Below, in pieces: positions 1 to 64,000 of a stretch of 64,000 bases of DNA (the first letter of the stretch is position 1; each line of letters begins with the position of its first letter). Origin of the DNA: Dehalococcoidia bacterium (lineage in GTDB: Bacteria; Chloroflexota; Dehalococcoidia; Lucifugimonadales; UBA1123); the NCBI GenBank assembly GCA_009838465.1, contig VXRN01000067.1, positions 1 to 64,000 of the forward strand, given 5' to 3'. The notes under the pieces are model-generated. The model did no database searches. It was not told the origin of the DNA and was given only the letters and a program-made list of their open reading frames with translations. The position numbers and the translations under genes were made by a program.

Positions 1-355
1 TGCTGCTGCCTCCCGTAGGAGTGGGGGCCGTGTCTCAGTCCCCCTCTGACCGATCGTGCTCTCACACCGGTTACCCGTCTTCGGCTTGGTAGGCTGTTAC
101 CCCACCAACTACCTGATAGGCCGCAAGCTACTCCCAGAGCGCCGGAACCTTTCCTCCCTATACCGTAATAAAGGGAGCGTACGGGGTATTAGACCGGATT
201 TCTCCGGCTTATCCCCCTCTCCGGGGCATATCACTTACGTGTTACTCAGCCGTCTGCCACTAGCTAGGGGGCCGAAGCCCCTTCGCCCGTTCGACTTGCA
301 TGCATTAGGCGCACCGCCAGCGTTCGTCCTGAGCCAGGATCAAACTCTACGGATT
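1..355 (-). rRNA. rrs: 16S ribosomal RNA, 5' portion (partial)
   Basis: The reverse strand carries the classic 5' domain of bacterial 16S rRNA. The universal 27F site (AGAGTTTGATCCTGGCTCAG) lies at 329-348 and the 338R site, on the plus strand, at 1-20. The gene runs off the left edge, so only about 355 nt are present. The 5' end is placed about 8 nt before the 27F site by analogy with other bacteria. The helix sequences between the two sites are consistent with Chloroflexota, but that placement is by eye. No tRNA or 23S gene is visible here. Confidence 0.97.
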
Positions 356-409
356 TGTTTTGGGTTTTGGTTCTTTCCACTATCCAGTTGTTAAGGTGCA
401 GGAATGCAT

Positions 410-437
410 CGTATAACACTGTGTTCGATGATGTCAA
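410..437 (-). promoter_or_regulatory. Sigma70-type promoter of the 16S rRNA gene
   Basis: On the minus strand a perfect -35 (TTGACA, 437-432) is followed after 16 bp by a -10-like TATACG (415-410). Transcription would start near 402, about 47 nt before the mature 16S 5' end, leaving a short leader. The near-consensus -35 and the position upstream of rRNA support the call. The 16-bp spacer and the G at the end of the -10 are slightly off consensus. Confidence 0.7.
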
Positions 438-542
438 GGCGAAATTTCACGCCCTGGTGGATTCGATTTACTGATTAGCCACTATACTGTATGTTATGCT
501 GGCCGAACTTTCGGGCGCGATCGCTCAACTGGAACACCCTCT

Positions 543-1838
543 TTGGACATTCAGGAGACGCAGACTCCCGCAACGGGACTGTCCAGATTTTTCAATGTAC
601 CTCCGGCGCTGAGGTATCCGAAGTACCGCGCATACTGGCTCGGTATGCTGGCTTCGGTCGGCGGTTTCCAGGTGCTCATGTTCGCGCAAGGCTGGCTGAC
701 CTATGAGCTTACCGGATCGCCTCTATATCTTGGATATGTGAGTCTGGCCAGCGCTTCGTCCTCGATTGCGCTCAATCTCTTCGGGGGCGTGTTCGCAGAC
801 AAGCTGGACAAGCGCAGGCTCATCTTCGTGACCCAGCTCATTACCGCCTCGCTCATATTTCTGCTTGCGTTCCTCACGCTCTTCAAAGTGGTGCAGGTGT
901 GGCACATCATAGTCATCGCCTTCCTTTCCGGCGCGGTGAACGCCTTCAACCAGCCGGCTCAGCAGGCCTTGTATCCTCACCTGATAGACAGGAAGGTGAT
1001 GATGAGCGCGGTGGCGCTCAACTCCGCTATCTGGCAGGGAACCCGGATCGTGTCTCCCGCCGTGGCGGGATTGGTAATAAGCATTACCGGAACCTCGAGC
1101 GCTATCTTCCTGGCGGGTGCGGGGTTCGTCACGATGGCAATTGTCATACTTGCGCTACGGGTACCCAGAATAGAGTCTCGTTCCGGCACAAATCCGATGC
1201 AGGACATGATGGAGGGCCTGAAGTTCATCGGCGGAAGCGCGGTATTCTCCTTCCTGATAGGGATGACATTCTTCAACAGCTTCTTCGGAATGGCGTATAT
1301 CCCGATGATGCCGGCGTTCGCAGTGGACATACTGAAAGTCGGCGCGGACGGGCAGGGTGTTCTGATGAGCGTTGGCGGGGTCGGGGCGCTGGCGGTCACT
1401 CTGGCGCTGGGCTCGATTGGCGGGTCTTCTTACCGCGGTCTCATGATCGTAGGCGGCGGGGCGGCGTTCGGCATCTCGGTCGCAGCCTTCGCGCTGACGT
1501 CGGAGTACGTTGGCTGGTTCCCGCTGGCTCTGGCCCTCATGTTCATTATGGGAACGGCTAGTTCGACGTACATGATAGCGATAATGAGTTCGCTGCAACT
1601 GCTGGTGCCGGACAATATGCGAGGCAGGGTGATGGGCTTCTATGGCATGACCTGGAGCATCATGCCGCTGGGCGCGTTCCAGGCGGGAGCGATAGCGGAG
1701 TTCGTAGGCGTTCCGATAGCGGTGGCCATAGGCGGTACGCTGGTGCTGATCTTCGCGCTAGGTCCGGCGATGATTAACAAGCAGGTGCGAAACCTAGGGG
1801 TTATATTGCAGGAGCGGGAGGCGAGGGCGGTTGGCTGA
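543..1838 (+). CDS. MFS transporter (EntS/MFS_3-like exporter)
   Basis: A 431-residue integral membrane protein with alternating hydrophobic helices typical of 12-TM major facilitator transporters. The loop after the second helix carries the motif A pattern GGVFADKLDKRR (residues 81-92), the proton-coupling signature of the superfamily. The overall look resembles the EntS/MFS_3 group of drug or siderophore exporters; the substrate cannot be told. No ATG precedes residue 35, so a TTG start at 543 is used, with only a weak ribosome-binding site. It stands alone between the rRNA promoter region and a convergent small gene. Confidence 0.85.
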   Translation: MDIQETQTPATGLSRFFNVPPALRYPKYRAYWLGMLASVGGFQVLMFAQGWLTYELTGSPLYLGYVSLASASSSIALNLFGGVFADKLDKRRLIFVTQLITASLIFLLAFLTLFKVVQVWHIIVIAFLSGAVNAFNQPAQQALYPHLIDRKVMMSAVALNSAIWQGTRIVSPAVAGLVISITGTSSAIFLAGAGFVTMAIVILALRVPRIESRSGTNPMQDMMEGLKFIGGSAVFSFLIGMTFFNSFFGMAYIPMMPAFAVDILKVGADGQGVLMSVGGVGALAVTLALGSIGGSSYRGLMIVGGGAAFGISVAAFALTSEYVGWFPLALALMFIMGTASSTYMIAIMSSLQLLVPDNMRGRVMGFYGMTWSIMPLGAFQAGAIAEFVGVPIAVAIGGTLVLIFALGPAMINKQVRNLGVILQEREARAVG

Positions 1839-1844
1839 GGCCGT

Positions 1845-2147
1845 CTAACTTTCGAGCAACGTGGGCTGCAAGTATTCCGTCCATGGATCTGTGGACCCGT
1901 TATCTCTTATGCCGTCCACCAGTACCGCCACATCGCTGCCATGCCAGCCGGCGATGTCGTCGGTGTCGTCGTCACCAGCCAGCACGTTTAGTGCTTCCCG
2001 AAGCCTATTCACGTACTCGACCGTTTCGCGGATAGCAGAATCGCGGTCCTGGCGCGCCTTGATAACTTCGAGTCGCTCGAGCCAGTCAATACCCTGCTGT
2101 ACTCTTTCGAAATCGTCCTCGCTGCCCCGGGCGGTGATGGTAGTCAT
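1845..2147 (-). CDS. Hypothetical protein, 100 aa
   Basis: A small acidic protein rich in Asp and Glu, with a probable helical middle (DDFERVQQGIDWLERLE) and no membrane segment. I do not recognise the family. The ATG at 2147 is preferred because GGAGAGAG lies about 8 nt upstream; the frame stays open to a GTG at 2207, which would add 20 residues. It converges on the MFS gene, with only 6 nt between the two stops. Confidence 0.55.
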   Translation of the reverse strand: MTTITARGSEDDFERVQQGIDWLERLEVIKARQDRDSAIRETVEYVNRLREALNVLAGDDDTDDIAGWHGSDVAVLVDGIRDNGSTDPWTEYLQPTLLES

Positions 2148-2260
2148 TTCTGGTTCTCTCTCCGATGGCTGCTCGCCTGTAGTGGATTTGTCAGGAGATT
2201 GTATCACATAGGCCTGTCTGGTCTGTACGAATTACCGAGGCTCGGGAGCATCATAAGAGG

Positions 2261-2335
2261 GGTTCGTCACCCTAACCCCCGTATCGGAGTGCGGGGCAGG
2301 CTCTAGCCCTCTCCCAGGGGGAGAGGGGACCCTTG
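2261..2335. repeat. REP-like CCCTCTCCC/GGGAGAGGG repeat
   Basis: An intergenic stretch containing CCCTCTCCC followed by GGGGGAGAGGGG, an inverted repeat that could form a hairpin. Relatives of this GC-rich element occur at 14745-14775, 49800-49995, 57085-57230 and 57815-57945. It belongs to the dispersed extragenic palindromes found in many bacteria and has no coding potential. Confidence 0.7.
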
Positions 2336-2343
2336 AAAGCCTC

Positions 2344-3261
2344 TCAACGGTAGTGTCTCTCAATCTCGGAGGCATACCTGCGGCCAAGTCCGTCGGCGTT
2401 TTCGGGGAGCCACTGAGTCAGCCTGGTTGGAAGGACGGCCTCGCCGGTCTCTACGGACGCGAGCAGGCCGGCGGATAGACCGTCTATCTCGTCGCGGGTC
2501 AGCGTCACGTCGTTCACGAACGCGCCGACAAGTTTGGAGCCGAGCAGGGCGAGACCGGGGGGAGTTTTCATGACGACGCACTTCGCTCCGATGGCGCGCC
2601 TGACGAGTTTCACGTAGTCGGAGTAGCTGAACACCTCCGTTCCCACGGCGTCCATCTCGACATTCTCGTCGCCCTCGCCCATCCTGACGGCCAGATCGGC
2701 GATGTCCTCGACAAAGCCCGGCTGGACTGGATAGTCGCCGCGTCCGGGAACAGGAAAGACAGGGAAATGACGCAGGGCCCAGGATATGTTGTTCAGCAGT
2801 ATATCCCCGTGCCCGAAGATGAGCGTCGGCTTGATGATGGCATAGGACGGCCTGAATTCGCGGAGGTGCCGTTCGGCTATCGCCTTGCCCCTGTAGTAGG
2901 GTAGGTGAGAGTCGGCGGTCGCGTTGGCGATGCTTATATGCACGATGCGCCGGACTCCGGCCCACTGCGCCGCGGCGAAGAGTATCTTCAGATTCTCGGC
3001 GGCCCGCTCGTGCGTGACATCCCCGAAGGCCGTGCGTATCCAGTAGGTGTTGAAGAGCGTGTCGGCCCCTACGAGGCTGCGGGCGAGCAGGTCGGGACTG
3101 TCGAAATGATAGGGCATCATCCTGACCTGACCTTCGAAGGGATCGGCCCGGTCCGGGTGGTGGGTAAGGGATCGCACCCCATGTCCTTTCTCCAGAAGCC
3201 GCCGCGCGATGTACCGTCCAGTGTAGCCCGTAGCTCCCGTAACGACATGGGTCTTGGTCAT
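2344..3261 (-). CDS. NAD(P)-binding atypical SDR (NmrA/NDUFA9-like)
   Basis: A 305-residue Rossmann-fold protein. The N-terminus has the nucleotide-binding TGATGYTG motif (residues 8-15), and Tyr122-x-x-x-Lys126 sits where the SDR catalytic Tyr-Lys pair is expected. The length and the FVEDIADL region fit the atypical SDR group of NmrA, NDUFA9 and epimerase-like proteins, which bind NAD(P) and act on sugars, quinones or redox partners. The substrate is unknown. It is monocistronic and divergent from the NTF2-like gene. Confidence 0.88.
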   Translation of the reverse strand: MTKTHVVTGATGYTGRYIARRLLEKGHGVRSLTHHPDRADPFEGQVRMMPYHFDSPDLLARSLVGADTLFNTYWIRTAFGDVTHERAAENLKILFAAAQWAGVRRIVHISIANATADSHLPYYRGKAIAERHLREFRPSYAIIKPTLIFGHGDILLNNISWALRHFPVFPVPGRGDYPVQPGFVEDIADLAVRMGEGDENVEMDAVGTEVFSYSDYVKLVRRAIGAKCVVMKTPPGLALLGSKLVGAFVNDVTLTRDEIDGLSAGLLASVETGEAVLPTRLTQWLPENADGLGRRYASEIERHYR

Positions 3262-3376
3262 TTGAGTCCCTTTCTCTGTAGCAAGTCAGTAGGGGTCCGC
3301 TCATTATACTGTTTGGAATGATTTTGGCGCGCATGTTACATTGTCTTGGACTACGATCGCGAAAGAATGGAGAGCA

Positions 3377-3823
3377 ATGAACCAGGTCAATCCCCCGGTC
3401 ACGACGAGCGACCCTGTGGAGGCGGTTGGTCAATGGTTTGCGCTGATGGGGTGGTATTGCGCCAGTGTTGACTACGACGGCGCCGAGAATATCTTCGCGG
3501 AAGATGTCGTATCCTTCGGCACCAGGATGGACATAGTACGCGGACGCACGGCGCTGCGAGAGGGCCAGTGGGAAAGCATCTGGGGGAACATCACCGGCTT
3601 CAGGATGGACCTTGAGAATGTGCATGGCGGCGGAAGTGGGAATCAGGCGTGGGGAGTGGTCGCGTGGACTTCGACCGGGTACGACAGCGATCACAAGCCG
3701 TTTCACCGTCCGGGTCGAGCGACCGTTACCCTCGAACGGCGCGACGGGGTCTGGCTCGCGGTGCATACGCACTTCTCTCTGTATCCGGGTACGCCGCAGC
3801 GTACCTACGGCGCGCTGGCGTAG
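3377..3823 (+). CDS. SnoaL/NTF2-like (DUF4440-type) protein
   Basis: A 148-residue soluble alpha+beta protein. The sequence from VEAVGQWFALMGWYCASVDYDGAENIFAEDVVSFG onward (quoted here only as landmarks: VGQWFALM, then FAEDVVSFG), the invariant-type W and the terminal beta strands (VTLERRDGVWLAVHTHFS) match the NTF2/SnoaL fold used by small cyclases, isomerases and ketosteroid isomerase-like enzymes. Specific activity cannot be inferred. ATG 3377 follows GGAG by 4 nt; a TTG at 3341 in frame is less likely. The GNAT gene starts 16 nt later, suggesting co-transcription. Confidence 0.75.
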   Translation: MNQVNPPVTTSDPVEAVGQWFALMGWYCASVDYDGAENIFAEDVVSFGTRMDIVRGRTALREGQWESIWGNITGFRMDLENVHGGGSGNQAWGVVAWTSTGYDSDHKPFHRPGRATVTLERRDGVWLAVHTHFSLYPGTPQRTYGALA

Positions 3824-3839
3824 CTTCAGGTCGAGTCGC

Positions 3840-4331
3840 ATGAGTGACAGGGACTTCGATGTGCGCCCGATAGTCGCGGCCGACAAGCGCTGGGTCGTCG
3901 AGACGCTCGAAACTCATTGGAACTCCACCATGATGGTCAGCCGAGGCGTCTTGCATGACACTTCGTCCCAGGAGGGCTTTGCCGCCGTCCGGGACGGGCT
4001 GCCCATCGGCCTGCTGACGTATAACATTATCTGCGACCAGTGCGAGATTACGCTGATGCAGTCCATGCGCGAGGGCGCCGGCGTGGGATCGGCGCTCATA
4101 GGCGCGGTGAAAGACACTGCCATGCGAGAGGGATGCAAGCGACTCTGGCTCATAACGACGAACGATAACCTCCACGCGCTCGGCTTCTACCAGAAGAGAG
4201 GATTCACGCTCGCCGCCGTCTATCCCAATGCCCTTGCCGGGTCGCGAGAACTCAAACCCGGAATCCCCATGACCGGAATGAACGGTATCCCACTGCGAGA
4301 CGAGATCGAACTGGAAATAGCGTTGGAATAG
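3840..4331 (+). CDS. GNAT family N-acetyltransferase
   Basis: A 163-residue protein with the GNAT acetyl-CoA site REGAGVGSAL (residues 77-86; the R-x-x-G-x-G pattern) and motif B NLHALGFYQKRGF (110-122), where the Tyr is the usual general acid. It transfers an acetyl group from acetyl-CoA to an amine; the acceptor is unknown. It follows the NTF2-like gene closely and probably shares its transcript. ATG 3840 was chosen as the first Met before the conserved IRP-type strand (FDVRPIV). Confidence 0.9.
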   Translation: MSDRDFDVRPIVAADKRWVVETLETHWNSTMMVSRGVLHDTSSQEGFAAVRDGLPIGLLTYNIICDQCEITLMQSMREGAGVGSALIGAVKDTAMREGCKRLWLITTNDNLHALGFYQKRGFTLAAVYPNALAGSRELKPGIPMTGMNGIPLRDEIELEIALE

Positions 4332-4389
4332 TTCTCTCGTAGTTCATACGGGGTTGTACAGACACGATTCCGAATCCGACTTATCTTGC

Positions 4390-4395
4390 TATAAT
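4390..4395 (+). promoter_or_regulatory. Extended -10 promoter element for the efp operon
   Basis: A perfect TATAAT is preceded by TGC, giving an extended -10 (TGCTATAAT). No good -35 lies 17 bp upstream, which is common for extended -10 promoters. It would give a leader of about 115 nt before the efp start codon at 4518. The leader is unusually long for a small housekeeping gene, though I see no clear conserved RNA in it. Confidence 0.6.
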
Positions 4396-4517
4396 CGTGA
4401 TGTCCTGTTGGATAACGACTGTACCGAGGTGGCTATCACAGATTTCATCGGTTTGGAGGGTGAGGGTATATACCGTGCAGGCGGGTACACCAGAGAAACG
4501 ACTAAGGAGTGAGACCA

Positions 4518-5081
4518 ATGACAATCGGATACGGAGATCTGAGAAAGGGAATGGCCATCGAGTTGGATGGCGAGCCTTACATGGTCGTGGACTATGAGCG
4601 GAGCAAGATGCAGCAGCGCGCTCCCACGATGCGCATACGCTTCCGCGAGATTCGCAGCGGCAAGGTTCTGGATCGCAGTTTCTCGGGCTACGATGTCAAG
4701 CTCACGCAGGCAGACGTGGAACGCCGCTCCGCCCAGTACATATACGACGAGGACGACGTGTGCTACTTCATGGACACCGAGTCCTATGATCAGTTCCCCC
4801 TTCTCAAGGATCAGATAGCAGAGGAACTCAACTACCTCAAGGAAGAGATGACGGTGGATCTGGTCTTCTTCGAGGACAGTCCCATCGCCATCGAGCTTCC
4901 GATTACCGTGGACCTGCAGGTGGTGGACTCGCCGCCCGGCCTGAAGGGGGACACTGCCACCGGTGCGACTAAGCCCGCGACGCTTGAAACCGGCCTCCTG
5001 ATACAGGTGCCGCTGTTCGTGAACGAGGGCGAGTATGTCAAGGTGGATACGCGTAACGCCACCTACTTGTCCCGGGTCTGA
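4518..5081 (+). CDS. efp: Translation elongation factor P
   Basis: A 187-residue three-domain EF-P that relieves ribosome stalling at proline stretches. The KOW-like N domain (MAIELDGEPYMVV), the central OB domain and the C-terminal OB domain with PGLKGDTATGATKPATLETG and VKVDTRNATYLSRV are all clear. AAGGAG lies 8 nt before ATG 4518. The oddity is the loop tip: E. coli KPGKGQ aligns here with KMQQRA (residues 30-35), so the position of the beta-lysylated Lys34 is Gln33. The nearby Lys30 aligns with E. coli Lys31. It leads an apparent operon with xseA, one base downstream. Confidence 0.95.
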   Translation: MTIGYGDLRKGMAIELDGEPYMVVDYERSKMQQRAPTMRIRFREIRSGKVLDRSFSGYDVKLTQADVERRSAQYIYDEDDVCYFMDTESYDQFPLLKDQIAEELNYLKEEMTVDLVFFEDSPIAIELPITVDLQVVDSPPGLKGDTATGATKPATLETGLLIQVPLFVNEGEYVKVDTRNATYLSRV

Positions 5082-5082
5082 T

Positions 5083-6288
5083 ATGGCGGTTATATACGAG
5101 GTCTCCCAGGTAACCGCGTATCTACGTGAACTTCTTGCGTATGACGATGTTCTGGCGGACATCTGGATAGAGGGTGAGGTCTCCAACCTTCGTCGCCCCG
5201 GTTCTGGGCACGCCTACTTCACACTCAGAGACTCGAACAGCTCGCTTCGAGGAGTTCTGTTCCGCAACTCTCGCGGACTGGAGCATCTCCAGGACGGTGC
5301 GGCGGTCGTGGCGCACGGCAGGGTTTCGCTCTACGAAGTCAGGGGCGACCTCCAACTGATAGCGGACATCATCCAGCCGGAGGGTGTTGGCGAATTACAG
5401 ATGCGGCTGGAGCAACTGACGCTCCAGCTCGAGCGCGAGGGTCTCTTCGATCCTTCCCGCAAGAGGCCGCTGCCCGATTTCCCAACCCGCATCGGTGTCG
5501 TTACTTCACCGACTGGTTCGGTGTGGCACGATATTCAGAGCGTTATAGGACGGCGCTGGCCTCTCGTGGAACTGCTGATTGCCCCGGCGATGGTGCAGGG
5601 GGACGGCGCGGCGCCGACCATAGTGGAGGCCCTCGCGTCCCTGAATGCCGAACCTGACGTTGACGTCATAATAGTCGCCAGGGGAGGCGGATCGCTCGAA
5701 GACCTATGGCCGTTCAACGAGGAGTCAGTAGCGCGCGCGGTTTTCGCGAGTCCGATTCCGGTGGTGAGCGCAATAGGCCACGAGACCGACTTCACGATAT
5801 GCGACATGGTGGCAGACGTGCGCGCCCCCACACCCTCCGCGGCCGCCGAACTCGCCGTACCGGATCGCGCGGAGATGATTGCCAGGGTCATAGGAGCGGC
5901 ACAGTTCATTGAGAATACTGTCGCGGCGCGTGTGGATCGAGCGTGGGACGAAGTGGACATCCTCGCCTCGCGTGTCGAGCGTTCAGTTCCGGAGATGGAC
6001 GACCTTCGCCTTCGCATAGACGACCTGCTTCACAACTCGCAGACCGCTCTTACTCACCGTGTCGAGCTGTCGCGTGCGAAAGTGTCTGGGCTGAAGTCCG
6101 CACTTGCGCCCCTGTCTCCCCAGAGTACGCTGAGACGCGGATATGCAATCGTATCGCCCCGCGATTCCGACGGAATTCTTACTGCCCCCCATGATGTAGT
6201 CCCAGGTGATATACTCGATATCACCCTGCACAGGGGCGGAGTCACCGCTTCTGTCGAGTCCACCTCGGGCGATTCTGAACATAGCTGA
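5083..6288 (+). CDS. xseA: Exodeoxyribonuclease VII large subunit
   Basis: A 401-residue protein, a usual length. It has the N-terminal OB fold (VSNLRRPGSGHAYFTLRD) and the catalytic domain with the family signatures RIGVVTSPTG, VARGGGSLEDLWPFNEE and SAIGHETDFT. With XseB it degrades single-stranded DNA to oligonucleotides. ATG 5083 begins one base after the efp stop, indicating translational coupling. Its partner xseB lies 1.8 kb downstream, after three membrane-protein genes, rather than directly adjacent. Confidence 0.97.
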   Translation: MAVIYEVSQVTAYLRELLAYDDVLADIWIEGEVSNLRRPGSGHAYFTLRDSNSSLRGVLFRNSRGLEHLQDGAAVVAHGRVSLYEVRGDLQLIADIIQPEGVGELQMRLEQLTLQLEREGLFDPSRKRPLPDFPTRIGVVTSPTGSVWHDIQSVIGRRWPLVELLIAPAMVQGDGAAPTIVEALASLNAEPDVDVIIVARGGGSLEDLWPFNEESVARAVFASPIPVVSAIGHETDFTICDMVADVRAPTPSAAAELAVPDRAEMIARVIGAAQFIENTVAARVDRAWDEVDILASRVERSVPEMDDLRLRIDDLLHNSQTALTHRVELSRAKVSGLKSALAPLSPQSTLRRGYAIVSPRDSDGILTAPHDVVPGDILDITLHRGGVTASVESTSGDSEHS

Positions 6289-6298
6289 TAGGTGAGAT

Positions 6299-6751
6299 AT
6301 GAAATACGTCAGATTCGTAGCGGCGTTCTTGATATACACGATAATTGACGTCGGATGGAACCTGTCGCCCATAGCAACGGGTATGTACGAAAGACTCTAC
6401 GAAGCCAGCGGCAACAAAGGCATGTTCGACGCCTTCGGAAGACAGATGGATACCTGGGGCGGCGTGGAGATAAGCGCCATACTCGCGTTCCTGCTCCTGA
6501 TAGCCTTCGGCAACAGCTACCTGGCAATAGAACCGGCGCTCAAAGAGGGCAGCCTTCTCAGGGCGGTGAAGAACAGCTTCGTTTTGGGATGCGCAGCCTA
6601 CGCTACCTACATCATCCCCATCTACCTGCAGATCTCAACCTGGCCTGCTGCCCTCATACCCATAGACATACTCATTGGCGGACTGCTCAGCCTGATAACT
6701 TCGACCGTCGTCGCCGCCGCGTTTATTCTATTCCACCTGAACAGAGACTGA
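6299..6751 (+). CDS. DUF2177-like membrane protein
   Basis: A 150-residue protein with about four hydrophobic helices (FVAAFLIYTIIDVGW; ISAILAFLLLIAFG; FVLGCAAYATYIIPIYL; IDILIGGLLSLITSTVVAAAFIL). The GCAAYATY segment near the third helix resembles the conserved centre of DUF2177, a small inner-membrane family of unknown role. AGGTGAG precedes ATG 6299, 10 nt after xseA, so it is probably in the same transcript. Confidence 0.65.
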   Translation: MKYVRFVAAFLIYTIIDVGWNLSPIATGMYERLYEASGNKGMFDAFGRQMDTWGGVEISAILAFLLLIAFGNSYLAIEPALKEGSLLRAVKNSFVLGCAAYATYIIPIYLQISTWPAALIPIDILIGGLLSLITSTVVAAAFILFHLNRD

Positions 6752-6839
6752 ATTTCCGCGCATCTCGTCAATCCGGCGAGACGCTTCCATCGGCGTTAAG
6801 AAATCCGTCCAGAAATGATCGCCATTAAGGAGGCGCAGG

Positions 6840-7481
6840 ATGGCTATGTACGACGACGATATGTATCCCGTCCAGTTCAGCGTTGACTACCCCGAAGAAC
6901 CCAGAAACAGGCTCACCGCCCTGGTGAGAATCATACTTGCCATTCCGATCATCATAATCATCGCGCTCATAGGCGGTTACTCCGCAAGCGGCGACCCTGA
7001 TGTGGACAGAGTCCTCTCGCCGCTTTTTGCCGGTGGCGTAGTCTGGGTGGCTACCCTTCTCATGATCCTGTTCCGACACAAGTACCCGCGTTGGTGGTTC
7101 GACTGGGGCTTGGAATTGAACAGATTCAGCGCCCGCGTCGGGGCCTATATACTCCTATGGCGGGACGAATACCCATCCACCGACGAGGAACAGGCCGTTC
7201 ACCTGGACATTGCGTACCCGGACGCGGAAGGCCAGTTGAACAGGTTCATGCCCCTGGTAAAGTGGCTGCTTGCCATTCCGCACTACATAGTCCTGATAGT
7301 TCTATGGATAGTCGCGCTTGTAGTCACAGTCATAGCCTGGTTCGCTATATTGATAGTTGGCCAGTATCCGCGTGGAATGTTCGACTTCGTGGTGGGAGTG
7401 GACCGCTGGACGTACCGGGTTATCGCCTACGCATTTCTGCTGACCACCGACAGGTATCCGCCCTTCAGACTGAGCGAATAG
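6840..7481 (+). CDS. DUF4389 membrane protein, first copy
   Basis: A 213-residue protein with the duplicated DUF4389 pattern. Each half has an amphipathic strand, RLTALVRIILAIP or RFMPLVKWLLAIPHYIVL, a membrane hairpin, and a YPRGMFDF or YPRWWFDW motif. The function is unknown; the topology suggests two membrane hairpins with soluble caps. AAGGAGG precedes ATG 6840. It is clearly paralogous to the gene at 7503, and is about 20 residues longer because of an insert (SASGDPDVDRVLSPLFAGG) after the first hairpin. Confidence 0.85.
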   Translation: MAMYDDDMYPVQFSVDYPEEPRNRLTALVRIILAIPIIIIIALIGGYSASGDPDVDRVLSPLFAGGVVWVATLLMILFRHKYPRWWFDWGLELNRFSARVGAYILLWRDEYPSTDEEQAVHLDIAYPDAEGQLNRFMPLVKWLLAIPHYIVLIVLWIVALVVTVIAWFAILIVGQYPRGMFDFVVGVDRWTYRVIAYAFLLTTDRYPPFRLSE

Positions 7482-7502
7482 CGGACCGAGGGGAGGAACG
7501 AA

Positions 7503-8078
7503 ATGTCCAGCTCCACAGATATGTACCCGCTTCAGTACAGCGTTGACTATCCAGAAGGCCCCAGGAATCGGCTCACGGCGTTGGTGAGGCTCATTCTCGC
7601 CATTCCCATCATCATAATCAGCATATTCGCGGCCTGGCAGGTGATAGTTCCGACGTTCTTCATGATCCTGTTCCGCAACAAGTATCCACGCTGGTGGTTC
7701 GACTGGAACCTGGAAGTGATGCGATTCGTTTCCAGGGTGAACTCGTATGTGCTGCTGCTGCGGGATGAGTACCCTGCCACGGACGACGAACAGGCTATCC
7801 ACCTGGACATGTCCTATCCCGACGAAGGGGATATAAACAGGTTCATGCCCATCGTGAAGTGGATACTCGCCATTCCGCACTTCATCGTCCTGTACGTACT
7901 CTCGCTGATCGTGCTATTAGTATCGTTCATCGCGTGGCTGGCGATACTGATAGTGGGACGATACCCGAGGGGAATGTTCGACTTTACGGTGGGGGTCATG
8001 CGTTGGAGCAATCGGGTGACTGCATACGCATTCGTGCTCACGACCGACAGGTATCCGCCGTTCAGGCTGGGTGAATAG
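7503..8078 (+). CDS. DUF4389 membrane protein, second copy
   Basis: A 191-residue paralogue of the preceding gene, with matching blocks throughout (MYPLQYSVDYPEGPRNRLTALVR, cited by its ends MYPLQYSVDY and RLTALVR; DRYPPFRLGE at the C-terminus). It lacks the insert seen in the first copy. The function is unknown. The tandem duplicate is 21 nt downstream of the first and ends 12 nt before xseB, so the whole run probably forms one operon. The two copies may form a heteromer in the membrane. Confidence 0.85.
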   Translation: MSSSTDMYPLQYSVDYPEGPRNRLTALVRLILAIPIIIISIFAAWQVIVPTFFMILFRNKYPRWWFDWNLEVMRFVSRVNSYVLLLRDEYPATDDEQAIHLDMSYPDEGDINRFMPIVKWILAIPHFIVLYVLSLIVLLVSFIAWLAILIVGRYPRGMFDFTVGVMRWSNRVTAYAFVLTTDRYPPFRLGE

Positions 8079-8090
8079 ACAGGAGCGAAT

Positions 8091-8378
8091 ATGGCTTCAG
8101 AGGGAGCAATGGAGAGTCAGTCTGTGCCGGACAGCCTGTCGTTCGAGGAGGCGGTAAGTCTCCTTGAACAGACGGTGCAGGCGCTGGAGTCCGGCGGGCT
8201 GACACTTGCAGAGTCCACCGCTATGTACGAGCGGGGCATGAAGCTGGCTCGTATCTGCAACGAGATGCTGAACTCAGCCGAGGCGCGCATCACCAGGATT
8301 CGCACGACCTATGGCGAACAGATGAGGATGGTCGCTCCAGAAGACGATGGGTTCGATGGCATGGACGACGTTGGGTGA
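8091..8378 (+). CDS. xseB: Exodeoxyribonuclease VII small subunit
   Basis: A 95-residue helical protein with the XseB signature LSFEEAVSLLEQTVQALESG and the GLTLAESTAMYERGMKLAR helix, which docks on the XseA C-terminus. The C-terminal tail is longer and more acidic than in E. coli (about 80 residues). TGA at 8376 overlaps the next ATG (TGATG). Its distance from xseA is unusual: efp-xseA and xseB flank three membrane-protein genes. Confidence 0.95.
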   Translation: MASEGAMESQSVPDSLSFEEAVSLLEQTVQALESGGLTLAESTAMYERGMKLARICNEMLNSAEARITRIRTTYGEQMRMVAPEDDGFDGMDDVG

Positions 8379-8512
8379 TGCTCAAGGCCGATTTCCACAT
8401 ACACACGAGCCATTTGCTCGCCGGAGGCACGACCCACGCGAGAACGATGACGCCGCTCATTCACGCCGTAACCACAATGACCAAGATCAAGAAGCGCATG
8501 TTCGGCATATGA
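8378..8512 (+). pseudogene. 44-codon PHP-domain remnant, translationally coupled
   Basis: An open frame of 44 codons beginning MLKADFHIHTSH, the unmistakable first strand and metal-binding HxH of PHP phosphoesterases. It then runs for about 30 residues (ending TKIKKRMFGI) without the rest of that roughly 200-residue or larger fold. Its ATG overlaps the xseB stop, and its TGA overlaps the ATG of the aminotransferase (ATGA), so it sits perfectly within the translational chain. I read it as an internally deleted PHP gene kept as a coupling peptide. It might instead be a genuine tiny protein. Confidence 0.6.
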
Positions 8513-9399
8513 CTACCAATCAGAAGGACTTTCTCACGTTCATCAACGGGCGAGTGATGCCCTACTCTGAGGCAATTCCTGTCCTCCGAAGGATCAACGC
8601 GCGGTCGGCAGGTGGATACTATGATTCCGCTCGCACATTCGGGGGCAAGCCCTTCAAGATCCGGCAGCATATCGAAAGGCTCTTCAACGGACTCGCTTAC
8701 TCCAAGATTGACACAGGGCTTTCTATTTCGGATTTTGAGTCGATATCAACGGGTCTGATCGAGACTAACCACTCGTTTTTGGAAGACGAGGGAGTCGAGT
8801 TGACAGTGACGCAGACCGTAACGGTAAGCCGTCCAGAATCCGCGGACGATCTTCCCGGAGTGGATATCGCTATCTACTGCGAGCCGCTCGATGTATCAGG
8901 GTTCGCCAGAAGCTACGTGGAAGGCGTTCAGATATACACCCCGAATACATACCCGGAGCCAAAGGGACAGTCCGTGGGAGACGGGAAGAGCGGCGCTGTC
9001 CAGGTCCTGTCGCTGATGTCCAACGCCCAGGGACATATCACCGAATGCAGGGGCGCTAACTTCATGTTCGTGTCCGACGGCAGAATCAAGTTGCCGGATC
9101 GAAGCAACGTGCTTCCGGGCGTCAGTATGCAGACGGTACTGGAGATAGCGGACTACCTGGGAATCGGTGTAGATGAGGGATTGTATAATCAAGGGCGATT
9201 ATACGACGCGGACGAGGCGTTTGTTTCGAGCACGCGCTACTGTCTTCTGCCGGTGGCTACTATCAACGGCTACCCGCTCGGTGACTCCATTCCGGGCGAA
9301 GTAACCAGGAAGATTACATCGCGCTGGAAGGAATTAGTTGGGGTTGATTTCGTTCGGCGGACGCTGGACTCACTGGACGATGGCCTCAGTCACGCCTGA
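8509..9399 (+). CDS. Class IV PLP aminotransferase (BCAT/ADC-lyase-like)
   Basis: A 296-residue fold-type IV protein. GGYYDSARTFGGKPFKIRQHIERL (cited by its ends GGYYDSARTF and QHIERL) matches the substrate-side N domain, and Lys160 in GDGKSGAVQV is the likely Schiff-base lysine. The phosphate cup follows as ECRGANFMFV and SNVLPGVSMQTV. Members include branched-chain, D-amino acid and (R)-amine transaminases and aminodeoxychorismate lyase; the class cannot be fixed here. ATG 8509 overlaps the preceding remnant's stop. It converges on the FAH-family gene, with 3 nt between stops. Confidence 0.88.
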   Translation: MTTNQKDFLTFINGRVMPYSEAIPVLRRINARSAGGYYDSARTFGGKPFKIRQHIERLFNGLAYSKIDTGLSISDFESISTGLIETNHSFLEDEGVELTVTQTVTVSRPESADDLPGVDIAIYCEPLDVSGFARSYVEGVQIYTPNTYPEPKGQSVGDGKSGAVQVLSLMSNAQGHITECRGANFMFVSDGRIKLPDRSNVLPGVSMQTVLEIADYLGIGVDEGLYNQGRLYDADEAFVSSTRYCLLPVATINGYPLGDSIPGEVTRKITSRWKELVGVDFVRRTLDSLDDGLSHA

Positions 9400-9402
9400 G
9401 AC

Positions 9403-10308
9403 TTACACCTCTATTACATCGTTCTCCAAGACTCCGATGCCCTCGATGGACATCGTAACGATGTCGCCCTCCTGGAGGGAGAACTCCGGTGGGGGGACGA
9501 TGGCGGTTCCGGTCAGAACGGTAGTGAGGTCGGGAACGAAGTTGTGACGCTGGAGCCAGTCGGCAATCTCCTCGCAACTCCTGGCCATTTCGGATGTGGA
9601 GGTGCTGTCGCTCCAGACCTCGACACCGTCGCGCGCTATGGTGCAGCTTATCTCCAGGTCGGTCGGGTTGATGTCCTCTGCGGGCACGAAGCAGGGCCCA
9701 ATGGAGCAGCACCTGTCGAACACCTTGGCCTGCGGCAAGTACAGCGGATTTTCGCCCTCGATGGTGCGACTGCTCATGTCATTCCCAATCGTGTAGCCGA
9801 CGATGTCACCCCTGTACAGGACGAATGCCAACTCGGGTTCGGGGACATTCCAGTCGGAATCTGCCCTTATGCCGACGGACTCGAACGGGCCTACGCAGCG
9901 GTCGGAGGAGGCCTTGAAGAATACCTCGGGTCGTTCGGAGTTATAGACCTTGCTGTACACGTCGGGGGTGTCGCTCTCGCGCATCCGCTCCATCTCGCTG
10001 GTCTTGTATGTGACGCCGGCGGCCCACACCTCGGAGGGGTCGAAGGGACGGTCCAGTCGATAGAATCCTTCGCCGCTCCTGCTGGTGTCCATCACCTCGT
10101 TCAGGTCGAACCTGTCAGCGCTGCCGGTCTCGAGGGTGAGACTCGCTATCTCGTCAACCGACATGCCGGAAAGGGAAGATGCCAGAAGCAGGTCCGAGAG
10201 ATCGGTGACGTCGGGGTCGAGGCTGGTGAGGTCCATAGCCACACCTCTGTCGTCCTCGACTATGAGACGGGTGTCTCCATCGTTCGAAAGCAGCGCGTAG
10301 TAACGCAT
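9403..10308 (-). CDS. Fumarylacetoacetate hydrolase (FAH) family enzyme
   Basis: A 301-residue protein. The C-terminal FAH domain carries the metal ligands Glu157 and Glu159 (VPEPELAF) and Asp177 in GNDMSSRTIEGENPLY, followed by Lys195 (QAKVFDRC). The family hydrolyses or dehydrates 2-keto acids. The GND-SSR-IEGENPLYLPQAK block is closest in look to the 2-keto-3-deoxy-sugar-acid dehydratase branch, which would fit a neighbouring enolase-type sugar-acid dehydratase at 11.7 kb. GAGGAG lies 9 nt before the ATG. A phased-array element lies just upstream. Confidence 0.88.
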   Translation of the reverse strand: MRYYALLSNDGDTRLIVEDDRGVAMDLTSLDPDVTDLSDLLLASSLSGMSVDEIASLTLETGSADRFDLNEVMDTSRSGEGFYRLDRPFDPSEVWAAGVTYKTSEMERMRESDTPDVYSKVYNSERPEVFFKASSDRCVGPFESVGIRADSDWNVPEPELAFVLYRGDIVGYTIGNDMSSRTIEGENPLYLPQAKVFDRCCSIGPCFVPAEDINPTDLEISCTIARDGVEVWSDSTSTSEMARSCEEIADWLQRHNFVPDLTTVLTGTAIVPPPEFSLQEGDIVTMSIEGIGVLENDVIEV

Positions 10309-10346
10309 TGGGCGATTCTCCTCGTTGGGCGGACCGAACAGGGGTA

Positions 10347-10520
10347 TTCATAGTGTTGGGTTTATAGTCGAACAGGTGGACTCTGGTGGGTCAGACAGGT
10401 GGCACAGGTGAAAAAGTCACCAGAGTTTCACCTGAGATCGCCTGAGTTTACCTACATGAAAATTTTTCCGAGCCTGCAAATTTCATCATGTATAATCTCT
10501 CATTTATATTTATGTTATCG
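10347..10520 (-). promoter_or_regulatory. Phased-array promoter element, copy 4 (AGGTG/CACCT type)
   Basis: Read on the minus strand, an AT-rich leader (ATAACATAA, then GATTATACATGA) is followed by AGGT-type words at 10-11 bp steps (plus-strand positions 10449, 10439, 10429, 10418). Inverted CACCT or CCACC words follow (10406, 10397, 10384, 10374), then TATAAA and a -10-like TATGAA (10352-10347). The FAH gene begins about 32 nt beyond the predicted start of transcription. The remaining bases from 10521 to 10624 hold nothing I recognise. Confidence 0.6.
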
Positions 10521-10624
10521 AGAGTGGCGTTCACAATAGGGGTATTGTAGCGTATAGAAAGCCTGTTTGTATAGAAAATCGGAAACTTGGACGGAATTTG
10601 AAAGTAAGCCGATTTCGAGGATAG

Positions 10625-11521
10625 TCAGTCTAGTCCGTTGGTTTCGATTCCCGATCCATCGTACACATCGGAGGCGGGCATGGAAACCAGACGCATCATT
10701 GTCGTGCCGGGGTTATTGTCCAGAAATCTCCGGACTATCATGTATCCGAGGGTGTAGCCGGTCCACGCGGGAACCCTGTCGCCGTCGCCGAACAGGAACC
10801 TGCGTATTTCGGTGGGATCGGAGATGCCGAAACGCCTTTGGAGCCTGGGCCACATCCTCCGAGGCTCAACCTCGTCCTGCGTGTCCATCCAGCGGGGTCG
10901 CGCTCCGTTCAAGCACTCTTGCGCGAAGCAGTCCGATATGCCTTCGGCGACCATCGCGTCGAGAAGAGTTTCCGGCTGCTGGGTCTTCATGTACACGAGC
11001 CTGCCTCCGGCTATTCCCCTGGGGAACAGGAGATTGCGGACGAGGTGGGCATACTCGTGGACTACGTTGTAACGCAGGTTGGATTCCCAGTCGCCGCGCG
11101 GCCACACGAAGAGCAACGTCGCGCTCGCTCCCAGGCTGAAGGCCAGAACGCCTCCTAGTTGATTGACCAATACGGCGCTCTCCCCGTCGCCGGGGAAGAT
11201 GAACATCCTGGCGGACAGGTCGGGCCTGGGAAGAGAGCGGGACGCCACCTCCAGGGCCTGCCGCGTGACCTCCTGCGGTTTGGAGTCGTCGAGTTCGATG
11301 AGCGCCTTCATCAGTTGTTCGGGTTCAGGGTCTCCGAGTTGTCCTATGACGGACCGGACACCAAGTTCTACAAGTGAAGAGTGCATCTGCGCGAGTTGGG
11401 ACCTGACGTAATCGCGCATACCGTTTTCCATCGAGTCGAGCGCTTCGGCATAGTCGAGGCCGCTTGCCCGGCGGGCGAGGTGCAGCATTACTCTATAGGA
11501 TGGGATTACGGATATGTGCAT
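10625..11521 (-). CDS. DUF2268-type putative Zn-dependent protease
   Basis: A 298-residue soluble protein with a zincin HExxH motif, HEYAH (residues 155-159), followed about 30 residues later by a MVAEGISDCFA helix that probably supplies the third ligand (Glu). The domain order (long helical N part, strand FIFPGDG, then VVHEYAHLVRN) fits DUF2268, a predicted metallopeptidase family. The substrate is unknown. ATG 11521 is used; an in-frame TTG at 11605 would add 28 residues. Neither has a strong ribosome-binding site. It is monocistronic. Confidence 0.78.
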   Translation of the reverse strand: MHISVIPSYRVMLHLARRASGLDYAEALDSMENGMRDYVRSQLAQMHSSLVELGVRSVIGQLGDPEPEQLMKALIELDDSKPQEVTRQALEVASRSLPRPDLSARMFIFPGDGESAVLVNQLGGVLAFSLGASATLLFVWPRGDWESNLRYNVVHEYAHLVRNLLFPRGIAGGRLVYMKTQQPETLLDAMVAEGISDCFAQECLNGARPRWMDTQDEVEPRRMWPRLQRRFGISDPTEIRRFLFGDGDRVPAWTGYTLGYMIVRRFLDNNPGTTMMRLVSMPASDVYDGSGIETNGLD

Positions 11522-11745
11522 TGAGAAATCTAACTCGTCACTGTGATAGCAGGCGCATACCCAGTATTTGAGCGAAGTCGCATGGGCATGGTAACAGATA
11601 TTCAAGAGCAGGATTTGAGGAGATGTGGGTGCGGATGTGGGGAAGTCTCTCAGGACGAAAAATGGTATTGCCTTTGTGGGCGGTACTGGGCCAGTATGTG
11701 TACTAAACCGGATTGAGTGTGAGCGATGAGGAGGTCGTATCCAGT

Positions 11746-12885
11746 ATGAAGATAGCGGGCATAGAAACGTTTCAACTGAGTGCGCCGCTGGGCCGGCCGT
11801 TTGGATGGTCGCAGGGGTGGATCGGACATCGCAGCGTGGGGCTTGTGAAGGTGACTACGGACGACGGCGTTGTCGGGTGGGGTGAGGGATGTGGAGGTGC
11901 AGCGGCAGCGGTTGTGGAGAATGACTTCGGGCCGATGCTGATAGGGGAGGACCCCATGAATCGCATCGGACTGTGGCAGAAGATGTTCGCTATGCAGTAC
12001 AACGCAAACGTGGCGGTGGGTCTTGGAGGGTCGGCTATAAGCGCTGTGGATGCGGCGCTGTGGGATATTGCGGGCAAGGCGCTGGGCCAGCCGGTTTACC
12101 AGTTGCTTGGAGGCAGAGCGCGGGACAAGGTGGCGGTCTATGCGACCGGGCTTTACTATACTGAAGGCGAGTTTCCGACGCGATTGCTGGAGGAGGCGCG
12201 CGGGTATGTGGAAGCGGGTTTCAGGGGTATGAAGACCAAGGTGGGCGGGCTGCCGATGGACGAGGACGTGAAGCGGGTGGCGGCTCTCAGAGAGACGATA
12301 GGCCCGGACATCAAACTGATGGTGGACGCGAACCAGGCATACAATGCCACAAGCGCGATTCGTATAGGGAGTCGCCTGGCCGACCTGGATATATTGTGGT
12401 TCGAGGAGCCGGTGAACGCGCAGGATATCAAGGGCTATCTCCAGGTAAAGTCGGCGCTGCCAATGGCGATTGCGGGCGGCGAAAATCTGCGCACACGCTA
12501 CGAGTTCTCGCATTTCCTGTCGCGCAGGGCATACGACATAGCCCAGCCCGACGTGATCAACGTGGGCGGCGTCACCGAGATGCGCAATGTCGCTATGACG
12601 GCCAACACGCAGGGAATCCAGGTTAATCCGCACGTATGGGGGTCTCCGGTGATGATCGCCGCCAGTCTTCATGTGGCTTCAACCATTCCGCCGTGTCCAC
12701 CGTCCGGCGACCCGGAACCCTACGTCCAGGAGCCGGTGATGGAGTTCGACAGAACGCCGTCGCTGATTCGAGAAGAGATCATGTCCGAGCCATTCGACCA
12801 GAAGGACGGCTTCCTGGCGGTTCCCGATGGCCCCGGGCTCGGTGTGGAGATAGATGAGAAGGCGGTGCGCCAACTGTCGGTATAG
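11746..12885 (+). CDS. Mandelate racemase/muconate lactonizing (enolase superfamily) enzyme
   Basis: A 379-residue enolase-superfamily member. With ATG 11746 (GAGGAGG 11 nt upstream), the residues fall almost on mandelate racemase numbering: Lys163-x-Lys165, Mg ligands Asp194, Glu220 and Glu246, and the Asp269/His296 dyad (QPDVIN, NPHVWG). That is the MR subgroup, which abstracts the alpha proton of a carboxylate; most members dehydrate sugar acids. The substrate is not readable. SAR202 genomes are known for expanded families of this type, and the FAH enzyme at 9.4 kb could act on a 2-keto-3-deoxy product. Confidence 0.93.
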   Translation: MKIAGIETFQLSAPLGRPFGWSQGWIGHRSVGLVKVTTDDGVVGWGEGCGGAAAAVVENDFGPMLIGEDPMNRIGLWQKMFAMQYNANVAVGLGGSAISAVDAALWDIAGKALGQPVYQLLGGRARDKVAVYATGLYYTEGEFPTRLLEEARGYVEAGFRGMKTKVGGLPMDEDVKRVAALRETIGPDIKLMVDANQAYNATSAIRIGSRLADLDILWFEEPVNAQDIKGYLQVKSALPMAIAGGENLRTRYEFSHFLSRRAYDIAQPDVINVGGVTEMRNVAMTANTQGIQVNPHVWGSPVMIAASLHVASTIPPCPPSGDPEPYVQEPVMEFDRTPSLIREEIMSEPFDQKDGFLAVPDGPGLGVEIDEKAVRQLSV

Positions 12886-12925
12886 CTCGGAACGCATAGT
12901 GTATGAAAAGGCGCGTTACTCCGAA

Positions 12926-13053
12926 CCAGGCTCTTTTCATTATTAAGCGTCACTGGAGTAGTCCGTTCGTGGTGAGCTTGTCGAACCATGAACGGACGGC
13001 CCTTCGACAGGCTCAGGGCGAACGACAGATTGAAGACGAGGCGAAAATGAAAA
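12926..13053 (+). repeat. Dispersed 130-bp repeat, copy A, with flanking direct repeats
   Basis: About 125 bp nearly identical to the inverse of 25657-25785. It contains the inverted arms GAGCTTGTCGAA/TTCGACAGGCTC and GTCCGTTC/GAACGGAC, and starts TCTTTTCATTATTAAGCG. It is flanked by an imperfect 24-bp direct repeat, ATGAAAAGGCGCG... at 12903 and again at 13047, absent around copy B. The block resembles a short non-autonomous mobile repeat. An open frame runs through it but is a translation of repeat, not a gene. Confidence 0.8.
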
Positions 13054-13134
13054 GGCGCGCTACGCCGAACTTGTTTACTCCGACTCTCGATGCTATACTT
13101 TGCGCGCTTTGAAAATAGGGTAGAGGAGGATTTC

Positions 13135-13350
13135 GTGGAAGGTAGAGATTTCCCCAGTTGTTTGAGCTGCTCGACCGGCGGCAAGCTGTTGCCGCTGTCG
13201 GACTTCGGGAGCCAGGGCGCTCCCATACATTACAAGGCTTGGGTATGCAGCGATCCGGATTGCGGTTTCAACATCAAGATTCGCAACGGAGACGTGTATC
13301 TGAACGAGCCTATCGCGAACGGAGCTACGTACACGCCACGTTTCCGATAG
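13135..13350 (+). CDS. Small zinc-ribbon protein
   Basis: A 71-residue protein with two metal-binding knuckles: CLSC near the N-terminus and CSDPDCGF about 30 residues on, linked by strands (IHYKAWVCS). This is a rubredoxin-like zinc ribbon, probably binding one zinc. The function is unknown. A GTG start at 13135 follows GAGGAGGA by 4 nt. A strong intrinsic terminator lies 25 nt after the stop, so it is a single-gene unit. Confidence 0.72.
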   Translation: MEGRDFPSCLSCSTGGKLLPLSDFGSQGAPIHYKAWVCSDPDCGFNIKIRNGDVYLNEPIANGATYTPRFR

Positions 13351-13374
13351 CGACTTCAGGCATCCTGGAACCAG

Positions 13375-13405
13375 AACAGCCCCATTTTCGCGGGCTGTTT
13401 TTTTT
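13375..13405 (+). terminator. Intrinsic terminator after the zinc-ribbon gene
   Basis: The stem AACAGCCC (13375-13382) pairs with GGGCTGTT (13392-13399), closing a 9-nt loop and running into eight T residues. This is a textbook Rho-independent terminator and the strongest in the window. Confidence 0.92.
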
Positions 13406-13527
13406 CTGTTATCGTACTCGCCGCCGAAGGAGTATTTCGACCACGCGACAGGTTCCGCCAACGAACCGCGCCTCCTGCGCGAGGAAAAGGATCGCAAACC
13501 CCGTGTGTCCGACAGAGCCTCGGATGA

Positions 13528-13533
13528 TATAAT
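13528..13533 (+). promoter_or_regulatory. -10 box of the sortase gene
   Basis: A consensus TATAAT preceded by TGA lies 47 nt before the sortase ATG. The hexamer 17 bp upstream (GTGTCC) is a poor -35. It follows directly after the terminator region of the previous gene, so it is well placed for independent transcription. Confidence 0.55.
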
Positions 13534-13580
13534 GGTATGCAGTACGTTTCAGAAGATGCAGCCCACGGAAGTCCCGACGG

Positions 13581-14705
13581 ATGTACTCCTATCCGCAGAG
13601 AACATACTCTGACCCGACACCGCGCCGGCCTCGCCGGATGTTCTTCGTGGGGGTCTTTTCTATCCTCATGGGCATCATGGTACTGATGGGAGTCTGTATA
13701 TACGCAGCATTCGGGATTTACAACAAGTCTAATCTTCAGAACCTTAATACAGCGATACAGGGTCCTGTATCGCTGCCCGAACAAGCCTCAGTCTCCAAGA
13801 CTCAGATACACAGGCCGCTGGTCCCAGAGGGTACATCCAACAAGATAGAAATCATCAGGAATCCGCAGCCTGTCGTGAAAGACGAACCGAATTCCGGATA
13901 TGCGCCTGCGGCGGTGATAGTGCCAACTGAGACGGAAACATTGCCACCGGTTGAAGAGGCTGCGCCGACTGCATCATCAGGGGACCCCGTCGAACCCGTC
14001 AAGGCGACTGCCCAAGCATCTGAGACAGTGATCGAAGGAACTCCCGGACCGATGGTGGCCGACGTAGAATTTGATGCTCGCGAGCTTGTACTGGTGTACA
14101 ACACCATCTACCCCGGACACAGGATTCATCCGAAGTACTGGGATCGCCCACTGAAGGCCGGAGCGGACGATTACACATATGGCGTCGTACCCAGGGAGGA
14201 TGGATTCCTGGAGGTCGCGTCCGATAATGGGTTGCCGAAGGGGTCATTATCCGACGCGGCGCACATCCGCATTCCGAGCATTGGCGTTGATTCGGAAGTG
14301 GCCAACCTGTCCATTCTGGATCTCGGCGACAGCAGGCAGTATGAGACTCCTGCCCACGTTGTCGGCAGAATACCGGAGACCTCGAATCCGGGGGAGACAG
14401 GCAATACGTGGCTGTTTGGCCATCTCGAAAGTCCCGTCCGCGGCGAGGGCAATGTCTTCAGAAGGCTGCCGGAGATCCCCGAGATTCTCAAGAATGGAGA
14501 CCCGGTATATGTGACCCTTCTGAACACGGATGGCGAGGAGTTCATGTACCAGGTTACCAGCACTACTGTCGTACACAGGGACAACCTGTCGCTGTACCAA
14601 ACTGAAGATTCGACTATCACGCTGGTAACGTGCGTCCCCAGGCTGATCTACGACCAGCGACTGGTGGTGTCAGGGAAGCTGGTTGGTGTCAGGAAGCCCG
14701 CCTAG
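13581..14705 (+). CDS. Sortase family transpeptidase (class D/E-like)
   Basis: A 374-residue membrane-anchored protein. One N-terminal TM helix (residues 20-45) is followed by a low-complexity Pro/Thr/Glu stalk (about 95-160) and a C-terminal sortase beta barrel. The triad is His281 (WLFGHLE), Cys351 (LVTCVPR) and Arg360 (YDQR). Sortases cleave a sorting signal in secreted proteins and attach them to an amine acceptor. No LPXTG-type substrate is visible in the window, so its client is unknown. It has its own -10 box and lies next to a LysR gene on the other strand. Confidence 0.92.
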   Translation: MYSYPQRTYSDPTPRRPRRMFFVGVFSILMGIMVLMGVCIYAAFGIYNKSNLQNLNTAIQGPVSLPEQASVSKTQIHRPLVPEGTSNKIEIIRNPQPVVKDEPNSGYAPAAVIVPTETETLPPVEEAAPTASSGDPVEPVKATAQASETVIEGTPGPMVADVEFDARELVLVYNTIYPGHRIHPKYWDRPLKAGADDYTYGVVPREDGFLEVASDNGLPKGSLSDAAHIRIPSIGVDSEVANLSILDLGDSRQYETPAHVVGRIPETSNPGETGNTWLFGHLESPVRGEGNVFRRLPEIPEILKNGDPVYVTLLNTDGEEFMYQVTSTTVVHRDNLSLYQTEDSTITLVTCVPRLIYDQRLVVSGKLVGVRKPA

Positions 14706-14744
14706 TGTTCCAATATCCTTGGATTGACGGCTTATCCACCCTTA

Positions 14745-14775
14745 CCCTAGACCTCTCCCAGTGGGAGAGGGGGGA
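14745..14775. repeat. REP-like CCTCTCCC/GGGAGAGG repeat
   Basis: A short palindromic copy (CCTCTCCCAGTGGGAGAGG) of the dispersed element also seen at 2.3, 49.8, 57.1 and 57.8 kb. It lies between the convergent sortase and LysR genes, where the hairpin may help to end transcription. Confidence 0.7.
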
Positions 14776-14782
14776 AAGTCGG

Positions 14783-15682
14783 CTAGGTTATAGTTCCCGG
14801 GGCCCCTACCGACAGTACGTCGCGCATGACGGCTATGAAGCGCTGCGTAGGCTTCGACAGCCTCTTGCCCTTGAGGGTTATGATTCCGCCCTGTTCGACC
14901 GGCAGTATGTGCGCTAGGCTTACGACCCCAAGCACTTCGTCGTCTTCCGGATCTATGGCGAGCCTGGGACCTACGGATACGCCCATTCCAAGCGCGACGT
15001 ACCGCTTAATCATGTCCATGCTGTCGAGGTCCACGACTATTTCGTAGTTTACTCCACGCCTCTTGAGTTCCGACTCGAGGAGGTCGCGGGTATGAGTCCC
15101 CTCACTCATGAGGATGAGGGGGTAGTTCGCTATCTGTTCCAGGGATCCGACCGGCTGATTTGCGAGAGGATGGTCTAAGGGCGTGATCAAGACGCGTTCA
15201 TATACGAAAAGTCCCTCGAAGGCGAAAGCTTCGTCCCGGTCATAGTGCTGGATGATGCCGACATCGGCCTCTCCTTCGGAGATCATCTGGCTCACCTGGA
15301 TCCTGGTAGCCGACTTGATGGTGAGGTGAATATGAGGAAATCGGGCGAGGAACACCCGCACGACTCTCAGTAGAGTGTGAGGAATGATGTCCGGGGTGGC
15401 AGCCAGGACAACAGGACCACGCTCCTCGGCCTCGGCGGTCGTATCGGCAAGACCGTCAATACCTTCGACCAGGGGCGTCGCCAGTTCGGATAGTCTCCGA
15501 CCTGCCAGAGTAAGCTGGATGGGCCTCTTAACACGGTCGAAGAGGACGGTGTTGAGTTCGCCCTCCAACTTCTTGATGTGCGTCGTGACTGTCGGCTGGC
15601 CAATGCCAAGCCGCTCAGCCGCGCGTGAAATGCTGCGGAGGCGCGCAGCCATGCAGAAACTCCTGAGCTCTCTTATCTCCAC
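14783..15682 (-). CDS. LysR family transcriptional regulator
   Basis: A 299-residue LTTR of normal length. The N-terminal winged HTH (MEIRELRSFCMAA; RAAERLGIGQPTVTTHIKKLE) is followed by a periplasmic-binding-type effector domain, with LAATPDIIPHTLL starting it near residue 115. It probably senses a small metabolite and controls itself and the divergently placed small gene at 15830. The spacer between the two is AT-rich and holds two inverted repeats that look like its operators. Confidence 0.93.
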   Translation of the reverse strand: MEIRELRSFCMAARLRSISRAAERLGIGQPTVTTHIKKLEGELNTVLFDRVKRPIQLTLAGRRLSELATPLVEGIDGLADTTAEAEERGPVVLAATPDIIPHTLLRVVRVFLARFPHIHLTIKSATRIQVSQMISEGEADVGIIQHYDRDEAFAFEGLFVYERVLITPLDHPLANQPVGSLEQIANYPLILMSEGTHTRDLLESELKRRGVNYEIVVDLDSMDMIKRYVALGMGVSVGPRLAIDPEDDEVLGVVSLAHILPVEQGGIITLKGKRLSKPTQRFIAVMRDVLSVGAPGTIT

Positions 15683-15704
15683 TTTACGCCCCTATATTAA
15701 GAAA

Positions 15705-15755
15705 ATAGATGATATATATCTATAAATATCACTTTTCAAGATTATATCATCTTGA
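15705..15755. promoter_or_regulatory. Candidate LysR operator: two inverted repeats
   Basis: Two palindromes lie 22 nt upstream of the LysR start: ATAGAT-N7-ATCTAT (15705-15723) and TCAAGAT-N6-ATCTTGA (15736-15755), 12 bp apart in a strongly AT-rich stretch. Their arm length and spacing fit the LTTR T-N11-A style of binding site, with the pair acting as recognition and activation sites. Assignment to this regulator rests on position. Confidence 0.6.
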
Positions 15756-15829
15756 GACAATTGTATATGTAGAAAACGTTATAGTCCATTCCGATACAAG
15801 ACGGGGTGGTAGATCGCAGGAGGCGCACC

Positions 15830-16003
15830 ATGATGAACAGAGTGAAGAGGATGCTTGGCAGGCCGCGTCTTTCGACCGCGACCAGTGTGGAGAGCTACTT
15901 CGGAGCCGTGAGTAAGCCGGGGGAGTCCGGCGGCCCTACTTTCGAGGAGGCGCAGAAGGACTTCCGGGACATCCACAGCAGGTTCTCCACATTCCGCAGC
16001 TAA
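15830..16003 (+). CDS. Hypothetical small protein, 57 aa
   Basis: A short frame starting MMNRVKRMLGRPRL, basic at the N-terminus and acidic in the second half (FEEAQKDFRDIHSRF). GGAGG lies 6 nt before the ATG, which is strong support for translation. There is no membrane segment and I do not recognise the family. It is divergent from the LysR gene and may be its target. It is followed by a structured stretch and a terminator-like hairpin. Confidence 0.5.
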   Translation: MMNRVKRMLGRPRLSTATSVESYFGAVSKPGESGGPTFEEAQKDFRDIHSRFSTFRS

Positions 16004-16028
16004 GCGAAACGACTAAAACCCACTGAAG

Positions 16029-16096
16029 GGAACGCGGCGACAATACCTTCTCCCCGCAATGCGGATGAGACTCCGCAAGCACAGGCGCCGCGTTCC
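16029..16096 (+). ncRNA. Possible structured RNA element
   Basis: GGAACGCGGCG (16029-16039) is the exact reverse complement of CGCCGCGTTCC (16086-16096). The 46-nt interior holds a smaller hairpin (CCGC-AAT-GCGG, 16054-16064). No reading frame with a ribosome site covers it. It may be the 3' UTR of the small gene at 15830 or a small RNA; no known family was recognised. Confidence 0.35.
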
Positions 16097-16113
16097 TACC
16101 ACCCAATATAACG

Positions 16114-16148
16114 AGCGCCGGGCCCGGATACATCGGACCCGGCGCTTT
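16114..16148 (+). terminator. GC-rich hairpin, probable terminator
   Basis: AGCGCCGGG (16114-16122) pairs with CCCGGCGCT (16138-16146) across a 15-nt loop and is followed by only a short TTT. The stem is strong but the T tract is weak. Its place between the small gene or structured element and the next gene's -10 supports a terminator role. Confidence 0.55.
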
Positions 16149-16160
16149 AACATTTCAGGG

Positions 16161-16166
16161 TACAAT
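16161..16166 (+). promoter_or_regulatory. -10 box of the PQQ-type lipoprotein gene
   Basis: TACAAT ends 6 nt before the ATG at 16173, so transcription would start at or next to the start codon, giving a leaderless or nearly leaderless mRNA. No good -35 is present. The absence of a properly spaced ribosome-binding site agrees with this reading. Confidence 0.4.
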
Positions 16167-16172
16167 GTCCAC

Positions 16173-17555
16173 ATGAGAATCGTATTGGCAGCGATATTCA
16201 CTGCGTTGATCGGCATGGGTTGTATTGACGCTGACGCGGTATTGGAAGCGTTCCCGACTCCCGATAGTAGTGAAGTGGCTTCCACGCGCGGATTCCTCCC
16301 TACGATTACGCCAGTTTCTGAGTACACTTCGCCCCCTACCATTACGCCTCTGCCCAAGTTCGGACTTGCCCCCACCGTCACGCCGATGTCCCGGTTCGGA
16401 CTCGCTCCAACGGTTACCCCAGCGCCTACATTCGCGTTCGCTCCGACCGTCACGCCCGTACCGAAATGGCAAGGATTTGTGCAGGCGGAGCCGCTCAGAG
16501 AATTGGACATAGAGCGGGTGTACCCGGGACTGTCGTTCGACAGGCCCGTCGCGCTGGCTTTCCCGGAGGATGGTGCGCGCCGGGGTTTCGTCGTCGAACA
16601 GGCCGGGCGGATTCTGTTTCTGAAAGATGAGGACGCCGATACGTTTCTCGACATACGGGACAGGGTGAACGATCGAGGCAATGAAGAGGGGCTGCTTGGA
16701 CTCGCCTTCGACCCGGACTTCGATTCCAACGGACTCTTCTATGTTTACTACACGGCGAACGGTCCCAGGCGCTCGGTGATATCCAGATTCAGCGTCGGCC
16801 CCGGATACAACACGGCAGATCCGGGCAGCGAGAAAGTCATACTGGAGGTGGAACAGCCCTACGCCAATCACAACGGCGGCCAGATTCTCTTCGGGCCGGG
16901 CGACTTCCTGTACGTGGGTCTGGGCGATGGGGGCAGCGCGGGCGACCCTAAGGGCCACGGTCAGAACACGGGAACGCTGCTGGGCACGATCCTTAGACTC
17001 GACGTGTCTTCTCTGGACGCTGCGGGAAGCTACGCGATTCCCTCAGATAACCCATTAGTCGGAGTAGCGGGAGCGCGTCCTGAGATATGGGCCTACGGAC
17101 TGCGCAACCCGTGGCGTTTCACATTCGACAGCGAGACGGGCGACATGTGGGCAGCGGACGTCGGCCAGAACGCACTGGAGGAAGTTGATCTTGTACGGCC
17201 TGGTCTCAACTACGGGTGGAAGATAATGGAAGGCGACGAGTGTTTCTCGCGCTCATGCGACACGCGAGGACTGGAGTTGCCTGTCACGGTGTACGGACGC
17301 GACGACGGATGCTCGATAACCGGCGGTTACGTGTACCGGGGGACCCGGTTACCCAGCCTGTACGGGGCATACGTTTATGGAGATTTTTGCAGCGGCAAGA
17401 TATGGGCGCTCAGATTCGATGGCTCACGGGTGACCGAATCAATTCAGCTTGCCGACACGAAACTCCGAATATCGTCCTTTGCGGAGGACGCGGATGGCGA
17501 ACTGTACATACTCGATCTGGGAGGAGAGATATACAGGTTCGCCGAGGAAGGCTGA
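16173..17555 (+). CDS. PQQ-dependent sugar dehydrogenase-like lipoprotein
   Basis: A 460-residue exported lipoprotein. The signal peptide ends in the lipobox IGMGC, with Cys17 acylated. Residues about 39-98 hold five tandem 12-residue units built on PT(I/V)TP (GLAPTVTPMSRF type), a flexible stalk. The rest is the glucose/sorbosone dehydrogenase (GSDH) six-bladed propeller: LLGLAFDPDF, NHNGGQILFGP, LGDGGSAGDP, GLRNPWRFTFD and ITGGYVYRG. The family oxidises aldoses with PQQ at the cell surface, although many members are not proven to bind it. No pqq genes are nearby. Confidence 0.9.
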   Translation: MRIVLAAIFTALIGMGCIDADAVLEAFPTPDSSEVASTRGFLPTITPVSEYTSPPTITPLPKFGLAPTVTPMSRFGLAPTVTPAPTFAFAPTVTPVPKWQGFVQAEPLRELDIERVYPGLSFDRPVALAFPEDGARRGFVVEQAGRILFLKDEDADTFLDIRDRVNDRGNEEGLLGLAFDPDFDSNGLFYVYYTANGPRRSVISRFSVGPGYNTADPGSEKVILEVEQPYANHNGGQILFGPGDFLYVGLGDGGSAGDPKGHGQNTGTLLGTILRLDVSSLDAAGSYAIPSDNPLVGVAGARPEIWAYGLRNPWRFTFDSETGDMWAADVGQNALEEVDLVRPGLNYGWKIMEGDECFSRSCDTRGLELPVTVYGRDDGCSITGGYVYRGTRLPSLYGAYVYGDFCSGKIWALRFDGSRVTESIQLADTKLRISSFAEDADGELYILDLGGEIYRFAEEG

Positions 17556-17589
17556 GCTTCTACTGCTGTTCTGACAGAATATTGTAGGC

Positions 17590-17613
17590 GAGCCGGGGTC
17601 GCGACCCCGGCTC
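17590..17613. terminator. Bidirectional hairpin terminator
   Basis: A perfect 11-bp inverted repeat (GAGCCGGGGTC-GC-GACCCCGGCTC) lies between the stops of the convergent lipoprotein and MOSC genes. The plus side is followed by ATTTCTT, a weak T tract. It probably ends transcription from both sides. Confidence 0.75.
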
Positions 17614-17634
17614 ATTTCTTATAAGTCTAAACTA

Positions 17635-18081
17635 TCAGGCGACCGACGGCTGCAATGCTCTTACTTCGTCGCCGACGCTCACCTCTCCACTGCTGATGAC
17701 TGTGGCCAGCATACCGCGCTGACCATCAATCTCGACCCTGAGGCCTTCGCGTATCTCGTCCATGCGGGCGCAAGGGGCGCAGTGTCCGGTTATCTCGACT
17801 ACGGCGTCGCCTCCGAGGGATACGCGGTCGCCTTCCTTCAGGGAGTGAATATCTATGCTGGAGAGGGTTATGTTCTCCCGAATGTCGCCGCGCGACAGGC
17901 CGAACTTCGCCAGTGTCTCCTCGTCGGTCAGCAATACCTGGCGCTTGGTCCTCACGCCTTCCGAGATCACGTGCCTGTCACCCTCTATGCCGTAGTTCTC
18001 TATCATCCGCGCCGACTCGACAGACTTCATGGGGGCTCTGTGCCCTACATTGAGTTGGATCGAAACTACTGAACCGCTCAT
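17635..18081 (-). CDS. MOSC domain protein
   Basis: A 148-residue protein consisting of one MOSC domain (molybdenum cofactor sulfurase C-terminal domain). The conserved pieces are GIEGDRH, RQVLLTDEETL, IRENITL and the Cys pair GHCAPC. MOSC proteins bind or move Mo-cofactor sulfur. With moaC at 21.5 kb and two molybdenum hydroxylases in this window, a role in maturing the sulfurated Mo cofactor is reasonable but inferred. GGGGGAT precedes the ATG at 18081. Confidence 0.9.
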   Translation of the reverse strand: MSGSVVSIQLNVGHRAPMKSVESARMIENYGIEGDRHVISEGVRTKRQVLLTDEETLAKFGLSRGDIRENITLSSIDIHSLKEGDRVSLGGDAVVEITGHCAPCARMDEIREGLRVEIDGQRGMLATVISSGEVSVGDEVRALQPSVA

Positions 18082-18196
18082 GGTATCCCCCTTTGGATTT
18101 CCTGATTCTCAACTGTTCTTGATATGTAATGTAGTCCAATGCGGCTTGGGGGTCAATCCGATGGTGTACGAATTTCCGAACATGAGTGAAACGATA

Positions 18197-18202
18197 TATA
18201 AT
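18197..18202 (+). promoter_or_regulatory. -10 box of the NHL-repeat gene
   Basis: TATAAT sits 45 nt before the chosen TTG start at 18248, giving a leader of about 40 nt that contains GGGGAGG. The -35 region (around 18175) is poor. Confidence 0.5.
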
Positions 18203-18247
18203 CGGCGGCGTAGTATTACTGGCAGAGCCAATTTGGGGAGGTTCACA

Positions 18248-19195
18248 TTGGCGAACAAAGTAACATTGGGAAGCGGACGGTTCACGTATGACGTAGTAGA
18301 GAACTGGGAGAAATTGCCTGAAGATATCGGCTGGCGCGAGACGGCCGGCGTTATAACGGACGCGGACGATAATGTTTACGTATTCAGCAGGGGCGACCAC
18401 CCGATGGTGGTGTTCGATAAGGACGGTAATTTCATCAAGACCTGGGGAGAGGGAGTGTTCACGCGGGCGCACGGCGTGAGCGTCGGCCCGAACAACACCT
18501 TGTACTGCACCGACGACGGCGACCACACTGTCCGACAATGCACGTTGGACGGCGAAGTATTGATGACGATTGGAGTACCCAACGAGCCTGCTGCGGCCCA
18601 TAGCAACAAGCCTTTCAACCGCTGTACCCATGTCGCCACTGACCCTGCAAACGGTGACCTGTTCGTCTCCGACGGTTACGGCAACGGCAATGTGCACAAG
18701 TTCACCCCTGACGGCGAGCACATTGCGACTTGGGGGAGCCCCGGGGTGGATGCGGGCCAGTTCAACATCGTGCATAACATCGCCACAGACCGCGACGGTT
18801 ATGTATATGTGTGCGACCGGGAGAATCACCGCGTGCAGGTCTTCGACCGCGACGGCAAGCTAGAGGACGTGTGGTACCACCTGCACCGTCCCTGCGCCAT
18901 CTACATCAGCGACGACCAGCGTGTGTATGTCGGGGAACTGGGCTTCGGAATGGCCGTCAATCGCTACACGCCCAATATCGGGCCCAGGGTTGCAATCTTG
19001 AACACCGCGGGCAAGGTGCTTGATCGGCTGGGCAACGGCTACGGCCTCGACGCTGGTCAGTTCATCGCGCCGCACGGTATCTGCCTGGACTCGGAGGACA
19101 GCATCTACGTGGCCGAGGTCGCGCACACCAACATCAGCCATAACGAGACGCCGCCGCCGAATGTGCGAGCGTTTCAGAAGCTGGCGAAGGCCTGA
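18248..19195 (+). CDS. NHL-repeat beta-propeller protein
   Basis: A 315-residue soluble protein made of NHL blades, each ending in patterns such as VYVFSRGDHPMVVFDKDG, LFVSDGYGNGNVHKFTPDG and VYVCDRENHRVQVFDRDG (landmarks SRGDHP, GYGNGN, RENHRVQVF). The fold is shared with peptidyl-alpha-hydroxyglycine lyases and many binding proteins; the activity is unknown. The TTG at 18248 is chosen because GGGGAGG lies 6 nt upstream. It has no signal peptide and is probably co-transcribed with the DUF3500 gene, 59 nt downstream. Confidence 0.82.
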   Translation: MANKVTLGSGRFTYDVVENWEKLPEDIGWRETAGVITDADDNVYVFSRGDHPMVVFDKDGNFIKTWGEGVFTRAHGVSVGPNNTLYCTDDGDHTVRQCTLDGEVLMTIGVPNEPAAAHSNKPFNRCTHVATDPANGDLFVSDGYGNGNVHKFTPDGEHIATWGSPGVDAGQFNIVHNIATDRDGYVYVCDRENHRVQVFDRDGKLEDVWYHLHRPCAIYISDDQRVYVGELGFGMAVNRYTPNIGPRVAILNTAGKVLDRLGNGYGLDAGQFIAPHGICLDSEDSIYVAEVAHTNISHNETPPPNVRAFQKLAKA

Positions 19196-19254
19196 ATTCC
19201 CAATTCAATCAATACGTGCTATCCTCAGCGCATGAACACTAAGGAGGACTTTCG

Positions 19255-20241
19255 ATGACCACGGCACACAAGCACGCTTCCGCCGCCGGTATGACCAAGG
19301 CGGCCAAGAGGTTCGTAGAGAGCCTGAGCGGCGACCAGCGTGACAAGACCATCTACGAATACATGGACGGGGAGCGCATCTTCTGGTACTACCCGCCCGT
19401 CAACAGGCATGGAATCCCTCTCAGGGACATGGATGACGATCAGCGGCAGCTCGCCTACACGCTCATGGAGACCGGACTCACCGGCAGGTCGTTCGACCAG
19501 GCCAAGCTCATAATCGAGCATGAATCTGTGCTAGGCCCGTTGGAGAAGGAGGCCGGAGTAAGAAGTTTTGTGCGCGACCCGGACTTGTATTACTGGACCG
19601 TGTTCGGCGATCCGGGCAGCGACAAGGAGCCGTGGGGCTGGCGAGTCGAGGGACACCACATCTCGCTGAACTTCAGCCTGTGGGGAGACAAGTTCATCTC
19701 CATGACGCCGTTCTTCTTTGGCGCGAATCCGGCTGAGGTCCGCAAGGGACCCAAGAAGGGGCTCCGCATCCTGGATCAGCGTGAAGACCTCGCCTACGAG
19801 CTGATGAACAGCCTGGACAAGGGCCAGACGAGCAAGGCGACGATCTACGCCGAGGCTCCGTACGACATCCTCACGTACAACGCTTCACGGGTTTCGCTTC
19901 CGGCCGAAGAAGGCCTGCCTGCGTCCAAGATGAATGATACACAGAAGGACATCCTCAGAAACCTGGTCAACGTGTATGTGAACCAGGTGCGGACCGACAT
20001 GGCCCAGGAGAAGCTCCAGCGGCTTGAGGAAGAGGGCTTCGACGGCCTGCACTGGGCCTGGGGCGGCCCCTTGGAAGAAGGCAAGGAGCACTACTACAGG
20101 ATTCACGGCGGCAACTTCGTCGTCGAATTCGATAACCGACAGAACGGCGCCAACCATATCCACTCAGTCTGGCGCGACGTCGAGAACGACTTCGCCAACG
20201 ATGTGCTGCGCGAGCATCTGCTGCTGTACCACGTTCTGTAG
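19255..20241 (+). CDS. DUF3500 family protein
   Basis: A 328-residue soluble protein with the DUF3500 landmarks: WYYPPVNRHGIPLRDM, DQRQLAYTLMETGLT, YYWTVFGDPG, WGWRVEGHHISLNFSLWG, and a histidine-rich end (HYYRIHGGNFVVEFDN, HIHSVWRD). The many conserved His, Glu and Trp residues suggest an enzyme, but no activity is established for the family that I can name. AAGGAGG lies upstream of ATG 19255. A strong hairpin follows the stop. Confidence 0.88.
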   Translation: MTTAHKHASAAGMTKAAKRFVESLSGDQRDKTIYEYMDGERIFWYYPPVNRHGIPLRDMDDDQRQLAYTLMETGLTGRSFDQAKLIIEHESVLGPLEKEAGVRSFVRDPDLYYWTVFGDPGSDKEPWGWRVEGHHISLNFSLWGDKFISMTPFFFGANPAEVRKGPKKGLRILDQREDLAYELMNSLDKGQTSKATIYAEAPYDILTYNASRVSLPAEEGLPASKMNDTQKDILRNLVNVYVNQVRTDMAQEKLQRLEEEGFDGLHWAWGGPLEEGKEHYYRIHGGNFVVEFDNRQNGANHIHSVWRDVENDFANDVLREHLLLYHVL

Positions 20242-20265
20242 TCAGTCCTGGAATCGCTAACTACG

Positions 20266-20295
20266 GAGGCCGCCGAACATTTCGGCGGCCTCTTG
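20266..20295. terminator. Hairpin terminator between convergent genes
   Basis: A perfect 12-bp inverted repeat (GAGGCCGCCGAA-CAT-TTCGGCGGCCTC) with a 3-nt loop lies between the DUF3500 stop and the stop of the convergent PLP enzyme gene. The T tract is short (TT), but stem strength and location support a bidirectional terminator. Confidence 0.75.
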
Positions 20296-20315
20296 GCGTT
20301 AGAAGATGTGCATTC

Positions 20316-21497
20316 TCAAACTCGTTCGAGTGCCTGTTCCAGGTCGGCGGTAATGTCTTCGGCAGACTCCAGGCCGCAGGACATTCGGATGAGGCCGTCG
20401 GTGATGCCGGACTTGGCGCGTTCATCCTCAGATAGGGAACGGTGCGAGGTCTTGGCAGGGTGGGACATGGTCGTGCGGGCTTCGCCGAGGCTGGGGGCGA
20501 ATTTGATCATGTCCAGGGCGCGGACGAATTCCGACGCTGCATCTCCGCCGCCTTGCAGGTCGTAGGAGACCATGCCCCCGAATCCCCCTGGCATCGTGGA
20601 CTTGGCAAGTTCGTGCTGCGGGTGACCGGGGAGGCCAGGGTAGTGCACCGCGCTCACCTTTGGATGGTCGGAGAGGAAAGCGGCGGCGCGTATTGCATTG
20701 TCGCAGGCGCGCTCTACTCTGAGAGACAGTGTGCGTATTCCGCGAGCAATCAGCCATGCTGCGAACGGGTCGGGCGTGCTTCCCCACACCCGGTTCGACT
20801 GACGAATCTGCATGGTGATGTCGGCGCGCGCGGCGATGACTCCACCGGTCACATCGGAATGTCCACCGAGGCTCTTGGTCGCGCTGTGGATGACAATGTC
20901 CGCGCCCAGTTCAAGCGGTCTCAGGAGTACAGGCGTCGCGAGCGTGTTGTCAACGACAAGGGCGGTTCCTCGCTTGTGAGCGAGTTCCGCTGTTGCCTTT
21001 ACATCGGGAAGGCTCAGGAGCGGGTTGGTGATGGACTCAATGAGCATTACCTTAGGTTGACCCTGGAGCGCGTCTTCAATTGCGTTGAGGTCAGTTGCGT
21101 CAACGAACTCTACTTTGACTCCCAGCTTTGTTAGGTGCTGACGCAGGAGGAGGTTCGTTCCGCCGTAGAGCGCGTCGGCGGCGAGTACCGTGTCTCCCGA
21201 CTCCACCAGCGCGAGGAGTGTTACTCCGACCGCTCCCATTCCGGACGCGAAGGCCACGGCGTCACCTGCGTCTTCGAGGTCGGCGACGACTCGTTCCAGG
21301 ATGGAGACGTTCGGGTTGGCGTCGCGGGAATATATGAAGCCGTCCTGCCGACCCTCGTATATGTCGTCAACCTGCTCGAGGCTTTCTATCTCGAATACGG
21401 AGTTTTGGTATATCGGCGCGGTTAGCGGTCTCGTCACCGATGGCATGTCCGAACCTGCGGCGGCGCAAATCGAGTCTATGGAGCGAGGGTTACGCAT
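20316..21497 (-). CDS. Cys/Met metabolism PLP enzyme (cystathionine gamma-synthase/methionine gamma-lyase type)
   Basis: A 393-residue fold-type I PLP enzyme of the trans-sulfuration family. Lys208 in HSATKSLGGHSD forms the Schiff base; Tyr56/Arg58 (YSRDANP) bind phosphate from the partner subunit, Asp183 holds the pyridine nitrogen, and SGMGAVGVTLLAL is the family block near residue 85. It could be a gamma-synthase, gamma-lyase or beta-lyase; sequence reading alone does not separate them. AAGGA lies upstream of the ATG. It has no clear operon partner. Confidence 0.93.
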   Translation of the reverse strand: MRNPRSIDSICAAAGSDMPSVTRPLTAPIYQNSVFEIESLEQVDDIYEGRQDGFIYSRDANPNVSILERVVADLEDAGDAVAFASGMGAVGVTLLALVESGDTVLAADALYGGTNLLLRQHLTKLGVKVEFVDATDLNAIEDALQGQPKVMLIESITNPLLSLPDVKATAELAHKRGTALVVDNTLATPVLLRPLELGADIVIHSATKSLGGHSDVTGGVIAARADITMQIRQSNRVWGSTPDPFAAWLIARGIRTLSLRVERACDNAIRAAAFLSDHPKVSAVHYPGLPGHPQHELAKSTMPGGFGGMVSYDLQGGGDAASEFVRALDMIKFAPSLGEARTTMSHPAKTSHRSLSEDERAKSGITDGLIRMSCGLESAEDITADLEQALERV

Positions 21498-21533
21498 GGT
21501 GAATCCTTCTTGATTGGCGCCGCGATCTGGGCG

Positions 21534-22055
21534 CTAAACGTCTTCCAGGAATATGTCGCCGCTCTTGCCACCGGTCTTTTGAGCGAGGCGTATAGCCTCT
21601 ATACGCATGGCGCGGTCAACCGCCTTGCACATGTCATAGATAGTGAGCGCGGCAACGCTGATGGCGGTCAACGCCTCCATTTCCACGCCAGTCTTGCCCG
21701 TCGTGCGTGCTGTGGAGGTGATGTTGACGGCACTGGCTTCCTCGTCGAGATCGAACTCTACGGCGACCTTGTTGAGCGGCAGCGGATGGCACAGCGGAAT
21801 GAGCTGCGATGTGTTCTTCGCGCCCATGATGCCCGCGATTCGCGCGACGCCGAGCACATCGCCCTTGTCGAAAGCGTTGTCACGTATGAGTGCTAGGGTC
21901 TCGGGCCGCATGACCACGCGACCCCTTGCGACTGCTTCGCGTTGGGTGTCGGGCTTGTCACCGACATCCACCATCTGGGCCTTGCCGCTGTGGTCAACAT
22001 GGGTGAGTTGGGTTTCCGTACTGTTGGTCAAAGGATTCACCTTGCTTGCGAGCAA
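21534..22055 (-). CDS. moaC: Cyclic pyranopterin monophosphate synthase
   Basis: A 173-residue MoaC, which converts the MoaA product into cyclic pyranopterin monophosphate in molybdenum cofactor synthesis. The signatures are [36 protein letters not shown] and [19 protein letters not shown]; the end [12 protein letters not shown] is typical. The start is uncertain: TTG 22055 sits 2 nt after the rnhA stop, and a GTG at 22043 is also possible. It is translated from the rnhA transcript. Its product would serve the Mo hydroxylases at 27.3 and 62.1 kb. Confidence 0.95.
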
Positions 22056-22057
22056 AT

Positions 22058-22543
22058 TCAGATAAGTGCGTGTGCGCTGGGAGTTTCATATCCTTCGTCA
22101 ATGGCCAGGTCCTCAGCGTTGGCCGCCGCGACCGCGAGCGCGTCCGCCCTCTCGTTGCCTCTGTTTCCCGCGTGTCCCTTGACCCAGCGGAATTCCGTTT
22201 TATGGATGTCCAGAAGATCAAGGAGACGCTCCCAGAGGTCTGGGTTGACGGCCTTTTCCTTCTTGTTTCTGCGCCAATCGTTCGATCTCCAGCGTCTTGC
22301 CCAACCTTTATTCACGGCGTCAACGATGTATCGGGAGTCGCTGAAAATGGTCACTTCACAGGGGGCCTTCAGAGTCTCAAGACCAGATATGACGGCGAGG
22401 AGTTCCATGCGGTTGTTGGTAGTCCTGCGAAAGCCTCCACTCAGTTCTTTACGGTTCTTGCCGTGTTGGAGTATAGCGCCGTAGCCACCGGGGCCTGGGT
22501 TGCCGGAGCAGGCTCCGTCGGTATAGATCGTTACCTTCTTCAA
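22058..22543 (-). CDS. rnhA: Ribonuclease HI
   Basis: A 161-residue type 1 RNase H that cleaves RNA in RNA-DNA hybrids. The catalytic set is intact and nearly in E. coli numbering: Asp9, Glu47, Asp69, His124 and Asp134. The basic handle region ([21 protein letters not shown]; landmark RWRSNDW) is present. A TTG start is used because AGGAG lies 6 nt upstream and the frame begins [10 protein letters not shown], the normal first strand. It is followed 2 nt later by moaC. Confidence 0.97.
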
Positions 22544-22677
22544 TCGGGCTCCTGGGCGACGCCTTCCGGTACTCAGAGTGAGATGCTGTCATTGTACATC
22601 AAGCTCGGTTCCGTTGACCTGCTACACGTCGGCACATAGAATCCCACAATCACAATTCACGTAAGGGAGAACACAAA

Positions 22678-23595
22678 ATGCCGGTAGATTTCGAGAAGCG
22701 GGACAAGGTGGCGTATATCACGATCAACAACCCGCAGAAGGCGAACATTCTGGATAAGCAGACTTCAGCGGAGATAGCGGAAATATGGAAAGAGGTGTGG
22801 GACGACCGTGACATCAGGGTGGCGATTCTGACCGCTGTGGGCGACCGGCACTTCTGCGCAGGTCACAATCTGGCCACTCGCCCGGATATAACGCCCGAGG
22901 AACGCGAGCGTATTCGTGCGGAGGGCGTCTTCTGGCCGCTCAGCGGCACGGTGAACGGCGCGCGAATCGGAGCGGACGGCAGACTCGGAGATCACTACCC
23001 GCAGATATACAAGCCGGTCATAGGAGCGATAAACGGCTGGGCCGCGGGCGCGGGCTTCTACCTGATGCTGACTTCGATGGACATACGGCTCGCCTCCGCC
23101 GAACACGCGCGGTTCAAGTTCGCGCTGCTGAGCCAGGGGTGGGTAGGAGGCGGACCGGGGGCTACGTATCTCACTCGTCAGATAGCGCACGCGGACGCTA
23201 TGCGAATCCTGCTGATGGACGAGCCTTTCGACGCGGCGGAGGCGCTGCGAATCAACCTGATAAACGAGGTCGTGCCGCACGACAAGCTGATGTCGCGCGC
23301 GGAGGAGCTGGCGGCGCACATCGCGGGCCTGCCGCCGCTTGCGACGCGCATGATGAAGGAACTGGCGCTCAGGTTCGGGGACATCCCGGTGACCGAGGCC
23401 TGGCGGGTGCAGACGCTGATGAACGCGCTGCTGACGCAGTTCAGCGCGGACGGCGACGAGGGGCGCGCTGCTTTCCTGGAGAAACGTCCGCCGGAGTTCA
23501 CGGGCTCGATTCGCATGAAGGGTGAGCCGTACCCGGAGGCATCACCGGAGGAGCGGGAGCGGCTGGATGAGATACGAAGGGAGTTGCTTGGCTAG
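22678..23595 (+). CDS. Enoyl-CoA hydratase/isomerase (crotonase) family protein
   Basis: A 305-residue crotonase-fold protein. The two oxyanion-hole stretches are FCAGHNLA and INGWAAGAGFYL. The loop that carries the second catalytic Glu in hydratases (usually GIxPGGG) reads SQGWVGGGPGAT and lacks an acidic residue, so it may not be a classical hydratase. It has an insert near residue 75-105 and a long C-terminal tail. AAGGGAGA precedes the ATG. It is monocistronic; the substrate is unknown. Confidence 0.9.
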   Translation: MPVDFEKRDKVAYITINNPQKANILDKQTSAEIAEIWKEVWDDRDIRVAILTAVGDRHFCAGHNLATRPDITPEERERIRAEGVFWPLSGTVNGARIGADGRLGDHYPQIYKPVIGAINGWAAGAGFYLMLTSMDIRLASAEHARFKFALLSQGWVGGGPGATYLTRQIAHADAMRILLMDEPFDAAEALRINLINEVVPHDKLMSRAEELAAHIAGLPPLATRMMKELALRFGDIPVTEAWRVQTLMNALLTQFSADGDEGRAAFLEKRPPEFTGSIRMKGEPYPEASPEERERLDEIRRELLG

Positions 23596-23608
23596 ACAAT
23601 GCCGCTGA

Positions 23609-23890
23609 CTAGGATTCTCGCACCATCTCTGACATGGCTTCCGAGTATTCGCTCCAATCATGTAAAGTGGCGGGGTCGAAATCCGCTCCGTTTGGCCAGA
23701 CTAGGGTGTGAACTTCGTGATCTATACATACCTGATTGAATAGAGCTTCGTCTCGCAGAGGGCCGTATAGCTCGCCTTTCAGGATAGGTCGGAAGTCAAT
23801 ATCCTGCCGCGTTTGGTCATCGAACTCGATCCGCAACGTGTACTCTCCGAGTATCTTGAAAGAAGTCACTCTATAGATTGGATGTTCCAT
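23609..23890 (-). CDS. DUF2442 protein
   Basis: A 93-residue protein with the DUF2442 shape: YRVTSFKILGEYTLRIEFDDQ, a DIDFRPIL strand and an NGADFDPATLHDW end (landmark GADFDPATL). This family is usually encoded beside DUF4160, as here, and the pair is often treated as a toxin-antitoxin-like module. AAGGA precedes the ATG. The gene is visibly more AT-rich than its neighbours. Confidence 0.85.
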   Translation of the reverse strand: MEHPIYRVTSFKILGEYTLRIEFDDQTRQDIDFRPILKGELYGPLRDEALFNQVCIDHEVHTLVWPNGADFDPATLHDWSEYSEAMSEMVRES

Positions 23891-23900
23891 GTCTTAATCC

Positions 23901-24170
23901 TTAGCTTAAAGGATCTATCCTATGCGGTAAGCGTCCAGATTGGAGTAGTTCCCAATTCGTTATCAATTCGTCTTGGTGTAGATTGATCCACGCCTGAACG
24001 ATTCTATGCTGTCTACGTGGAATCCTACCTGCAATCAATTCTACTACGTCAACTGTATAGACACCTACCGCGTCTTGATAGTAAGCATGTATATGAGGAC
24101 GATGGTGTGGACTACCACGTTCATCATACATACGAATTATTATTCCGAGGAATCGCGCAAGCTCTGGCAT
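23901..24170 (-). CDS. DUF4160 protein
   Basis: An 89-residue protein with the DUF4160 signature GIIIRMYDERGSPHHRPHIHAYYQD (landmark HHRPHIHAYY) and the C-terminal WINLHQDELITNWELL. It ends 10 nt before the DUF2442 gene and lies just after the ureohydrolase stop. The His-rich HRPHIH segment is characteristic of the family, but no biochemical function is established that I can cite. AT-rich composition suggests that the pair was acquired. Confidence 0.87.
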   Translation of the reverse strand: MPELARFLGIIIRMYDERGSPHHRPHIHAYYQDAVGVYTVDVVELIAGRIPRRQHRIVQAWINLHQDELITNWELLQSGRLPHRIDPLS

Positions 24171-24186
24171 CGGGAGTTGACTTAGT

Positions 24187-25143
24187 TCATTCTCTCGACG
24201 GCGGAAATACCTCCGACAGGAAGTCTATGATGAGACGGGATGCGGTCATGGACGTTATGTCGGCGTGGTCGTAGGGCGGGGCGACTTCCACCATGTCGAA
24301 CGCGACGACCTTGTGGTTCCGTGCGAGGGCAACGAGCGAGTCGCGCAGTTCTTCGTAGCGCAGGCCCCAGACTTCGGGTGTCCCCGTGCCGGGAGCGTCG
24401 GATGGATCGAGGACGTCTATGTCTATGGTCACGTACAGGTTTTCCGATACCGGGACTTCAGCCATTGCGGCCTCCGCCCCCAACTCCTTGAATCTGCGCG
24501 TGGTCATTACCAGATTGCCGTCCGCTATGGCTTCGTCATAGACCTTGCGACTCTCCTTGCGTATGCCGATGGAGCTGATGTTGCGGACGAATGGCAATTC
24601 ACGGCAGCGTCGTATCGGACTGCCGTGTGTGTATAGAACGCCCTGCGTCTCGTGGGAGTAGTCCATATGAGCGTCGAAGTGGACTATGTCCAGCGGCTTG
24701 TGCGCTCCGAGTCCGCGCACCACCGGGAAGGTAATGGCGTGGTCACCGCCCACGACGACCGGAAGCGAGTCCCGAGAGACTATCTTCTCGACGACGTTGG
24801 TCAGCTTCTGGAAGTTGTCCAGGATGTCCGAGGGCACGACGGTGATGTTGCCGCAGTCGGCCATCGTCACGCCTGCCAGAAGCTCAACGCCCCTGTCCGA
24901 ATCGAAGTAGCCCGCCGCCTCCTGGTCGAACTGCATACCCCCGTACCCGACGTAGGAATAGCTTCTCGCGTCCCTGACCGCGTCGGGGCCGAATCTCGCG
25001 CCCGGCCTGCCGAAGGTGCCTTGGTCGAAAGGCATACCTACGAACGCCACCTTAGCGTCGAGTTCATCTAGGTCTTCGAGACGCGGACAGCTATAGAAGG
25101 TCCTCGGATTTGCGCGGATGTCCGGCCAGCGTTCTTCGGTCAT
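24187..25143 (-). CDS. Ureohydrolase (agmatinase/arginase family)
   Basis: A 318-residue binuclear manganese hydrolase. All ligands are present: His135 (GGDH), Asp157, His159 and Asp161 (DAHMD), and Asp241 and Asp243 (TIDIDVLDPSDAPGTGTPE; landmark DIDVLDPS). These enzymes release urea from guanidino compounds such as agmatine, guanidinobutyrate or guanidinopropionate. The family branch cannot be set by eye. GAGG precedes the ATG by 8 nt. The VOC gene lies 23 nt upstream and may share its transcript. Confidence 0.93.
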   Translation of the reverse strand: MTEERWPDIRANPRTFYSCPRLEDLDELDAKVAFVGMPFDQGTFGRPGARFGPDAVRDARSYSYVGYGGMQFDQEAAGYFDSDRGVELLAGVTMADCGNITVVPSDILDNFQKLTNVVEKIVSRDSLPVVVGGDHAITFPVVRGLGAHKPLDIVHFDAHMDYSHETQGVLYTHGSPIRRCRELPFVRNISSIGIRKESRKVYDEAIADGNLVMTTRRFKELGAEAAMAEVPVSENLYVTIDIDVLDPSDAPGTGTPEVWGLRYEELRDSLVALARNHKVVAFDMVEVAPPYDHADITSMTASRLIIDFLSEVFPPSRE

Positions 25144-25166
25144 AGTGTCGCCTCAGCCTCCGATCT

Positions 25167-25562
25167 CTAAACCAGTATGGGGAATCCCGACTTGGTGCAG
25201 ATCTCTATTCGGTTGCCCTCGGTGTCCTCGATGAAGAAGACGCGCTGCCCGTCGTGCCTGGTGGTGATGTCCGTGGTCTCCACGTTGTGAGCGTGCATGT
25301 ACTTCTGGGCTTCTTCTATGTCCTCGACCTCGAAGGCCCCATGATGGGACGGCACCGAGGGGGCCACATCGCCCTCTATCAGATGCACCATCGTACCGCT
25401 CGGAAGCTGGAGCCAGACGATGTGGTCCGAGTCCACCTGGCTCGGTATCTCATGGACTCCGAGCACGTCCACCCAGAATCGGGTGGCGCGCTCCTTGTCC
25501 TTGACGCAATAGGTAAGGTGGTTGACTCGCCTCAACCTGATCGTTCCGGTCATTCCTGCCAT
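25167..25562 (-). CDS. VOC family (glyoxalase/dioxygenase fold) protein
   Basis: A 131-residue protein with two beta-alpha-beta-beta-beta modules. Likely metal ligands are the His in VNHLTYCV, the His and Glu around VHLIEGD, and the Glu in NRIEICTKSG. It could be a lyase, isomerase, dioxygenase or resistance protein; nothing narrows it. GGGAGGG precedes the ATG. It stands upstream of the ureohydrolase in the same direction. Confidence 0.88.
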   Translation of the reverse strand: MAGMTGTIRLRRVNHLTYCVKDKERATRFWVDVLGVHEIPSQVDSDHIVWLQLPSGTMVHLIEGDVAPSVPSHHGAFEVEDIEEAQKYMHAHNVETTDITTRHDGQRVFFIEDTEGNRIEICTKSGFPILV

Positions 25563-25656
25563 GATTGAACCCTCCCTTGTTCAAGTCATTGAATCGCGCG
25601 ACCATGATAACAGGATTCCGCTTGCATCGAAATCCGGGCCTGTGGGTCACGCGGGT

Positions 25657-25785
25657 TTTTTCGTTTTCGCCTCGTCTTCGGTCTCTCGTTCGCCCTGAGC
25701 CTGTCGAGGGGCCGTCCGCTTATGGTTCGACAGGCTCACCACGAACGGACTACTCTATTGACGCTTAATAATGAAAAGACCCTGG
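25657..25785 (-). repeat. Dispersed 130-bp repeat, copy B
   Basis: The inverse of the repeat at 12926-13053, with the same TCTTTTCATTATTAAGCGTCA start and CGAGGCGAAAA end. Its left part overlaps the end of the oxidoreductase gene: the last residues SFHY and the stop codon of that gene are encoded by the repeat. The 24-bp direct repeats around copy A are not seen here. Confidence 0.85.
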
Positions 25786-26868
25786 ATTTCGGGAAGGAAC
25801 GTCAACCAGCCGGTTGCCCTGCTGGTGAGACTTGAGGAAGCCGAGCATGATCTGGAGCGTCTTTCGCGCTTCGACGGCCGTGGAGACGCCCGTTCCTCCG
25901 TTCTCGATCACCTCGATCAGCTCCGCGTAAGTCGCAGCCAGTCCCTGTACCTGGTACTGGATGGGATGCAGGGTGTGGGTGACCGGGACTCGCGCGTCTG
26001 AGTCGTACTTCCTGACGACGGCGGGGCCGCGCGCATCCAGGTTGAAACTAATCTCGCCCTCTGATCCTCGGAGCCGCATGAAGTCGGAGGAGAGGATCGT
26101 GTCCTTAGAGCCGTCGTAGAGTACCCTGACCCCGTTCTCGAACAGGATCATGCCCGACGCGCTGGGATCGTTCTCTGGCAGCCTTCCACCATCGCCCCTG
26201 TAGCGGTCCCAGTCGTCGAAACCGTCTTCCAGCACTCCAACGACCTGCGCGGGCTCGGACTCGGCAAAGAAGCAGATGGCGTCTATCATGTGCGTACCGC
26301 TGCGGAAGAGCATGGCCCTCGGCCCGCCGTGAGACACCACAATCGAGCCCAGCCCTCCGATTAGGCCCGAGCGAATCTCGTCTCGCACCATGTGAATGAG
26401 AGAATTCCAGCGACGGTTGTGGTTGACATGTAGGGGTACACCTAGCTCGCCGCACGCTCGGATCATGCGGTCGGCGTCTTCGAGAGACGTGGCCAGGGGC
26501 TTTTCGCACAGGATTCCCTTCACTCCGGCTCTGGCGCCGTCCACCACGATGTCGGTATGCCTGTTATCTGAAGTTGCGACAACGATAATGTCCAGGTTCT
26601 CGTTTGCCAGCATCTCCCGATAGTCGGTGTACGTGTTCGCGTCAGGAAGGTCGTCCGCCCAACTCGACTTGAAGTCGTCGAGCAGTTCTGGAACGAGGTC
26701 GCACACCGCTACCAGTTCCATGTTGGGCAGCGCGGCTAAGGTGGAGGCATGGGATAAGGAGATTGCGTTGCCTATGTTGTTTGCGAAAGGCGGGGGCGGG
26801 GCCGGTGTCTTTCGGACGGCTATCCAGGTTGCGCCTACTATTCCAACGCGGTAGCGCGAGTTTCCCAT
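25765..26868 (-). CDS. Gfo/Idh/MocA family oxidoreductase
   Basis: A 367-residue NAD(P)-dependent oxidoreductase. The Rossmann motif GIVGATWIA is near the N-terminus, with the family signature CEKPLAT and a catalytic-region HNRRW further on. It probably oxidises a sugar, polyol or related alcohol. ATG 26868 is preferred to a GTG 29 codons upstream because the Rossmann strand starts right after it. The C-terminal residues and stop lie in a dispersed repeat, so the original end may have been replaced. It is divergent from the Mo hydroxylase. Confidence 0.9.
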   Translation of the reverse strand: MGNSRYRVGIVGATWIAVRKTPAPPPPFANNIGNAISLSHASTLAALPNMELVAVCDLVPELLDDFKSSWADDLPDANTYTDYREMLANENLDIIVVATSDNRHTDIVVDGARAGVKGILCEKPLATSLEDADRMIRACGELGVPLHVNHNRRWNSLIHMVRDEIRSGLIGGLGSIVVSHGGPRAMLFRSGTHMIDAICFFAESEPAQVVGVLEDGFDDWDRYRGDGGRLPENDPSASGMILFENGVRVLYDGSKDTILSSDFMRLRGSEGEISFNLDARGPAVVRKYDSDARVPVTHTLHPIQYQVQGLAATYAELIEVIENGGTGVSTAVEARKTLQIMLGFLKSHQQGNRLVDVPSRNPGSFHY

Positions 26869-26986
26869 GTCCACGTACCTCAAGGTTCCAAGAGAGTGTG
26901 GATATGGTACTCCGCTCGCGCTGGTAGTCAAGCCACTTCTTTTCGGGGCTCCCACCGACCAATTGTGCTAAAATGTATGCGTGGAT

Positions 26987-27220
26987 GAATTCAGTACACT
27001 TACATAAACAATGATTTATGGCACAGGCAAGCAGACTGCGTGAGAATCTCTCCCGTAGCTATAACGCTGGGAAAACTCTGGGCAACGCTGGATGAAAACC
27101 GTCCCAGTTGACCCCTGTGGCCCTCCCAGTTAGCGCCCAGCGCTTTCCAGCATTCTTATAAATCTGCATATATGATACATAGCTCACTACCCGATTCGGC
27201 TGACCACTTTAGAAAAGGCC
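26987..27220 (+). promoter_or_regulatory. Phased-array promoter element, copy 1 (CTGG/CCAG type)
   Basis: A leader with CATAAA-N6-TTTATG (27003-27020) and CCCGTAGCTATAACG is followed by CTGG at 27067, 27078 and 27088, then CCAG at 27104, 27126, 27137 and 27147. The steps are 11 and 10, then 22, 11 and 10 bp. TTATAAA (27157) and a -10-like TATGAT (27171-27176) end it. About 80 percent of the block matches 39471-39702 by eye. The Mo hydroxylase gene begins 152 nt after the -10. The block fills most of the 459-bp gap between the divergent genes. Confidence 0.7.
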
Positions 27221-27327
27221 CTGGCCGCAATCCACGGCTAATAGTCTTGGAATGGGGCCTGTGTTACAATGCCCCCGAGTTCCGACCGGAACCCAGAACC
27301 GATTTTTCTAAGGAGGCTTTCTACCCT

Positions 27328-29574
27328 ATGACTACCGTTGCCGAACCCGGAACATACAAGACCGTAGGAACACGACCAATTCGCCACGACGGTTACGACA
27401 AGGTGACCGGCAAGGCGGCATACGGCGCAGACGTAAATCTTCCCGGAATGCTTCACTCCAAAGTGCTCAGAAGCCCGCATGCGCACGCGATCATAAAGTC
27501 CATAGACACCTCGGCGGCTGAGGCCGCGCCGGGCGTCAGGGCAGTGATCACGTCGGCGGACTTCCCGGAATACGAAAACAAGCCTGTCGTGGGCGCGGCG
27601 GGAGGTCCGCCGCAGAATATGCTGCATGTCAGCAGCAAGATTCTCGCGCGGGACAAGGTACTGTTCAGGGGTCACCCTGTGGCCGCGGTCGCCGCGGACA
27701 GCCTGCATGACGCCGAGGAAGCGCTGGACCTGATCAAAGTAGATTACGAGGTACTTCCCGTTGTCACCACCGTCGAAGAGGCGATGGCGGACGGCGCGCC
27801 TCTGCTCCACCCGGAGTTCGAGAATAACGTCGCCAGCCACTCCCGCCTTGAGATAGGCGACATCGAAAAGGGCTTCGAGGCGGCGGACGTCATCATCGAG
27901 CGCGAGTTCCGCACTAAGACCGTTCACCAGGGCTATATCGAACCGCACTCGGCGACGGCATGGTGGACGCCGCAGGACCGCATCACCGTGTGGGGAAGCT
28001 CGCAGGGCCACTTCCAGATACGCGATCTGACGGCGGAAGTCGTGGGAGTCCCGTTCTCGTCCGTGAAGGTTGTGCCTATGGAGATCGGCGGTGGATTCGG
28101 GGGGAAGACGACCATCTACCTGGAGCCAATCGCGGTCGCTCTGTCGAAGAAGGCGGGTGCGCCGGTCAAGGTCACTATGACCAGGACAGAGGTGATGGAG
28201 GCGTCGGGGCCGACGTCCGGCTCCTATATGAATGTGAAGATGGGTATCACCAACGAGGGCCGAATGACCGCGGCCTACGCCGATCTGCGATTCGAGGCGG
28301 GCGCGTATCCGGGTTCTCCGGTGGGCGCGGCGGCCAACTGCATCTTCTCGCCATACGACATAGAGAACATCAGAATAGATGCCTACGACGTGGTGGACAA
28401 CAAGCCGAAGACGACGGCCTACCGCGCGCCCGGCGCGCCAATAGGCTCGTTCGCCGCGGAGACGATCATTGATGAGTTCTGCGAGAAGCTGGGCATGGAC
28501 CCGATTGACTTCAGGATTCTGAACGGGGCCAAAGAGGGAACCCGACGCGCCACGGGCATCATCAATCCGCCAATAGGCGCGATCGAGACCGCGCAGGCGG
28601 CCAAGGACCACGATCACTACGCCCAGCCGATCGACGGCAAGTGGCGTGGCAGGGGTGTGGCCTCTGGCTTCTGGATAAACGGCACGGGCCCGGCTTGCGC
28701 CACGGCCAACCTGAACTACGACGGCACGGTCAGCCTGACCATCGGCTCGATGGACATCGGCGGCACCCGCCCTGCGGCGGCCCAGCAGTTCGCCGAAGTC
28801 CTGGGCATACCCGTCGAGGACGTGAACCCGCAGGTGGGCGACACCGAGCAGATTGGATACACGTCCATGACAGGCGGCTCCGGCGCGGCGTTCAAGACCG
28901 GCTGGGCGAGCTACGAGGCCGCCCAGGATGTGAAACACCAGATGATAGAGCGCGCCGCGCTGCTCTGGGAGACTGACGCCTCAGAGATAGAACTTGAGGA
29001 CGGTGTGTTCAGGCACAAGTCCGACCCCGAACTGAGCATGAGTTTCACCGATCTCGCGGGCCGCGCCGCCGAAACCGGAGGCCCCATAGTGGGCAGCGCG
29101 AACATGGATCCGGGCGGAGCTGGCAGCGCGTTCGCCACGCACGTAGTGGATATCGAGGTTGACCCCGAAACGGGCAAGATCGAGATTCTCAGGTACACGG
29201 CTTCGCAGGACAGCGGCACCTCCATACACCCGAGCTATGTCGAGGGCCAGATACAGGGCGGCGTCGTGCAGGGCATCGGCTGGGCGATAAACGAGGAATA
29301 CTACATGAGCGACGACGGTCAGATGATGAACTCCAGCCTGCTGGACTACCGTATGCCTACCTCGCTCGACCTTCCGATGATAGACACGGTCGTCGTCGAA
29401 GTCCCCAACCCCAACCACCCTTACGGCGTGCGCGGGGTCGGCGAGGTTCCCATAGTCCCGCCGCTGGCCGCGCTCTCCAACGCGATCTACGACGCCACCG
29501 GTGTCCGCATGAGGGAACTCCCGATGAATCCGGCTGCGGTCGTCAAGGCTATAGCGGAGCATAACGGGGGCTAG
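27328..29574 (+). CDS. Molybdenum hydroxylase large subunit (xanthine dehydrogenase family)
   Basis: A 748-residue molybdopterin subunit. The landmarks are the aldehyde oxidase/xanthine dehydrogenase N domain (GKAAYGADV), GGGFGGKT for Mo-cofactor binding, the loop AYRAPGAPIG (not the AYRCSFR of aerobic CO dehydrogenase) and the catalytic Glu in GVRGVGEVPIVPP. It hydroxylates a carbon centre of an unknown substrate. AAGGAGG lies 11 nt before ATG 27328. No 2Fe-2S or FAD partner is adjacent, so electron transfer must rely on subunits encoded elsewhere. A phased-array element precedes it. Confidence 0.93.
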   Translation: MTTVAEPGTYKTVGTRPIRHDGYDKVTGKAAYGADVNLPGMLHSKVLRSPHAHAIIKSIDTSAAEAAPGVRAVITSADFPEYENKPVVGAAGGPPQNMLHVSSKILARDKVLFRGHPVAAVAADSLHDAEEALDLIKVDYEVLPVVTTVEEAMADGAPLLHPEFENNVASHSRLEIGDIEKGFEAADVIIEREFRTKTVHQGYIEPHSATAWWTPQDRITVWGSSQGHFQIRDLTAEVVGVPFSSVKVVPMEIGGGFGGKTTIYLEPIAVALSKKAGAPVKVTMTRTEVMEASGPTSGSYMNVKMGITNEGRMTAAYADLRFEAGAYPGSPVGAAANCIFSPYDIENIRIDAYDVVDNKPKTTAYRAPGAPIGSFAAETIIDEFCEKLGMDPIDFRILNGAKEGTRRATGIINPPIGAIETAQAAKDHDHYAQPIDGKWRGRGVASGFWINGTGPACATANLNYDGTVSLTIGSMDIGGTRPAAAQQFAEVLGIPVEDVNPQVGDTEQIGYTSMTGGSGAAFKTGWASYEAAQDVKHQMIERAALLWETDASEIELEDGVFRHKSDPELSMSFTDLAGRAAETGGPIVGSANMDPGGAGSAFATHVVDIEVDPETGKIEILRYTASQDSGTSIHPSYVEGQIQGGVVQGIGWAINEEYYMSDDGQMMNSSLLDYRMPTSLDLPMIDTVVVEVPNPNHPYGVRGVGEVPIVPPLAALSNAIYDATGVRMRELPMNPAAVVKAIAEHNGG

Positions 29575-29607
29575 GATACTCAGTTTCATGGGAATTTAGA
29601 CTAACCG

Positions 29608-29630
29608 GGGCCGGCGCCAAGCGTCGGCCC
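29608..29630 (+). terminator. Hairpin after the Mo hydroxylase gene
   Basis: GGGCCGGCGC (29608-29617) pairs with GCGTCGGCCC (29621-29630), with one G-T pair and a 3-nt loop, 34 nt after the stop codon. The following TATTG is a poor T tract, so termination efficiency is uncertain. Confidence 0.55.
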
Positions 29631-29661
29631 TATTGCACTGAATTACCGACAGGAGGGCGAC

Positions 29662-30462
29662 ATGACCACAATGGCGGAACCCCAAGTTCAAACCGAGCCT
29701 ACCCGTCGCCGCTTCAACGTGGATGAATACATGAAGATGGCCGAAGTCGGAATCTTCTCGAAATGCGGCCATGTCGAACTGATAGATGGCGAGATTCTCA
29801 CCAAATCCCCGGATTCCCACCCGCAATGCTTCACGGATGCCATGCTCGCTGTCTTGCCCGATCCCTGGTTCCCCCCTCGCCACCGCTTCAGCGTGGAAGA
29901 TTACTACGCTATGGCGGAAGCCGGAATACTTGGCATAGACGAGCGTGTGGAATTGATAGACGGGGAGATAATAACTATGTCGCCAATTGGCAATGAACAC
30001 GCCGCAAGTGTGGACTCCATAACCGACTTTCTGGTCCCACTGGTCACCGGTCGCGCCATAGTTAGAGTCCAGGCGCACTTGCGACTCTACGAACAGAATC
30101 AGCCGGAACCAGACCTGATGATTCTAAAGCGAAAGGAAGATTACTATCGTCACAGCGCCCCCGGACCGGACGATGTTCTGCTTATCGTGGAGGTGTCCGA
30201 TACGTCACTGTCGCACGACCGCAATGTCAAACTTCCGCTCTACGCGCGTTTCGGGATTCCCGAAGTGTGGATAGCGAACATACCCGCCCGCATCGTAGAG
30301 GTGTACAGAGATCCGGTTGACGGCGAGTACACCAATACCCACGTGTGCCGGCCTGAGGAAACGGTGTCCCCCGCCGCCTTCGATGACGTGGAAATCCCTG
30401 TGTCTCAGTTCATCGGCGCGGTGTCCGATGAAAAGGAAGATAATCGTCCGGAGTCTGGCTAG
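29662..30462 (+). CDS. Uma2-type (DUF820) PD-(D/E)XK protein with duplicated N-terminus
   Basis: A 266-residue protein of the Uma2 family, restriction-endonuclease-like folds common in Cyanobacteria and Chloroflexota, function unknown. The nuclease-type residues are Asp151 (PEPDLMIL), Glu177 (IVEVSD) and Lys190. Unusually, the N-terminal block RRRFNVDEYMKMAEVGIF...VELIDGEI (16-54) is repeated at 74-113 (RHRFSVEDYYAMAEAGI...VELIDGEI). It looks like a partial internal duplication. GGAGG precedes the ATG. It overlaps the convergent MDR gene by 4 nt. Confidence 0.85.
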   Translation: MTTMAEPQVQTEPTRRRFNVDEYMKMAEVGIFSKCGHVELIDGEILTKSPDSHPQCFTDAMLAVLPDPWFPPRHRFSVEDYYAMAEAGILGIDERVELIDGEIITMSPIGNEHAASVDSITDFLVPLVTGRAIVRVQAHLRLYEQNQPEPDLMILKRKEDYYRHSAPGPDDVLLIVEVSDTSLSHDRNVKLPLYARFGIPEVWIANIPARIVEVYRDPVDGEYTNTHVCRPEETVSPAAFDDVEIPVSQFIGAVSDEKEDNRPESG

Positions 30463-31472
30463 TAGTTCCTCACGTGGACCAACAGCTTTCCAAAATTCTC
30501 GCCGCTCATCATGCCTATGAAGGCGCCGGGCGCGTTTTCGAGGCCCTCCACAACATCCTCTCTGTACTTGAGCTGACCGGTGCGTATCCACTCCGCCATT
30601 CGCTGGCGGGCGTGTTCGTGCTTGTGGGCGAAGTTGAAGACGAGGAAGCCCTCCATCTTGGCCTGCTTCTGAATGAGAATCCCCATCTGGCGGGGAGCGA
30701 GTTCCGGTTCCGGCAAGTTGTACTGCGATATCTGGCCGCAGACTGAGATCCGGGCATGGACGTTTATCAGCTGAAGCACAGCGTCGGTCACCGGGCCGCC
30801 CACATTGTCGAAATAGACGTCAATTCCGTCGGGGCACGCTTCGGCGAGGGCGGACGGAACGTCCTGCGTCTTGTAGTTGATACCGGCGTCGAATCCGAGT
30901 TCGTTTACGATGAAGTCAACCTTGTCGTCGCTGCCCGCTGTTCCGACGACGCGGCATCCCATTATCTTGCCTATCTGCCCGACCACCTGCCCGACTGCGC
31001 CGGAAGCGGCGGACACGACGAGTGTATCGCCAACCTCAGGCTGTCCGACGTCCAGAAGACCGAAGTAGGCGGTCATGCCCGGCATACCCAGGACGCCCAC
31101 GGCCGTTGAGATGGGCGCGAGGCCGGGATCAACCTTCCTTAGCTGGCCGGGTCGAGCGACCGCGTACTCCTGCCACCCAAGAGAGCCGTCAACGATGTCT
31201 CCGACGTCCAGTTCAGGTGTGCGCGACTCCACCACATGGCCCACGACTCCGCCCGTCATGACCTCTCCCTCTTGGACTGGCGTGGCATACGATGGGCCTT
31301 CGCGCATCCGTCCACGCATATAGGGGTCGAGCGACAGCCACTCGACCTGGACCAGAGCCTCACCCTCGGCGGGCTTAGGGGCTGGGGCTTCCTCCAGCCT
31401 GAAATGACGGGGTTCGGGATAGGCGGTGGGACGGGACGCCATTACTATGCGGTGGTTTGTGTCGGCAGGCAT
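30459..31472 (-). CDS. NADP-dependent medium-chain (MDR) oxidoreductase
   Basis: A 337-residue zinc-free MDR enzyme of the leukotriene B4 dehydrogenase/CurA type. EWLSLDPYMRGRM is the family N-terminal block, and SAASGAVGQVVGQIGK is the nucleotide-binding turn with AASGAVG. These enzymes reduce alpha,beta-unsaturated ketones and aldehydes with NADPH. AAGGAG precedes the ATG. Its stop overlaps the end of the Uma2 gene. It is monocistronic. Confidence 0.92.
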   Translation of the reverse strand: MPADTNHRIVMASRPTAYPEPRHFRLEEAPAPKPAEGEALVQVEWLSLDPYMRGRMREGPSYATPVQEGEVMTGGVVGHVVESRTPELDVGDIVDGSLGWQEYAVARPGQLRKVDPGLAPISTAVGVLGMPGMTAYFGLLDVGQPEVGDTLVVSAASGAVGQVVGQIGKIMGCRVVGTAGSDDKVDFIVNELGFDAGINYKTQDVPSALAEACPDGIDVYFDNVGGPVTDAVLQLINVHARISVCGQISQYNLPEPELAPRQMGILIQKQAKMEGFLVFNFAHKHEHARQRMAEWIRTGQLKYREDVVEGLENAPGAFIGMMSGENFGKLLVHVRNY

Positions 31473-31535
31473 TGTCGAGTCTCCTTTGCAATTGTGGATG
31501 GTGAATACCTCATGGATGTCGGATGAATGTAGAGG

Positions 31536-32435
31536 TCAAGCCGCCAAATCGTCAAGCAGCGACTGCAAATCAGGTGGCAGAGGAGAATGGAAATGCACCC
31601 GCTCCCCACTGGTGGGGTGGTCGAACTCGAGGTAGGCGGCATGGAGGAAGTGCCTGCCAATGCGGGCGTCTCCCCGACCGTAGAGAACGTCGCCGACGAC
31701 GGGGTGGCCTATCGAGGTGAAATGCACTCTTATCTGGTGCGTCCTGCCTGTCCTGGGCCTGACGTCGGCATAGGTGCAGCCGCGATAGTTGGCGAGCGTC
31801 CTGTAAAGCGTGGACGCCGGGCGACCGTCCTCGACTATCGCCATCTTCTTGCGATTATGAGGGTCGCGGCCTATTGGCGCGTCAATCACAGCTTCCGATG
31901 GGCTGAGCGCGCCAGCCACGAGCGCCAGGTACCCCTTGTTGACGGTTCTGTCCCGCAGCTGCCCGGTCAGCGATGCGTGGGCGCTGTCGGTCTTGGCTAT
32001 CGCGATGAGGCCGGAGGTGTCCATGTCTAGCCTGTGGACGAGGCCGGGGCGTATTGTGCCCCCGACTTCGCCGATGGTGGGGTCGAGTCCGAGCACCGCG
32101 TTCACCAGGGTCGAGTCGGGGTGGCCGACACCAGGATGGACGGGCATACCGGCAGGCTTGTCCACTATGAGAATATCGTCGTCTTCGTGGACCACGTCGA
32201 GAGGTATCTGCTGAGGGAGCATATGAGTCGGAACAGGATCGGGGACGGCAATGGCGACCGACTGGCCCGGCCGGAGTCTGAAGCCCGCATTTCGCCTTCG
32301 CCCATCAACGGTGACCTCTCCGTCTGCAATCAGCCGTTTTATCCTGGAGCGGGACAGGTCTGCGCAACGGTTGGCGAGAAATTTGTCGAGACGCTCGCCT
32401 GGACTCTCGCATGTAAAGACCCGGACGCCGCTCAC
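31536..32435 (-). CDS. rluD: RluA family 23S rRNA pseudouridine synthase
   Basis: A 299-residue protein with an N-terminal S4 RNA-binding domain (ERLDKFLANRCADLSRSRIK; landmark RLDKFLA) and a RluA catalytic domain with Asp137 in HRLDMDTSGL. RluD-type enzymes modify helix 69 of 23S rRNA; the exact target of this one is inferred from family. Its GTG start overlaps the lspA stop (GTGA), so the two are translationally coupled, a common arrangement in bacteria. Confidence 0.9.
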   Translation of the reverse strand: MSGVRVFTCESPGERLDKFLANRCADLSRSRIKRLIADGEVTVDGRRRNAGFRLRPGQSVAIAVPDPVPTHMLPQQIPLDVVHEDDDILIVDKPAGMPVHPGVGHPDSTLVNAVLGLDPTIGEVGGTIRPGLVHRLDMDTSGLIAIAKTDSAHASLTGQLRDRTVNKGYLALVAGALSPSEAVIDAPIGRDPHNRKKMAIVEDGRPASTLYRTLANYRGCTYADVRPRTGRTHQIRVHFTSIGHPVVGDVLYGRGDARIGRHFLHAAYLEFDHPTSGERVHFHSPLPPDLQSLLDDLAA

Positions 32436-32992
32436 CGTCCATACGAGTCCGAAGACTCGACCTCCTCAGACATTGACGGCTCTTCCGTCTTGCCTCCGGT
32501 GAGGATCAGGCTGGCTATCAGCAGGGTGATCCCCACGGTTATGGAAGAGTCGGCCAGGTTGAAGATGGGCCATGGTCCCACGTCAATGAAGTCGGTGACC
32601 CTTCCCGCGATGAGCCTGTCTATCAGATTGCCGACCGCGCCTCCGAGCAGAAGGCCCACAGTAAACTTGGTGATCCAGGAACGGTCACTGTGGGAGCGAT
32701 AGAAGTAGATGATGAACCCTATGGCGAATACCGAGGCAATGGTGAGAATGACAGTCTGGTCCTGGAACAATCCGAAGGCTGATCCTGAATTGGTGCCGTG
32801 TGTCAGGCGAAAGAACCCCTCCGCGGGCCAGGACTCTCCGATTGCCATATTCTCGCGCACCAGGTACTTGGTCACCTGGTCGGCGACAAGGGCCGCAACA
32901 GCGGTCGCAGCGACAATCCAGTCGCGCCAGATAGTCCCGGGTTGGCGTTCGGCCCGACGCTCTACGACTTCTGTCTTCTCTCCAGATTCCAC
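32432..32992 (-). CDS. lspA: Lipoprotein signal peptidase (signal peptidase II)
   Basis: A 186-residue four-helix membrane aspartyl protease that removes signal peptides from prolipoproteins. The catalytic aspartates are Asp125 (GNLIDR) and Asp148 (FNLADS), and DQVTKYLV is the first conserved block. It has extra N- and C-terminal hydrophilic tails. A GTG start is used. Substrates encoded here include the lipoproteins at 16173 and 34790. It is in an operon with rluD. Confidence 0.96.
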   Translation of the reverse strand: MESGEKTEVVERRAERQPGTIWRDWIVAATAVAALVADQVTKYLVRENMAIGESWPAEGFFRLTHGTNSGSAFGLFQDQTVILTIASVFAIGFIIYFYRSHSDRSWITKFTVGLLLGGAVGNLIDRLIAGRVTDFIDVGPWPIFNLADSSITVGITLLIASLILTGGKTEEPSMSEEVESSDSYGR

Positions 32993-33099
32993 GGCAGCTC
33001 CACAGTGCGCAATTTCGCTTCAAGCATAGCATAACCAAGTGAGGAGTTTTGCAGGCATTGGACTAGATAACTGTAACGTCATCGGCGTGCCTCGTGAAA

Positions 33100-34338
33100 T
33101 CAGGTCCCTTGGGTTTCCGCCACGTTTGCCGGATAGAATATTCCCGCCACAACTCCGACTCCGCTCGCCAGCGACATCGCCAGAAGCCCAGTCTGCAAAG
33201 AACCCGTGAGTTGGGCCACCGCGCCCGTTATCATTGGGCCTGCGGCGAATCCGAGCGCGGACAGTGTTACGACCAACGCGCTCATCGCAGCTACCTCGCG
33301 CGGAGCAATGTCCTCGAATTCGAACGGCAGCATCTCAAGCGCCGGAACCGCTATCCACACCAGTCCCATTCCCGCAATGAGCACGGCGAGCGGTACGATA
33401 CCGTGGGTCAAGGTTATCCCCAGAGCAAGCACGACGTTCAGGAGCGCTGGTATCGTGAGCAGCAGCCTGCGGTTGGTAGCCCTGCGATTGATGTAGCTTC
33501 CCAATAGAGCGCCGGGAATCAGGCCATAGTACAGGAATCCGAGCAGCGGCCCGCCCAGGCTCAACGGTATATCTCTTTCTTCCGCCATCAGCGTGGGCAG
33601 GAAGGTCACGATGGCCGTCCAAGTGGCCGACAGGGAGAACATCACTAGCCCTATCAGCCAGCCCTGTGGGTACGCCCTGAGAGCAGAAAGCGGCGTCTGG
33701 CTGGCAGTGTGAAGGGCTTGGCCTAACTCGTGGGTGGGTGCGCGGCTTTCGCGAGCCACAATCACCCATGCGAGCACTTGAGCCAGCAGGAACGCTCCCT
33801 GGCCGAAGTAGGCCAGCCGCCAACTTCCAAGCGCCGTGATTAGCAGCGCGCCCGTGCTGATTGCGATGGCAAGCAACAGGCTGTGCTGCGAAAGTCCGAC
33901 CGCGTTGATGAGCGTGTACTGGCGCCTGGCCGCCCACTGCTGGAAGAGCATCGGGCGCGCCGCCAGTCCGATCATGTGGAACAGCGCGGCAAAGAATCGC
34001 GCCATGAAGAGGCTCAGAAAATTGAACGCCAGCCCTTGAGCGAACAGGAAGGGCGTCACCAGCAGCAGGGAAATCAGGTTCATCGGTATAGGGCGAAAGC
34101 GTGACAGCCATATGCCGAACGGCAGCACCGCTAATGCCGCCGTTATCCACCACACACCCTGGAGCAGTCCCGCTTGCAGCGGAGTCAGACCCAGGTCTGC
34201 GGTTATAAACGGCAGGAATATGCCCAGTACGAACGAGGACAATCGCAGGCTGCTGATCTGGAGGTGGTGGAGCAGCAGCGCCGCCCAGCCGCGTGGACGT
34301 GTGTCTTCGATTCCTTCGGAGAGAGACGCGGAGGTCAT
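33100..34338 (-). CDS. MFS transporter
   Basis: A 412-residue protein with about 12 hydrophobic helices. The loop after helix 2 is a weak motif A (FGIWLSRFRPIP), and the central loop (about residues 190-220) is hydrophilic, as in the superfamily. Two halves of six helices are visible. The substrate is unknown. It is single, divergent from the Tat-signal gene. Confidence 0.87.
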   Translation of the reverse strand: MTSASLSEGIEDTRPRGWAALLLHHLQISSLRLSSFVLGIFLPFITADLGLTPLQAGLLQGVWWITAALAVLPFGIWLSRFRPIPMNLISLLLVTPFLFAQGLAFNFLSLFMARFFAALFHMIGLAARPMLFQQWAARRQYTLINAVGLSQHSLLLAIAISTGALLITALGSWRLAYFGQGAFLLAQVLAWVIVARESRAPTHELGQALHTASQTPLSALRAYPQGWLIGLVMFSLSATWTAIVTFLPTLMAEERDIPLSLGGPLLGFLYYGLIPGALLGSYINRRATNRRLLLTIPALLNVVLALGITLTHGIVPLAVLIAGMGLVWIAVPALEMLPFEFEDIAPREVAAMSALVVTLSALGFAAGPMITGAVAQLTGSLQTGLLAMSLASGVGVVAGIFYPANVAETQGT

Positions 34339-34517
34339 TCTGGGACCGATTGTTTCTCACAGGTTGAGTATCTTGCTTCATTAGTGATGAGCAAGTCTAT
34401 CAGAGACAAGACGGTTTACTAACCTCCGCAGTAAACCTTGTTGAACCCCGCCGCGTCGGTCTATAATGTCGCCGTTGGAAAGTCAGGTCATACAGTTCAG
34501 GGAAGAGCGTTTCACGT

Positions 34518-34718
34518 ATGAGCGAAAAGAAAGAGTCGAAAAAGGGATTCACGCGGCGACAGATACTCAAGGGCGCGCCGATTGCCATAGCGGGCGCGGC
34601 TGTTTTCAGCATGGTGTCCGGCCGTGTCGCGTCGAAGTTCATACGGCGGAACGAGATGCCGAACGTCCCCGAGGACTCGATCTTCGCTCCGGACAAGAAT
34701 CGCTACCCGCGGGCATAG
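34518..34718 (+). CDS. Small twin-arginine signal protein
   Basis: A 66-residue protein that is mostly signal peptide: FTRRQILKGAPIAIAGAA carries the Arg-Arg of the Tat pathway, followed by a hydrophobic stretch and a mature part of only about 25 residues (NVPEDSIFAPDKNRYPRA). Size and layout recall the small Tat-targeted proteins found beside formate dehydrogenase genes in other bacteria, but no such enzyme is here. It may be an anchor or chaperone-like subunit for an exported redox complex elsewhere in the genome. Confidence 0.7.
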   Translation: MSEKKESKKGFTRRQILKGAPIAIAGAAVFSMVSGRVASKFIRRNEMPNVPEDSIFAPDKNRYPRA

Positions 34719-34789
34719 GCTTTCACGATAGGCCTAACTCTCTGCGGCCGGCGGAGCCCTCTTGCGCCGTAGGCAGGCGCGAACAGCCG

Positions 34790-35551
34790 ATGACGCCGAT
34801 ATACAGAGCAGCGTTTTCCCTATTAACCTTATTCACGCTCGCGCTGGTCGGCATAGTAGGATGCTCCGAAAGTTCGCCGTCTCCCACTGACCCGACGGTC
34901 GTTCCACCACCGACTTCCACTCCCGTCCCGACACCCACGCCCATAAACGTCGAAGACCTTTTGAGACGCTCCGGTGAGGCTACGTCCCGGTTAAATACAT
35001 TCCACTTCAGGCTCGAACACAACGACGAGGGCAGCACTCCGTTCAGCGACACGCTCGACATCATCGAGGCCGAGGGCGACGTCGTAAGCCCGGATAGAAT
35101 CTCAATCAGTTTTTCGGGCAGGTTCGGCGGCAGGTTCGCCATGCGCGCCAGCCTCATCACCATCGGCAGCGACAGTTATATGACCAATCCTCTCACCGGC
35201 AACTGGGAGGAAGTACCCGCCGAGGTCAGCCCGCTTGGATTCTTCGACCCTCAGCAGGGTATCGGCGCGATGATGACCGGCCTGCGAAATCCGACCCTCG
35301 CTTCCAAGGAGGGGACTGAATTCAGGATAGAAGGTGACCTAGACGTACAGGCGCTGCGCCCACTGCTCGGTGCCGTAGCCCAGGATGGTATGGTGCGTGT
35401 TGAAGTCACGCTGGATAAGGACACGCTCTACCTCAAGAGGGCTGTGATAGAGGGCCGGGTGACTGCAAGTGAGCCTGACGGCGTAATTCGTACGATTACG
35501 CTATCCAGTTACAATGAATCCATCACCATCACCGTGCCCGACACCGGCTAA
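34790..35551 (+). CDS. LppX/LprAFG-type lipoprotein
   Basis: A 253-residue exported lipoprotein. The signal peptide ends at the lipobox GIVGC (Cys25), followed by a Pro/Thr stalk (PPTSTPVPTPTP) and a domain resembling the mycobacterial LppX/LprG lipid carriers (TFHFRLEHNDEG start, NWEEVP, then the VRVEVTLDKDTLYLKRAVIEG sheet; landmark LDKDTLYL). Those proteins shuttle acylated lipids to the outer envelope. The next gene, 3 nt on, is a DHA2 exporter, exactly as in LprG-P55. The ATG at 34790 is the first Met before the signal. Confidence 0.82.
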   Translation: MTPIYRAAFSLLTLFTLALVGIVGCSESSPSPTDPTVVPPPTSTPVPTPTPINVEDLLRRSGEATSRLNTFHFRLEHNDEGSTPFSDTLDIIEAEGDVVSPDRISISFSGRFGGRFAMRASLITIGSDSYMTNPLTGNWEEVPAEVSPLGFFDPQQGIGAMMTGLRNPTLASKEGTEFRIEGDLDVQALRPLLGAVAQDGMVRVEVTLDKDTLYLKRAVIEGRVTASEPDGVIRTITLSSYNESITITVPDTG

Positions 35552-35554
35552 ATC

Positions 35555-37048
35555 TTGTCTTCGGTGACAGACAGGGACGGAAGATTCAGTCCGGGCTATC
35601 TCGCGTTGCTGCCCGTCCTCGTGGGCATATTCATCGCGGCGGACGACCAGACCGTCATAGTAACCGTCCTCCCGCAGATACTTCTCGATCTCAACGTTCA
35701 GGTGAACGAGCTCGACCGCGCTTCCTGGACGTTAACTGGATACCTGCTTGGCTACGTCGCCGCAATGCCTCTAATAGGGCGCATGTCGGACGTATGGGGG
35801 CACAGGAACCTGTACATCGCCTCCATGCTCCTGTTCATGGTCGGCTCCGTCGCCGCCGCGCTCACGACCAGCCTCAACTGGTTCGTCTTTGCCCGCGTGG
35901 TCCAGGCCGTAGGCGCTGGCGCCCTGCTGCCCATTTCCATCGCCATCGTCGCCGACCTGTTTCCTCCCGGCAAACGGGGTGTTCCGCTCGGGCTGATTGG
36001 CGCGTCTTCTGAAGCGGGAGCTGTTATAGGCCCTCTCTGGGGAGGCCTGATAGGAGAGATATGGGGATGGCCCTGGGTCTTCTGGATGAATATACCACTT
36101 GGAGCGCTCGTACTCATTCCACTGCTCGCTTTGCTTCCTTCGAGTCCCAGGTTCCCGGCCCGCATTGACTACATCGGCAGCGTGTTGCTGGCCGCAGCCC
36201 TATGCACGATTACCCTCGCGCTTGCGAGAGTAGATTCCCCCGATGTTTTATTTCTTGCATACACCTTGTCCGCTGGCATTACGTTCATCCTGTTCATCAT
36301 TAGACAGGGAAGAGCAGACTCTCCTCTGCTCCCCCTGACTATGTTCAGATCGCGCGCTTTCGGGGCAGCCAACGGCACGCACCTCCTTGTGGGAGCCGCG
36401 CTCATCATCGGAATGGTTACGATTCCGCTGATGGCGAATACCGTGCTGGAGAAGACCGCTCTGGGCGGCGGCCTGATGCTGATGCGAATGACCATTGCCA
36501 TTCCCGTTGGAGCCGTACTTGGAGGTCTTGCCTGTCAGCGCATGGACGCGCGTGTGCCCACCGTGCTGGGTCTTCTGTTGATTGCACTCGGCTACGGCCT
36601 GATGAGTTCGTGGGGAACCGGTATCGCTGATCCTGTGATGACGATTCATCTGGGCGTCACAGGTCTGGGCTTTGGATTCTTGATAGCCCCCATATCACTG
36701 GCTGCTATCAACTCGGTATCGGACGAATTGCGAGGAACGGCCTCCGCCGTCGTTACCGCCATGCGAGTAGTCGGAATGACTTTCGGCCTGGCAGCGCTGA
36801 CTGCCTGGGGCACGGGCCGCTTCGAGCAACTGGTTGTAGGTCTCGAATTGCCTCTGGCATTGCCGGGCGAGACGGCTGAGCAGACCCAAGCCCGTGTCCG
36901 AGAATTCGAGTCCGCCCTCACCGACGCGGGCCTGTCCGTCTTCAACGATTTCTTCCTGATAGCAATGGCCGTCAGCCTGATAGCCATACTGCCAGCTATA
37001 TTCATGGGGCTGAAGCAAGATGTTGATTGCGATAGCGCAGCGCGATAA
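35555..37048 (+). CDS. DHA2-family MFS exporter (14 TM), P55-like
   Basis: A 497-residue 14-helix drug:H+ antiporter-2 type transporter. The helix 1 motif DDQTVIVTVLPQI (the D1 signature of DHA2) and the motif A region GRMSDVWGHRN are clear; GASSEAGAVIGPLWGG matches motif C. It starts (TTG 35555, no strong ribosome site) 3 nt after the LprG-like lipoprotein stop, so the pair is coupled. By analogy with mycobacterial P55 it would export lipids or drugs with the lipoprotein's help. Confidence 0.88.
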   Translation: MSSVTDRDGRFSPGYLALLPVLVGIFIAADDQTVIVTVLPQILLDLNVQVNELDRASWTLTGYLLGYVAAMPLIGRMSDVWGHRNLYIASMLLFMVGSVAAALTTSLNWFVFARVVQAVGAGALLPISIAIVADLFPPGKRGVPLGLIGASSEAGAVIGPLWGGLIGEIWGWPWVFWMNIPLGALVLIPLLALLPSSPRFPARIDYIGSVLLAAALCTITLALARVDSPDVLFLAYTLSAGITFILFIIRQGRADSPLLPLTMFRSRAFGAANGTHLLVGAALIIGMVTIPLMANTVLEKTALGGGLMLMRMTIAIPVGAVLGGLACQRMDARVPTVLGLLLIALGYGLMSSWGTGIADPVMTIHLGVTGLGFGFLIAPISLAAINSVSDELRGTASAVVTAMRVVGMTFGLAALTAWGTGRFEQLVVGLELPLALPGETAEQTQARVREFESALTDAGLSVFNDFFLIAMAVSLIAILPAIFMGLKQDVDCDSAAR

Positions 37049-37057
37049 TATGAAACT

Positions 37058-37336
37058 GTGAATCGCTTCAAGGACAGGAATGCCGAACGACTTTTCAACG
37101 GTCAATTGGTTCGCAACCTGCCACCAGAGATTCGGCGTAGGGCAAGGGTGAGATTGCAGCGCGTTGTCGCGGCGGATGTATTGACCGACCTTCGTATCCC
37201 GCCCTCCCACCGTCTTGAATCTCTACGAGGGGACAGAGAAGGACAATACAGCGTACGCATAAATAGCCAATGGCGTGTGTGCTTCATCTGGACAGAACAG
37301 GGCGCAATGGAGATTGAAATTGTCGACTACCACTGA
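37058..37336 (+). CDS. higB: HigB-type toxin (RelE/ParE superfamily)
   Basis: A 92-residue basic protein with the HigB landmarks: a KxxxRLF N-terminal helix (RNAERLFNG), LRIPPSHRLESLRGDREGQYSVRINSQWRVCFIW (landmarks LESLRGDR and QYSVRIN-WRVCF) and a C-terminal strand ending VDYH. HigB cleaves mRNA on the ribosome. It is encoded first, with the antitoxin second, as is normal for HigBA. GTG start, 9 nt after the exporter stop. Confidence 0.92.
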   Translation: MNRFKDRNAERLFNGQLVRNLPPEIRRRARVRLQRVVAADVLTDLRIPPSHRLESLRGDREGQYSVRINSQWRVCFIWTEQGAMEIEIVDYH

Positions 37337-37637
37337 GGGGAAAATCCTGGATGCTGATGCGCCAATACATCCTGGGGAACATCTAGCGGAGATTCTGGAT
37401 GAACTGGATATCAGCCAGAGCCGTCTGGCCGAGACCATAGGAGTGCCCCCTGCGCATATCAACGAAATTATCGTATGCCGCCGGTCCATCACAGCGGACA
37501 CTGCGCTTCGAATCGGACAGGCGCTTGGGATGTCCCCAGAATTCTGGCTGAACCTTCAGCGTATGTATGACCTAGACGTCGCCCGCGCTTCGACTGATAC
37601 CAGCTTCATACAGCCGCTCGTGGAGGCGCCGGCCTGA
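37320..37637 (+). CDS. higA: HigA-type antitoxin (XRE HTH)
   Basis: A 105-residue protein with the HigA signature IHPGEHLAEILDELDISQSRLAETIGVPPAHINEII (landmarks HPGEHL and SQSRLAETIGV) and the C-terminal WLNLQRMYDLDVA. It binds HigB and represses the operon. A TTG start at 37320 is proposed because GGAG lies 8 nt upstream and the frame overlaps the end of higB by 17 nt. The last 20 residues (STDTSFIQPLVEAPA) extend past the usual end. Confidence 0.93.
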   Translation: MSTTTEGKILDADAPIHPGEHLAEILDELDISQSRLAETIGVPPAHINEIIVCRRSITADTALRIGQALGMSPEFWLNLQRMYDLDVARASTDTSFIQPLVEAPA

Positions 37638-37714
37638 CAGAATCCGACTTCTGGCAAGGCGGTTCTCGCGCCAGCGCGTCCGCCCATTTGAGAGTATTGC
37701 GCCTTCTTTTCCGA

Positions 37715-37744
37715 TTGACACCGAAACGAGGCCAAACCTATACT
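37715..37744 (+). promoter_or_regulatory. Consensus sigma70 promoter of pyrG, likely leaderless
   Basis: A perfect -35 TTGACA (37715-37720), an 18-bp spacer and a -10 TATACT (37739-37744) lie directly before ATG 37753. Transcription would begin at about 37751-37753, at the start codon itself, and there is no ribosome-binding site in between. This predicts a leaderless pyrG mRNA. Confidence 0.8.
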
Positions 37745-37752
37745 TGCCCCCA

Positions 37753-39390
37753 ATGAATAAGATAATTTTCGTTACGGGCGGCGTCGTAAGCTCCATTGGG
37801 AAGGGAGTCAGTGTCGCTTCGATTGGGCGCATCCTCAAAAGCCGTGGCGTCTCGGTCTCGCTGATGAAGCTTGACCCGTACCTGAACGTTGACCCCGGCA
37901 CCATGTCGCCCTACCAGCACGGCGAGGTGTTCGTCACCCAGGACGGCTCCGAGACAGACTTGGACCTTGGTCACTACGAACGCTTCGTGGATGTGAACCT
38001 GACGAATCTCTCCAATATCACGGCGGGCCAGATATACAGCGAAGTAATATCGCGTGAGAGACGAGGCGAGTTCCTGGGAGGAACCATACAGGCGGTCCCT
38101 CACGTTACCGACGCGATCAAGCAGCGTATTCAGAAACTTGCCGAGGAGTCGCACGCGGATGTCGTCGTAGTCGAAGTGGGCGGCACGGTAGGGGACATCG
38201 AGGGCTTGCCTTTTCTGGAAGCCATCCGCCAGATGCGTAACGAAGTAGGGCGCGACAATGTGTTCTACATCCACCTCACATTCCTGCCCTTCATATCTTC
38301 CGCCGGGGAACTCAAGACCAAACCCACCCAGCACAGCGTCCGCGAACTGCGCGGCATCGGCATCCAGCCGGACGCCATAGTATGCCGCTCAGACCACGAG
38401 GTTGACGAGGATATCAAGAAGAAGATCTCCATCCACTGCGACGTGCCGGGCGAGGCGGTTATCACCCTCCCAACCGTTTCCAGTATCTACGAGGTGCCTC
38501 TGATCCTTCAGGACGAGGGTCTGTGCGACCTGATTATCGAAAGGCTCGAACTGAAGGGCGTTGAACAGGATCTGGTGGACTGGCGCAACATGGTCGAGGC
38601 CATCCAAGAACCCAAGCGCGCGCTGCCAATCGCCATCGTGGGTAAGTACGTTGACCTGCGGGACTCGTACATATCTGTCAAGGAGGCGCTGCTTCACGCC
38701 GGTCTGCACTTCGGCCTGGACGTGGATGTGCAGTGGATCAACTCCGAAAGCATCGAAGAAGTAGGCGCGGACGAGCTATTGAACTCGGTGGTCGGCATAG
38801 TCGTGCCGGGCGGATTCGGGCAGCGTGGCGTCGAGGGCATGATACAGACCGCCACCTATGCCCGCGATCACGACGTACCCTATTTGGGGCTGTGCCTGGG
38901 CCTGCAGGTGATGGTGATAGAGATAGCGCGCAACGTCGCGGGCATGAAAGGGGCCAACTCCACCGAAATGGACGTCGCCACGCCGCACCCCGTGATAGAC
39001 CTCATGGACAGCCAGCGCGACGTCACCGACATGGGCGGCACGATGCGACTTGGCGCGTATCCGTGCAGCATGGTGAGCGACAGCATTGCGGCAAGGGCAT
39101 ATGGCAAAGATAGTGTCGAAGAGCGCCACCGCCACCGCTGGGAATTTAACAATGCCTACCGCGAACGCTTCGAGGCTGTAAACCTCTGGCCGACCGGCAT
39201 TTCCCCGGATGGCAGCCTCATAGAAATCATGGAATACACGCCCGCCAGGTTCATGCTCGGCGTACAATTCCACCCCGAATTCCTGTCCCGTCCCAACAGG
39301 CCGCACCCCCTGTTCCGCGAGTTCATGGATGTCGCCCAGTCCATCGTCCGAGAAGGCGGCCAGCAGCCGCTGCCCTTGTCGCAAGGCTGA
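37753..39390 (+). CDS. pyrG: CTP synthase
   Basis: A 545-residue enzyme that makes CTP from UTP, ATP and glutamine. The synthetase domain has FVTGGVVSSIGKG and LDPYLNVDPGTMSP; the glutamine amidotransferase domain has Cys381 in YLGLCLGLQ and the C-terminal His-Glu (QFHPEF). Length and domains are complete. ATG 37753 begins MNKIIFVTGG. A consensus promoter ends 8 nt before it. It is a single gene after higBA. Confidence 0.98.
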   Translation: MNKIIFVTGGVVSSIGKGVSVASIGRILKSRGVSVSLMKLDPYLNVDPGTMSPYQHGEVFVTQDGSETDLDLGHYERFVDVNLTNLSNITAGQIYSEVISRERRGEFLGGTIQAVPHVTDAIKQRIQKLAEESHADVVVVEVGGTVGDIEGLPFLEAIRQMRNEVGRDNVFYIHLTFLPFISSAGELKTKPTQHSVRELRGIGIQPDAIVCRSDHEVDEDIKKKISIHCDVPGEAVITLPTVSSIYEVPLILQDEGLCDLIIERLELKGVEQDLVDWRNMVEAIQEPKRALPIAIVGKYVDLRDSYISVKEALLHAGLHFGLDVDVQWINSESIEEVGADELLNSVVGIVVPGGFGQRGVEGMIQTATYARDHDVPYLGLCLGLQVMVIEIARNVAGMKGANSTEMDVATPHPVIDLMDSQRDVTDMGGTMRLGAYPCSMVSDSIAARAYGKDSVEERHRHRWEFNNAYRERFEAVNLWPTGISPDGSLIEIMEYTPARFMLGVQFHPEFLSRPNRPHPLFREFMDVAQSIVREGGQQPLPLSQG

Positions 39391-39470
39391 GACGACAGCG
39401 CCTTTTCCAAGTCGCTCATAGTTTCGCATGAAACTACGCTGACACTCCGTTTTATGCTACAATGATCGCA

Positions 39471-39702
39471 TGAATTCAGGATATACACATAAATGATTAT
39501 TTATGACATAGGCGGTCAGGCCGCGCGCGCCTCTCTCCCGTAGCTATAACGCTGGGAAAACTCTGGGCAACGCTGGATGAAAACCGTCCCAGCCCGACCC
39601 TGTGACTCTCCCAGTTAGCGCCCAGCACTTTCCGGCGTATTTATAAACCGCAATATATGACACATGATTCTCTACCCATTCGATTGCCCACTTTGAAAAG
39701 GA
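39471..39702 (+). promoter_or_regulatory. Phased-array promoter element, copy 2 (CTGG/CCAG type)
   Basis: The same layout as copy 1: CATAAA-N6-TTTATG (39488-39505), CCCGTAGCTATAACG, CTGG at 39552, 39563 and 39573, CCAG at 39589, 39611 and 39622 and CCGG at 39632 (identical spacings), TTTATAAA (39640), and a -10-like TATGAC (39656-39661). The monooxygenase gene begins 69 nt after the -10. It accounts for most of the 339-bp gap after pyrG. A TGCTACAAT -10-like box just upstream (39457-39463) could alternatively transcribe the whole element. Confidence 0.7.
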
Positions 39703-39729
39703 CTTGCTGAGACGAAGGCAGACGAGGCG

Positions 39730-40953
39730 ATGAAGGAAGGCAACGACGACGCGGGGGCGACCAATGCTCAAGCGCCAAGTGTCTATGGCGACGCCGGCGT
39801 CACCATCATTGGCATGATCGGGGTAGTCCGCGAGAGTACAGCCAACAGGGGAGCCACCCTGAGTGTGTTCGGAGGCGGCATCAACCCGGGTGCTGAAGCT
39901 CCCTCAGGCGTTGATCCCGGATACATTCTGGATTTCGCCCGCGTTCACGAGGACGCGGGATTCGACATGGTTCTCACCGGCTACTCCTCCTCGACGCCGG
40001 ACGGGTTCGAGGTGGCGGGTTACGCCGCCGCGCATACTGAGCGGCTTGGCTATCTGATAGCTCACCGCCCCGGCTTCGTAGCGCCCACCCTGGCCGCTCG
40101 CAAGGCCGCCACGCTGGATCAGCTCACGGGCGGACGCATCGCGCTGCACATAATCACGGGGGGCAGCGACCTGGAGCAGCGACAGGATGGCGACTGGCTG
40201 GACCACGACGCGCGCTACCGGCGCACCGACGAATATCTCGATGTGATGAGGCGCGTCTGGACAGCCACCGAGCCGTTCGACCATCAGGGCGAGTTCTACC
40301 AACTGGAGGGCGCGTACAGCCAGGCGCGGTGTCGCCAGCGGCCCCACCTGCCGCTCTTCTTCGGGGGAGCATCCGACATCGCGCTGGACGTAGCCAGCCG
40401 CCGCGCCGACCTGTTAGCGCTGTGGGGAGAGCCGCGAGCCGCGATTGCTGAGCGCATAGCCGACGTCCGAGGACGGGTGGCCGCTACCGGACGCGACCCT
40501 GAGCGGATGCGTTTCAGCCTGTCCGCGCGGCCCATTCTGGCCGACACCGAAGAAAAAGCCTGGGAAAGAGCCGAGAGAATTCTTGCGAGAGTCAAGCGGG
40601 CGACCGCAGACCGTATCGCTCCGGGTGTACCCACGCGACCTCAGTCGGAAGGGGCATGGCGACTGATGCGTTTCGCCGCCGAGGGAAACGTTCACGACGA
40701 ACGGCTGTGGATGCCCATCGCCGCCGCCAGCGGCGCATCTGGAAGCACTACCTGCCTGGTCGGGACTCCTCGACAGGTGGCCGACTCACTGCTGGCGTAC
40801 TATGACCTGGGATGCAGCGCGTTTATCATCCGCGGCTTCGATCCACTGGCCGACGCCATGGACTACGGACGCGAGTTGATTCCGATGATCCGGGAAGGCG
40901 CAGCGCGGCGTCAGAAAGAAGCCCCACACAAGCCGGGAAAAGCCGCGCTCTGA
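39730..40953 (+). CDS. LLM-class flavin-dependent monooxygenase (SsuD-like)
   Basis: A 407-residue luciferase-like monooxygenase of the alkanesulfonate monooxygenase type: EDAGFDMVLTGYSSSTPDG, AHRPGFVAPTLAARKAATLDQLTGGRIALHIITGG (landmarks DQLTGGRIALHI and ARYRRTDEYL) and LFFGGAS. It uses reduced FMN, supplied by a reductase, and O2 to cleave sulfonates or other organics. The 20-residue N-terminal extension is variable. GAGG precedes ATG 39730. It lies behind a phased-array element. It is the first of three such genes in 11 kb. Confidence 0.93.
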   Translation: MKEGNDDAGATNAQAPSVYGDAGVTIIGMIGVVRESTANRGATLSVFGGGINPGAEAPSGVDPGYILDFARVHEDAGFDMVLTGYSSSTPDGFEVAGYAAAHTERLGYLIAHRPGFVAPTLAARKAATLDQLTGGRIALHIITGGSDLEQRQDGDWLDHDARYRRTDEYLDVMRRVWTATEPFDHQGEFYQLEGAYSQARCRQRPHLPLFFGGASDIALDVASRRADLLALWGEPRAAIAERIADVRGRVAATGRDPERMRFSLSARPILADTEEKAWERAERILARVKRATADRIAPGVPTRPQSEGAWRLMRFAAEGNVHDERLWMPIAAASGASGSTTCLVGTPRQVADSLLAYYDLGCSAFIIRGFDPLADAMDYGRELIPMIREGAARRQKEAPHKPGKAAL

Positions 40954-40977
40954 AGCTTACATACGCTCGTATCAGGA

Positions 40978-42345
40978 TCAGGAAGCCCTCACCCCCATCC
41001 CCGGTGCAATCCCCTCCACAACCTCGCCACGCTCTACCACCGAGGTTCCGCCCACCACCACATATTCGATTCCCGTCGGCGACAGGCTGGGTTCCTCGTA
41101 CGTGGAGTTATCAACCACCGTATCCGGGTTGAAGATGACCAGATCAGCGTCCATACCTGTTCCGATTCTGCCCTTCCGGGCGAAGGCGGGCGTCCTGTCC
41201 TGGAGTCTCTGGGCTGGCATGAGAGAACACTTGGCGAGCGCGTCCGAGAGCGATAGCATCCTGCGCTCGCGCACGTATCTGCCGAGTATCAGCGAGTAGG
41301 TGCCGGCCGTCCTCGGATGACCTTTGCCCCCGCGCAGGAAGCCGTCTGTCGCTATGGCGCACAGGGGACTTGTGACCGCCGTGTCCACCGCGTCCTGCGG
41401 CGTCGAGTGGACTATGACCATTCCGCCCGTCTCCCGGTACTCCGCGAAAGTGGAGGACGTTAGCCTCTCCCCTGTATCGGCCCACTGGAGGCTGTCGTAG
41501 CTGATCCCGTATTTCTGCTGCCAGCCCTCGCTGAACAGGGCGGAATCAATCGCGGTCATGCCAGCCGAGTATGGGTAGCATTCGGTTGTCACGTCCAGTC
41601 CGCGCTCTCGCGCTCCCCGGATCATGGCGAGAGTGTTACCCGTAGCGTGCATACCCGTACTCTGGATGTGGACGATGTGCAGCGGCGCTCCGGTTACTGC
41701 CGACGCCGCTATTACCTCTCCTGCGGCCTCAATGCCGCTCATCGGCTCCTTGTGTCCCTTGCCCCGAATGTGGACATGGCACGGCGCGCCATACTTCGCC
41801 GCGATCCTGAATACCTCTATGACCTCCCACCGCGAGCAGCCCCGCGTGTAGTCCAGACCGAATCCGACCGCCAGCGCGCCACGCCGCAGTCCAAGTTCGA
41901 TGCCTTCCTTGATGCGCCCAAGTTCTTCAGAAGTGGCTTCCCGATAAGCGGCGTCCGCGACCGGCAGAAAGTCCCCGGGGTCATCCATTACGTCTATGCG
42001 GACGGGAATGTGGCCCACGCTCGCGCCGAAGTTGACCAGCGCATTTCCCGCGCGCCGCTCGTACCATGAATCAATGTCGCCCGCGCCGACCTCCAGTTCA
42101 AGCGCGGTCGTGACGCCGTCCCGAGCCTGCACCTCGTAGTTCTCGGCATCCTGGCCGTGCGAGTGCAGATCGATGAAGCCGGGCGCTACGACCAAGCCGA
42201 CCGCGTCTATCACAGCATTGCCTTCGATGTGGGCATCGGTGAGCGTTTCGATTCGCCCATTCCTCACGCCGACGTTTCGAATCGCGTCCAGTCCTGACTC
42301 GGGATCTACTACCCTGCCACCGATGACTGCGAGATCATAAGTCAT
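40978..42345 (-). CDS. N-acyl-D-amino-acid deacylase-type amidohydrolase
   Basis: A 455-residue metal-dependent amidohydrolase. The first strand motif FIDLHSHGQD has the HxH pair, with further ligand-bearing strands CHVHIRG and HIVHIQS, and Asp in CAIATDGF. The D-aminoacylase branch is suggested by the overall pattern. GGAGGTG lies 6 nt before ATG 42345, preferred over a GTG three codons earlier. It follows the S51 peptidase by 5 nt, and both lie after an amidase: an amide or peptide degradation operon. Confidence 0.9.
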   Translation of the reverse strand: MTYDLAVIGGRVVDPESGLDAIRNVGVRNGRIETLTDAHIEGNAVIDAVGLVVAPGFIDLHSHGQDAENYEVQARDGVTTALELEVGAGDIDSWYERRAGNALVNFGASVGHIPVRIDVMDDPGDFLPVADAAYREATSEELGRIKEGIELGLRRGALAVGFGLDYTRGCSRWEVIEVFRIAAKYGAPCHVHIRGKGHKEPMSGIEAAGEVIAASAVTGAPLHIVHIQSTGMHATGNTLAMIRGARERGLDVTTECYPYSAGMTAIDSALFSEGWQQKYGISYDSLQWADTGERLTSSTFAEYRETGGMVIVHSTPQDAVDTAVTSPLCAIATDGFLRGGKGHPRTAGTYSLILGRYVRERRMLSLSDALAKCSLMPAQRLQDRTPAFARKGRIGTGMDADLVIFNPDTVVDNSTYEEPSLSPTGIEYVVVGGTSVVERGEVVEGIAPGMGVRAS

Positions 42346-42350
42346 GGATT

Positions 42351-43100
42351 TCACCTCCGGTACAGATTCGACAAGGGGAGATACTCTTCGTCGGCCTCTA
42401 TCGGTCGTTCTACAACCTGTCTCTCGCTGACGAAAAGCGTATATGCTCCCGCGTCCGGCGCGGCGGGCAGCACCTTGTACGCGTCGTCAATGATGGCAAG
42501 GGCGCAGTCGTTGTCTATCGCGATTCCGACGCCTCCCTTCCTTCTCACCATATCGTGGAAGTCCTTACGCCTGGGAACGCCGGCCGTCTCGCCGTTGTAG
42601 TGCGGGCAGGCCAGACCCTTCACAAGATTCATTCCGGTCACGGCGATGTAGTCCCAGTCTTCGGGGTGGTAGAACGACATCGAATCGCTGTGTCCGCTTT
42701 CGAACCAGCAGATAGCGCCCGCGCTCACGCCGCACAGTACCGCGCCTCGCGCGTAGGCCTCCCGCAGAAGCGCGTCAACGCCCAGCCTGCGCCAGCGACG
42801 CATCATCTTCAGCGTATTGCCGCCCCCCACGTAGATTATGTCCGCCCGCTCTATCTTGCGGGCAACCTCCGACGGATCGGGCGTCGCGCCGAGCAGGTAT
42901 AGAACGTCGGTGTCGCAGCCGTAGGCGACGCGATACGCCCGGTCGAACGTCTCCCAGTACTCCACCGAATCGCTGCTCGCGGTCGGAATGAAGAGCGCGT
43001 GGGGACTGGATTTCCCCGAAAGCTCGATTATCGTCCTGTCTATCGGCTCGGTCGCCAGCTTACTTAGGTCGCCTCCGCCAATTGCCACTATCTTTCCCAT
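42351..43100 (-). CDS. Peptidase S51 (PepE/cyanophycinase-like)
   Basis: A 249-residue class I glutamine-amidotransferase-like serine peptidase. The nucleophile elbow is GVSAGAICWF, with GGGNTLKMM before it (the YVGGGNT block of S51 enzymes), and YNGE lies after the nucleophile. Members cleave aspartyl dipeptides or cyanophycin. GAGG precedes the ATG. It is the second gene of the amidase-S51-deacylase operon. Confidence 0.92.
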   Translation of the reverse strand: MGKIVAIGGGDLSKLATEPIDRTIIELSGKSSPHALFIPTASSDSVEYWETFDRAYRVAYGCDTDVLYLLGATPDPSEVARKIERADIIYVGGGNTLKMMRRWRRLGVDALLREAYARGAVLCGVSAGAICWFESGHSDSMSFYHPEDWDYIAVTGMNLVKGLACPHYNGETAGVPRRKDFHDMVRRKGGVGIAIDNDCALAIIDDAYKVLPAAPDAGAYTLFVSERQVVERPIEADEEYLPLSNLYRR

Positions 43101-43112
43101 CTGAGTCCTCGC

Positions 43113-44513
43113 TTACGTTAGGTCTGCGGGATGCCGCGTGTGCCAGTCGGTCATCTCTTGATACTGCCTGCCGATTGCGAGACACAAGTTCTCATCGTAG
43201 GCCCTGGACATGAACTGGATGCCCGTCGGCATACCGTCCGCGTCGAAGCCGCTCGGTACTGACACCGACGGCAGGCCGCAGCCGTTCCCGACGGCGCCTA
43301 TGATGTCCCCAGGCCCTGCGAGAGTGCGGCGGAACTGCTGGTCAATCGGCGTAGCGGTCGTTAGCGAGGTGGGCGCGGCAATCGCGTCGTACCCCGACAT
43401 TACGCCGTCAACCTCACGCGCGATGACTCCGCGTAGCCTCAGCGCCTTGATATAGTCGCTTGCCAATATCGCGGTTCTCGCGTATGGGCCATGATGGTCT
43501 TCGGGCGCGGTCAGCCCGGCGGGGCCGCCCTCGGCTATGAAGTCCTCGAATGCGCTCGCGGACTCGACCATCAGGATAGTCCGAGTTACCTGCGCGTATG
43601 GCAGGTCGGGGAACTCTATCTCCTCCACGTCCGCGTAGTCTGACAGCGCATCGAGCGCGGCCTCGAAGTTGGTCTTCACCGCATCCTGCGCTTCCTCAGT
43701 GGCGTCCTTGAGAACGCCGAGTCTGAACTTTCGCCCCGGATCGTAGTCTGCGTCGTATATGAAGGGTTGGGCATAAGTCGTAGGATCGCTGGGATCGGGC
43801 CCCGCAATCGCTTCCAGAACGATACCGCAGTCGTCTGAGGTCAGGCAAAGCGGGCCCAGCTTGTCCAGCGTCCAGCATAGAGCCATCGCTCCGTGTCTGC
43901 TGACCCTGCCGTATGTGGGACGCAGGCCGGACAGACCGCAGTTGTTCGACGGAGAGAGTATAGAACCCCAGGTTTCGGAGCCGATGGCGAACGGCACGAG
44001 CCCCGCGGCCACCGCCGCCCCAGACCCGCTCGATGATCCGCCCGTCCAGCGCTCCTTGTCCCACGGATTGCGTGGTGGGCCGGTGAAGGATGCGTTGGGC
44101 TGGTGATAACCCATGCCGCCCGCAAGCTCTATCATCGCCAGTTTACCGGCCAGCGGCGCGCCCGCACTCTCGAGCCTGGTCACGACGGTCGCGTCGTGGC
44201 CGAACTGCTGCTCGCTGAACGGCGCTGCTCCCCAGGAGGTGGGTATGCCTCCCGACGTGGCAAGCAGGTCCTTCGCGCCCCAGGGTATGCCTGCCAGCGG
44301 ACCCGGGTCGCGCCCAGCCGCAAGCTCCGATTCCGCACGTCGCGCCGTTTCGAGCGCTCGCTCGGACGTGAGCGTCACAAGCGAGTTGTACGCCGGGCCG
44401 AATTCGTCCAGACGCGCCAGGCACTGCTCTGTCAGCTCGACCGGCGATACGCCCCCGTCCCGGATCAGCGACGCCAACTCCCTTACGGGAGTGAAAGCCA
44501 GTCCATCAGCCAT
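43113..44513 (-). CDS. Amidase signature family hydrolase
   Basis: A 466-residue amidase with the Ser-cisSer-Lys triad: Lys81 (WGAKDLL), the cis-Ser in TGGSSSGSGAA near residue 160, and nucleophile Ser184. The last sits in GSETWGSI, where most family members have GGS; Trp replaces the first Gly. It hydrolyses an unknown amide. ATG 44513 (GGAG 8 nt upstream) is preferred to a GTG at 44522. It overlaps the small upstream gene by 8 nt, so the two are translationally coupled. Confidence 0.93.
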   Translation of the reverse strand: MADGLAFTPVRELASLIRDGGVSPVELTEQCLARLDEFGPAYNSLVTLTSERALETARRAESELAAGRDPGPLAGIPWGAKDLLATSGGIPTSWGAAPFSEQQFGHDATVVTRLESAGAPLAGKLAMIELAGGMGYHQPNASFTGPPRNPWDKERWTGGSSSGSGAAVAAGLVPFAIGSETWGSILSPSNNCGLSGLRPTYGRVSRHGAMALCWTLDKLGPLCLTSDDCGIVLEAIAGPDPSDPTTYAQPFIYDADYDPGRKFRLGVLKDATEEAQDAVKTNFEAALDALSDYADVEEIEFPDLPYAQVTRTILMVESASAFEDFIAEGGPAGLTAPEDHHGPYARTAILASDYIKALRLRGVIAREVDGVMSGYDAIAAPTSLTTATPIDQQFRRTLAGPGDIIGAVGNGCGLPSVSVPSGFDADGMPTGIQFMSRAYDENLCLAIGRQYQEMTDWHTRHPADLT

Positions 44514-44724
44514 TATCGTCACTCCTGTAAGGCTTGAAGGTCGAGAAGGGTTCGATGTCGTTGGTCAGCCGTATGTCTCGCATGGGTGCGAAGAAGCCGG
44601 ACAGTCCGACGACTGTCTTGCGCACCTCTTCCAATTGCTCGTCGTTCATCAGGTGGCCATACTTCTCCTTGACCACCGCGAACATCAAGTCCTGTTCCAG
44701 AGACTTTCCGGTCTTGTCGTCCAT
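44506..44724 (-). CDS. Small amidase-associated protein (AtzG/GatC-like?)
   Basis: A 72-residue protein, mainly helical (EQDLMFAVVKEKYGHLMNDEQLEEVRKTVVGLSG; landmark MNDEQLEEVRKTV) with an extended acidic tail (DIEPFSTFKPYRSDD). Its size, position and stop overlapping the amidase start recall AtzG, the small partner of amidase AtzE, and GatC, both of which wrap an extended tail round an amidase. Family membership is inferred from context and shape, not from a recognised motif. GAGG precedes the ATG. Confidence 0.6.
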   Translation of the reverse strand: MDDKTGKSLEQDLMFAVVKEKYGHLMNDEQLEEVRKTVVGLSGFFAPMRDIRLTNDIEPFSTFKPYRSDDNG

Positions 44725-44776
44725 GATAATTTCCTCGGTATCGTCTCATAGTTCTGAGCGCCACGGCTCCCTATGC

Positions 44777-44815
44777 AACTGTAAACTGTAAACTAAAAAC
44801 TGTAAACTAAAAACC
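44777..44815. repeat. Short AT-rich direct repeats (CTGTAAACT)
   Basis: Three copies of CTGTAAACT with intervening AAAAA lie directly before the aroE start codon. They give an AT-rich stretch in an otherwise GC-rich region and may contribute to the aroE promoter, but no clear -35/-10 pair is seen. Confidence 0.6.
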
Positions 44816-44818
44816 GAA

Positions 44819-45667
44819 ATGACACTTCACGCAGGCATATTCGGATATCCAATCAGGCACTCCATTTCGCCCGCAATGCACAACGCGGCTTTTGGGAGCG
44901 CCGAGATAGATGCCGTGTACGAGGCTTGGGAGACAGCCCCGGATAGACTAGCTGCGGGTGTCGCCGCACTAAGGGACGGTAGCTTCCTCGGAGCAAACGT
45001 GACTGTGCCTCACAAACAGGCGGTGATGGAGCATCTGGACGATATTGACAGCCTGGCGACCAGAATCGGTGCGGTGAACACAATCGTCAACCAGAACGGG
45101 CGGTTGCTCGGCTCCAACACCGACGCCCTGGGCTTCATAAACTCTCTCAAAAACGAGGCAGGGGTAAACGTCTCAGGACTGAACGTGGTCCTCATAGGTG
45201 CGGGAGGGGCTGCGCGGGCGGCGGCCTACGCACTGGTTGACGAACGGGTAGGTGAGCTAACGATAGCCAACAGGACGGTCGAGCGCGCGGAATCACTGGC
45301 GACTGAACTGCGGAAAACGGGGGCGGAAACGGTTTCATACGGTATCTCGGACCCCGATTTACTCTCAGCCTGCGAGCGTGCGGACCTGATTGTCAACTCC
45401 ACCTCGGTCGGTATGTTGCACGGGCCTGCCGAGGGTGAGTCTCCGATTCCTGCAAGCGCCATTAGTCCCGGATGTGTAGTGTACGACATGGTGTACAACC
45501 CGAGCAGGACCCCTCTTCTCACAGACGCGGAGAAATCAGGCGCGCGAATCGTCGGTGGCCTTCCGATGCTCGTCCATCAGGGAGCGGCAGCATGGACACG
45601 CTGGACGGGCAGGGAAGCGCCGGTCGAGGTGATGTTCGAGGCGGCGAGAGAGGCGCTTGGACTGTAA
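44819..45667 (+). CDS. aroE: Shikimate dehydrogenase
   Basis: A 282-residue enzyme of the shikimate pathway that reduces 3-dehydroshikimate with NADPH. The signatures are GYPIRHSISPAMHN (Ser15/Ser17 bind shikimate), catalytic Lys66 in NVTVPHK, Asn87, Asp102 (SNTDALGF), and the nucleotide turn GAGGAARA. The NRT after the next strand favours NADP. ATG 44819 has no ribosome-binding site; the upstream bases are CTGTAAACT repeats. Confidence 0.96.
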   Translation: MTLHAGIFGYPIRHSISPAMHNAAFGSAEIDAVYEAWETAPDRLAAGVAALRDGSFLGANVTVPHKQAVMEHLDDIDSLATRIGAVNTIVNQNGRLLGSNTDALGFINSLKNEAGVNVSGLNVVLIGAGGAARAAAYALVDERVGELTIANRTVERAESLATELRKTGAETVSYGISDPDLLSACERADLIVNSTSVGMLHGPAEGESPIPASAISPGCVVYDMVYNPSRTPLLTDAEKSGARIVGGLPMLVHQGAAAWTRWTGREAPVEVMFEAAREALGL

Positions 45668-45776
45668 GGCGCTTGCATTCTCTGAGTCGGCATCTTTCTT
45701 AACGTGCGCCCGCCTAAACTAGAATCTTCGTACGGTGTTGTTTTCTAATTGAGGTCGCTTTGCACGCTATATTCAA

Positions 45777-45881
45777 ATGGACGAGGTGGAACGAGTGAAG
45801 AGTATCGTAGTCATCGTCGGTCTCGCTGTAATCCTCATTGTGTTGATTGCGGTTTACGTGGTAATTCCGACCGGGGAATAG
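45777..45881 (+). CDS. Predicted 34-aa single-pass membrane protein
   Basis: A frame of 34 codons encoding a short charged N-terminus and one TM helix (VVIVGLAVILIVLIAVYVVI), ending PTGE. A GTG at 45795 inside it has GAGGTGG 5 nt upstream, so the true product may be the 28-residue form. It ends 40 nt before thyX in the same direction. The function is unknown. Small hydrophobic proteins of this kind are often missed. Confidence 0.5.
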   Translation: MDEVERVKSIVVIVGLAVILIVLIAVYVVIPTGE

Positions 45882-45921
45882 ATAGAGGACTTCCAAGTGG
45901 CAACAAGCGAAGGGACTCCAA

Positions 45922-46722
45922 ATGAAGTACAGTTCCAACCCCAATGTCTATCTCGTGAGCAGGCCGTCGGTTGACTGGGAGCAGATTGCGGCGTTCCTGT
46001 CCGACGAGGACCTGCCCCCAATCCCGGCCAGCATACGCGCGGGCGCGGACGACGCGAACGCGATTATCGAGACCTCGGCCCGGCTCTGCTACATGAGCTT
46101 CGGACGCGGGAGACGCGACATCGAGGATTTCATATACAACCTGCTTAGTTCCAAGGACGGGTCGGTATTCGAGCACGTCAACTACGGGTTCGTCATAACT
46201 GGCGTGTCGCGCAGTCTCACGCACGAGCTTGTACGCCACAGGGCGGGATTCGCCTACAGCCAGCGCTCTCAGAGGTATGTTGACGAGACCGAGGGCTCGT
46301 TTGTCTTGCCTCCGGCGCTCGTGATGGAAAACGGCGCCGCTGACGATGCTAAAGAGGTCCTCCAAGACGCGCTGGAGTCTGCAGCCGACAGCTACGTAAA
46401 GCTGGTGAAGGAACTCGAAGAAGTCCTCCCAAGGGAGCGGTTCAGTCACAACACCGACCGACGCAAAGCAATCAGACAGGCCGCGCGGGCCGTTCTCCCC
46501 AACGCGACTGAGACCAAGATTTTCGTCACCGGCAACGTCCGCGCCTGGCGTCACTTCATCGAGATGAGGGGCGCGTCTTTCGCCGACTGGGAGATTCGTT
46601 CCATCGCCCTTCAGATTCTAGAACTCCTTCAGAAGGAAGCCCCCCTGATGTTCGGCGACTTCGAGGTCAGCGATCTTGGGGACGGCACGCAGGTCGCCAC
46701 GCCCCGATATTCGAAGGTATGA
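45922..46722 (+). CDS. thyX: Flavin-dependent thymidylate synthase
   Basis: A 266-residue ThyX that makes dTMP from dUMP with FAD, NADPH and methylene-tetrahydrofolate. The signature RHRAGFAYSQRSQRY (residues 105-119) is the RHR...S motif, one residue longer than the T. maritima form (RHRIASYNELSGRY), a variant I believe is common in related lineages. SHNTDRRKAIRQAARAVLPN (landmark RAVLPN) and the VRAWRHFIEMR block complete the dUMP site. No thyA is seen in the window. Confidence 0.96.
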   Translation: MKYSSNPNVYLVSRPSVDWEQIAAFLSDEDLPPIPASIRAGADDANAIIETSARLCYMSFGRGRRDIEDFIYNLLSSKDGSVFEHVNYGFVITGVSRSLTHELVRHRAGFAYSQRSQRYVDETEGSFVLPPALVMENGAADDAKEVLQDALESAADSYVKLVKELEEVLPRERFSHNTDRRKAIRQAARAVLPNATETKIFVTGNVRAWRHFIEMRGASFADWEIRSIALQILELLQKEAPLMFGDFEVSDLGDGTQVATPRYSKV

Positions 46723-46813
46723 GTCTGCTTGACCTGCAAGTTTCGCCGGTTTCCGCTACTATATCTACGCTAGTATCGGGCAACGGATACGCGAATGTGA
46801 AGGAGCAAGTGTC

Positions 46814-47023
46814 TTGGCAGAATCACATATTTCCAGATGGGGAACCAGTCTGGCCGTTCGCATTCCCGACGCAATAGCCCAGCAGTGGGGAGTTCAGGAA
46901 GGGTCAGCAATTCAGATCATCCCGCAGGGCGAACAGATAATGCTTTGCAAGAAGACTTACGACTTGGACGGCATGCTGGCCCGGGTCACTCCTGAGAATG
47001 TTCATCCCGAGCTATCTCTCTGA
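46814..47023 (+). CDS. MazE/AbrB-type antitoxin, short and orphan
   Basis: A 69-residue swapped-hairpin DNA-binding protein: SRWGTSLAVRIPDAIAQQWGVQEGSAIQI is the typical AbrB/MazE fold (landmark GTSLAVRIP). It reaches MLARVTPENVHPE, the start of the toxin-binding tail, and stops at LSL, about 10-15 residues early. No MazF gene follows: the next gene is on the other strand and overlaps its end. TTG start, with AAGGAG about 10 nt upstream. It is probably a remnant of a broken MazEF locus, possibly still an autoregulator. Confidence 0.82.
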   Translation: MAESHISRWGTSLAVRIPDAIAQQWGVQEGSAIQIIPQGEQIMLCKKTYDLDGMLARVTPENVHPELSL

Positions 47024-47294
47024 CCGCGTCTTCGAAAGCTGACTGCATGGCTGCTGTCTGCTCCGGGTCATCTCTGTCTGGACAACCTGCCATTGTCCTG
47101 AGATCGAGATTCGCTATGATCTCACTATCACTCCATCCTCGAACGTCTCGTCGAGCGAGGTATTCTTCGACCTTCTCGAGATCATACCCGTGAATATCCT
47201 CACTGGCCTTTCTGGCAGCACGAACACACGCAGTGTTCAATAGGTCGAAGAGAGCTTCATTTGTGATCATGCCCGGCACTAGGGGATTTGGCAT
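46986..47294 (-). CDS. Hypothetical protein, 102 aa
   Basis: A soluble acidic protein, PNPLVPGMITNEALFDLLNTACVRAARKA at the N-terminus (landmark ITNEALFDLL), then EEYLARRDVRGWSDSEIIA. I do not recognise it. ATG 47294 has GAGG 8 nt upstream; the frame extends to 47381. It overlaps the end of the MazE gene by 38 nt tail to tail, so its C-terminus lies where the lost part of mazE would have been. Confidence 0.5.
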   Translation of the reverse strand: MPNPLVPGMITNEALFDLLNTACVRAARKASEDIHGYDLEKVEEYLARRDVRGWSDSEIIANLDLRTMAGCPDRDDPEQTAAMQSAFEDAVREIARDEHSQE

Positions 47295-47423
47295 TGGTGC
47301 ATCCTCTGTCTGACTTATCGGTATCCATCGTGCGCTTACATTCAGTCCTGACAGACTGCTGTACCCTAGTACGACGTCCACTTAGTTTTGTTCTATTCAG
47401 TTTATTCCCAAGTTCCACTCGTC

Positions 47424-47443
47424 GTTCCTGCGAAGGCGGGAAC
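47424..47443. repeat. REP-type hairpin
   Basis: GTTCCTGC-GAAG-GCGGGAAC, an 8-bp palindrome of the common extragenic type found in many bacterial genomes. A related perfect hairpin is at 56216-56235. The rest of 47382-47572 shows no gene. Confidence 0.6.
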
Positions 47444-47572
47444 CCAAGGGTGGGGAGGCAGGCCAGAACATGGCAAAATCAACTGGACGCGGCACTAGTA
47501 CATCTTAACTCACCTATTCACTATTCTTAACTCACCTGCTACACTCGCGCCAACCTCAGAGCGGACGGCACG

Positions 47573-48847
47573 ATGAAATTTGGAATCTTCTACGAGCACC
47601 AGATACCGCGTCCCTGGGACGATGGCGATGAGCACAAGCTGTTCAAGGACGCGCTGGAACAAGTCGAGCTGGCCGACAGGCTGGGCATAGACTACGCTTG
47701 GGAGGTCGAACACCACTTCCTGGAAGAGTATTCTCACTCCTCCGCGCCGGAGGTTTTTCTTGCGGCCTGCTCGCAGAGGACAAAGCGGATAAGGCTCGGA
47801 CATGGTATCGTTCTGATGCCGCCCGGATTCAACCATCCCGCACGGGTCGCCGAGCGGGTCTCCACACTGGACATCGTGAGCGACGGTAGAGTTGACTGGG
47901 GTACGGGCGAGGCAAGCTCTCGCCTGGAACTTGAAGGATTCGGAGTTGACCCCAAGCTGAAGCGCGATATGTGGTTAGAGTCGGTCAGAGAGACCGCTCG
48001 CATGATGACCGCCGAGCCCTACCCCGGTTACAAGGGCCGCTTCTTCTCGATGCCGCATCGCAACGTCGTTCCAAAGCCCTTGCAGAAGCCGCACCCGCCA
48101 ATCTGGGTCGCCTGTTCCAACCGGGAGACGATCAAACTCGCCGCGCGGCTCGGCATTGGCGCGCTGACCTTCGCCTTCGTTGGCGCGGAGGACGCCAAGT
48201 ATTGGGTCTCGGAATACTACGAAACCTTCAGGAACGAATGTGAACCAATCGGACAGGCGATCAATCCGAATATAGCGATGGTGACAGGCTTCATGTGCCA
48301 CCAGGACAGCGGCATCGCGGTCGAACGAGGACTACCCGGAATTCAGTTCTTCGGATACGGGTTGAATCATTACTACTCGACTGGTACGCACGTTCCCGGC
48401 AAGTTCAATATCTGGGACGACTTCGAAGCGCATCGCAACGGGGACAACGAGCCAACCGGCTGCATCGGAAGCCCGGCGCAGGTTCGGGAGACGCTCCTGC
48501 AATACGAAAGCGCCGGAGTTGACCAGGTGGTGTTCATTCAGCAGGGCGGCAGGAACCGCCACGAGCATATCTCAGAGTCGCTTGAGCTATTCGCAAGCGA
48601 GGTCCTACCAGAGTTCAAGGAGAGGGAAGAGGCGAGACTCCACGCGAAGGCCGAGGCACTCGCGCCGTTCATAGAGAAGGCGGAGAGCCGGATACAGGGA
48701 GTCGAGCGGATGGACCCCATACCGGAAGTTGAGTCCTACCCCGTCCTGATGGAAAGGCTCGGTATGCCGCAGGAAGACTCGCGAGAAGGCCGGGATATTC
48801 TGTCGTCGCTTCTTGGCGCGGAATCCGACAGACGGTCGAGAGACTGA
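47573..48847 (+). CDS. LLM-class flavin-dependent oxidoreductase (luciferase-like)
   Basis: A 424-residue luciferase-like monooxygenase of the bacterial luciferase/LLM group: MKFGIFYEHQIPRPW at the N-terminus, YAWEVEHHFLEEYSHSSAPEVFLAA (landmark VEHHFLEEYSHSS), GRVDWGTG and the PPIWVACSNRETI strand. It is a different subgroup from the SsuD-like proteins at 39.7 and 50.1 kb. It has a long C-terminal helical tail (FKEREEARLHAKAEALAPF). It probably oxidises an organic substrate with FMNH2 and O2. The esterase gene begins 24 nt later and is likely co-transcribed. Confidence 0.92.
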   Translation: MKFGIFYEHQIPRPWDDGDEHKLFKDALEQVELADRLGIDYAWEVEHHFLEEYSHSSAPEVFLAACSQRTKRIRLGHGIVLMPPGFNHPARVAERVSTLDIVSDGRVDWGTGEASSRLELEGFGVDPKLKRDMWLESVRETARMMTAEPYPGYKGRFFSMPHRNVVPKPLQKPHPPIWVACSNRETIKLAARLGIGALTFAFVGAEDAKYWVSEYYETFRNECEPIGQAINPNIAMVTGFMCHQDSGIAVERGLPGIQFFGYGLNHYYSTGTHVPGKFNIWDDFEAHRNGDNEPTGCIGSPAQVRETLLQYESAGVDQVVFIQQGGRNRHEHISESLELFASEVLPEFKEREEARLHAKAEALAPFIEKAESRIQGVERMDPIPEVESYPVLMERLGMPQEDSREGRDILSSLLGAESDRRSRD

Positions 48848-48871
48848 TTCGCTTTTCAGGAGACAACGATA

Positions 48872-49768
48872 ATGTCCAAAGCCCAGCTGGAAAAAGTAAT
48901 AGAGCTTCTGACCTCCCGCGAGAGGCCTGAGAATCCCACTATCGAAGATTCGCGCGAAGGGTTCGAGAAAATGATGCGAGTCGTCGGAGGTAAGACGCCC
49001 GCCAGCATTCGACAGGCGGACGCGGGTGGCGTTCCAAGCGAGTTGGTATCTGCCGGGGGAGCGTCGGAGGATACCGCCACTCTCTACCTTCATGGTGGAG
49101 GCTATGTGATAGGTTCTCCCAAGACGCACCGCGAGTTCGCGCGCCGCCTCTCAGCGGCCAGCCAAGCCCAGGTGTTGGTGATAGACTATCGGCTTGCGCC
49201 CGAGATCCCTTTCCCTGCACCTGTGGAAGACGCGATATCCGCGTATCGCTGGCTGATGAGCGAGGGATACGCGCCAGAAAGAATTGCCATAGCAGGCGAC
49301 TCGGCGGGCGGCGGACTCACTGTTGCAACCTTAGTCAGCATCAGGGACCAGGGACTTCCCATGCCCGCCTGCGGCGTGTGCCTTTCTCCTTGGGTGGACA
49401 TGGAGGGCATAGGCGACTCGATGACCAGCCGCGCTGACTGCGATCCGATGGTGCAGAAAGAGGGCCTTGTCGGTATGGCCGGACTTTACCTTGCGGACGC
49501 CGATCCCAGGTCGCCACTGGCCGCGCCCATGTACGCCGACCTCGAAGGACTTCCGCCGCTCCTGATACAGGTAGGCGCCAGCGAGACGCTGTTCGATGAC
49601 GCCGTTCGACTCGATAATAAGGCGCGCGCAGCTGGAGTCGAGACCTCTTTCGAGGAATGGGACGACATGATACACGTGTGGCACATCTTCGCCCCAATGC
49701 TGGACGAGGGCCAAAAGGCAATCGAGCGCATGGCTGAGTTCATGCGTGAGAAGTGGAACGGAAGCTAG
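48872..49768 (+). CDS. Alpha/beta hydrolase, hormone-sensitive lipase family
   Basis: A 298-residue esterase. The oxyanion motif HGGG (74-77) and nucleophile Ser144 in GDSAGG are the HSL signatures; the rest of the triad is Glu238 (GASETLFDD) and His268 (MIHVW). It hydrolyses short- to medium-chain esters. It may act downstream of the luciferase-like enzyme, whose gene precedes it by 24 nt, if that enzyme makes an ester, as Baeyer-Villiger-type LLM proteins can; that link is inference. Confidence 0.93.
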   Translation: MSKAQLEKVIELLTSRERPENPTIEDSREGFEKMMRVVGGKTPASIRQADAGGVPSELVSAGGASEDTATLYLHGGGYVIGSPKTHREFARRLSAASQAQVLVIDYRLAPEIPFPAPVEDAISAYRWLMSEGYAPERIAIAGDSAGGGLTVATLVSIRDQGLPMPACGVCLSPWVDMEGIGDSMTSRADCDPMVQKEGLVGMAGLYLADADPRSPLAAPMYADLEGLPPLLIQVGASETLFDDAVRLDNKARAAGVETSFEEWDDMIHVWHIFAPMLDEGQKAIERMAEFMREKWNGS

Positions 49769-49799
49769 CCAGTGTTGACATTTAACGTCATTTGTATGT

Positions 49800-49995
49800 T
49801 AAAAGTCCCCTCTCCCTCAGGGCTTGTAAGGGTAGGTAAGACGTGCAGTCAGCTATGAATTTCGACCAACAGACCCCCTCTCCCTCAGGGAGAGGGCTGG
49901 GGTGAGGGTGAAATACCTACCCCTCTCAGCTCCCTCTGAGAGAGGGTTTGGGTGAGGGCAAATTCATACCCCTATCAGCCCTTAATGAGAGATGG
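49800..49995. repeat. Cluster of four REP-like elements
   Basis: The 296-bp gap between the esterase and the next monooxygenase is filled by four degenerate copies of CCCCTCTCCCTCAGGGAGAGGG followed by GGGTGAGGGTGA-type tails. The copies face the same way. No promoter or gene is seen inside. It is the largest array of this family in the window. Confidence 0.75.
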
Positions 49996-50064
49996 CTAGG
50001 GTGAGAGTGATTCCCTATACCTGCCAAACTGATACGGCAATCTTGAAGTCGGCGAGGCTTTCAC

Positions 50065-51174
50065 ATGGCGAAAACAAGACCCGAACCCAAATTCGACTGG
50101 TTCATTCCGATAGACGGCGACGGCGCCCATATCGGAACGGTCCACGCCGAACGTCCTCCCACTTTCGAGTACCTGCGTCAGGTCGTCGAGACGGCGGAAC
50201 GGAATGGGTTCTACTCGCTGCTCATACCCACGCGATTCGCGAACGGCCTGTTCGAAGAACAGGCTCCCTTGGCCGAGACCTGGACGACCGTCACCGCGCT
50301 CGCAGCAGTGACAAGTAAGATCAGGTTCCTCATAGCGATAAGGCCGGGATTCATATCGCCCGGACTCTTTGCGCAGATGGCCGCGACCCTCGACCAGATA
50401 AGCGGCGGCAGGATAGACCTCAACGTGGTGCCGGGCGGTATCCAGGGCGATTTCGAGCGGTTCGGGGAGACAAGCGATCACGCGAACCGTTACGAACGCG
50501 CCGAGGAGTTCATCGCCGCCCTGCGCACACTCTGGCAGAAGCCCGACCCAGTGGACTTCGATGGACAATTCATAAATCTCAGGGGCGCGTTAGTTTCGCC
50601 GGGAGTGGTGAACGGCGGACCGAAGTTCTACCTCGGTGGAGCGTCTGACCGTGCCCTCGATCTGGCCGGTAAACAGTCCGACGTCTATCTGGCGTGGATA
50701 CTTCCCCAGGAGCAGATTGCGGCCCATATCGATAGAGCTAACGCGAAGTTCGAAAAGGCGGGAAGGGAAGCATCCTACGGGATCAGGACCCACATCATCG
50801 TCAGGGATTCCGAGACCGAAGCATGGGACGCCGCTGAAGACCTGCTCTCCAGGGCCGCGTCGGTCGTTAGAGACCAGCGAAGCTCCGCCTTCGCGGGAAC
50901 GGCGATGGTCGGGCAGCGCGCCCAGGCTCGGGTAGTCGAGGATCACAGGCTTGGCGCCCACCTCTGGAACGGTATATCAACTGTCCGCGTAAACTGCGGC
51001 ACCGCCATCGTGGGCACGCCCGAACAGGTTGCGAACGAGCTTCTGGATTACTGGAATCTTGGAATTGACGAATTCATCCTGTCGGGCTTCCCGCACGTCG
51101 AAGAGTGCGATAGGGTCGCGCAAAGCCTGATTCCTCTTGTGAAGGAAATGATAGAGAGCCACAGGGCCGCATGA
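50065..51174 (+). CDS. LLM-class flavin-dependent monooxygenase (SsuD-like)
   Basis: A 369-residue SsuD-type protein: FIPIDGDGAHIG at the N-terminus, IRFLIAIRPGFISPGLFAQMAATLDQISGGRIDLNVVPGG (landmark DQISGGRIDLNVV), NRYERAEEFI and FYLGGASDRAL. It is a paralogue of the 39730 gene, clearly related but diverged. Substrates of the group include alkanesulfonates and other organosulfur compounds; the actual one is unknown. No flavin reductase gene is adjacent. Confidence 0.92.
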   Translation: MAKTRPEPKFDWFIPIDGDGAHIGTVHAERPPTFEYLRQVVETAERNGFYSLLIPTRFANGLFEEQAPLAETWTTVTALAAVTSKIRFLIAIRPGFISPGLFAQMAATLDQISGGRIDLNVVPGGIQGDFERFGETSDHANRYERAEEFIAALRTLWQKPDPVDFDGQFINLRGALVSPGVVNGGPKFYLGGASDRALDLAGKQSDVYLAWILPQEQIAAHIDRANAKFEKAGREASYGIRTHIIVRDSETEAWDAAEDLLSRAASVVRDQRSSAFAGTAMVGQRAQARVVEDHRLGAHLWNGISTVRVNCGTAIVGTPEQVANELLDYWNLGIDEFILSGFPHVEECDRVAQSLIPLVKEMIESHRAA

Positions 51175-51373
51175 ATCCGGCGATAATGTCCCTTTTGACG
51201 CGCTGAAACCATTGGACACGCGCTTCAACTTCCCAGATGGCCAGACTCTCTGAGAGTTTGCGCAATTTGCCCAAACGCCTGATTTCGCCATTGGCATATT
51301 ACTAATTTTGGAGTAACATTGATTGCTGTCTGAATTAAATACAGTCTTCATAATAAGCTAGGGGGGAGCCATT

Positions 51374-51517
51374 ATGATCGGATATTGCATGAAGTGCAGG
51401 GAATCGCGCGAGATACGGGAAGCCGAGCAGGTAACCATGAAGAATGGCAGGCCGGCCACACGAGGTAAGTGCGGACTCTGCGGTTCTACAATGTTCAGAA
51501 TAGGCAAAGCGTCCTAA
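51374..51517 (+). CDS. DUF5679-type zinc-ribbon miniprotein, 47 aa
   Basis: A 47-residue frame with two zinc knuckles, YCMKCR and KCGLCGS, separated by EAEQVTMKNGRPATRG, and ending MFRIGKAS. That is the full length and layout of DUF5679 proteins, which resemble YjdM/DNA-gyrase-type ribbons but have no known function. GGGGGGAG lies 6 nt upstream. The stop is 22 nt from a strong hairpin. Confidence 0.8.
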   Translation: MIGYCMKCRESREIREAEQVTMKNGRPATRGKCGLCGSTMFRIGKAS

Positions 51518-51538
51518 CAACCAGAACGCCTTAAATGT

Positions 51539-51569
51539 GAACGCGGCCCTTTTAATCAGGGCCGCGTTC
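51539..51569. terminator. Bidirectional hairpin terminator
   Basis: GAACGCGGCCCT (51539-51550) pairs perfectly with AGGGCCGCGTTC (51558-51569) across a 7-nt loop, followed by TGTTGTT. It serves the miniprotein gene, and its right arm also encodes the last codons (NNRTRP-stop) of the convergent gene at 51556-51801. Confidence 0.8.
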
Positions 51570-51801
51570 TGTTGTTCAGGTACTGCTGCCAGGCGTCGGC
51601 AACCGACATTCCCTCGTATTCCTCGCTCGGCGGCGCGTCGTCGTAATCATCGTCGAACTCGTCCAGATCATGGATCATTGTCTGGATCGGGGGGTCTTCA
51701 CCGCCTACATCCTTGAGATATTGAAGAAACCTCAGCGCCGTGGAAAGTTCCTCTTCGGGGAGTTCGTCAACCAGTTGGTGTATAGATTCCTTGATCACCA
51801 T
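51556..51801 (-). CDS. Antitoxin-like small protein (DUF2281-like)
   Basis: An 81-residue acidic protein beginning MVIKESIHQLVDELPEEELSTALRFLQYL; the LVDELPEEEL...FLQYL pattern is typical of DUF2281-like antitoxin or addiction-module proteins. A very acidic middle (DLDEFDDDYDDAPP) follows. No toxin gene (PIN or RelE type) is adjacent. Its end lies inside the terminator hairpin. Confidence 0.6.
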   Translation of the reverse strand: MVIKESIHQLVDELPEEELSTALRFLQYLKDVGGEDPPIQTMIHDLDEFDDDYDDAPPSEEYEGMSVADAWQQYLNNRTRP

Positions 51802-52143
51802 CGTCCATCCTGTATCCTACCGCCGGGGGACTGTGCAATGTATTGTATCACTATTGGCGATCTCCGTCAGTGAATATATCTGACCCTGTTACACGTAGTT
51901 TCCCTCAGTTCACACTCGGACGGCGATTTTCTCCATTTCCCAAAGCCCCATACAGCCGCCAATTCAGGATTCGAGCCTCTGTCCCCGCCATTCCCTGATG
52001 ATAATAGGCGTTATGCAGGGATTTGCCAATCTCTATTACCATAACTGTCTATCTGACAAGCTGTGGCGCAAGCTTTGGCATCAGTGAGGGAATCATCCCG
52101 GGGAATTCCCTGATCACTCCCCGGGATGAGATGTTGTCCGATT
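51802..52143. other. 342-bp intergenic region with one strong hairpin
   Basis: No gene was found. The one clear structure is an 11-bp perfect inverted repeat, CATCCCGGGGA (52094-52104) and TCCCCGGGATG (52118-52128), just beyond the stop of the minus-strand ThDP enzyme gene, a plausible terminator without a T tract. A tRNA-3'-end-like fragment at about 51967-51990 has no cloverleaf and is not called. Confidence 0.6.
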
Positions 52144-53808
52144 CTAATACTGTCTCGATTGCCTTGACCGGCCGCCCATGGCGGCGTAGGCCACGTCGGG
52201 GTCTATGACCACGTCCAATAGCGCGGCCTTGCCGGAGCCGAAGGCGCGCTCCAGCGCGGGGCGGATCTGGTCGGGATCGGTTACACGCTCGCCGTAGCCG
52301 CCTAGTCCGTCCATTATCTTGGCGTAGTCGGTCTCCTGGGATAGGTACGTGCCGACGCCGCTCATTCCGCGACGCACGACGCCTTGCGTCGTCTGGTTCC
52401 ACGCGCCGTTGTTGCCGACGATGGAGACGATGGGCAGGTCGTGGCGGACATAGCTCTCCACGTCGAAGCCGGTCAGGCCGAAGCCGCCGTCTCCGTAGAT
52501 GATGCAGACCTGTTTGTCTGGCCGCGCAAGCTGCGCCGCCGCCGCGAAACCGGAACCCGCGCCCAGGCAGCCGAATTGTCCCGGGTCCAGCCAGTGGCCC
52601 GGCTCGTTGATGTTCAGCACCCGCGCGGCGAAGGTCACTATGTCGCCGCCGTCGCCGATTACTGTGGCATCGCGGTCAAGGAAGTCTCGCACTTCGCGCA
52701 CCAGGCGCATCGGGTGAATAGGAGTCTGGTCGCTGTTCAGCATCTCCTCGTCGGCGGCCTGGAGGGTCTTGTCCTCGGTCAGCACCTCTTCGACCCACGC
52801 CTTGCCGGGCGACCTGTATCCCCTGGCGTTGAGTTCGTCCATGATCTGGCGCAGCACGGCCTTCGAGTTGCCGACTACCCCGACGTCAATGTCGCGGTTC
52901 TGGCCTATCTTGGAGCCGTCCATCATGATCTCGATGAGCTTCGGGTTCTGCGGGAACATAGTATCCGCGCCGTAGCCCAGCCTGAAGTCAATCGGCGTTC
53001 CCAGCAGGATTACGGTGTCGGAGTGAACGAGGCCGTAGCGCCGACCAAGGCTGCCCAGGTTGGGGTGGTCGGACGGGATCGAGCCGCGTCCCATCGCGTT
53101 CAGGAATACCGGTGAGTCTATCATTTCGATGAACTCGCGCAGTTCCTCCGCCGCGTCGTTCCACCAGACGTCCGAGCCCGCCAGTATCATCGGCTTCTCG
53201 GTCTGCATCAGGATGTCGCACACCTGGTTCACGTAGTCGGGGTCGCCGTATGCCTTGGAATCGGTGCGGTAGGACTGCGGGTAATTGACGGCGTCCTCAT
53301 CCGTCTGGCCGTTTACGACGTCAACCGGGATCTCCAGGTACACCGGGCCGGGGACGCCGGTCGTCGCGTGCCTGAACGCTATCGAAACGTAGTCCGGGAT
53401 GCGCTCCACTCGCTTGACCTGCTCCGAGAACTTGGTCACCGGCTTGAGAAAAGTTGCCGAGTCGAAGTCCTGGAGTCCGCCGCGCAGGTGATCGGTGATG
53501 CCTGCATTCCCGCCAATGAGTATCATCGGACTTGGCGCCTGGAACGCGTTCGCTATGCCGGTAACGGCGTCGGTTACGCCCGGGCCGGCGGTCACTATGG
53601 CGACGCCCGGCTTGCCTGTGACCTTCGCCCATCCTTCGGCGGCATGAGCGGCCACCTGCTCATGCCTGAAGTCTATTATCTTGATTCCCTCGGCCACGCA
53701 GCCCTCGTAGAGGTTGTATATGTGGCCGCCGTTGAGAGTGAAGATGTAGTCCACACCCTCCCTCTTCAGTGCCTTGGCGAACAGTCGTCCGCCGTCAATC
53801 TCTGCCAT
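52144..53808 (-). CDS. Thiamine-diphosphate-dependent enzyme (oxalyl-CoA decarboxylase/2-hydroxyacyl-CoA lyase-like)
   Basis: A 554-residue ThDP enzyme with the usual three domains. The catalytic Glu50 is in FRHEQVAAHAAEGWA; the ThDP/Mg site is YGDGGFGLTGFDVESYVRHDLPIVSIVGNNGAW (landmarks GDGGFG and VGNNGAWNQ). It resembles acetolactate synthase, oxalyl-CoA decarboxylase and 2-hydroxyacyl-CoA lyase. The CaiB/BaiF CoA-transferase 360 nt upstream in the same direction favours a CoA-thioester substrate, as in the Frc-Oxc pair, but acetolactate synthase is not excluded. GGAG precedes the ATG. Confidence 0.85.
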   Translation of the reverse strand: MAEIDGGRLFAKALKREGVDYIFTLNGGHIYNLYEGCVAEGIKIIDFRHEQVAAHAAEGWAKVTGKPGVAIVTAGPGVTDAVTGIANAFQAPSPMILIGGNAGITDHLRGGLQDFDSATFLKPVTKFSEQVKRVERIPDYVSIAFRHATTGVPGPVYLEIPVDVVNGQTDEDAVNYPQSYRTDSKAYGDPDYVNQVCDILMQTEKPMILAGSDVWWNDAAEELREFIEMIDSPVFLNAMGRGSIPSDHPNLGSLGRRYGLVHSDTVILLGTPIDFRLGYGADTMFPQNPKLIEIMMDGSKIGQNRDIDVGVVGNSKAVLRQIMDELNARGYRSPGKAWVEEVLTEDKTLQAADEEMLNSDQTPIHPMRLVREVRDFLDRDATVIGDGGDIVTFAARVLNINEPGHWLDPGQFGCLGAGSGFAAAAQLARPDKQVCIIYGDGGFGLTGFDVESYVRHDLPIVSIVGNNGAWNQTTQGVVRRGMSGVGTYLSQETDYAKIMDGLGGYGERVTDPDQIRPALERAFGSGKAALLDVVIDPDVAYAAMGGRSRQSRQY

Positions 53809-53926
53809 TTCATCTCCTATACTTCTGATTGTGTCCGATAGTTCGCGCGGTATTTTACCCCAATTCGATGAAGGGCGCCTGTTCTATCATTACTGATGTG
53901 CGCTGCCTGTCTCGCGTTCGCCTTCA

Positions 53927-54139
53927 TTAAGCGAACATCAACCTGCCTTTGGGCTCGGGGATAGGGTGTCCCATCTCCTTCTGAGTTTTGATCCAGATAT
54001 CCATGACTTCCTGGATCATCGCCAGCGCATCCTCGTAGGTCGGCCCGTCGGCGACGCAGCCCGGAAGGTCCGGTACCTCCGCGATGAACGCTTCGTCTTC
54101 CTCGCTCCAGTACAGGATGATGTCGTACCTATAGCTCAT
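53927..54139 (-). CDS. HicB-type antitoxin, orphan
   Basis: A 70-residue protein with the HicB partial RNase-H fold: RYDIILYWSEEDEAFIAEVPDLPGCVADGPTYEDALAMI (landmarks EDEAFIAEVPDLPGC and TYEDAL). No HicA toxin lies on either side, which is common for this family in Chloroflexota and Cyanobacteria. It sits between the CoA-transferase and the ThDP enzyme in the same direction. Confidence 0.88.
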   Translation of the reverse strand: MSYRYDIILYWSEEDEAFIAEVPDLPGCVADGPTYEDALAMIQEVMDIWIKTQKEMGHPIPEPKGRLMFA

Positions 54140-54169
54140 GGGGTATCCGTCCGTATCGCTGAATGTCTC

Positions 54170-55417
54170 TTATAGTATAACGCCCTTCTCCTGAAGCGAC
54201 GCTATATCCTCCCAGCTATAATCCAGTTCGTCTATCAGGATCTCCTCTGTATGCTGACCCAGCTCCGGCGCTTCTCTGAAGATGCCCGACGGCGTCTCGC
54301 TGTATATGTTCGGGTGGTTGCACATCTTGATTGGCCCGATGGCCGGGTGGTCGAACGTCGTGATGTACTCGTTCGCTATCACCTGCGGATCGTCAACCAG
54401 CTCGTCAACGGACTGCACTCTCGCGTAGATGAAGTCCCCCGTCGCGCGGAAGTGCGTGTCCCACTCCGCCGAGGTCCGCGTCAGGAACTGCTTGTCCATT
54501 ATCCTGACCAGCTCCTCGCGGTTCTCCGACCTCGCCTCCATCGTGGCGTACTTGGGATGCTCCACTATCTCTGGCAGCCCCAGCGCGGTCATGAACGACT
54601 CCCAGTAGCGGTCCGGCTGGAGGTGCATCAGCTGGATCCAGCGTTCGTCCTTGCACTTGTACAGGTTGGCGAGCACGTTCCAAGCCGACTTGCGGTCATA
54701 CGCGCCGAACCTGTCGCCGCCCATTATCAGGCCCATCGTCATGCCCATGCCCTGCAGCCACATATTCGCGCTCAGGTGGGATGCGTCCACCTTCTGGCCG
54801 ACGCCCTGCACATGCCGCGCAACCAGCGCTGCCAGCACGCCCTGGCACAGCATTATCGCGCCCATCTGGTCCGAGACGCCCTGGGACACCCGCACCGGCT
54901 CCTCGGCGTCCGCCGGCGTGGCCGAGACCATCAGCCCGCCGCGCGCCTGTCCGCAGCCGTCAAACGACGGAAGCGCCGAATCCGGCCCGTTCGGACCGTA
55001 GCCCGTCGCCGAGCCATATACGATCATCGGGTTTATCTCGCGCAGCGTCTCGTAGCCCACGTCCAGCCTCTCAGCGACGCCCTGCCGGAAGTTCTCTACG
55101 AACACGTCCGCCGACTCCACCAGCTTGTGGACTATCGCCTTGCCCTCCGGTGTCTTCAGGTTCACCGCGATGCCCCGCTTGTTGCGGTTATTCGCCTCGA
55201 AGTAGGCATTCCGGCCTCCGGGAAGCGACGGCGCCAGCGTCGAGGCCCTGGCCACCGCGCGGCCAGCGTCCCCGTCCAGAGCTTCTATCTTGATTACGTC
55301 CGCCCCCATGTCGCCCATCATCACCGCCGACATCGGGCCGAACTGCCACATCGTCCAGTCCAAAACCCTTATACCTTTCAGCGGTCCGGTAACTCCATTT
55401 GCGCCATTCTCGAACAT
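54170..55417 (-). CDS. CaiB/BaiF family CoA-transferase
   Basis: A 415-residue class III CoA-transferase: GIRVLDWTMWQFGPMSAVMMGDMGADVIKIE (landmark GDMGADVIKIE), NRNKRGIAVNLKTPEG and ENFRQGV. The catalytic Asp is Asp183 (GVSDQMGAI), placed as in formyl-CoA transferase. It moves CoA between acyl acids; the substrate is unknown. GGAGG precedes the ATG. With the ThDP enzyme downstream it could form a route for activating and cleaving a 2-hydroxy or oxalyl acid. A long open frame on the opposite strand is a composition artefact. Confidence 0.93.
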   Translation of the reverse strand: MFENGANGVTGPLKGIRVLDWTMWQFGPMSAVMMGDMGADVIKIEALDGDAGRAVARASTLAPSLPGGRNAYFEANNRNKRGIAVNLKTPEGKAIVHKLVESADVFVENFRQGVAERLDVGYETLREINPMIVYGSATGYGPNGPDSALPSFDGCGQARGGLMVSATPADAEEPVRVSQGVSDQMGAIMLCQGVLAALVARHVQGVGQKVDASHLSANMWLQGMGMTMGLIMGGDRFGAYDRKSAWNVLANLYKCKDERWIQLMHLQPDRYWESFMTALGLPEIVEHPKYATMEARSENREELVRIMDKQFLTRTSAEWDTHFRATGDFIYARVQSVDELVDDPQVIANEYITTFDHPAIGPIKMCNHPNIYSETPSGIFREAPELGQHTEEILIDELDYSWEDIASLQEKGVIL

Positions 55418-55573
55418 CGCCTACCTCCCATCGAAGGCTGGATTGATTGCGAAAGATTCTGGCGATTCTATCACACGGCTTGGAAGGCGGCAGTGCCTTG
55501 GCCGCCAGATCCCTGTGATACAATGAATCCCCAAGATTCGCCCCGGCAGCGAACAACCCGGAGGTTTCGTCCC

Positions 55574-56125
55574 ATGGTGACCACGACCCGACTTATGACA
55601 GCCGAAGAACTCCTGAATCTGCCCGATGACGGCTTTCGATACGAACTCATCAGGGGGAAGTTGAGGAAGAGATTGCCCGCCGGACAGACCCACGGAGAAT
55701 ACGCTATGAATATAAGTCTATCCCTTGGGGGATACGCCAAGACGAATCGGCTGGGCAAATCCTACATAGCCGACACCGGCTATATACTCGCCACAGACCC
55801 CGACCATGTTCTCGCCCCAGACTTCGCGTTCATATCCAACGAAAGGCTCAGCGAGATAGGAGAGTCCGACGGGTTTGCCCAGGGCGCGCCCGATATTGCG
55901 GTCGAGGTCATATCTCCAAACGACCGTTACACCGAGGTGGAGGAAAAAGTGGAGGACTGGCTGAACGCCGGCTGCCGCGCGGTCATAATCGTCAACCCTC
56001 GCAGGGGCACCGTGAATCTACACCGCTCGCCCACGGACATGACCACCCTCACAGAATCCGACACGCTCGAACTCGACGACATCGTTCCTGGCTGGCAGAT
56101 GCCGGTCCAGGACATATTCGAGTAG
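55574..56125 (+). CDS. Uma2-type (DUF820) PD-(D/E)XK protein
   Basis: A 183-residue Uma2 protein of normal length. The fold landmarks are MTAEELLNLPDDGFRYELIRGKLRKRLPAG (landmark DDGFRYELIRGKL), Asp83 (LAPDFAFI), Glu111 (AVEVISPND) and Lys125 (EEKVEDWL). The family expands strongly in Chloroflexota and Cyanobacteria and is of unknown function. GGAGG lies 10 nt before ATG 55574. Unlike the gene at 29.7 kb it has no duplicated N-terminus. Confidence 0.9.
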   Translation: MVTTTRLMTAEELLNLPDDGFRYELIRGKLRKRLPAGQTHGEYAMNISLSLGGYAKTNRLGKSYIADTGYILATDPDHVLAPDFAFISNERLSEIGESDGFAQGAPDIAVEVISPNDRYTEVEEKVEDWLNAGCRAVIIVNPRRGTVNLHRSPTDMTTLTESDTLELDDIVPGWQMPVQDIFE

Positions 56126-56319
56126 AGATCGGATCTGCTGTACAACCACGCCCACAATGCGCTACAATGCATTTATGAAGAACAAAATTTCTAGGCCGTA
56201 TTGACATTTCCCGTCATTCCCGCTTTAGCGGGAATCGAGAAGCGTGGAGTGTAAATAACGTCGCTATCGCCATAATCGTTTATATGCCTGAAATATCAAA
56301 TGTCAACAGAACCTAGCAT
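56126..56319. other. Intergenic region with REP hairpin
   Basis: No gene. It holds TGCGCTACAAT (a -10-like box near 56160) and a perfect 9-bp REP hairpin, ATTCCCGCT-TT-AGCGGGAAT (56216-56235), of the widespread TCATTCCCGC...GCGGGAAT family. It is followed by the phased-array element copy 3. Confidence 0.65.
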
Positions 56320-56510
56320 GATATACATAAGCGGGAGATTATATACATGAAAAATCGGAGTTCCGAAAAAATTCCCCCGTAGCTAACGCAGGTGATTAAC
56401 AGGTGGATAACAGATGAAGAGTCACCTGTCCGGTCACCAGTTACCCCACCAGAAGCCACATGTGGCTTTATAAACAAATATATATGACCCACTATACCGG
56501 ACGCCGATCC
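56320..56510 (+). promoter_or_regulatory. Phased-array promoter element, copy 3 (AGGTG/CACCT type)
   Basis: A leader with ATACATAA and GATTATATACATGA, then CCCGTAGCTAACG as in copies 1 and 2, followed by AGGTG at 56390 and 56401, AGATG at 56412 (11-bp steps), inverted CACCT or CACC at 56423, 56435 and 56447 (12-bp steps), TTTATAAA (56467) and a -10-like TATGAC (56483-56488). The phosphoesterase ATG lies 57 nt after the -10. Confidence 0.65.
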
Positions 56511-56544
56511 CCTGAAAACTAAGGACCCAAAAACTGAAGCCCCA

Positions 56545-57042
56545 ATGACCGCCACGATAGCCATAATATCCGACACCCACTTCAACCGCTGGGATGAGGT
56601 GCATCCCAAGATACGGGAAGCCGTGAGCGAAGCCGACATCGCCGTACACTGCGGAGACATCGTTCGCCAGGACGTAGTTGACGGCATGAGACGCGAGGCC
56701 AGGCGAGCCGTCATAGTCCACGGCAACTCCGACCCGCCCGACCTCAGAGAGTCGCTGCCGTACACCGAGGTCATCGAGGTCGAGGGAGTCAGGCTCGGAG
56801 TGACCCATCCCGCGTGGGGCGGTCCGGAGTTCCCTCTGGAAGAGCTCCTGCCCGACTTCTCCGAACCCGTGGACGCTATCCTGTTCGGCCATCTCCACGA
56901 GACCATCAACGAGACCCGCGACGGGATCCTGTTCCTCAATCCGGGTCAGGCGTACAAGTCGTTCATGGTCCCCGCCACAATCGCCATGCTCACCGTGTCC
57001 AATGGAAAGATGTCCGCCGAGATAGTAGTAATCGAGGAGTGA
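56545..57042 (+). CDS. YfcE/MJ0936-type metallophosphoesterase
   Basis: A 165-residue calcineurin-like phosphodiesterase. All metal ligands are in place: Asp10 and His12 (SDTHF), Asp38 (CGDIV), Asn61 (GNSDP), His88 (VTHP), and His116 and His118 (FGHLHE). Relatives hydrolyse phosphodiesters such as cyclic nucleotides in vitro; the physiological substrate is unknown. It begins behind a phased-array element and is followed by REP repeats. Confidence 0.93.
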   Translation: MTATIAIISDTHFNRWDEVHPKIREAVSEADIAVHCGDIVRQDVVDGMRREARRAVIVHGNSDPPDLRESLPYTEVIEVEGVRLGVTHPAWGGPEFPLEELLPDFSEPVDAILFGHLHETINETRDGILFLNPGQAYKSFMVPATIAMLTVSNGKMSAEIVVIEE

Positions 57043-57084
57043 AGACTGACCCCAGAGTCCATTCCCCCTTGATGTCTTGAGAGG

Positions 57085-57230
57085 GTAGGCAAAAGTCCCT
57101 TCCCCCTTGACGGGGGAAGGTTAGGATGGGGGTGACCCACCGCCATTTGTATGTTGGATATCCCCTCTCCCTGAGGGAGAGGGCTAGGGTGAGGGTGAAT
57201 ACTTACACCTCTCAACCCTTGATGGGTGAA
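57085..57230. repeat. REP-like repeats between phosphoesterase and EVE genes
   Basis: Two to three copies of the CCCTCTCCCTGAGGGAGAGGG type with GGGTGAGGGTGA tails fill the 261-bp gap. The half after 57230 holds the short upstream region of the EVE-domain gene, with nothing else seen. Confidence 0.7.
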
Positions 57231-57303
57231 GGTAATCATCACATCGCTGGGAAAACAACAAAGCCTTAACAATCTTGATATGACGATACAGTGAGGACCG
57301 ACA

Positions 57304-57816
57304 ATGACCCAGCAATCCAGACCCTCCAGAGGAGATAGGAAAAAAAGCGTCGGGCGCAACTACTGGATGTTCGTCGAATCGCCCGAGAACTTCGAGATCA
57401 TCAGAGAGATGGGTCTGACCCTCTTCGGCATGGGTCCAAAATACCGGCGCAGGGTGGAGCGTATGTCTCCCAACGACAGGGTTCTCTTCTACGTGAAGGG
57501 CATACGTAAGTGGCCCGCGACCGCTACCATCACTTCCCACGGCTTCGAGGACGATTCACCCCTGTTCAAGCCGAGCTCGCGCGGCGAAATGTTCAACCAC
57601 CGAGTCAAGCTCGCCCCCGACATCCTGCTCGACGAGCCGGACTACATAGACGCCATGCTGATAGCGCCTCGCCTCGAATACCTCAAGCGCTGGGCTCCCG
57701 AAGATTGGCCGCTCGCCTTCTTCGAACGGCTCCACCTGCTCCCCCAAAAGGACTTCAGGCTGATCGAGGCAGAGATGGAGCGCATAACCAAGCCCTCCCA
57801 GGACTGGCAGGGGTAG
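57304..57816 (+). CDS. EVE domain protein
   Basis: A 170-residue protein with an EVE/PUA-like fold: NYWMFVESPENFEIIREMG (landmark NYWMFVESPENF), RRRVERMSPNDRVLFYVKG and APRLEYLKRW. The fold is related to ASCH and PUA and is thought to bind modified bases in nucleic acids; no partner gene suggests the target. It lies between two REP clusters and looks monocistronic. Confidence 0.88.
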   Translation: MTQQSRPSRGDRKKSVGRNYWMFVESPENFEIIREMGLTLFGMGPKYRRRVERMSPNDRVLFYVKGIRKWPATATITSHGFEDDSPLFKPSSRGEMFNHRVKLAPDILLDEPDYIDAMLIAPRLEYLKRWAPEDWPLAFFERLHLLPQKDFRLIEAEMERITKPSQDWQG

Positions 57817-57945
57817 GCAAAAGTCCTGTCTCCCCTGATGGGCGACAAGTGTAGGCAAAAGTCCCCTCTCCCTCTGGGAGAGGGTTAGGGTGAGGGAAAA
57901 TGACTACATCTCCCATCAAGGGCTGGGAGATGGTGAATTCCCCTC
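57815..57945. repeat. REP-like repeats
   Basis: Two copies of the CTCTCCCTCTGGGAGAGGGTTAGGGTGAGGG-type element (given here by its core CTCTCCC and GGGAGAGGG) lie between the convergent EVE and aldo/keto reductase genes. Their hairpins may limit read-through. Confidence 0.65.
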
Positions 57946-57953
57946 AGGCCGCC

Positions 57954-58928
57954 TCATCGCCACACCTGCCGCTTTGCAAGCTCCTCGTCATACACGCCGA
58001 ACGCGGCCTCGATGAACTCCCTCGGCGCCTCGGACGAGTCCGATATCTCCACGAGTTCCAGCAGCCGGGCGTATGAGGTTACTACCGGTAGCGTCGAGGC
58101 CACGACCGGCGAAGCCAGCGCGAACTTGATTGCCCACGAGCTCACGTCGCCGCCAAATTCTCGCAGGGCCGCGATTAGGGCATCCCGGCCATACTGTCTC
58201 TGCCCATAAACCTCTCTCCTGAAATGCTGGGCAGGGTCGGCGGACTGCTCATCGGGAGGTTTCTCCAGCGCGCCGGACATGGAAGGGTCGTATGCGAGAA
58301 TAGCGGTCGCGGCGTCCTGCGCGCGCAATATCAGATTGCGTCCGGGCTGCTGCCTGAGCAAGCTGAACTCCGTTTGAAGCGACGATACCGAGCGAACGTC
58401 AATCGCGCCCTCACCCGCTTCTTCCGACTCCGGTTCGTCATCCAGCGCGACGCCGTAGTAGCGTATCTTCCCCTCCACAACCAGGTCGTCCAAGAGTCCG
58501 AAAAGTTCGTCGTCCTCGATCTGGTCGGGCCCTGGATGATGAAGCTGGAGCAAGTCTAGGTAGTCCGTATCCAGGCGTCGGAGACTCTGCTCGCAGGCAT
58601 ACTGAATGAAGCCAGGCGTCCACCGCTGCGATCTGCCGCGTTCCTCCGGGTCTATCTCCGGTCGGTAGAAGTCGTATCCGGCCTTGGTGGAGATGACGAT
58701 GTCGTGCCTGTTGCGCCCCAGAGCCTTCGCCAGAATCCGTTCTCCGTACCCCTCGGTATAGGAATCAGCCGTATCGAAGTAGGTGAAGCCCATATCGAAA
58801 GCGCGGCTGAGGACGTTGATGGTGTCCTGCTCCGTGACGTGGCCGTAGTCGTTCGTCGCTAAAGGGCGCAACGGCACGCCTATCTCGGAGACGGTCAATT
58901 CGGTGTCGGCGAGCTGGCGGTACTTCAT
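57954..58928 (-). CDS. Aldo/keto reductase
   Basis: A 324-residue (beta/alpha)8 NADPH-dependent reductase. The tetrad is present: Asp52 (FDTADSY), Tyr57, Lys82 (STKAG) and His130 (LLQLHHPG). An insert of about 30 residues near 215-245 is hydrophilic. The substrate is probably a carbonyl compound or sugar; unknown. The DUF1802 gene ends up 8 nt upstream in the same direction, so the two probably form an operon. Confidence 0.92.
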   Translation of the reverse strand: MKYRQLADTELTVSEIGVPLRPLATNDYGHVTEQDTINVLSRAFDMGFTYFDTADSYTEGYGERILAKALGRNRHDIVISTKAGYDFYRPEIDPEERGRSQRWTPGFIQYACEQSLRRLDTDYLDLLQLHHPGPDQIEDDELFGLLDDLVVEGKIRYYGVALDDEPESEEAGEGAIDVRSVSSLQTEFSLLRQQPGRNLILRAQDAATAILAYDPSMSGALEKPPDEQSADPAQHFRREVYGQRQYGRDALIAALREFGGDVSSWAIKFALASPVVASTLPVVTSYARLLELVEISDSSEAPREFIEAAFGVYDEELAKRQVWR

Positions 58929-58936
58929 GGGTCGGC

Positions 58937-59530
58937 TCAGGCGACTAATGTTGCTCCCGCGAGAGAACCCCTCACCATATCGGCTTTATTCTCGTATTCG
59001 GCGTCGCTCAGGACGGGCGTCATGCCGCCCAGTGCGACTTCCTTACCCAGCTCCACCCAGGACTTGCATCCCGAGTATTCGGGGAGGACGGGGAGGGACC
59101 GGCTGTTCTGAAGTTCATAGACTCGCAACAGCGCCACGGTCAGAGGCTGCTTGGGACGCCAGTGCAGCCGCTTGTGGGCGTAGTCGTCCGTCCATATGTG
59201 CAGCCCGGAGATTCGGTCGAGGTCGTCCTCGTCCCTCAATTCGAACTTATCGGTGACGTAGCAGAAATACTTGAAGTCAACCGTGTCTGCAACGCCGCTG
59301 TCATTGTATGTGTCTCGAAGCGTGGCGTGAAATTCGGGCTTGATCAGCTCCTCTTTCTGATGCTCATAGGTCGGGAATAGGAGGAACTCAGGATAGACGA
59401 AGCGAAAGTCCCTGTCCTCTCGGTGGATGCCGCCCTTCCGCAGTACGAGAATCTGTTCCCCTCGTCCGAGAGTTTCTACTGCCGAAGCCCATTCCTTGAG
59501 CGCTGTATCTGAAATGGAGGACAGGGTCAT
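58937..59530 (-). CDS. DUF1802 family protein
   Basis: A 197-residue soluble protein with the DUF1802 landmarks: TALKEWASAVETLGRGEQILVLRKGGIHRE (landmark LVLRKGGIHRE) and LLFPTYEHQKEELIKPEF (PTYEHQ). The function is unknown. AAGGAG precedes the ATG. It lies 8 nt before the aldo/keto reductase and is the first gene of that pair. Confidence 0.85.
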   Translation of the reverse strand: MTLSSISDTALKEWASAVETLGRGEQILVLRKGGIHREDRDFRFVYPEFLLFPTYEHQKEELIKPEFHATLRDTYNDSGVADTVDFKYFCYVTDKFELRDEDDLDRISGLHIWTDDYAHKRLHWRPKQPLTVALLRVYELQNSRSLPVLPEYSGCKSWVELGKEVALGGMTPVLSDAEYENKADMVRGSLAGATLVA

Positions 59531-59709
59531 TGGAACGCTCCTTGCGCCGATGGTGCATCGGCTGATTAGATGACAAGCGTGTAGCTAGGCTGAATTATAG
59601 CACAGCCTTGTGTACCGCTTTCGTAAACGATCAAAGGACCGCTTGCCAAGCCAAGTCACGATGCTACAATCACCACATCCTACTCGGAATACTGACTTGG
59701 GAGGAAACA

Positions 59710-60459
59710 ATGAGACTCGAAGGCAAGGTTGCGTTGATTACCGGCGGTTCACGAGGGCAGGGGGAGACGGAGGCTGATCTGTTCGTAAAAGAGGGCGCGA
59801 AAGTTGTGATAGCGGACATTCTTGAGCCGGAAGGGAACGCGGTGGTCGCGCAAATACGCGAAAGCGGCGGAGACGCATCGTTTATCAGGCTGGATGTTAC
59901 CAGCGAAGACGATTGGCAAGACGCGGTAGAGTTCACCCTGAACACTTACGGCAGGCTTGACATACTCATTAACAATGCGGCTATCTACAAGCGTACTCCT
60001 ATCGTTCAGACAGGACTCGACGAATGGAACCAGATCATGGATATCAACAGCACCGGCGTGTTCCTGGGAACCAAGCACGCGGTTCCGGCGATGCAGAAAT
60101 CCGGGGGCGGATCCATAATCAACATTTCGTCAACCGCCGGTTTGGTAGGCAGCGAAAGGGGCAGCGCATATGGCGCTTCCAAGGGCAGCGTGCGGCTCTT
60201 CACCAAATACACCGCTATACAGCACGCCGGAGACGGCATAAGAGCGAACTCCATACACCCTGGCCCAATAGATACCGAGATGATAAAGGAGAATATATCC
60301 ACGCCGGAGGACAGGGCCGAATCGGAGGCTCGCGTGCCTCTGGGTCGTATTGGAACCGTGATGGACGTGGCGTATGGCGCGCTGTTCCTGGCGTCCGACG
60401 AGTCATCCTTCATGACCGGGGCTGAGCTTGTCGTAGACGGCGGAGTTACCGCGAGGTAG
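59710..60459 (+). CDS. Short-chain dehydrogenase/reductase (classical SDR)
   Basis: A 249-residue classical SDR. The motifs are TGGSRGQG (11-18), NNA (88-90), Ser141, Tyr154 and Lys158 (YGASK), and the ALFLASDESSFMTGAELVVDGG end (landmark TGAELVVDGG). The Asp at the end of the second strand (IADI) favours NAD. The reaction is an alcohol-ketone conversion on an unknown substrate. GGAGGA precedes ATG 59710. A TGCTACAAT -10 box lies about 40 nt upstream. The DUF2332 gene follows 4 nt later. Confidence 0.94.
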   Translation: MRLEGKVALITGGSRGQGETEADLFVKEGAKVVIADILEPEGNAVVAQIRESGGDASFIRLDVTSEDDWQDAVEFTLNTYGRLDILINNAAIYKRTPIVQTGLDEWNQIMDINSTGVFLGTKHAVPAMQKSGGGSIINISSTAGLVGSERGSAYGASKGSVRLFTKYTAIQHAGDGIRANSIHPGPIDTEMIKENISTPEDRAESEARVPLGRIGTVMDVAYGALFLASDESSFMTGAELVVDGGVTAR

Positions 60460-60463
60460 TTGA

Positions 60464-61573
60464 TTGACTCCCGACCAGGTAGATGGGCATCAGGGCCGCG
60501 GACGAGTGGAACGGATATGTCCGGTGGAACGCACCGACGAGGCGCTCGCTGAAAGGTTCAGGGTGTTCGCGCGCGAAGAGTGTTCAGGAGAGTCGGGGCT
60601 GAATGTCATATCGCCGACCTATGAATTGCTGTCTCTGGCCGTCGCAGACAATCCTGGATTGCTCGCAATGGCGCGAGAGTGCATGGTAGGCCAGCCGATT
60701 CCGAACTTGCTCTTCGCGGCGGTGAAGCGATTGCTGGATTACCGGGAAGGCGACGGTTTGGCGCGCCATTACGCGCTCATAGCGATGGGGGAGCCTCCCG
60801 GTGACGGGCTTCCTGACTCGTTTGCGCGATTCTGCTTCGCACGCGAGTCAGAGATCGTGGAACTTGTGCGGACTCGGAGGGTGCAGACCAACGAGATAAG
60901 GCGGTGTTCGTACCTGATGCCCGCATTTGGAACGGTCTCGCTGGATTCGGGCGGAATGCCTCTTGGTCTGATAGACGTGGGCGCGAGCGCCGGTCTGAAC
61001 CTGCTGTGGGACAGCTATCAGTACCGATATTCGAGCAACCTGACGTTCGGACCAGATGAGTCCGAGGTGGTGATAGACTGCGAACTTAGAAACGGCATGC
61101 CGGATATTCCCGGGGAGTTGCCGGAAGTGGCGTTCAGGAAGGGCGTGGACCTGAATCCGGTTGACCTGGGTGACGATGAAGAGTACCTGTGGATGATGGC
61201 GCTGGTTTGGCCCGATCATCCCGACAGAGCGGGCCTGCTGAGCGCGGCACGGTATATCTGGCTGTCGAACCCGCCACGGGTACAACGAGGCGATGCGTTG
61301 GAGGCTTTGCCGCGGATTCTGAGGCAAGTCCCGCAGAATGCCGCGCTGTGCGTGTTTCATTGTCATACCCTGAACCAGTTTCCGGCGGAGTCGCGGGCGG
61401 CGTTCTACGAGATACTTCTCAGGGAGTCTTACGACAGGCGTGTCTATCATATTTCCTCCGAGGGCGAGTATATGTATCTTGACAGGATAGCGGATGGGAT
61501 TTCGGATACAATACTGTCGGCAAGAAGGAACGCGCATGGTCGCTGGATAGAATGGCTAAGCGCTTCGAGCTAG
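60464..61573 (+). CDS. DUF2332 family protein
   Basis: A protein of about 355-369 residues with the DUF2332 landmarks: RFRVFAREECSG, GQPIPNLLFAAVKRLL, RVQTNEIRRCSYLMP and the glycine-rich IDVGASAGLNLLWDSYQY, which resembles a nucleotide- or SAM-binding turn. The function is not established. The start is unclear: TTG 60464 is the first, but GTG codons some 14-22 residues later fit the family better. It is probably in an operon with the SDR. Confidence 0.82.
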   Translation: MTPDQVDGHQGRGRVERICPVERTDEALAERFRVFAREECSGESGLNVISPTYELLSLAVADNPGLLAMARECMVGQPIPNLLFAAVKRLLDYREGDGLARHYALIAMGEPPGDGLPDSFARFCFARESEIVELVRTRRVQTNEIRRCSYLMPAFGTVSLDSGGMPLGLIDVGASAGLNLLWDSYQYRYSSNLTFGPDESEVVIDCELRNGMPDIPGELPEVAFRKGVDLNPVDLGDDEEYLWMMALVWPDHPDRAGLLSAARYIWLSNPPRVQRGDALEALPRILRQVPQNAALCVFHCHTLNQFPAESRAAFYEILLRESYDRRVYHISSEGEYMYLDRIADGISDTILSARRNAHGRWIEWLSASS

Positions 61574-61586
61574 GAAGAGTCGGCCT

Positions 61587-62060
61587 ATGATCACGCATAT
61601 GTACAGAGTGAACATTGAGGTCAACGGTGAGCATCAAGACTTGGAGGTGGACGGGAGGTGGACGCTGCTCCGCGTTCTGCGCGACGTTCTGGGACTGACC
61701 GGGGCCAAGCGTGGTTGCGACCTGGGGGAGTGTGGCGCGTGTACGATTCTTCTGGACGGCGAACCCGTCAACTCGTGCATGACACTGGCCGCCATGTGCG
61801 ACGGCAAGAGAATAACGACAGTAGAGGCGCTTGGTTCGTCGGACGCGCTCAGCCCGTTGCAGAATGCCTTTCTTGAGAACGACGGCGGCCAGTGTGGTTA
61901 CTGCACGCCTGGCTTTGTGATGAGCGCGACTGCGTTACTGGAATCCAACCCTAATCCTTCAGACGACGAGATTCGGCAGGCGCTTGCGGGAAACATATGC
62001 CGATGCAACGCCTATGGACGGATCATTGAGTCGGTGCGCTCAGCGTCGAAAGAACTATGA
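61587..62060 (+). CDS. 2Fe-2S subunit of a molybdenum hydroxylase
   Basis: A 157-residue small subunit carrying two [2Fe-2S] clusters: the plant-ferredoxin type in GCDLGECGACTILLDGEPVNSC (landmarks GECGAC and NSCMTL) and the CO-dehydrogenase type in GQCGYCTPGFVM and NICRCNAY. It passes electrons from the molybdopterin subunit to an FAD subunit. Its TGA overlaps the ATG of the next gene (ATGA). No FAD subunit gene lies upstream; if present it must be beyond the right edge. Confidence 0.96.
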   Translation: MITHMYRVNIEVNGEHQDLEVDGRWTLLRVLRDVLGLTGAKRGCDLGECGACTILLDGEPVNSCMTLAAMCDGKRITTVEALGSSDALSPLQNAFLENDGGQCGYCTPGFVMSATALLESNPNPSDDEIRQALAGNICRCNAYGRIIESVRSASKEL

Positions 62061-64000
62061 CTACGAACATCGAGAAATCCGTCCCACGCAGGGACCTGCC
62101 AGCCAAACTCACAGGTGAGGCGAAGTATGCGGCAGACGTTCAACTGCCCAAGATGCTTGTCGGGAAGATACTGCGCAGTCCGCACCCTCACGCGAAGATT
62201 GTCTCCGTAGATACCTCCGACGTGGAGAGTATGCGGGGGGTTCATGCTGTCGTCACTCCACTCGACGTTCCAAATGGCAATATAGCCCCTGACCTGCCGA
62301 TACTGGACACCGAAGTACGATTCGTTGGGGATGAAGTGGCAGCAGTCGCTGCCGAAGACGAGTACTTGGCGCAGGACGCCATCGGTCGGATCGCAGTGGA
62401 GTATGAGATCCTGCCGTTTGTCACCGATATGAGAAAGGCGTTGGAGCCTGACGCGCCTCCCGTCCATGAAGGTGGGAACCTGGTTGGAGGAGAGCCGATC
62501 ACGCTTGAACGAGGCAACGTATCGGAGGGTTTCGCTGAGGCCGACGTGATATTGGAGGATACGTTCAGAACTCCTTCCCATTCAGGCGCCGCACTCGAAC
62601 CGCGGGCGGCGGTCGCATCATGGGAGGGGGACGCCCTCACGGTCTGGAAGTCCACACGGGGAGCGCATGCAGACCGGCTGATGCTGTCCATAGCGCTTGG
62701 AGTTGATCTGGAGAACGTTAGGGTCATCGGCGTGAATATGGGCGCGGGATACGGCAATAAGGACGAGACGCGACTATCTGTGCTGGCTGCGATTCTGGCG
62801 CGGCGGGCGAGTCGCCCGGTGAAGATAGAGGCGACGCGCGAAGAGGAGTTCGTGGCGGGCAGACATCGGCACGCTACCATCACGACCGTGAAGATGGGGG
62901 TCAAGAACGATGGGACGGTGACCGCCGTCCACGCTACGACAATCATGGACACGGGCGCGTATCTGTCGTCGGGGCCAGGGGTGGTGCGGCGCGCAGGGCA
63001 GGGCGCTCTGTACCTGTACAGGTGCCCCAATGTTCGGTACGACGGCCACCTGACATACACGAACACACCTTCAGGTGGGTCGTACCGCGCTCTGGGCGCG
63101 CCGCAGGGACACTTCGCTCTGGAGATCATCGCGGACCGCGCGGCAGAGGCCCTCGGGATGGACCCGGTGGAGTTCAGGCTGAAAAACCACGTCGGGCCGG
63201 AGGGACAGCCGGGTGAGCGGATTACGCCTCGCAACGAGATCATGGATACCCAGCCGGTGGAGGGCGGAGTACCATTCTCCAGTAACGGGTTGAGAGAGTG
63301 CATAGAGAAGGGTGCGGATGCCTTCGGTTGGGATGAGGAACTTCCTCAAACCGACGATCCGGTATGGCGCGGGAAGGGAATGGCTATCTTCATATACAGG
63401 GGCGGCGCGGGCGGGCGCTCAATCGCACGGATGCGCCTTGAGCGTGACGGTGTACTAAGGCTTGAGTCCGGCGTCATGGATGTTGGAGAGGGTAGCTACA
63501 CGGTGCTGACCCAGGTGGCGGCTGAGGCGCTGGGCGTGGACTATGAAGTATTGGAAACGACGTTTGGGGACTCGGACACGACTCCAGACTCGCCGATTAC
63601 CGCGGGATCCACGGTAACCTTCTCGGCTGGGCTTGCGGTGAGGGAGGCCGGAGAGGAGTTGCGACAGAAGATACTCGAGGCCGCGTCAGATGCGCTGGGC
63701 GTTCCCGCGACGAGACTTGATCTGAACGACGAAGGGGTGTTTCATACTTCGGGCTCTTCGATTTCATTCGAAGAACTAGTGTCATACGCCGGGGAAATTG
63801 TGGAAGAGGCATCGGTTTCGCCCGGCAGTACCGACTACATAGTGAACTCGTTCGGGGCCCACTTTGCTGAAGTGGAAGTGAACACCGATACCGGACAGGT
63901 GAGGGTGTTGCGGTACGTGGCGGCGCACGATTCGGGCCGAATACTCAATCCGATGCTTGCCGTAAACCAGGTCGAGGGTGGGGTTTCGCAAATGCTTGGA
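62057..64000 (+). CDS. Molybdenum hydroxylase large subunit (partial, runs off the right end)
   Basis: The first 648 codons of a molybdopterin subunit of the xanthine dehydrogenase family. The landmarks are LTGEAKYAADV, VRFVGDEVAAVAAE, GAGYGNKDE at the cofactor turn (usually GGGFGGK), GSYRALGAPQGH and AHDSGRILNP. The catalytic Glu lies beyond the edge. ATG 62057 overlaps the 2Fe-2S gene stop, so the two are coupled. Its cofactor turn differs from that of the 27.3 kb enzyme. The substrate is unknown. Confidence 0.93.
   Translation, partial: MTTNIEKSVPRRDLPAKLTGEAKYAADVQLPKMLVGKILRSPHPHAKIVSVDTSDVESMRGVHAVVTPLDVPNGNIAPDLPILDTEVRFVGDEVAAVAAEDEYLAQDAIGRIAVEYEILPFVTDMRKALEPDAPPVHEGGNLVGGEPITLERGNVSEGFAEADVILEDTFRTPSHSGAALEPRAAVASWEGDALTVWKSTRGAHADRLMLSIALGVDLENVRVIGVNMGAGYGNKDETRLSVLAAILARRASRPVKIEATREEEFVAGRHRHATITTVKMGVKNDGTVTAVHATTIMDTGAYLSSGPGVVRRAGQGALYLYRCPNVRYDGHLTYTNTPSGGSYRALGAPQGHFALEIIADRAAEALGMDPVEFRLKNHVGPEGQPGERITPRNEIMDTQPVEGGVPFSSNGLRECIEKGADAFGWDEELPQTDDPVWRGKGMAIFIYRGGAGGRSIARMRLERDGVLRLESGVMDVGEGSYTVLTQVAAEALGVDYEVLETTFGDSDTTPDSPITAGSTVTFSAGLAVREAGEELRQKILEAASDALGVPATRLDLNDEGVFHTSGSSISFEELVSYAGEIVEEASVSPGSTDYIVNSFGAHFAEVEVNTDTGQVRVLRYVAAHDSGRILNPMLAVNQVEGGVSQMLG

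Follow-up and report, generated by a model that had tools for sequence, protein, structure and literature searches.

In published work, the lipoprotein LprG (Rv1411c) and the exporter P55 (Rv1410c) of Mycobacterium tuberculosis appear as a system of mycobacteria by which the mycomembrane is sealed. A lipoprotein gene followed immediately by a 14-helix exporter gene in a 64,000-nucleotide stretch of a Dehalococcoidia genome (phylum Chloroflexota; the whole analyzed stretch is hereafter called the window) raises the question of whether this system also operates outside mycobacteria and, if so, what it exports in a lineage thought to have a single membrane. A first-pass annotation of the window had proposed an LprG-P55-like lipid export pair. 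We found this pair to be real in Chloroflexota and not an isolated oddity there: it is a member of the LprG-P55 family that is unexpectedly widespread in a phylum for which we found no previous report, our literature search having returned no paper that joins LprG and Chloroflexi. The two genes belong together with LprG-P55 by family and fold, by their conserved residues, and by lying side by side and evolving together, and we consider it likely that they work as an LprG-P55-type pair for lipid export.

An LprG-type lipoprotein and a P55-type exporter

The lipoprotein gene (positions 34790 to 35551, + strand) starts with ATG and encodes 253 residues. Its signal peptide and lipobox (34790 to 34864; MTPIYRAAFSLLTLFTLALVGIVGC) end in the motif IVG-C, with the lipid-anchoring Cys25 (codon 34862 to 34864) following a hydrophobic stretch, and the protein matches the Pfam family LppX_LprAFG (PF07161) at 46 bits against a cut-off of 24, over profile positions 4 to 192 of 192. 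This agrees with the LppX/LprAFG type and Cys25 lipobox given in the first-pass annotation, and 92 of the 98 members of the lipoprotein alignment match the family individually. Compared with solved structures as a single sequence, the protein finds LprF (E=0.002), and a profile of the 98 relatives ranks LprG first in the PDB (6e-31), followed by LprF (1e-22) and LppX (1e-11), with nothing significant beyond these three. In Foldseek and VIA the AlphaFold2 model (pLDDT 92.6) has LprF and LprG as its top matches (Z 21–22), then LppX (15.8) and the best other structure (12.2); the LprG entries score Foldseek E values of 7e-12 to 6e-11 and VIA Z scores of 21.2–21.7. The fold comparison with LprG that had been proposed as a check therefore places LprG first by profile and first together with LprF by structure, and the refuting outcome named beforehand, an unrelated lipoprotein fold, did not arise.

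Mycobacterial LprF and LppX are of the same Pfam family and fold, and LprF ties with LprG structurally, but LprG is clearly closer to the window lipoprotein by sequence profile, and the partner of LppX is an MmpL protein rather than an MFS exporter (PMC4055363). The carriers LolA, LolB and RseB belong to the same wider half-barrel fold class, but the match to them is much weaker (Z about 12 or less) and their partner is not an MFS exporter. LprG binds several triacylated lipids (PMC4709180). The position of its pocket residue Val91 is occupied by Phe108 in the window lipoprotein and mostly by Ala, Phe, Val or Leu in the relatives; judged from this substitution, the pocket of the window protein may be smaller. 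The same genome encodes a second LppX_LprAFG protein outside the window (G000:C10:138087-138491; L142:11678-13759, - strand); it has no MFS neighbor and carries a cyclophilin-type peptidyl-prolyl isomerase as a C-terminal fusion in a 694-residue open frame.

The exporter gene (35555 to 37048, + strand; 497 residues) begins, as had been described, three nucleotides after the lipoprotein gene, the gap ATC (35552 to 35554, + strand) lying between a TAA stop and a TTG start; GTG at 35564 is the other candidate start codon. The earlier reading of a 14-helix DHA2 exporter is borne out by a match to Pfam MFS_1 (155 bits) and by an AlphaFold2 model (pLDDT 94) with 14 long helices, in which the linker helices TMA and TMB occupy residues 206–223 and 231–253. 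The best match among solved structures is the Rv1410 homologue MHAS2168 of M. hassiacum (8pnl; 1.6e-65, vs 4.8e-33 for EfpA and 6.5e-28 for EmrB), and 8pnl also ranks first for the model in Foldseek (2.6e-24) and VIA (Z 48.3; next 40.7). The drug exporters EfpA, EmrB and QacA have the same 14-TM DHA2 architecture but resemble the window exporter less, in sequence as in structure. Both LprG-P55 and MHAS2167-MHAS2168 share with the window pair the gene order and the lipoprotein fold, a 14-TM DHA2 exporter with the ion-lock Glu and Arg and the TM1 Asp, the length of TM11 and TM12 and the co-evolution of the two genes, at sequence identities of ~34% for the exporter and 16–18% for the lipoprotein. 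The TM9-TM10 β-hairpin of MHAS2168, which is dispensable in mycobacteria (PMC10576003), is not seen in the window exporter model. TM11 (residues 390–427) and TM12 (residues 441–476) are long (36722 to 36982, + strand), and the span from R404 to F467 counts 64 residues vs 66 in MHAS2168; a 31–38-residue extension of these helices is a criterion of the P55 type, but the TM11-TM12 segment is even longer in ordinary DHA2 proteins and the extension is thus not discriminating.

An ion lock (E157-R426 in MHAS2168, E147-R417 in Rv1410) is found in 17 mycobacterial homologues and not in 46 other MFS transporters, and mutating either residue impairs the mycobacterial transporters or abolishes their function (PMC10576003, Remm et al.). 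By alignment with these proteins (PMC10576003), the window exporter has the ion-lock residues at Glu153 (codon 36011 to 36013, + strand) and Arg404 (36764 to 36766, + strand), and its Asp31 (35645 to 35647, + strand) corresponds to the transport-essential TM1 carboxylate D22 of Rv1410 and D35 of MHAS2168, a residue conserved in DHA2 proteins generally. Pair-type exporters have Glu at the first ion-lock site in 136 of 153 cases (Thr in 15, Asp in two) and the Arg in 150 of 153, and the 16 ordinary Chloroflexota DHA2 controls have the Arg in 15 cases and the Glu in none, making the Glu the discriminating residue of the lock. EfpA has the TM1 Asp and the TM4 Arg in common with the window exporter, but its ion-lock positions hold Ala and Gln. 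The exporters in which Thr replaces the Glu and the Arg is kept (part of L065-L075, L100, L128, L129 and L137) belong to families f40, f74, part of f68, f85 and f89 and, on the strength of this substitution, are possibly a different proton-coupling variant. Two further P55-like exporters, L076 and L077, carry Asp and Gln.

Distribution and shared history of the two genes

Conservation of the pair across Chloroflexota, which the first-pass annotation had named as a check, is extensive. LppX_LprAFG matches occur in 153 of 400 sampled Chloroflexota genomes and P55-like exporters (E<=5e-60) in 112; both families occur together in 103 of the 112 exporter genomes (Fisher p=1e-45), and at least 90 genomes have adjacent matches in the same gene order. 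This number is a lower bound because a more divergent MFS gene directly adjoins seven of the 15 lipoprotein loci sampled as “unpaired”; in some genomes (e.g., G043, G353) both genes exist but are not neighbors. Furthermore, in 80 independently fetched relatives—named loci obtained by a genome scan with a five-row alignment, mostly from Dehalococcoidia and SAR202 MAGs and including two Actinomycetota MAGs—the lipoprotein lies directly upstream of the exporter in 79, hence the adjacency is not due to chance; the sole exception (L194) begins at a contig edge. The window ORFs also lie in the same frame (TAA ATC TTG), a feature that we do not regard as unusual, as 24 of the 79 relatives have it and about one in three is expected by chance.

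The pair extends into Actinomycetota as well. It is present in Tsukamurella and Rhodococcus plasmids, annotated as LppX_LprAFG and MFS, and in Nonomuraea a lipoprotein ORF lies upstream of the exporter. To our knowledge, Nonomuraea has no mycolic acids. The pair is hence restricted neither to Mycobacterium nor to mycolate-bearing hosts, and the “mycobacterial” label that it had been given is too narrow.

In the exporter tree, the pair-type exporters form one clade (support 98/93) against an outgroup of 16 control rows (15 Chloroflexota DHA2 proteins and EfpA; a further control, ctl_L144, was left out of the final tree for its very long branch and probably wrong frame). Grouping with ordinary multidrug DHA2 proteins, which the first-pass annotation had held to speak against its reading, is not what the tree gives: the clade is separate and includes MHAS2168. 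The exporters of Tsukamurella, Rhodococcus and Nonomuraea, together with MHAS2168, are nested among those of Chloroflexota, beside families f33, f43 and f46, and the lipoprotein tree and the exporter tree alike join the actinobacterial pairs with those of f33/f43/f46. The expected congruence of the two phylogenies largely holds: for the same 46 loci the Mantel correlation is 0.76 (permuted maximum 0.25), 23 of 43 splits are common to both trees, and of the strong splits 14 are shared and three are in conflict. The direction of any transfer between the phyla can be read either way, the root resting on distant DHA2 controls and the Actinomycetota sample being small.

How the window lineage came by the pair can likewise be read as horizontal gain or as retention with loss elsewhere. 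The pair is rare among the sampled genomes of the same class and within the 400-genome sample the exporter's best matches (57%) come from another family, but named Dehalococcoidia MAGs also carry the pair. The contig itself is very probably native to its genome, to judge from its genes: the closest match to the window pyrG (70% identity) comes from a same-order genome, and in L190, an uncultured Dehalococcoidia locus (83% relative), a divergent MFS gene, lprG, p55 and pyrG follow one another as they do here, which together speak against a misbinned contig.

Across 154 loci, no third gene is conserved family-wide near the pair, and no lspA was seen near it in L190. Besides the divergent MFS gene and pyrG, the window neighbors are an ORF with a TAT leader and a HigBA-type toxin-antitoxin pair. 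The former (34518-34715; 66 residues, twin-arginine leader) weakly matches the “formate dehydrogenase region TAT target” model with a sub-threshold score, and L161 has a comparable ORF (4166-4849) in the vicinity of its pair. The latter, a HigB-type toxin and HTH antitoxin by Pfam (37058-37637), lies directly downstream of the exporter, and no ORF matching it is listed at that place in L190.

Substrate, envelope and alternative roles

Lipid transport, proton coupling and hand-over between the two proteins are most likely here, as mycobacterial work indicates for their relatives, and the most likely cargo, moved by the P55 mechanism, is a multi-acyl or neutral lipid. The exporter would use the proton gradient (proton antiport), by way of Asp31 and the ion lock Glu153-Arg404, to extract a hydrophobic multi-acyl lipid from the cytoplasmic membrane core; the lipid would then move along the extended TM11 and TM12 helices and enter the hydrophobic pocket in the anchored LprG-type lipoprotein, which, once loaded, would carry it towards the cell surface, as proposed for Rv1410/LprG. 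By the same analogy, Chloroflexota with the pair probably export a fatty molecule.

Which envelope would receive this molecule is constrained by the genomes. Omp85 is absent from all 25 family-bearing Chloroflexota genomes searched, the window's included, and the same search was positive in seven control genomes; no standard outer membrane therefore receives the lipid. We know of no mycolic acids in Chloroflexota. Published envelope work describes Chloroflexota without LPS and Bam genes, with an outer-membrane-like layer in Chloroflexus aggregans that is absent in Roseiflexus castenholzii (PMC7332563, PMC13319060), and Tepidiforma, a member of the Dehalococcoidia, has peptidoglycan and an S-layer (PMC10284905). 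MlaD/MCE domains occur in two of the 25 family-bearing genomes, both of family f46 (G036:C222 and G360:C92, in arrays of five and six); both genomes encode WS/DGAT and the LprG-P55 pair as well, and the pairs of this family are near relatives of the actinobacterial ones.

The first-pass annotation had named triacylglycerides or other lipids as the cargo of the mycobacterial pair. By homology the pair would transport a lipid here too, but triacylglyceride is not the obvious one in this genome. Unlike the hosts of LprG-P55, the window's host has neither Omp85 nor the wax-ester/triacylglyceride synthase WS/DGAT, for which we found no gene in its genome, so that triacylglyceride made by WS/DGAT is unlikely to be exported there; the enzyme is missing from 120 of the 153 genomes with the lipoprotein family, this one included, making it an unlikely source of the general substrate. 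WS/DGAT does occur in 45 of the 400 genomes, 33 of which have the lipoprotein family (Fisher p=5e-7, kinship ignored), an enrichment seen above all in groups f33, f46 and f74; with the MCE arrays of some f46 genomes, and with the prospect that triacylglyceride comes from another acyltransferase, this leaves specific export of triacylglyceride, as in Mycobacterium, an improbable reading that we would nevertheless put ahead of the other alternatives.

Somewhat less probable is an envelope-stress device, in which the pair would remove or relocate damaging or misplaced lipids on demand under an ECF sigma factor. In about 29 of the 80 SAR202/Dehalococcoidia loci, genes for an ECF sigma factor, RskA-type anti-sigma factors or both lie ahead of the pair in the same orientation (directly upstream in, e.g., L163:220-2865 and L204:4313-5940, and in ~27 further loci), which suggests stress control in those loci, but the window lacks the arrangement, and it did not turn up in the other sampled classes. 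Such a role is compatible with lipid export of the LprG-P55 type and does not exclude it. That the exporter is an ordinary multidrug DHA2 efflux pump merely lying beside an unrelated lipoprotein is very improbable: early descriptions of P55 had it as a drug pump (PMC10576003, PMC4055363) and the window exporter scores 207 bits against the EmrB-subfamily DHA2 model TIGR00711 (NCBIfam), albeit under the cut-off of 230, but its far greater closeness to MHAS2168 than to EfpA, EmrB or QacA in the structure ranking, its clade apart from ordinary Chloroflexota DHA2 proteins and an ion-lock Glu missing from those controls lead us to reject this reading, and the near-constant adjacency of the lipoprotein in the relatives also speaks against it.

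Implications for the LprG-P55 family

The occurrence of an LprG-P55-type pair in Omp85-less Chloroflexota, in non-mycolate Nonomuraea and in marine SAR202 bacteria suggests that a mycomembrane is not required for it, and the pair offers a concrete handle on whether the outer layers of some Chloroflexota contain lipid. We tentatively raise the broader possibility, which we regard as doubtful but worth stating, that much of the phylum, including lineages without standard outer-membrane machinery, places a multi-acyl lipid outside the cytoplasmic membrane by way of LprG-P55. If this is true, there would be an unrecognised extracytoplasmic lipid layer or pool in these bacteria, possibly the material of the outer-membrane-like layer of C. 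aggregans, and the mycobacterial system would represent a single branch within a wider Chloroflexota-Actinomycetota pathway.
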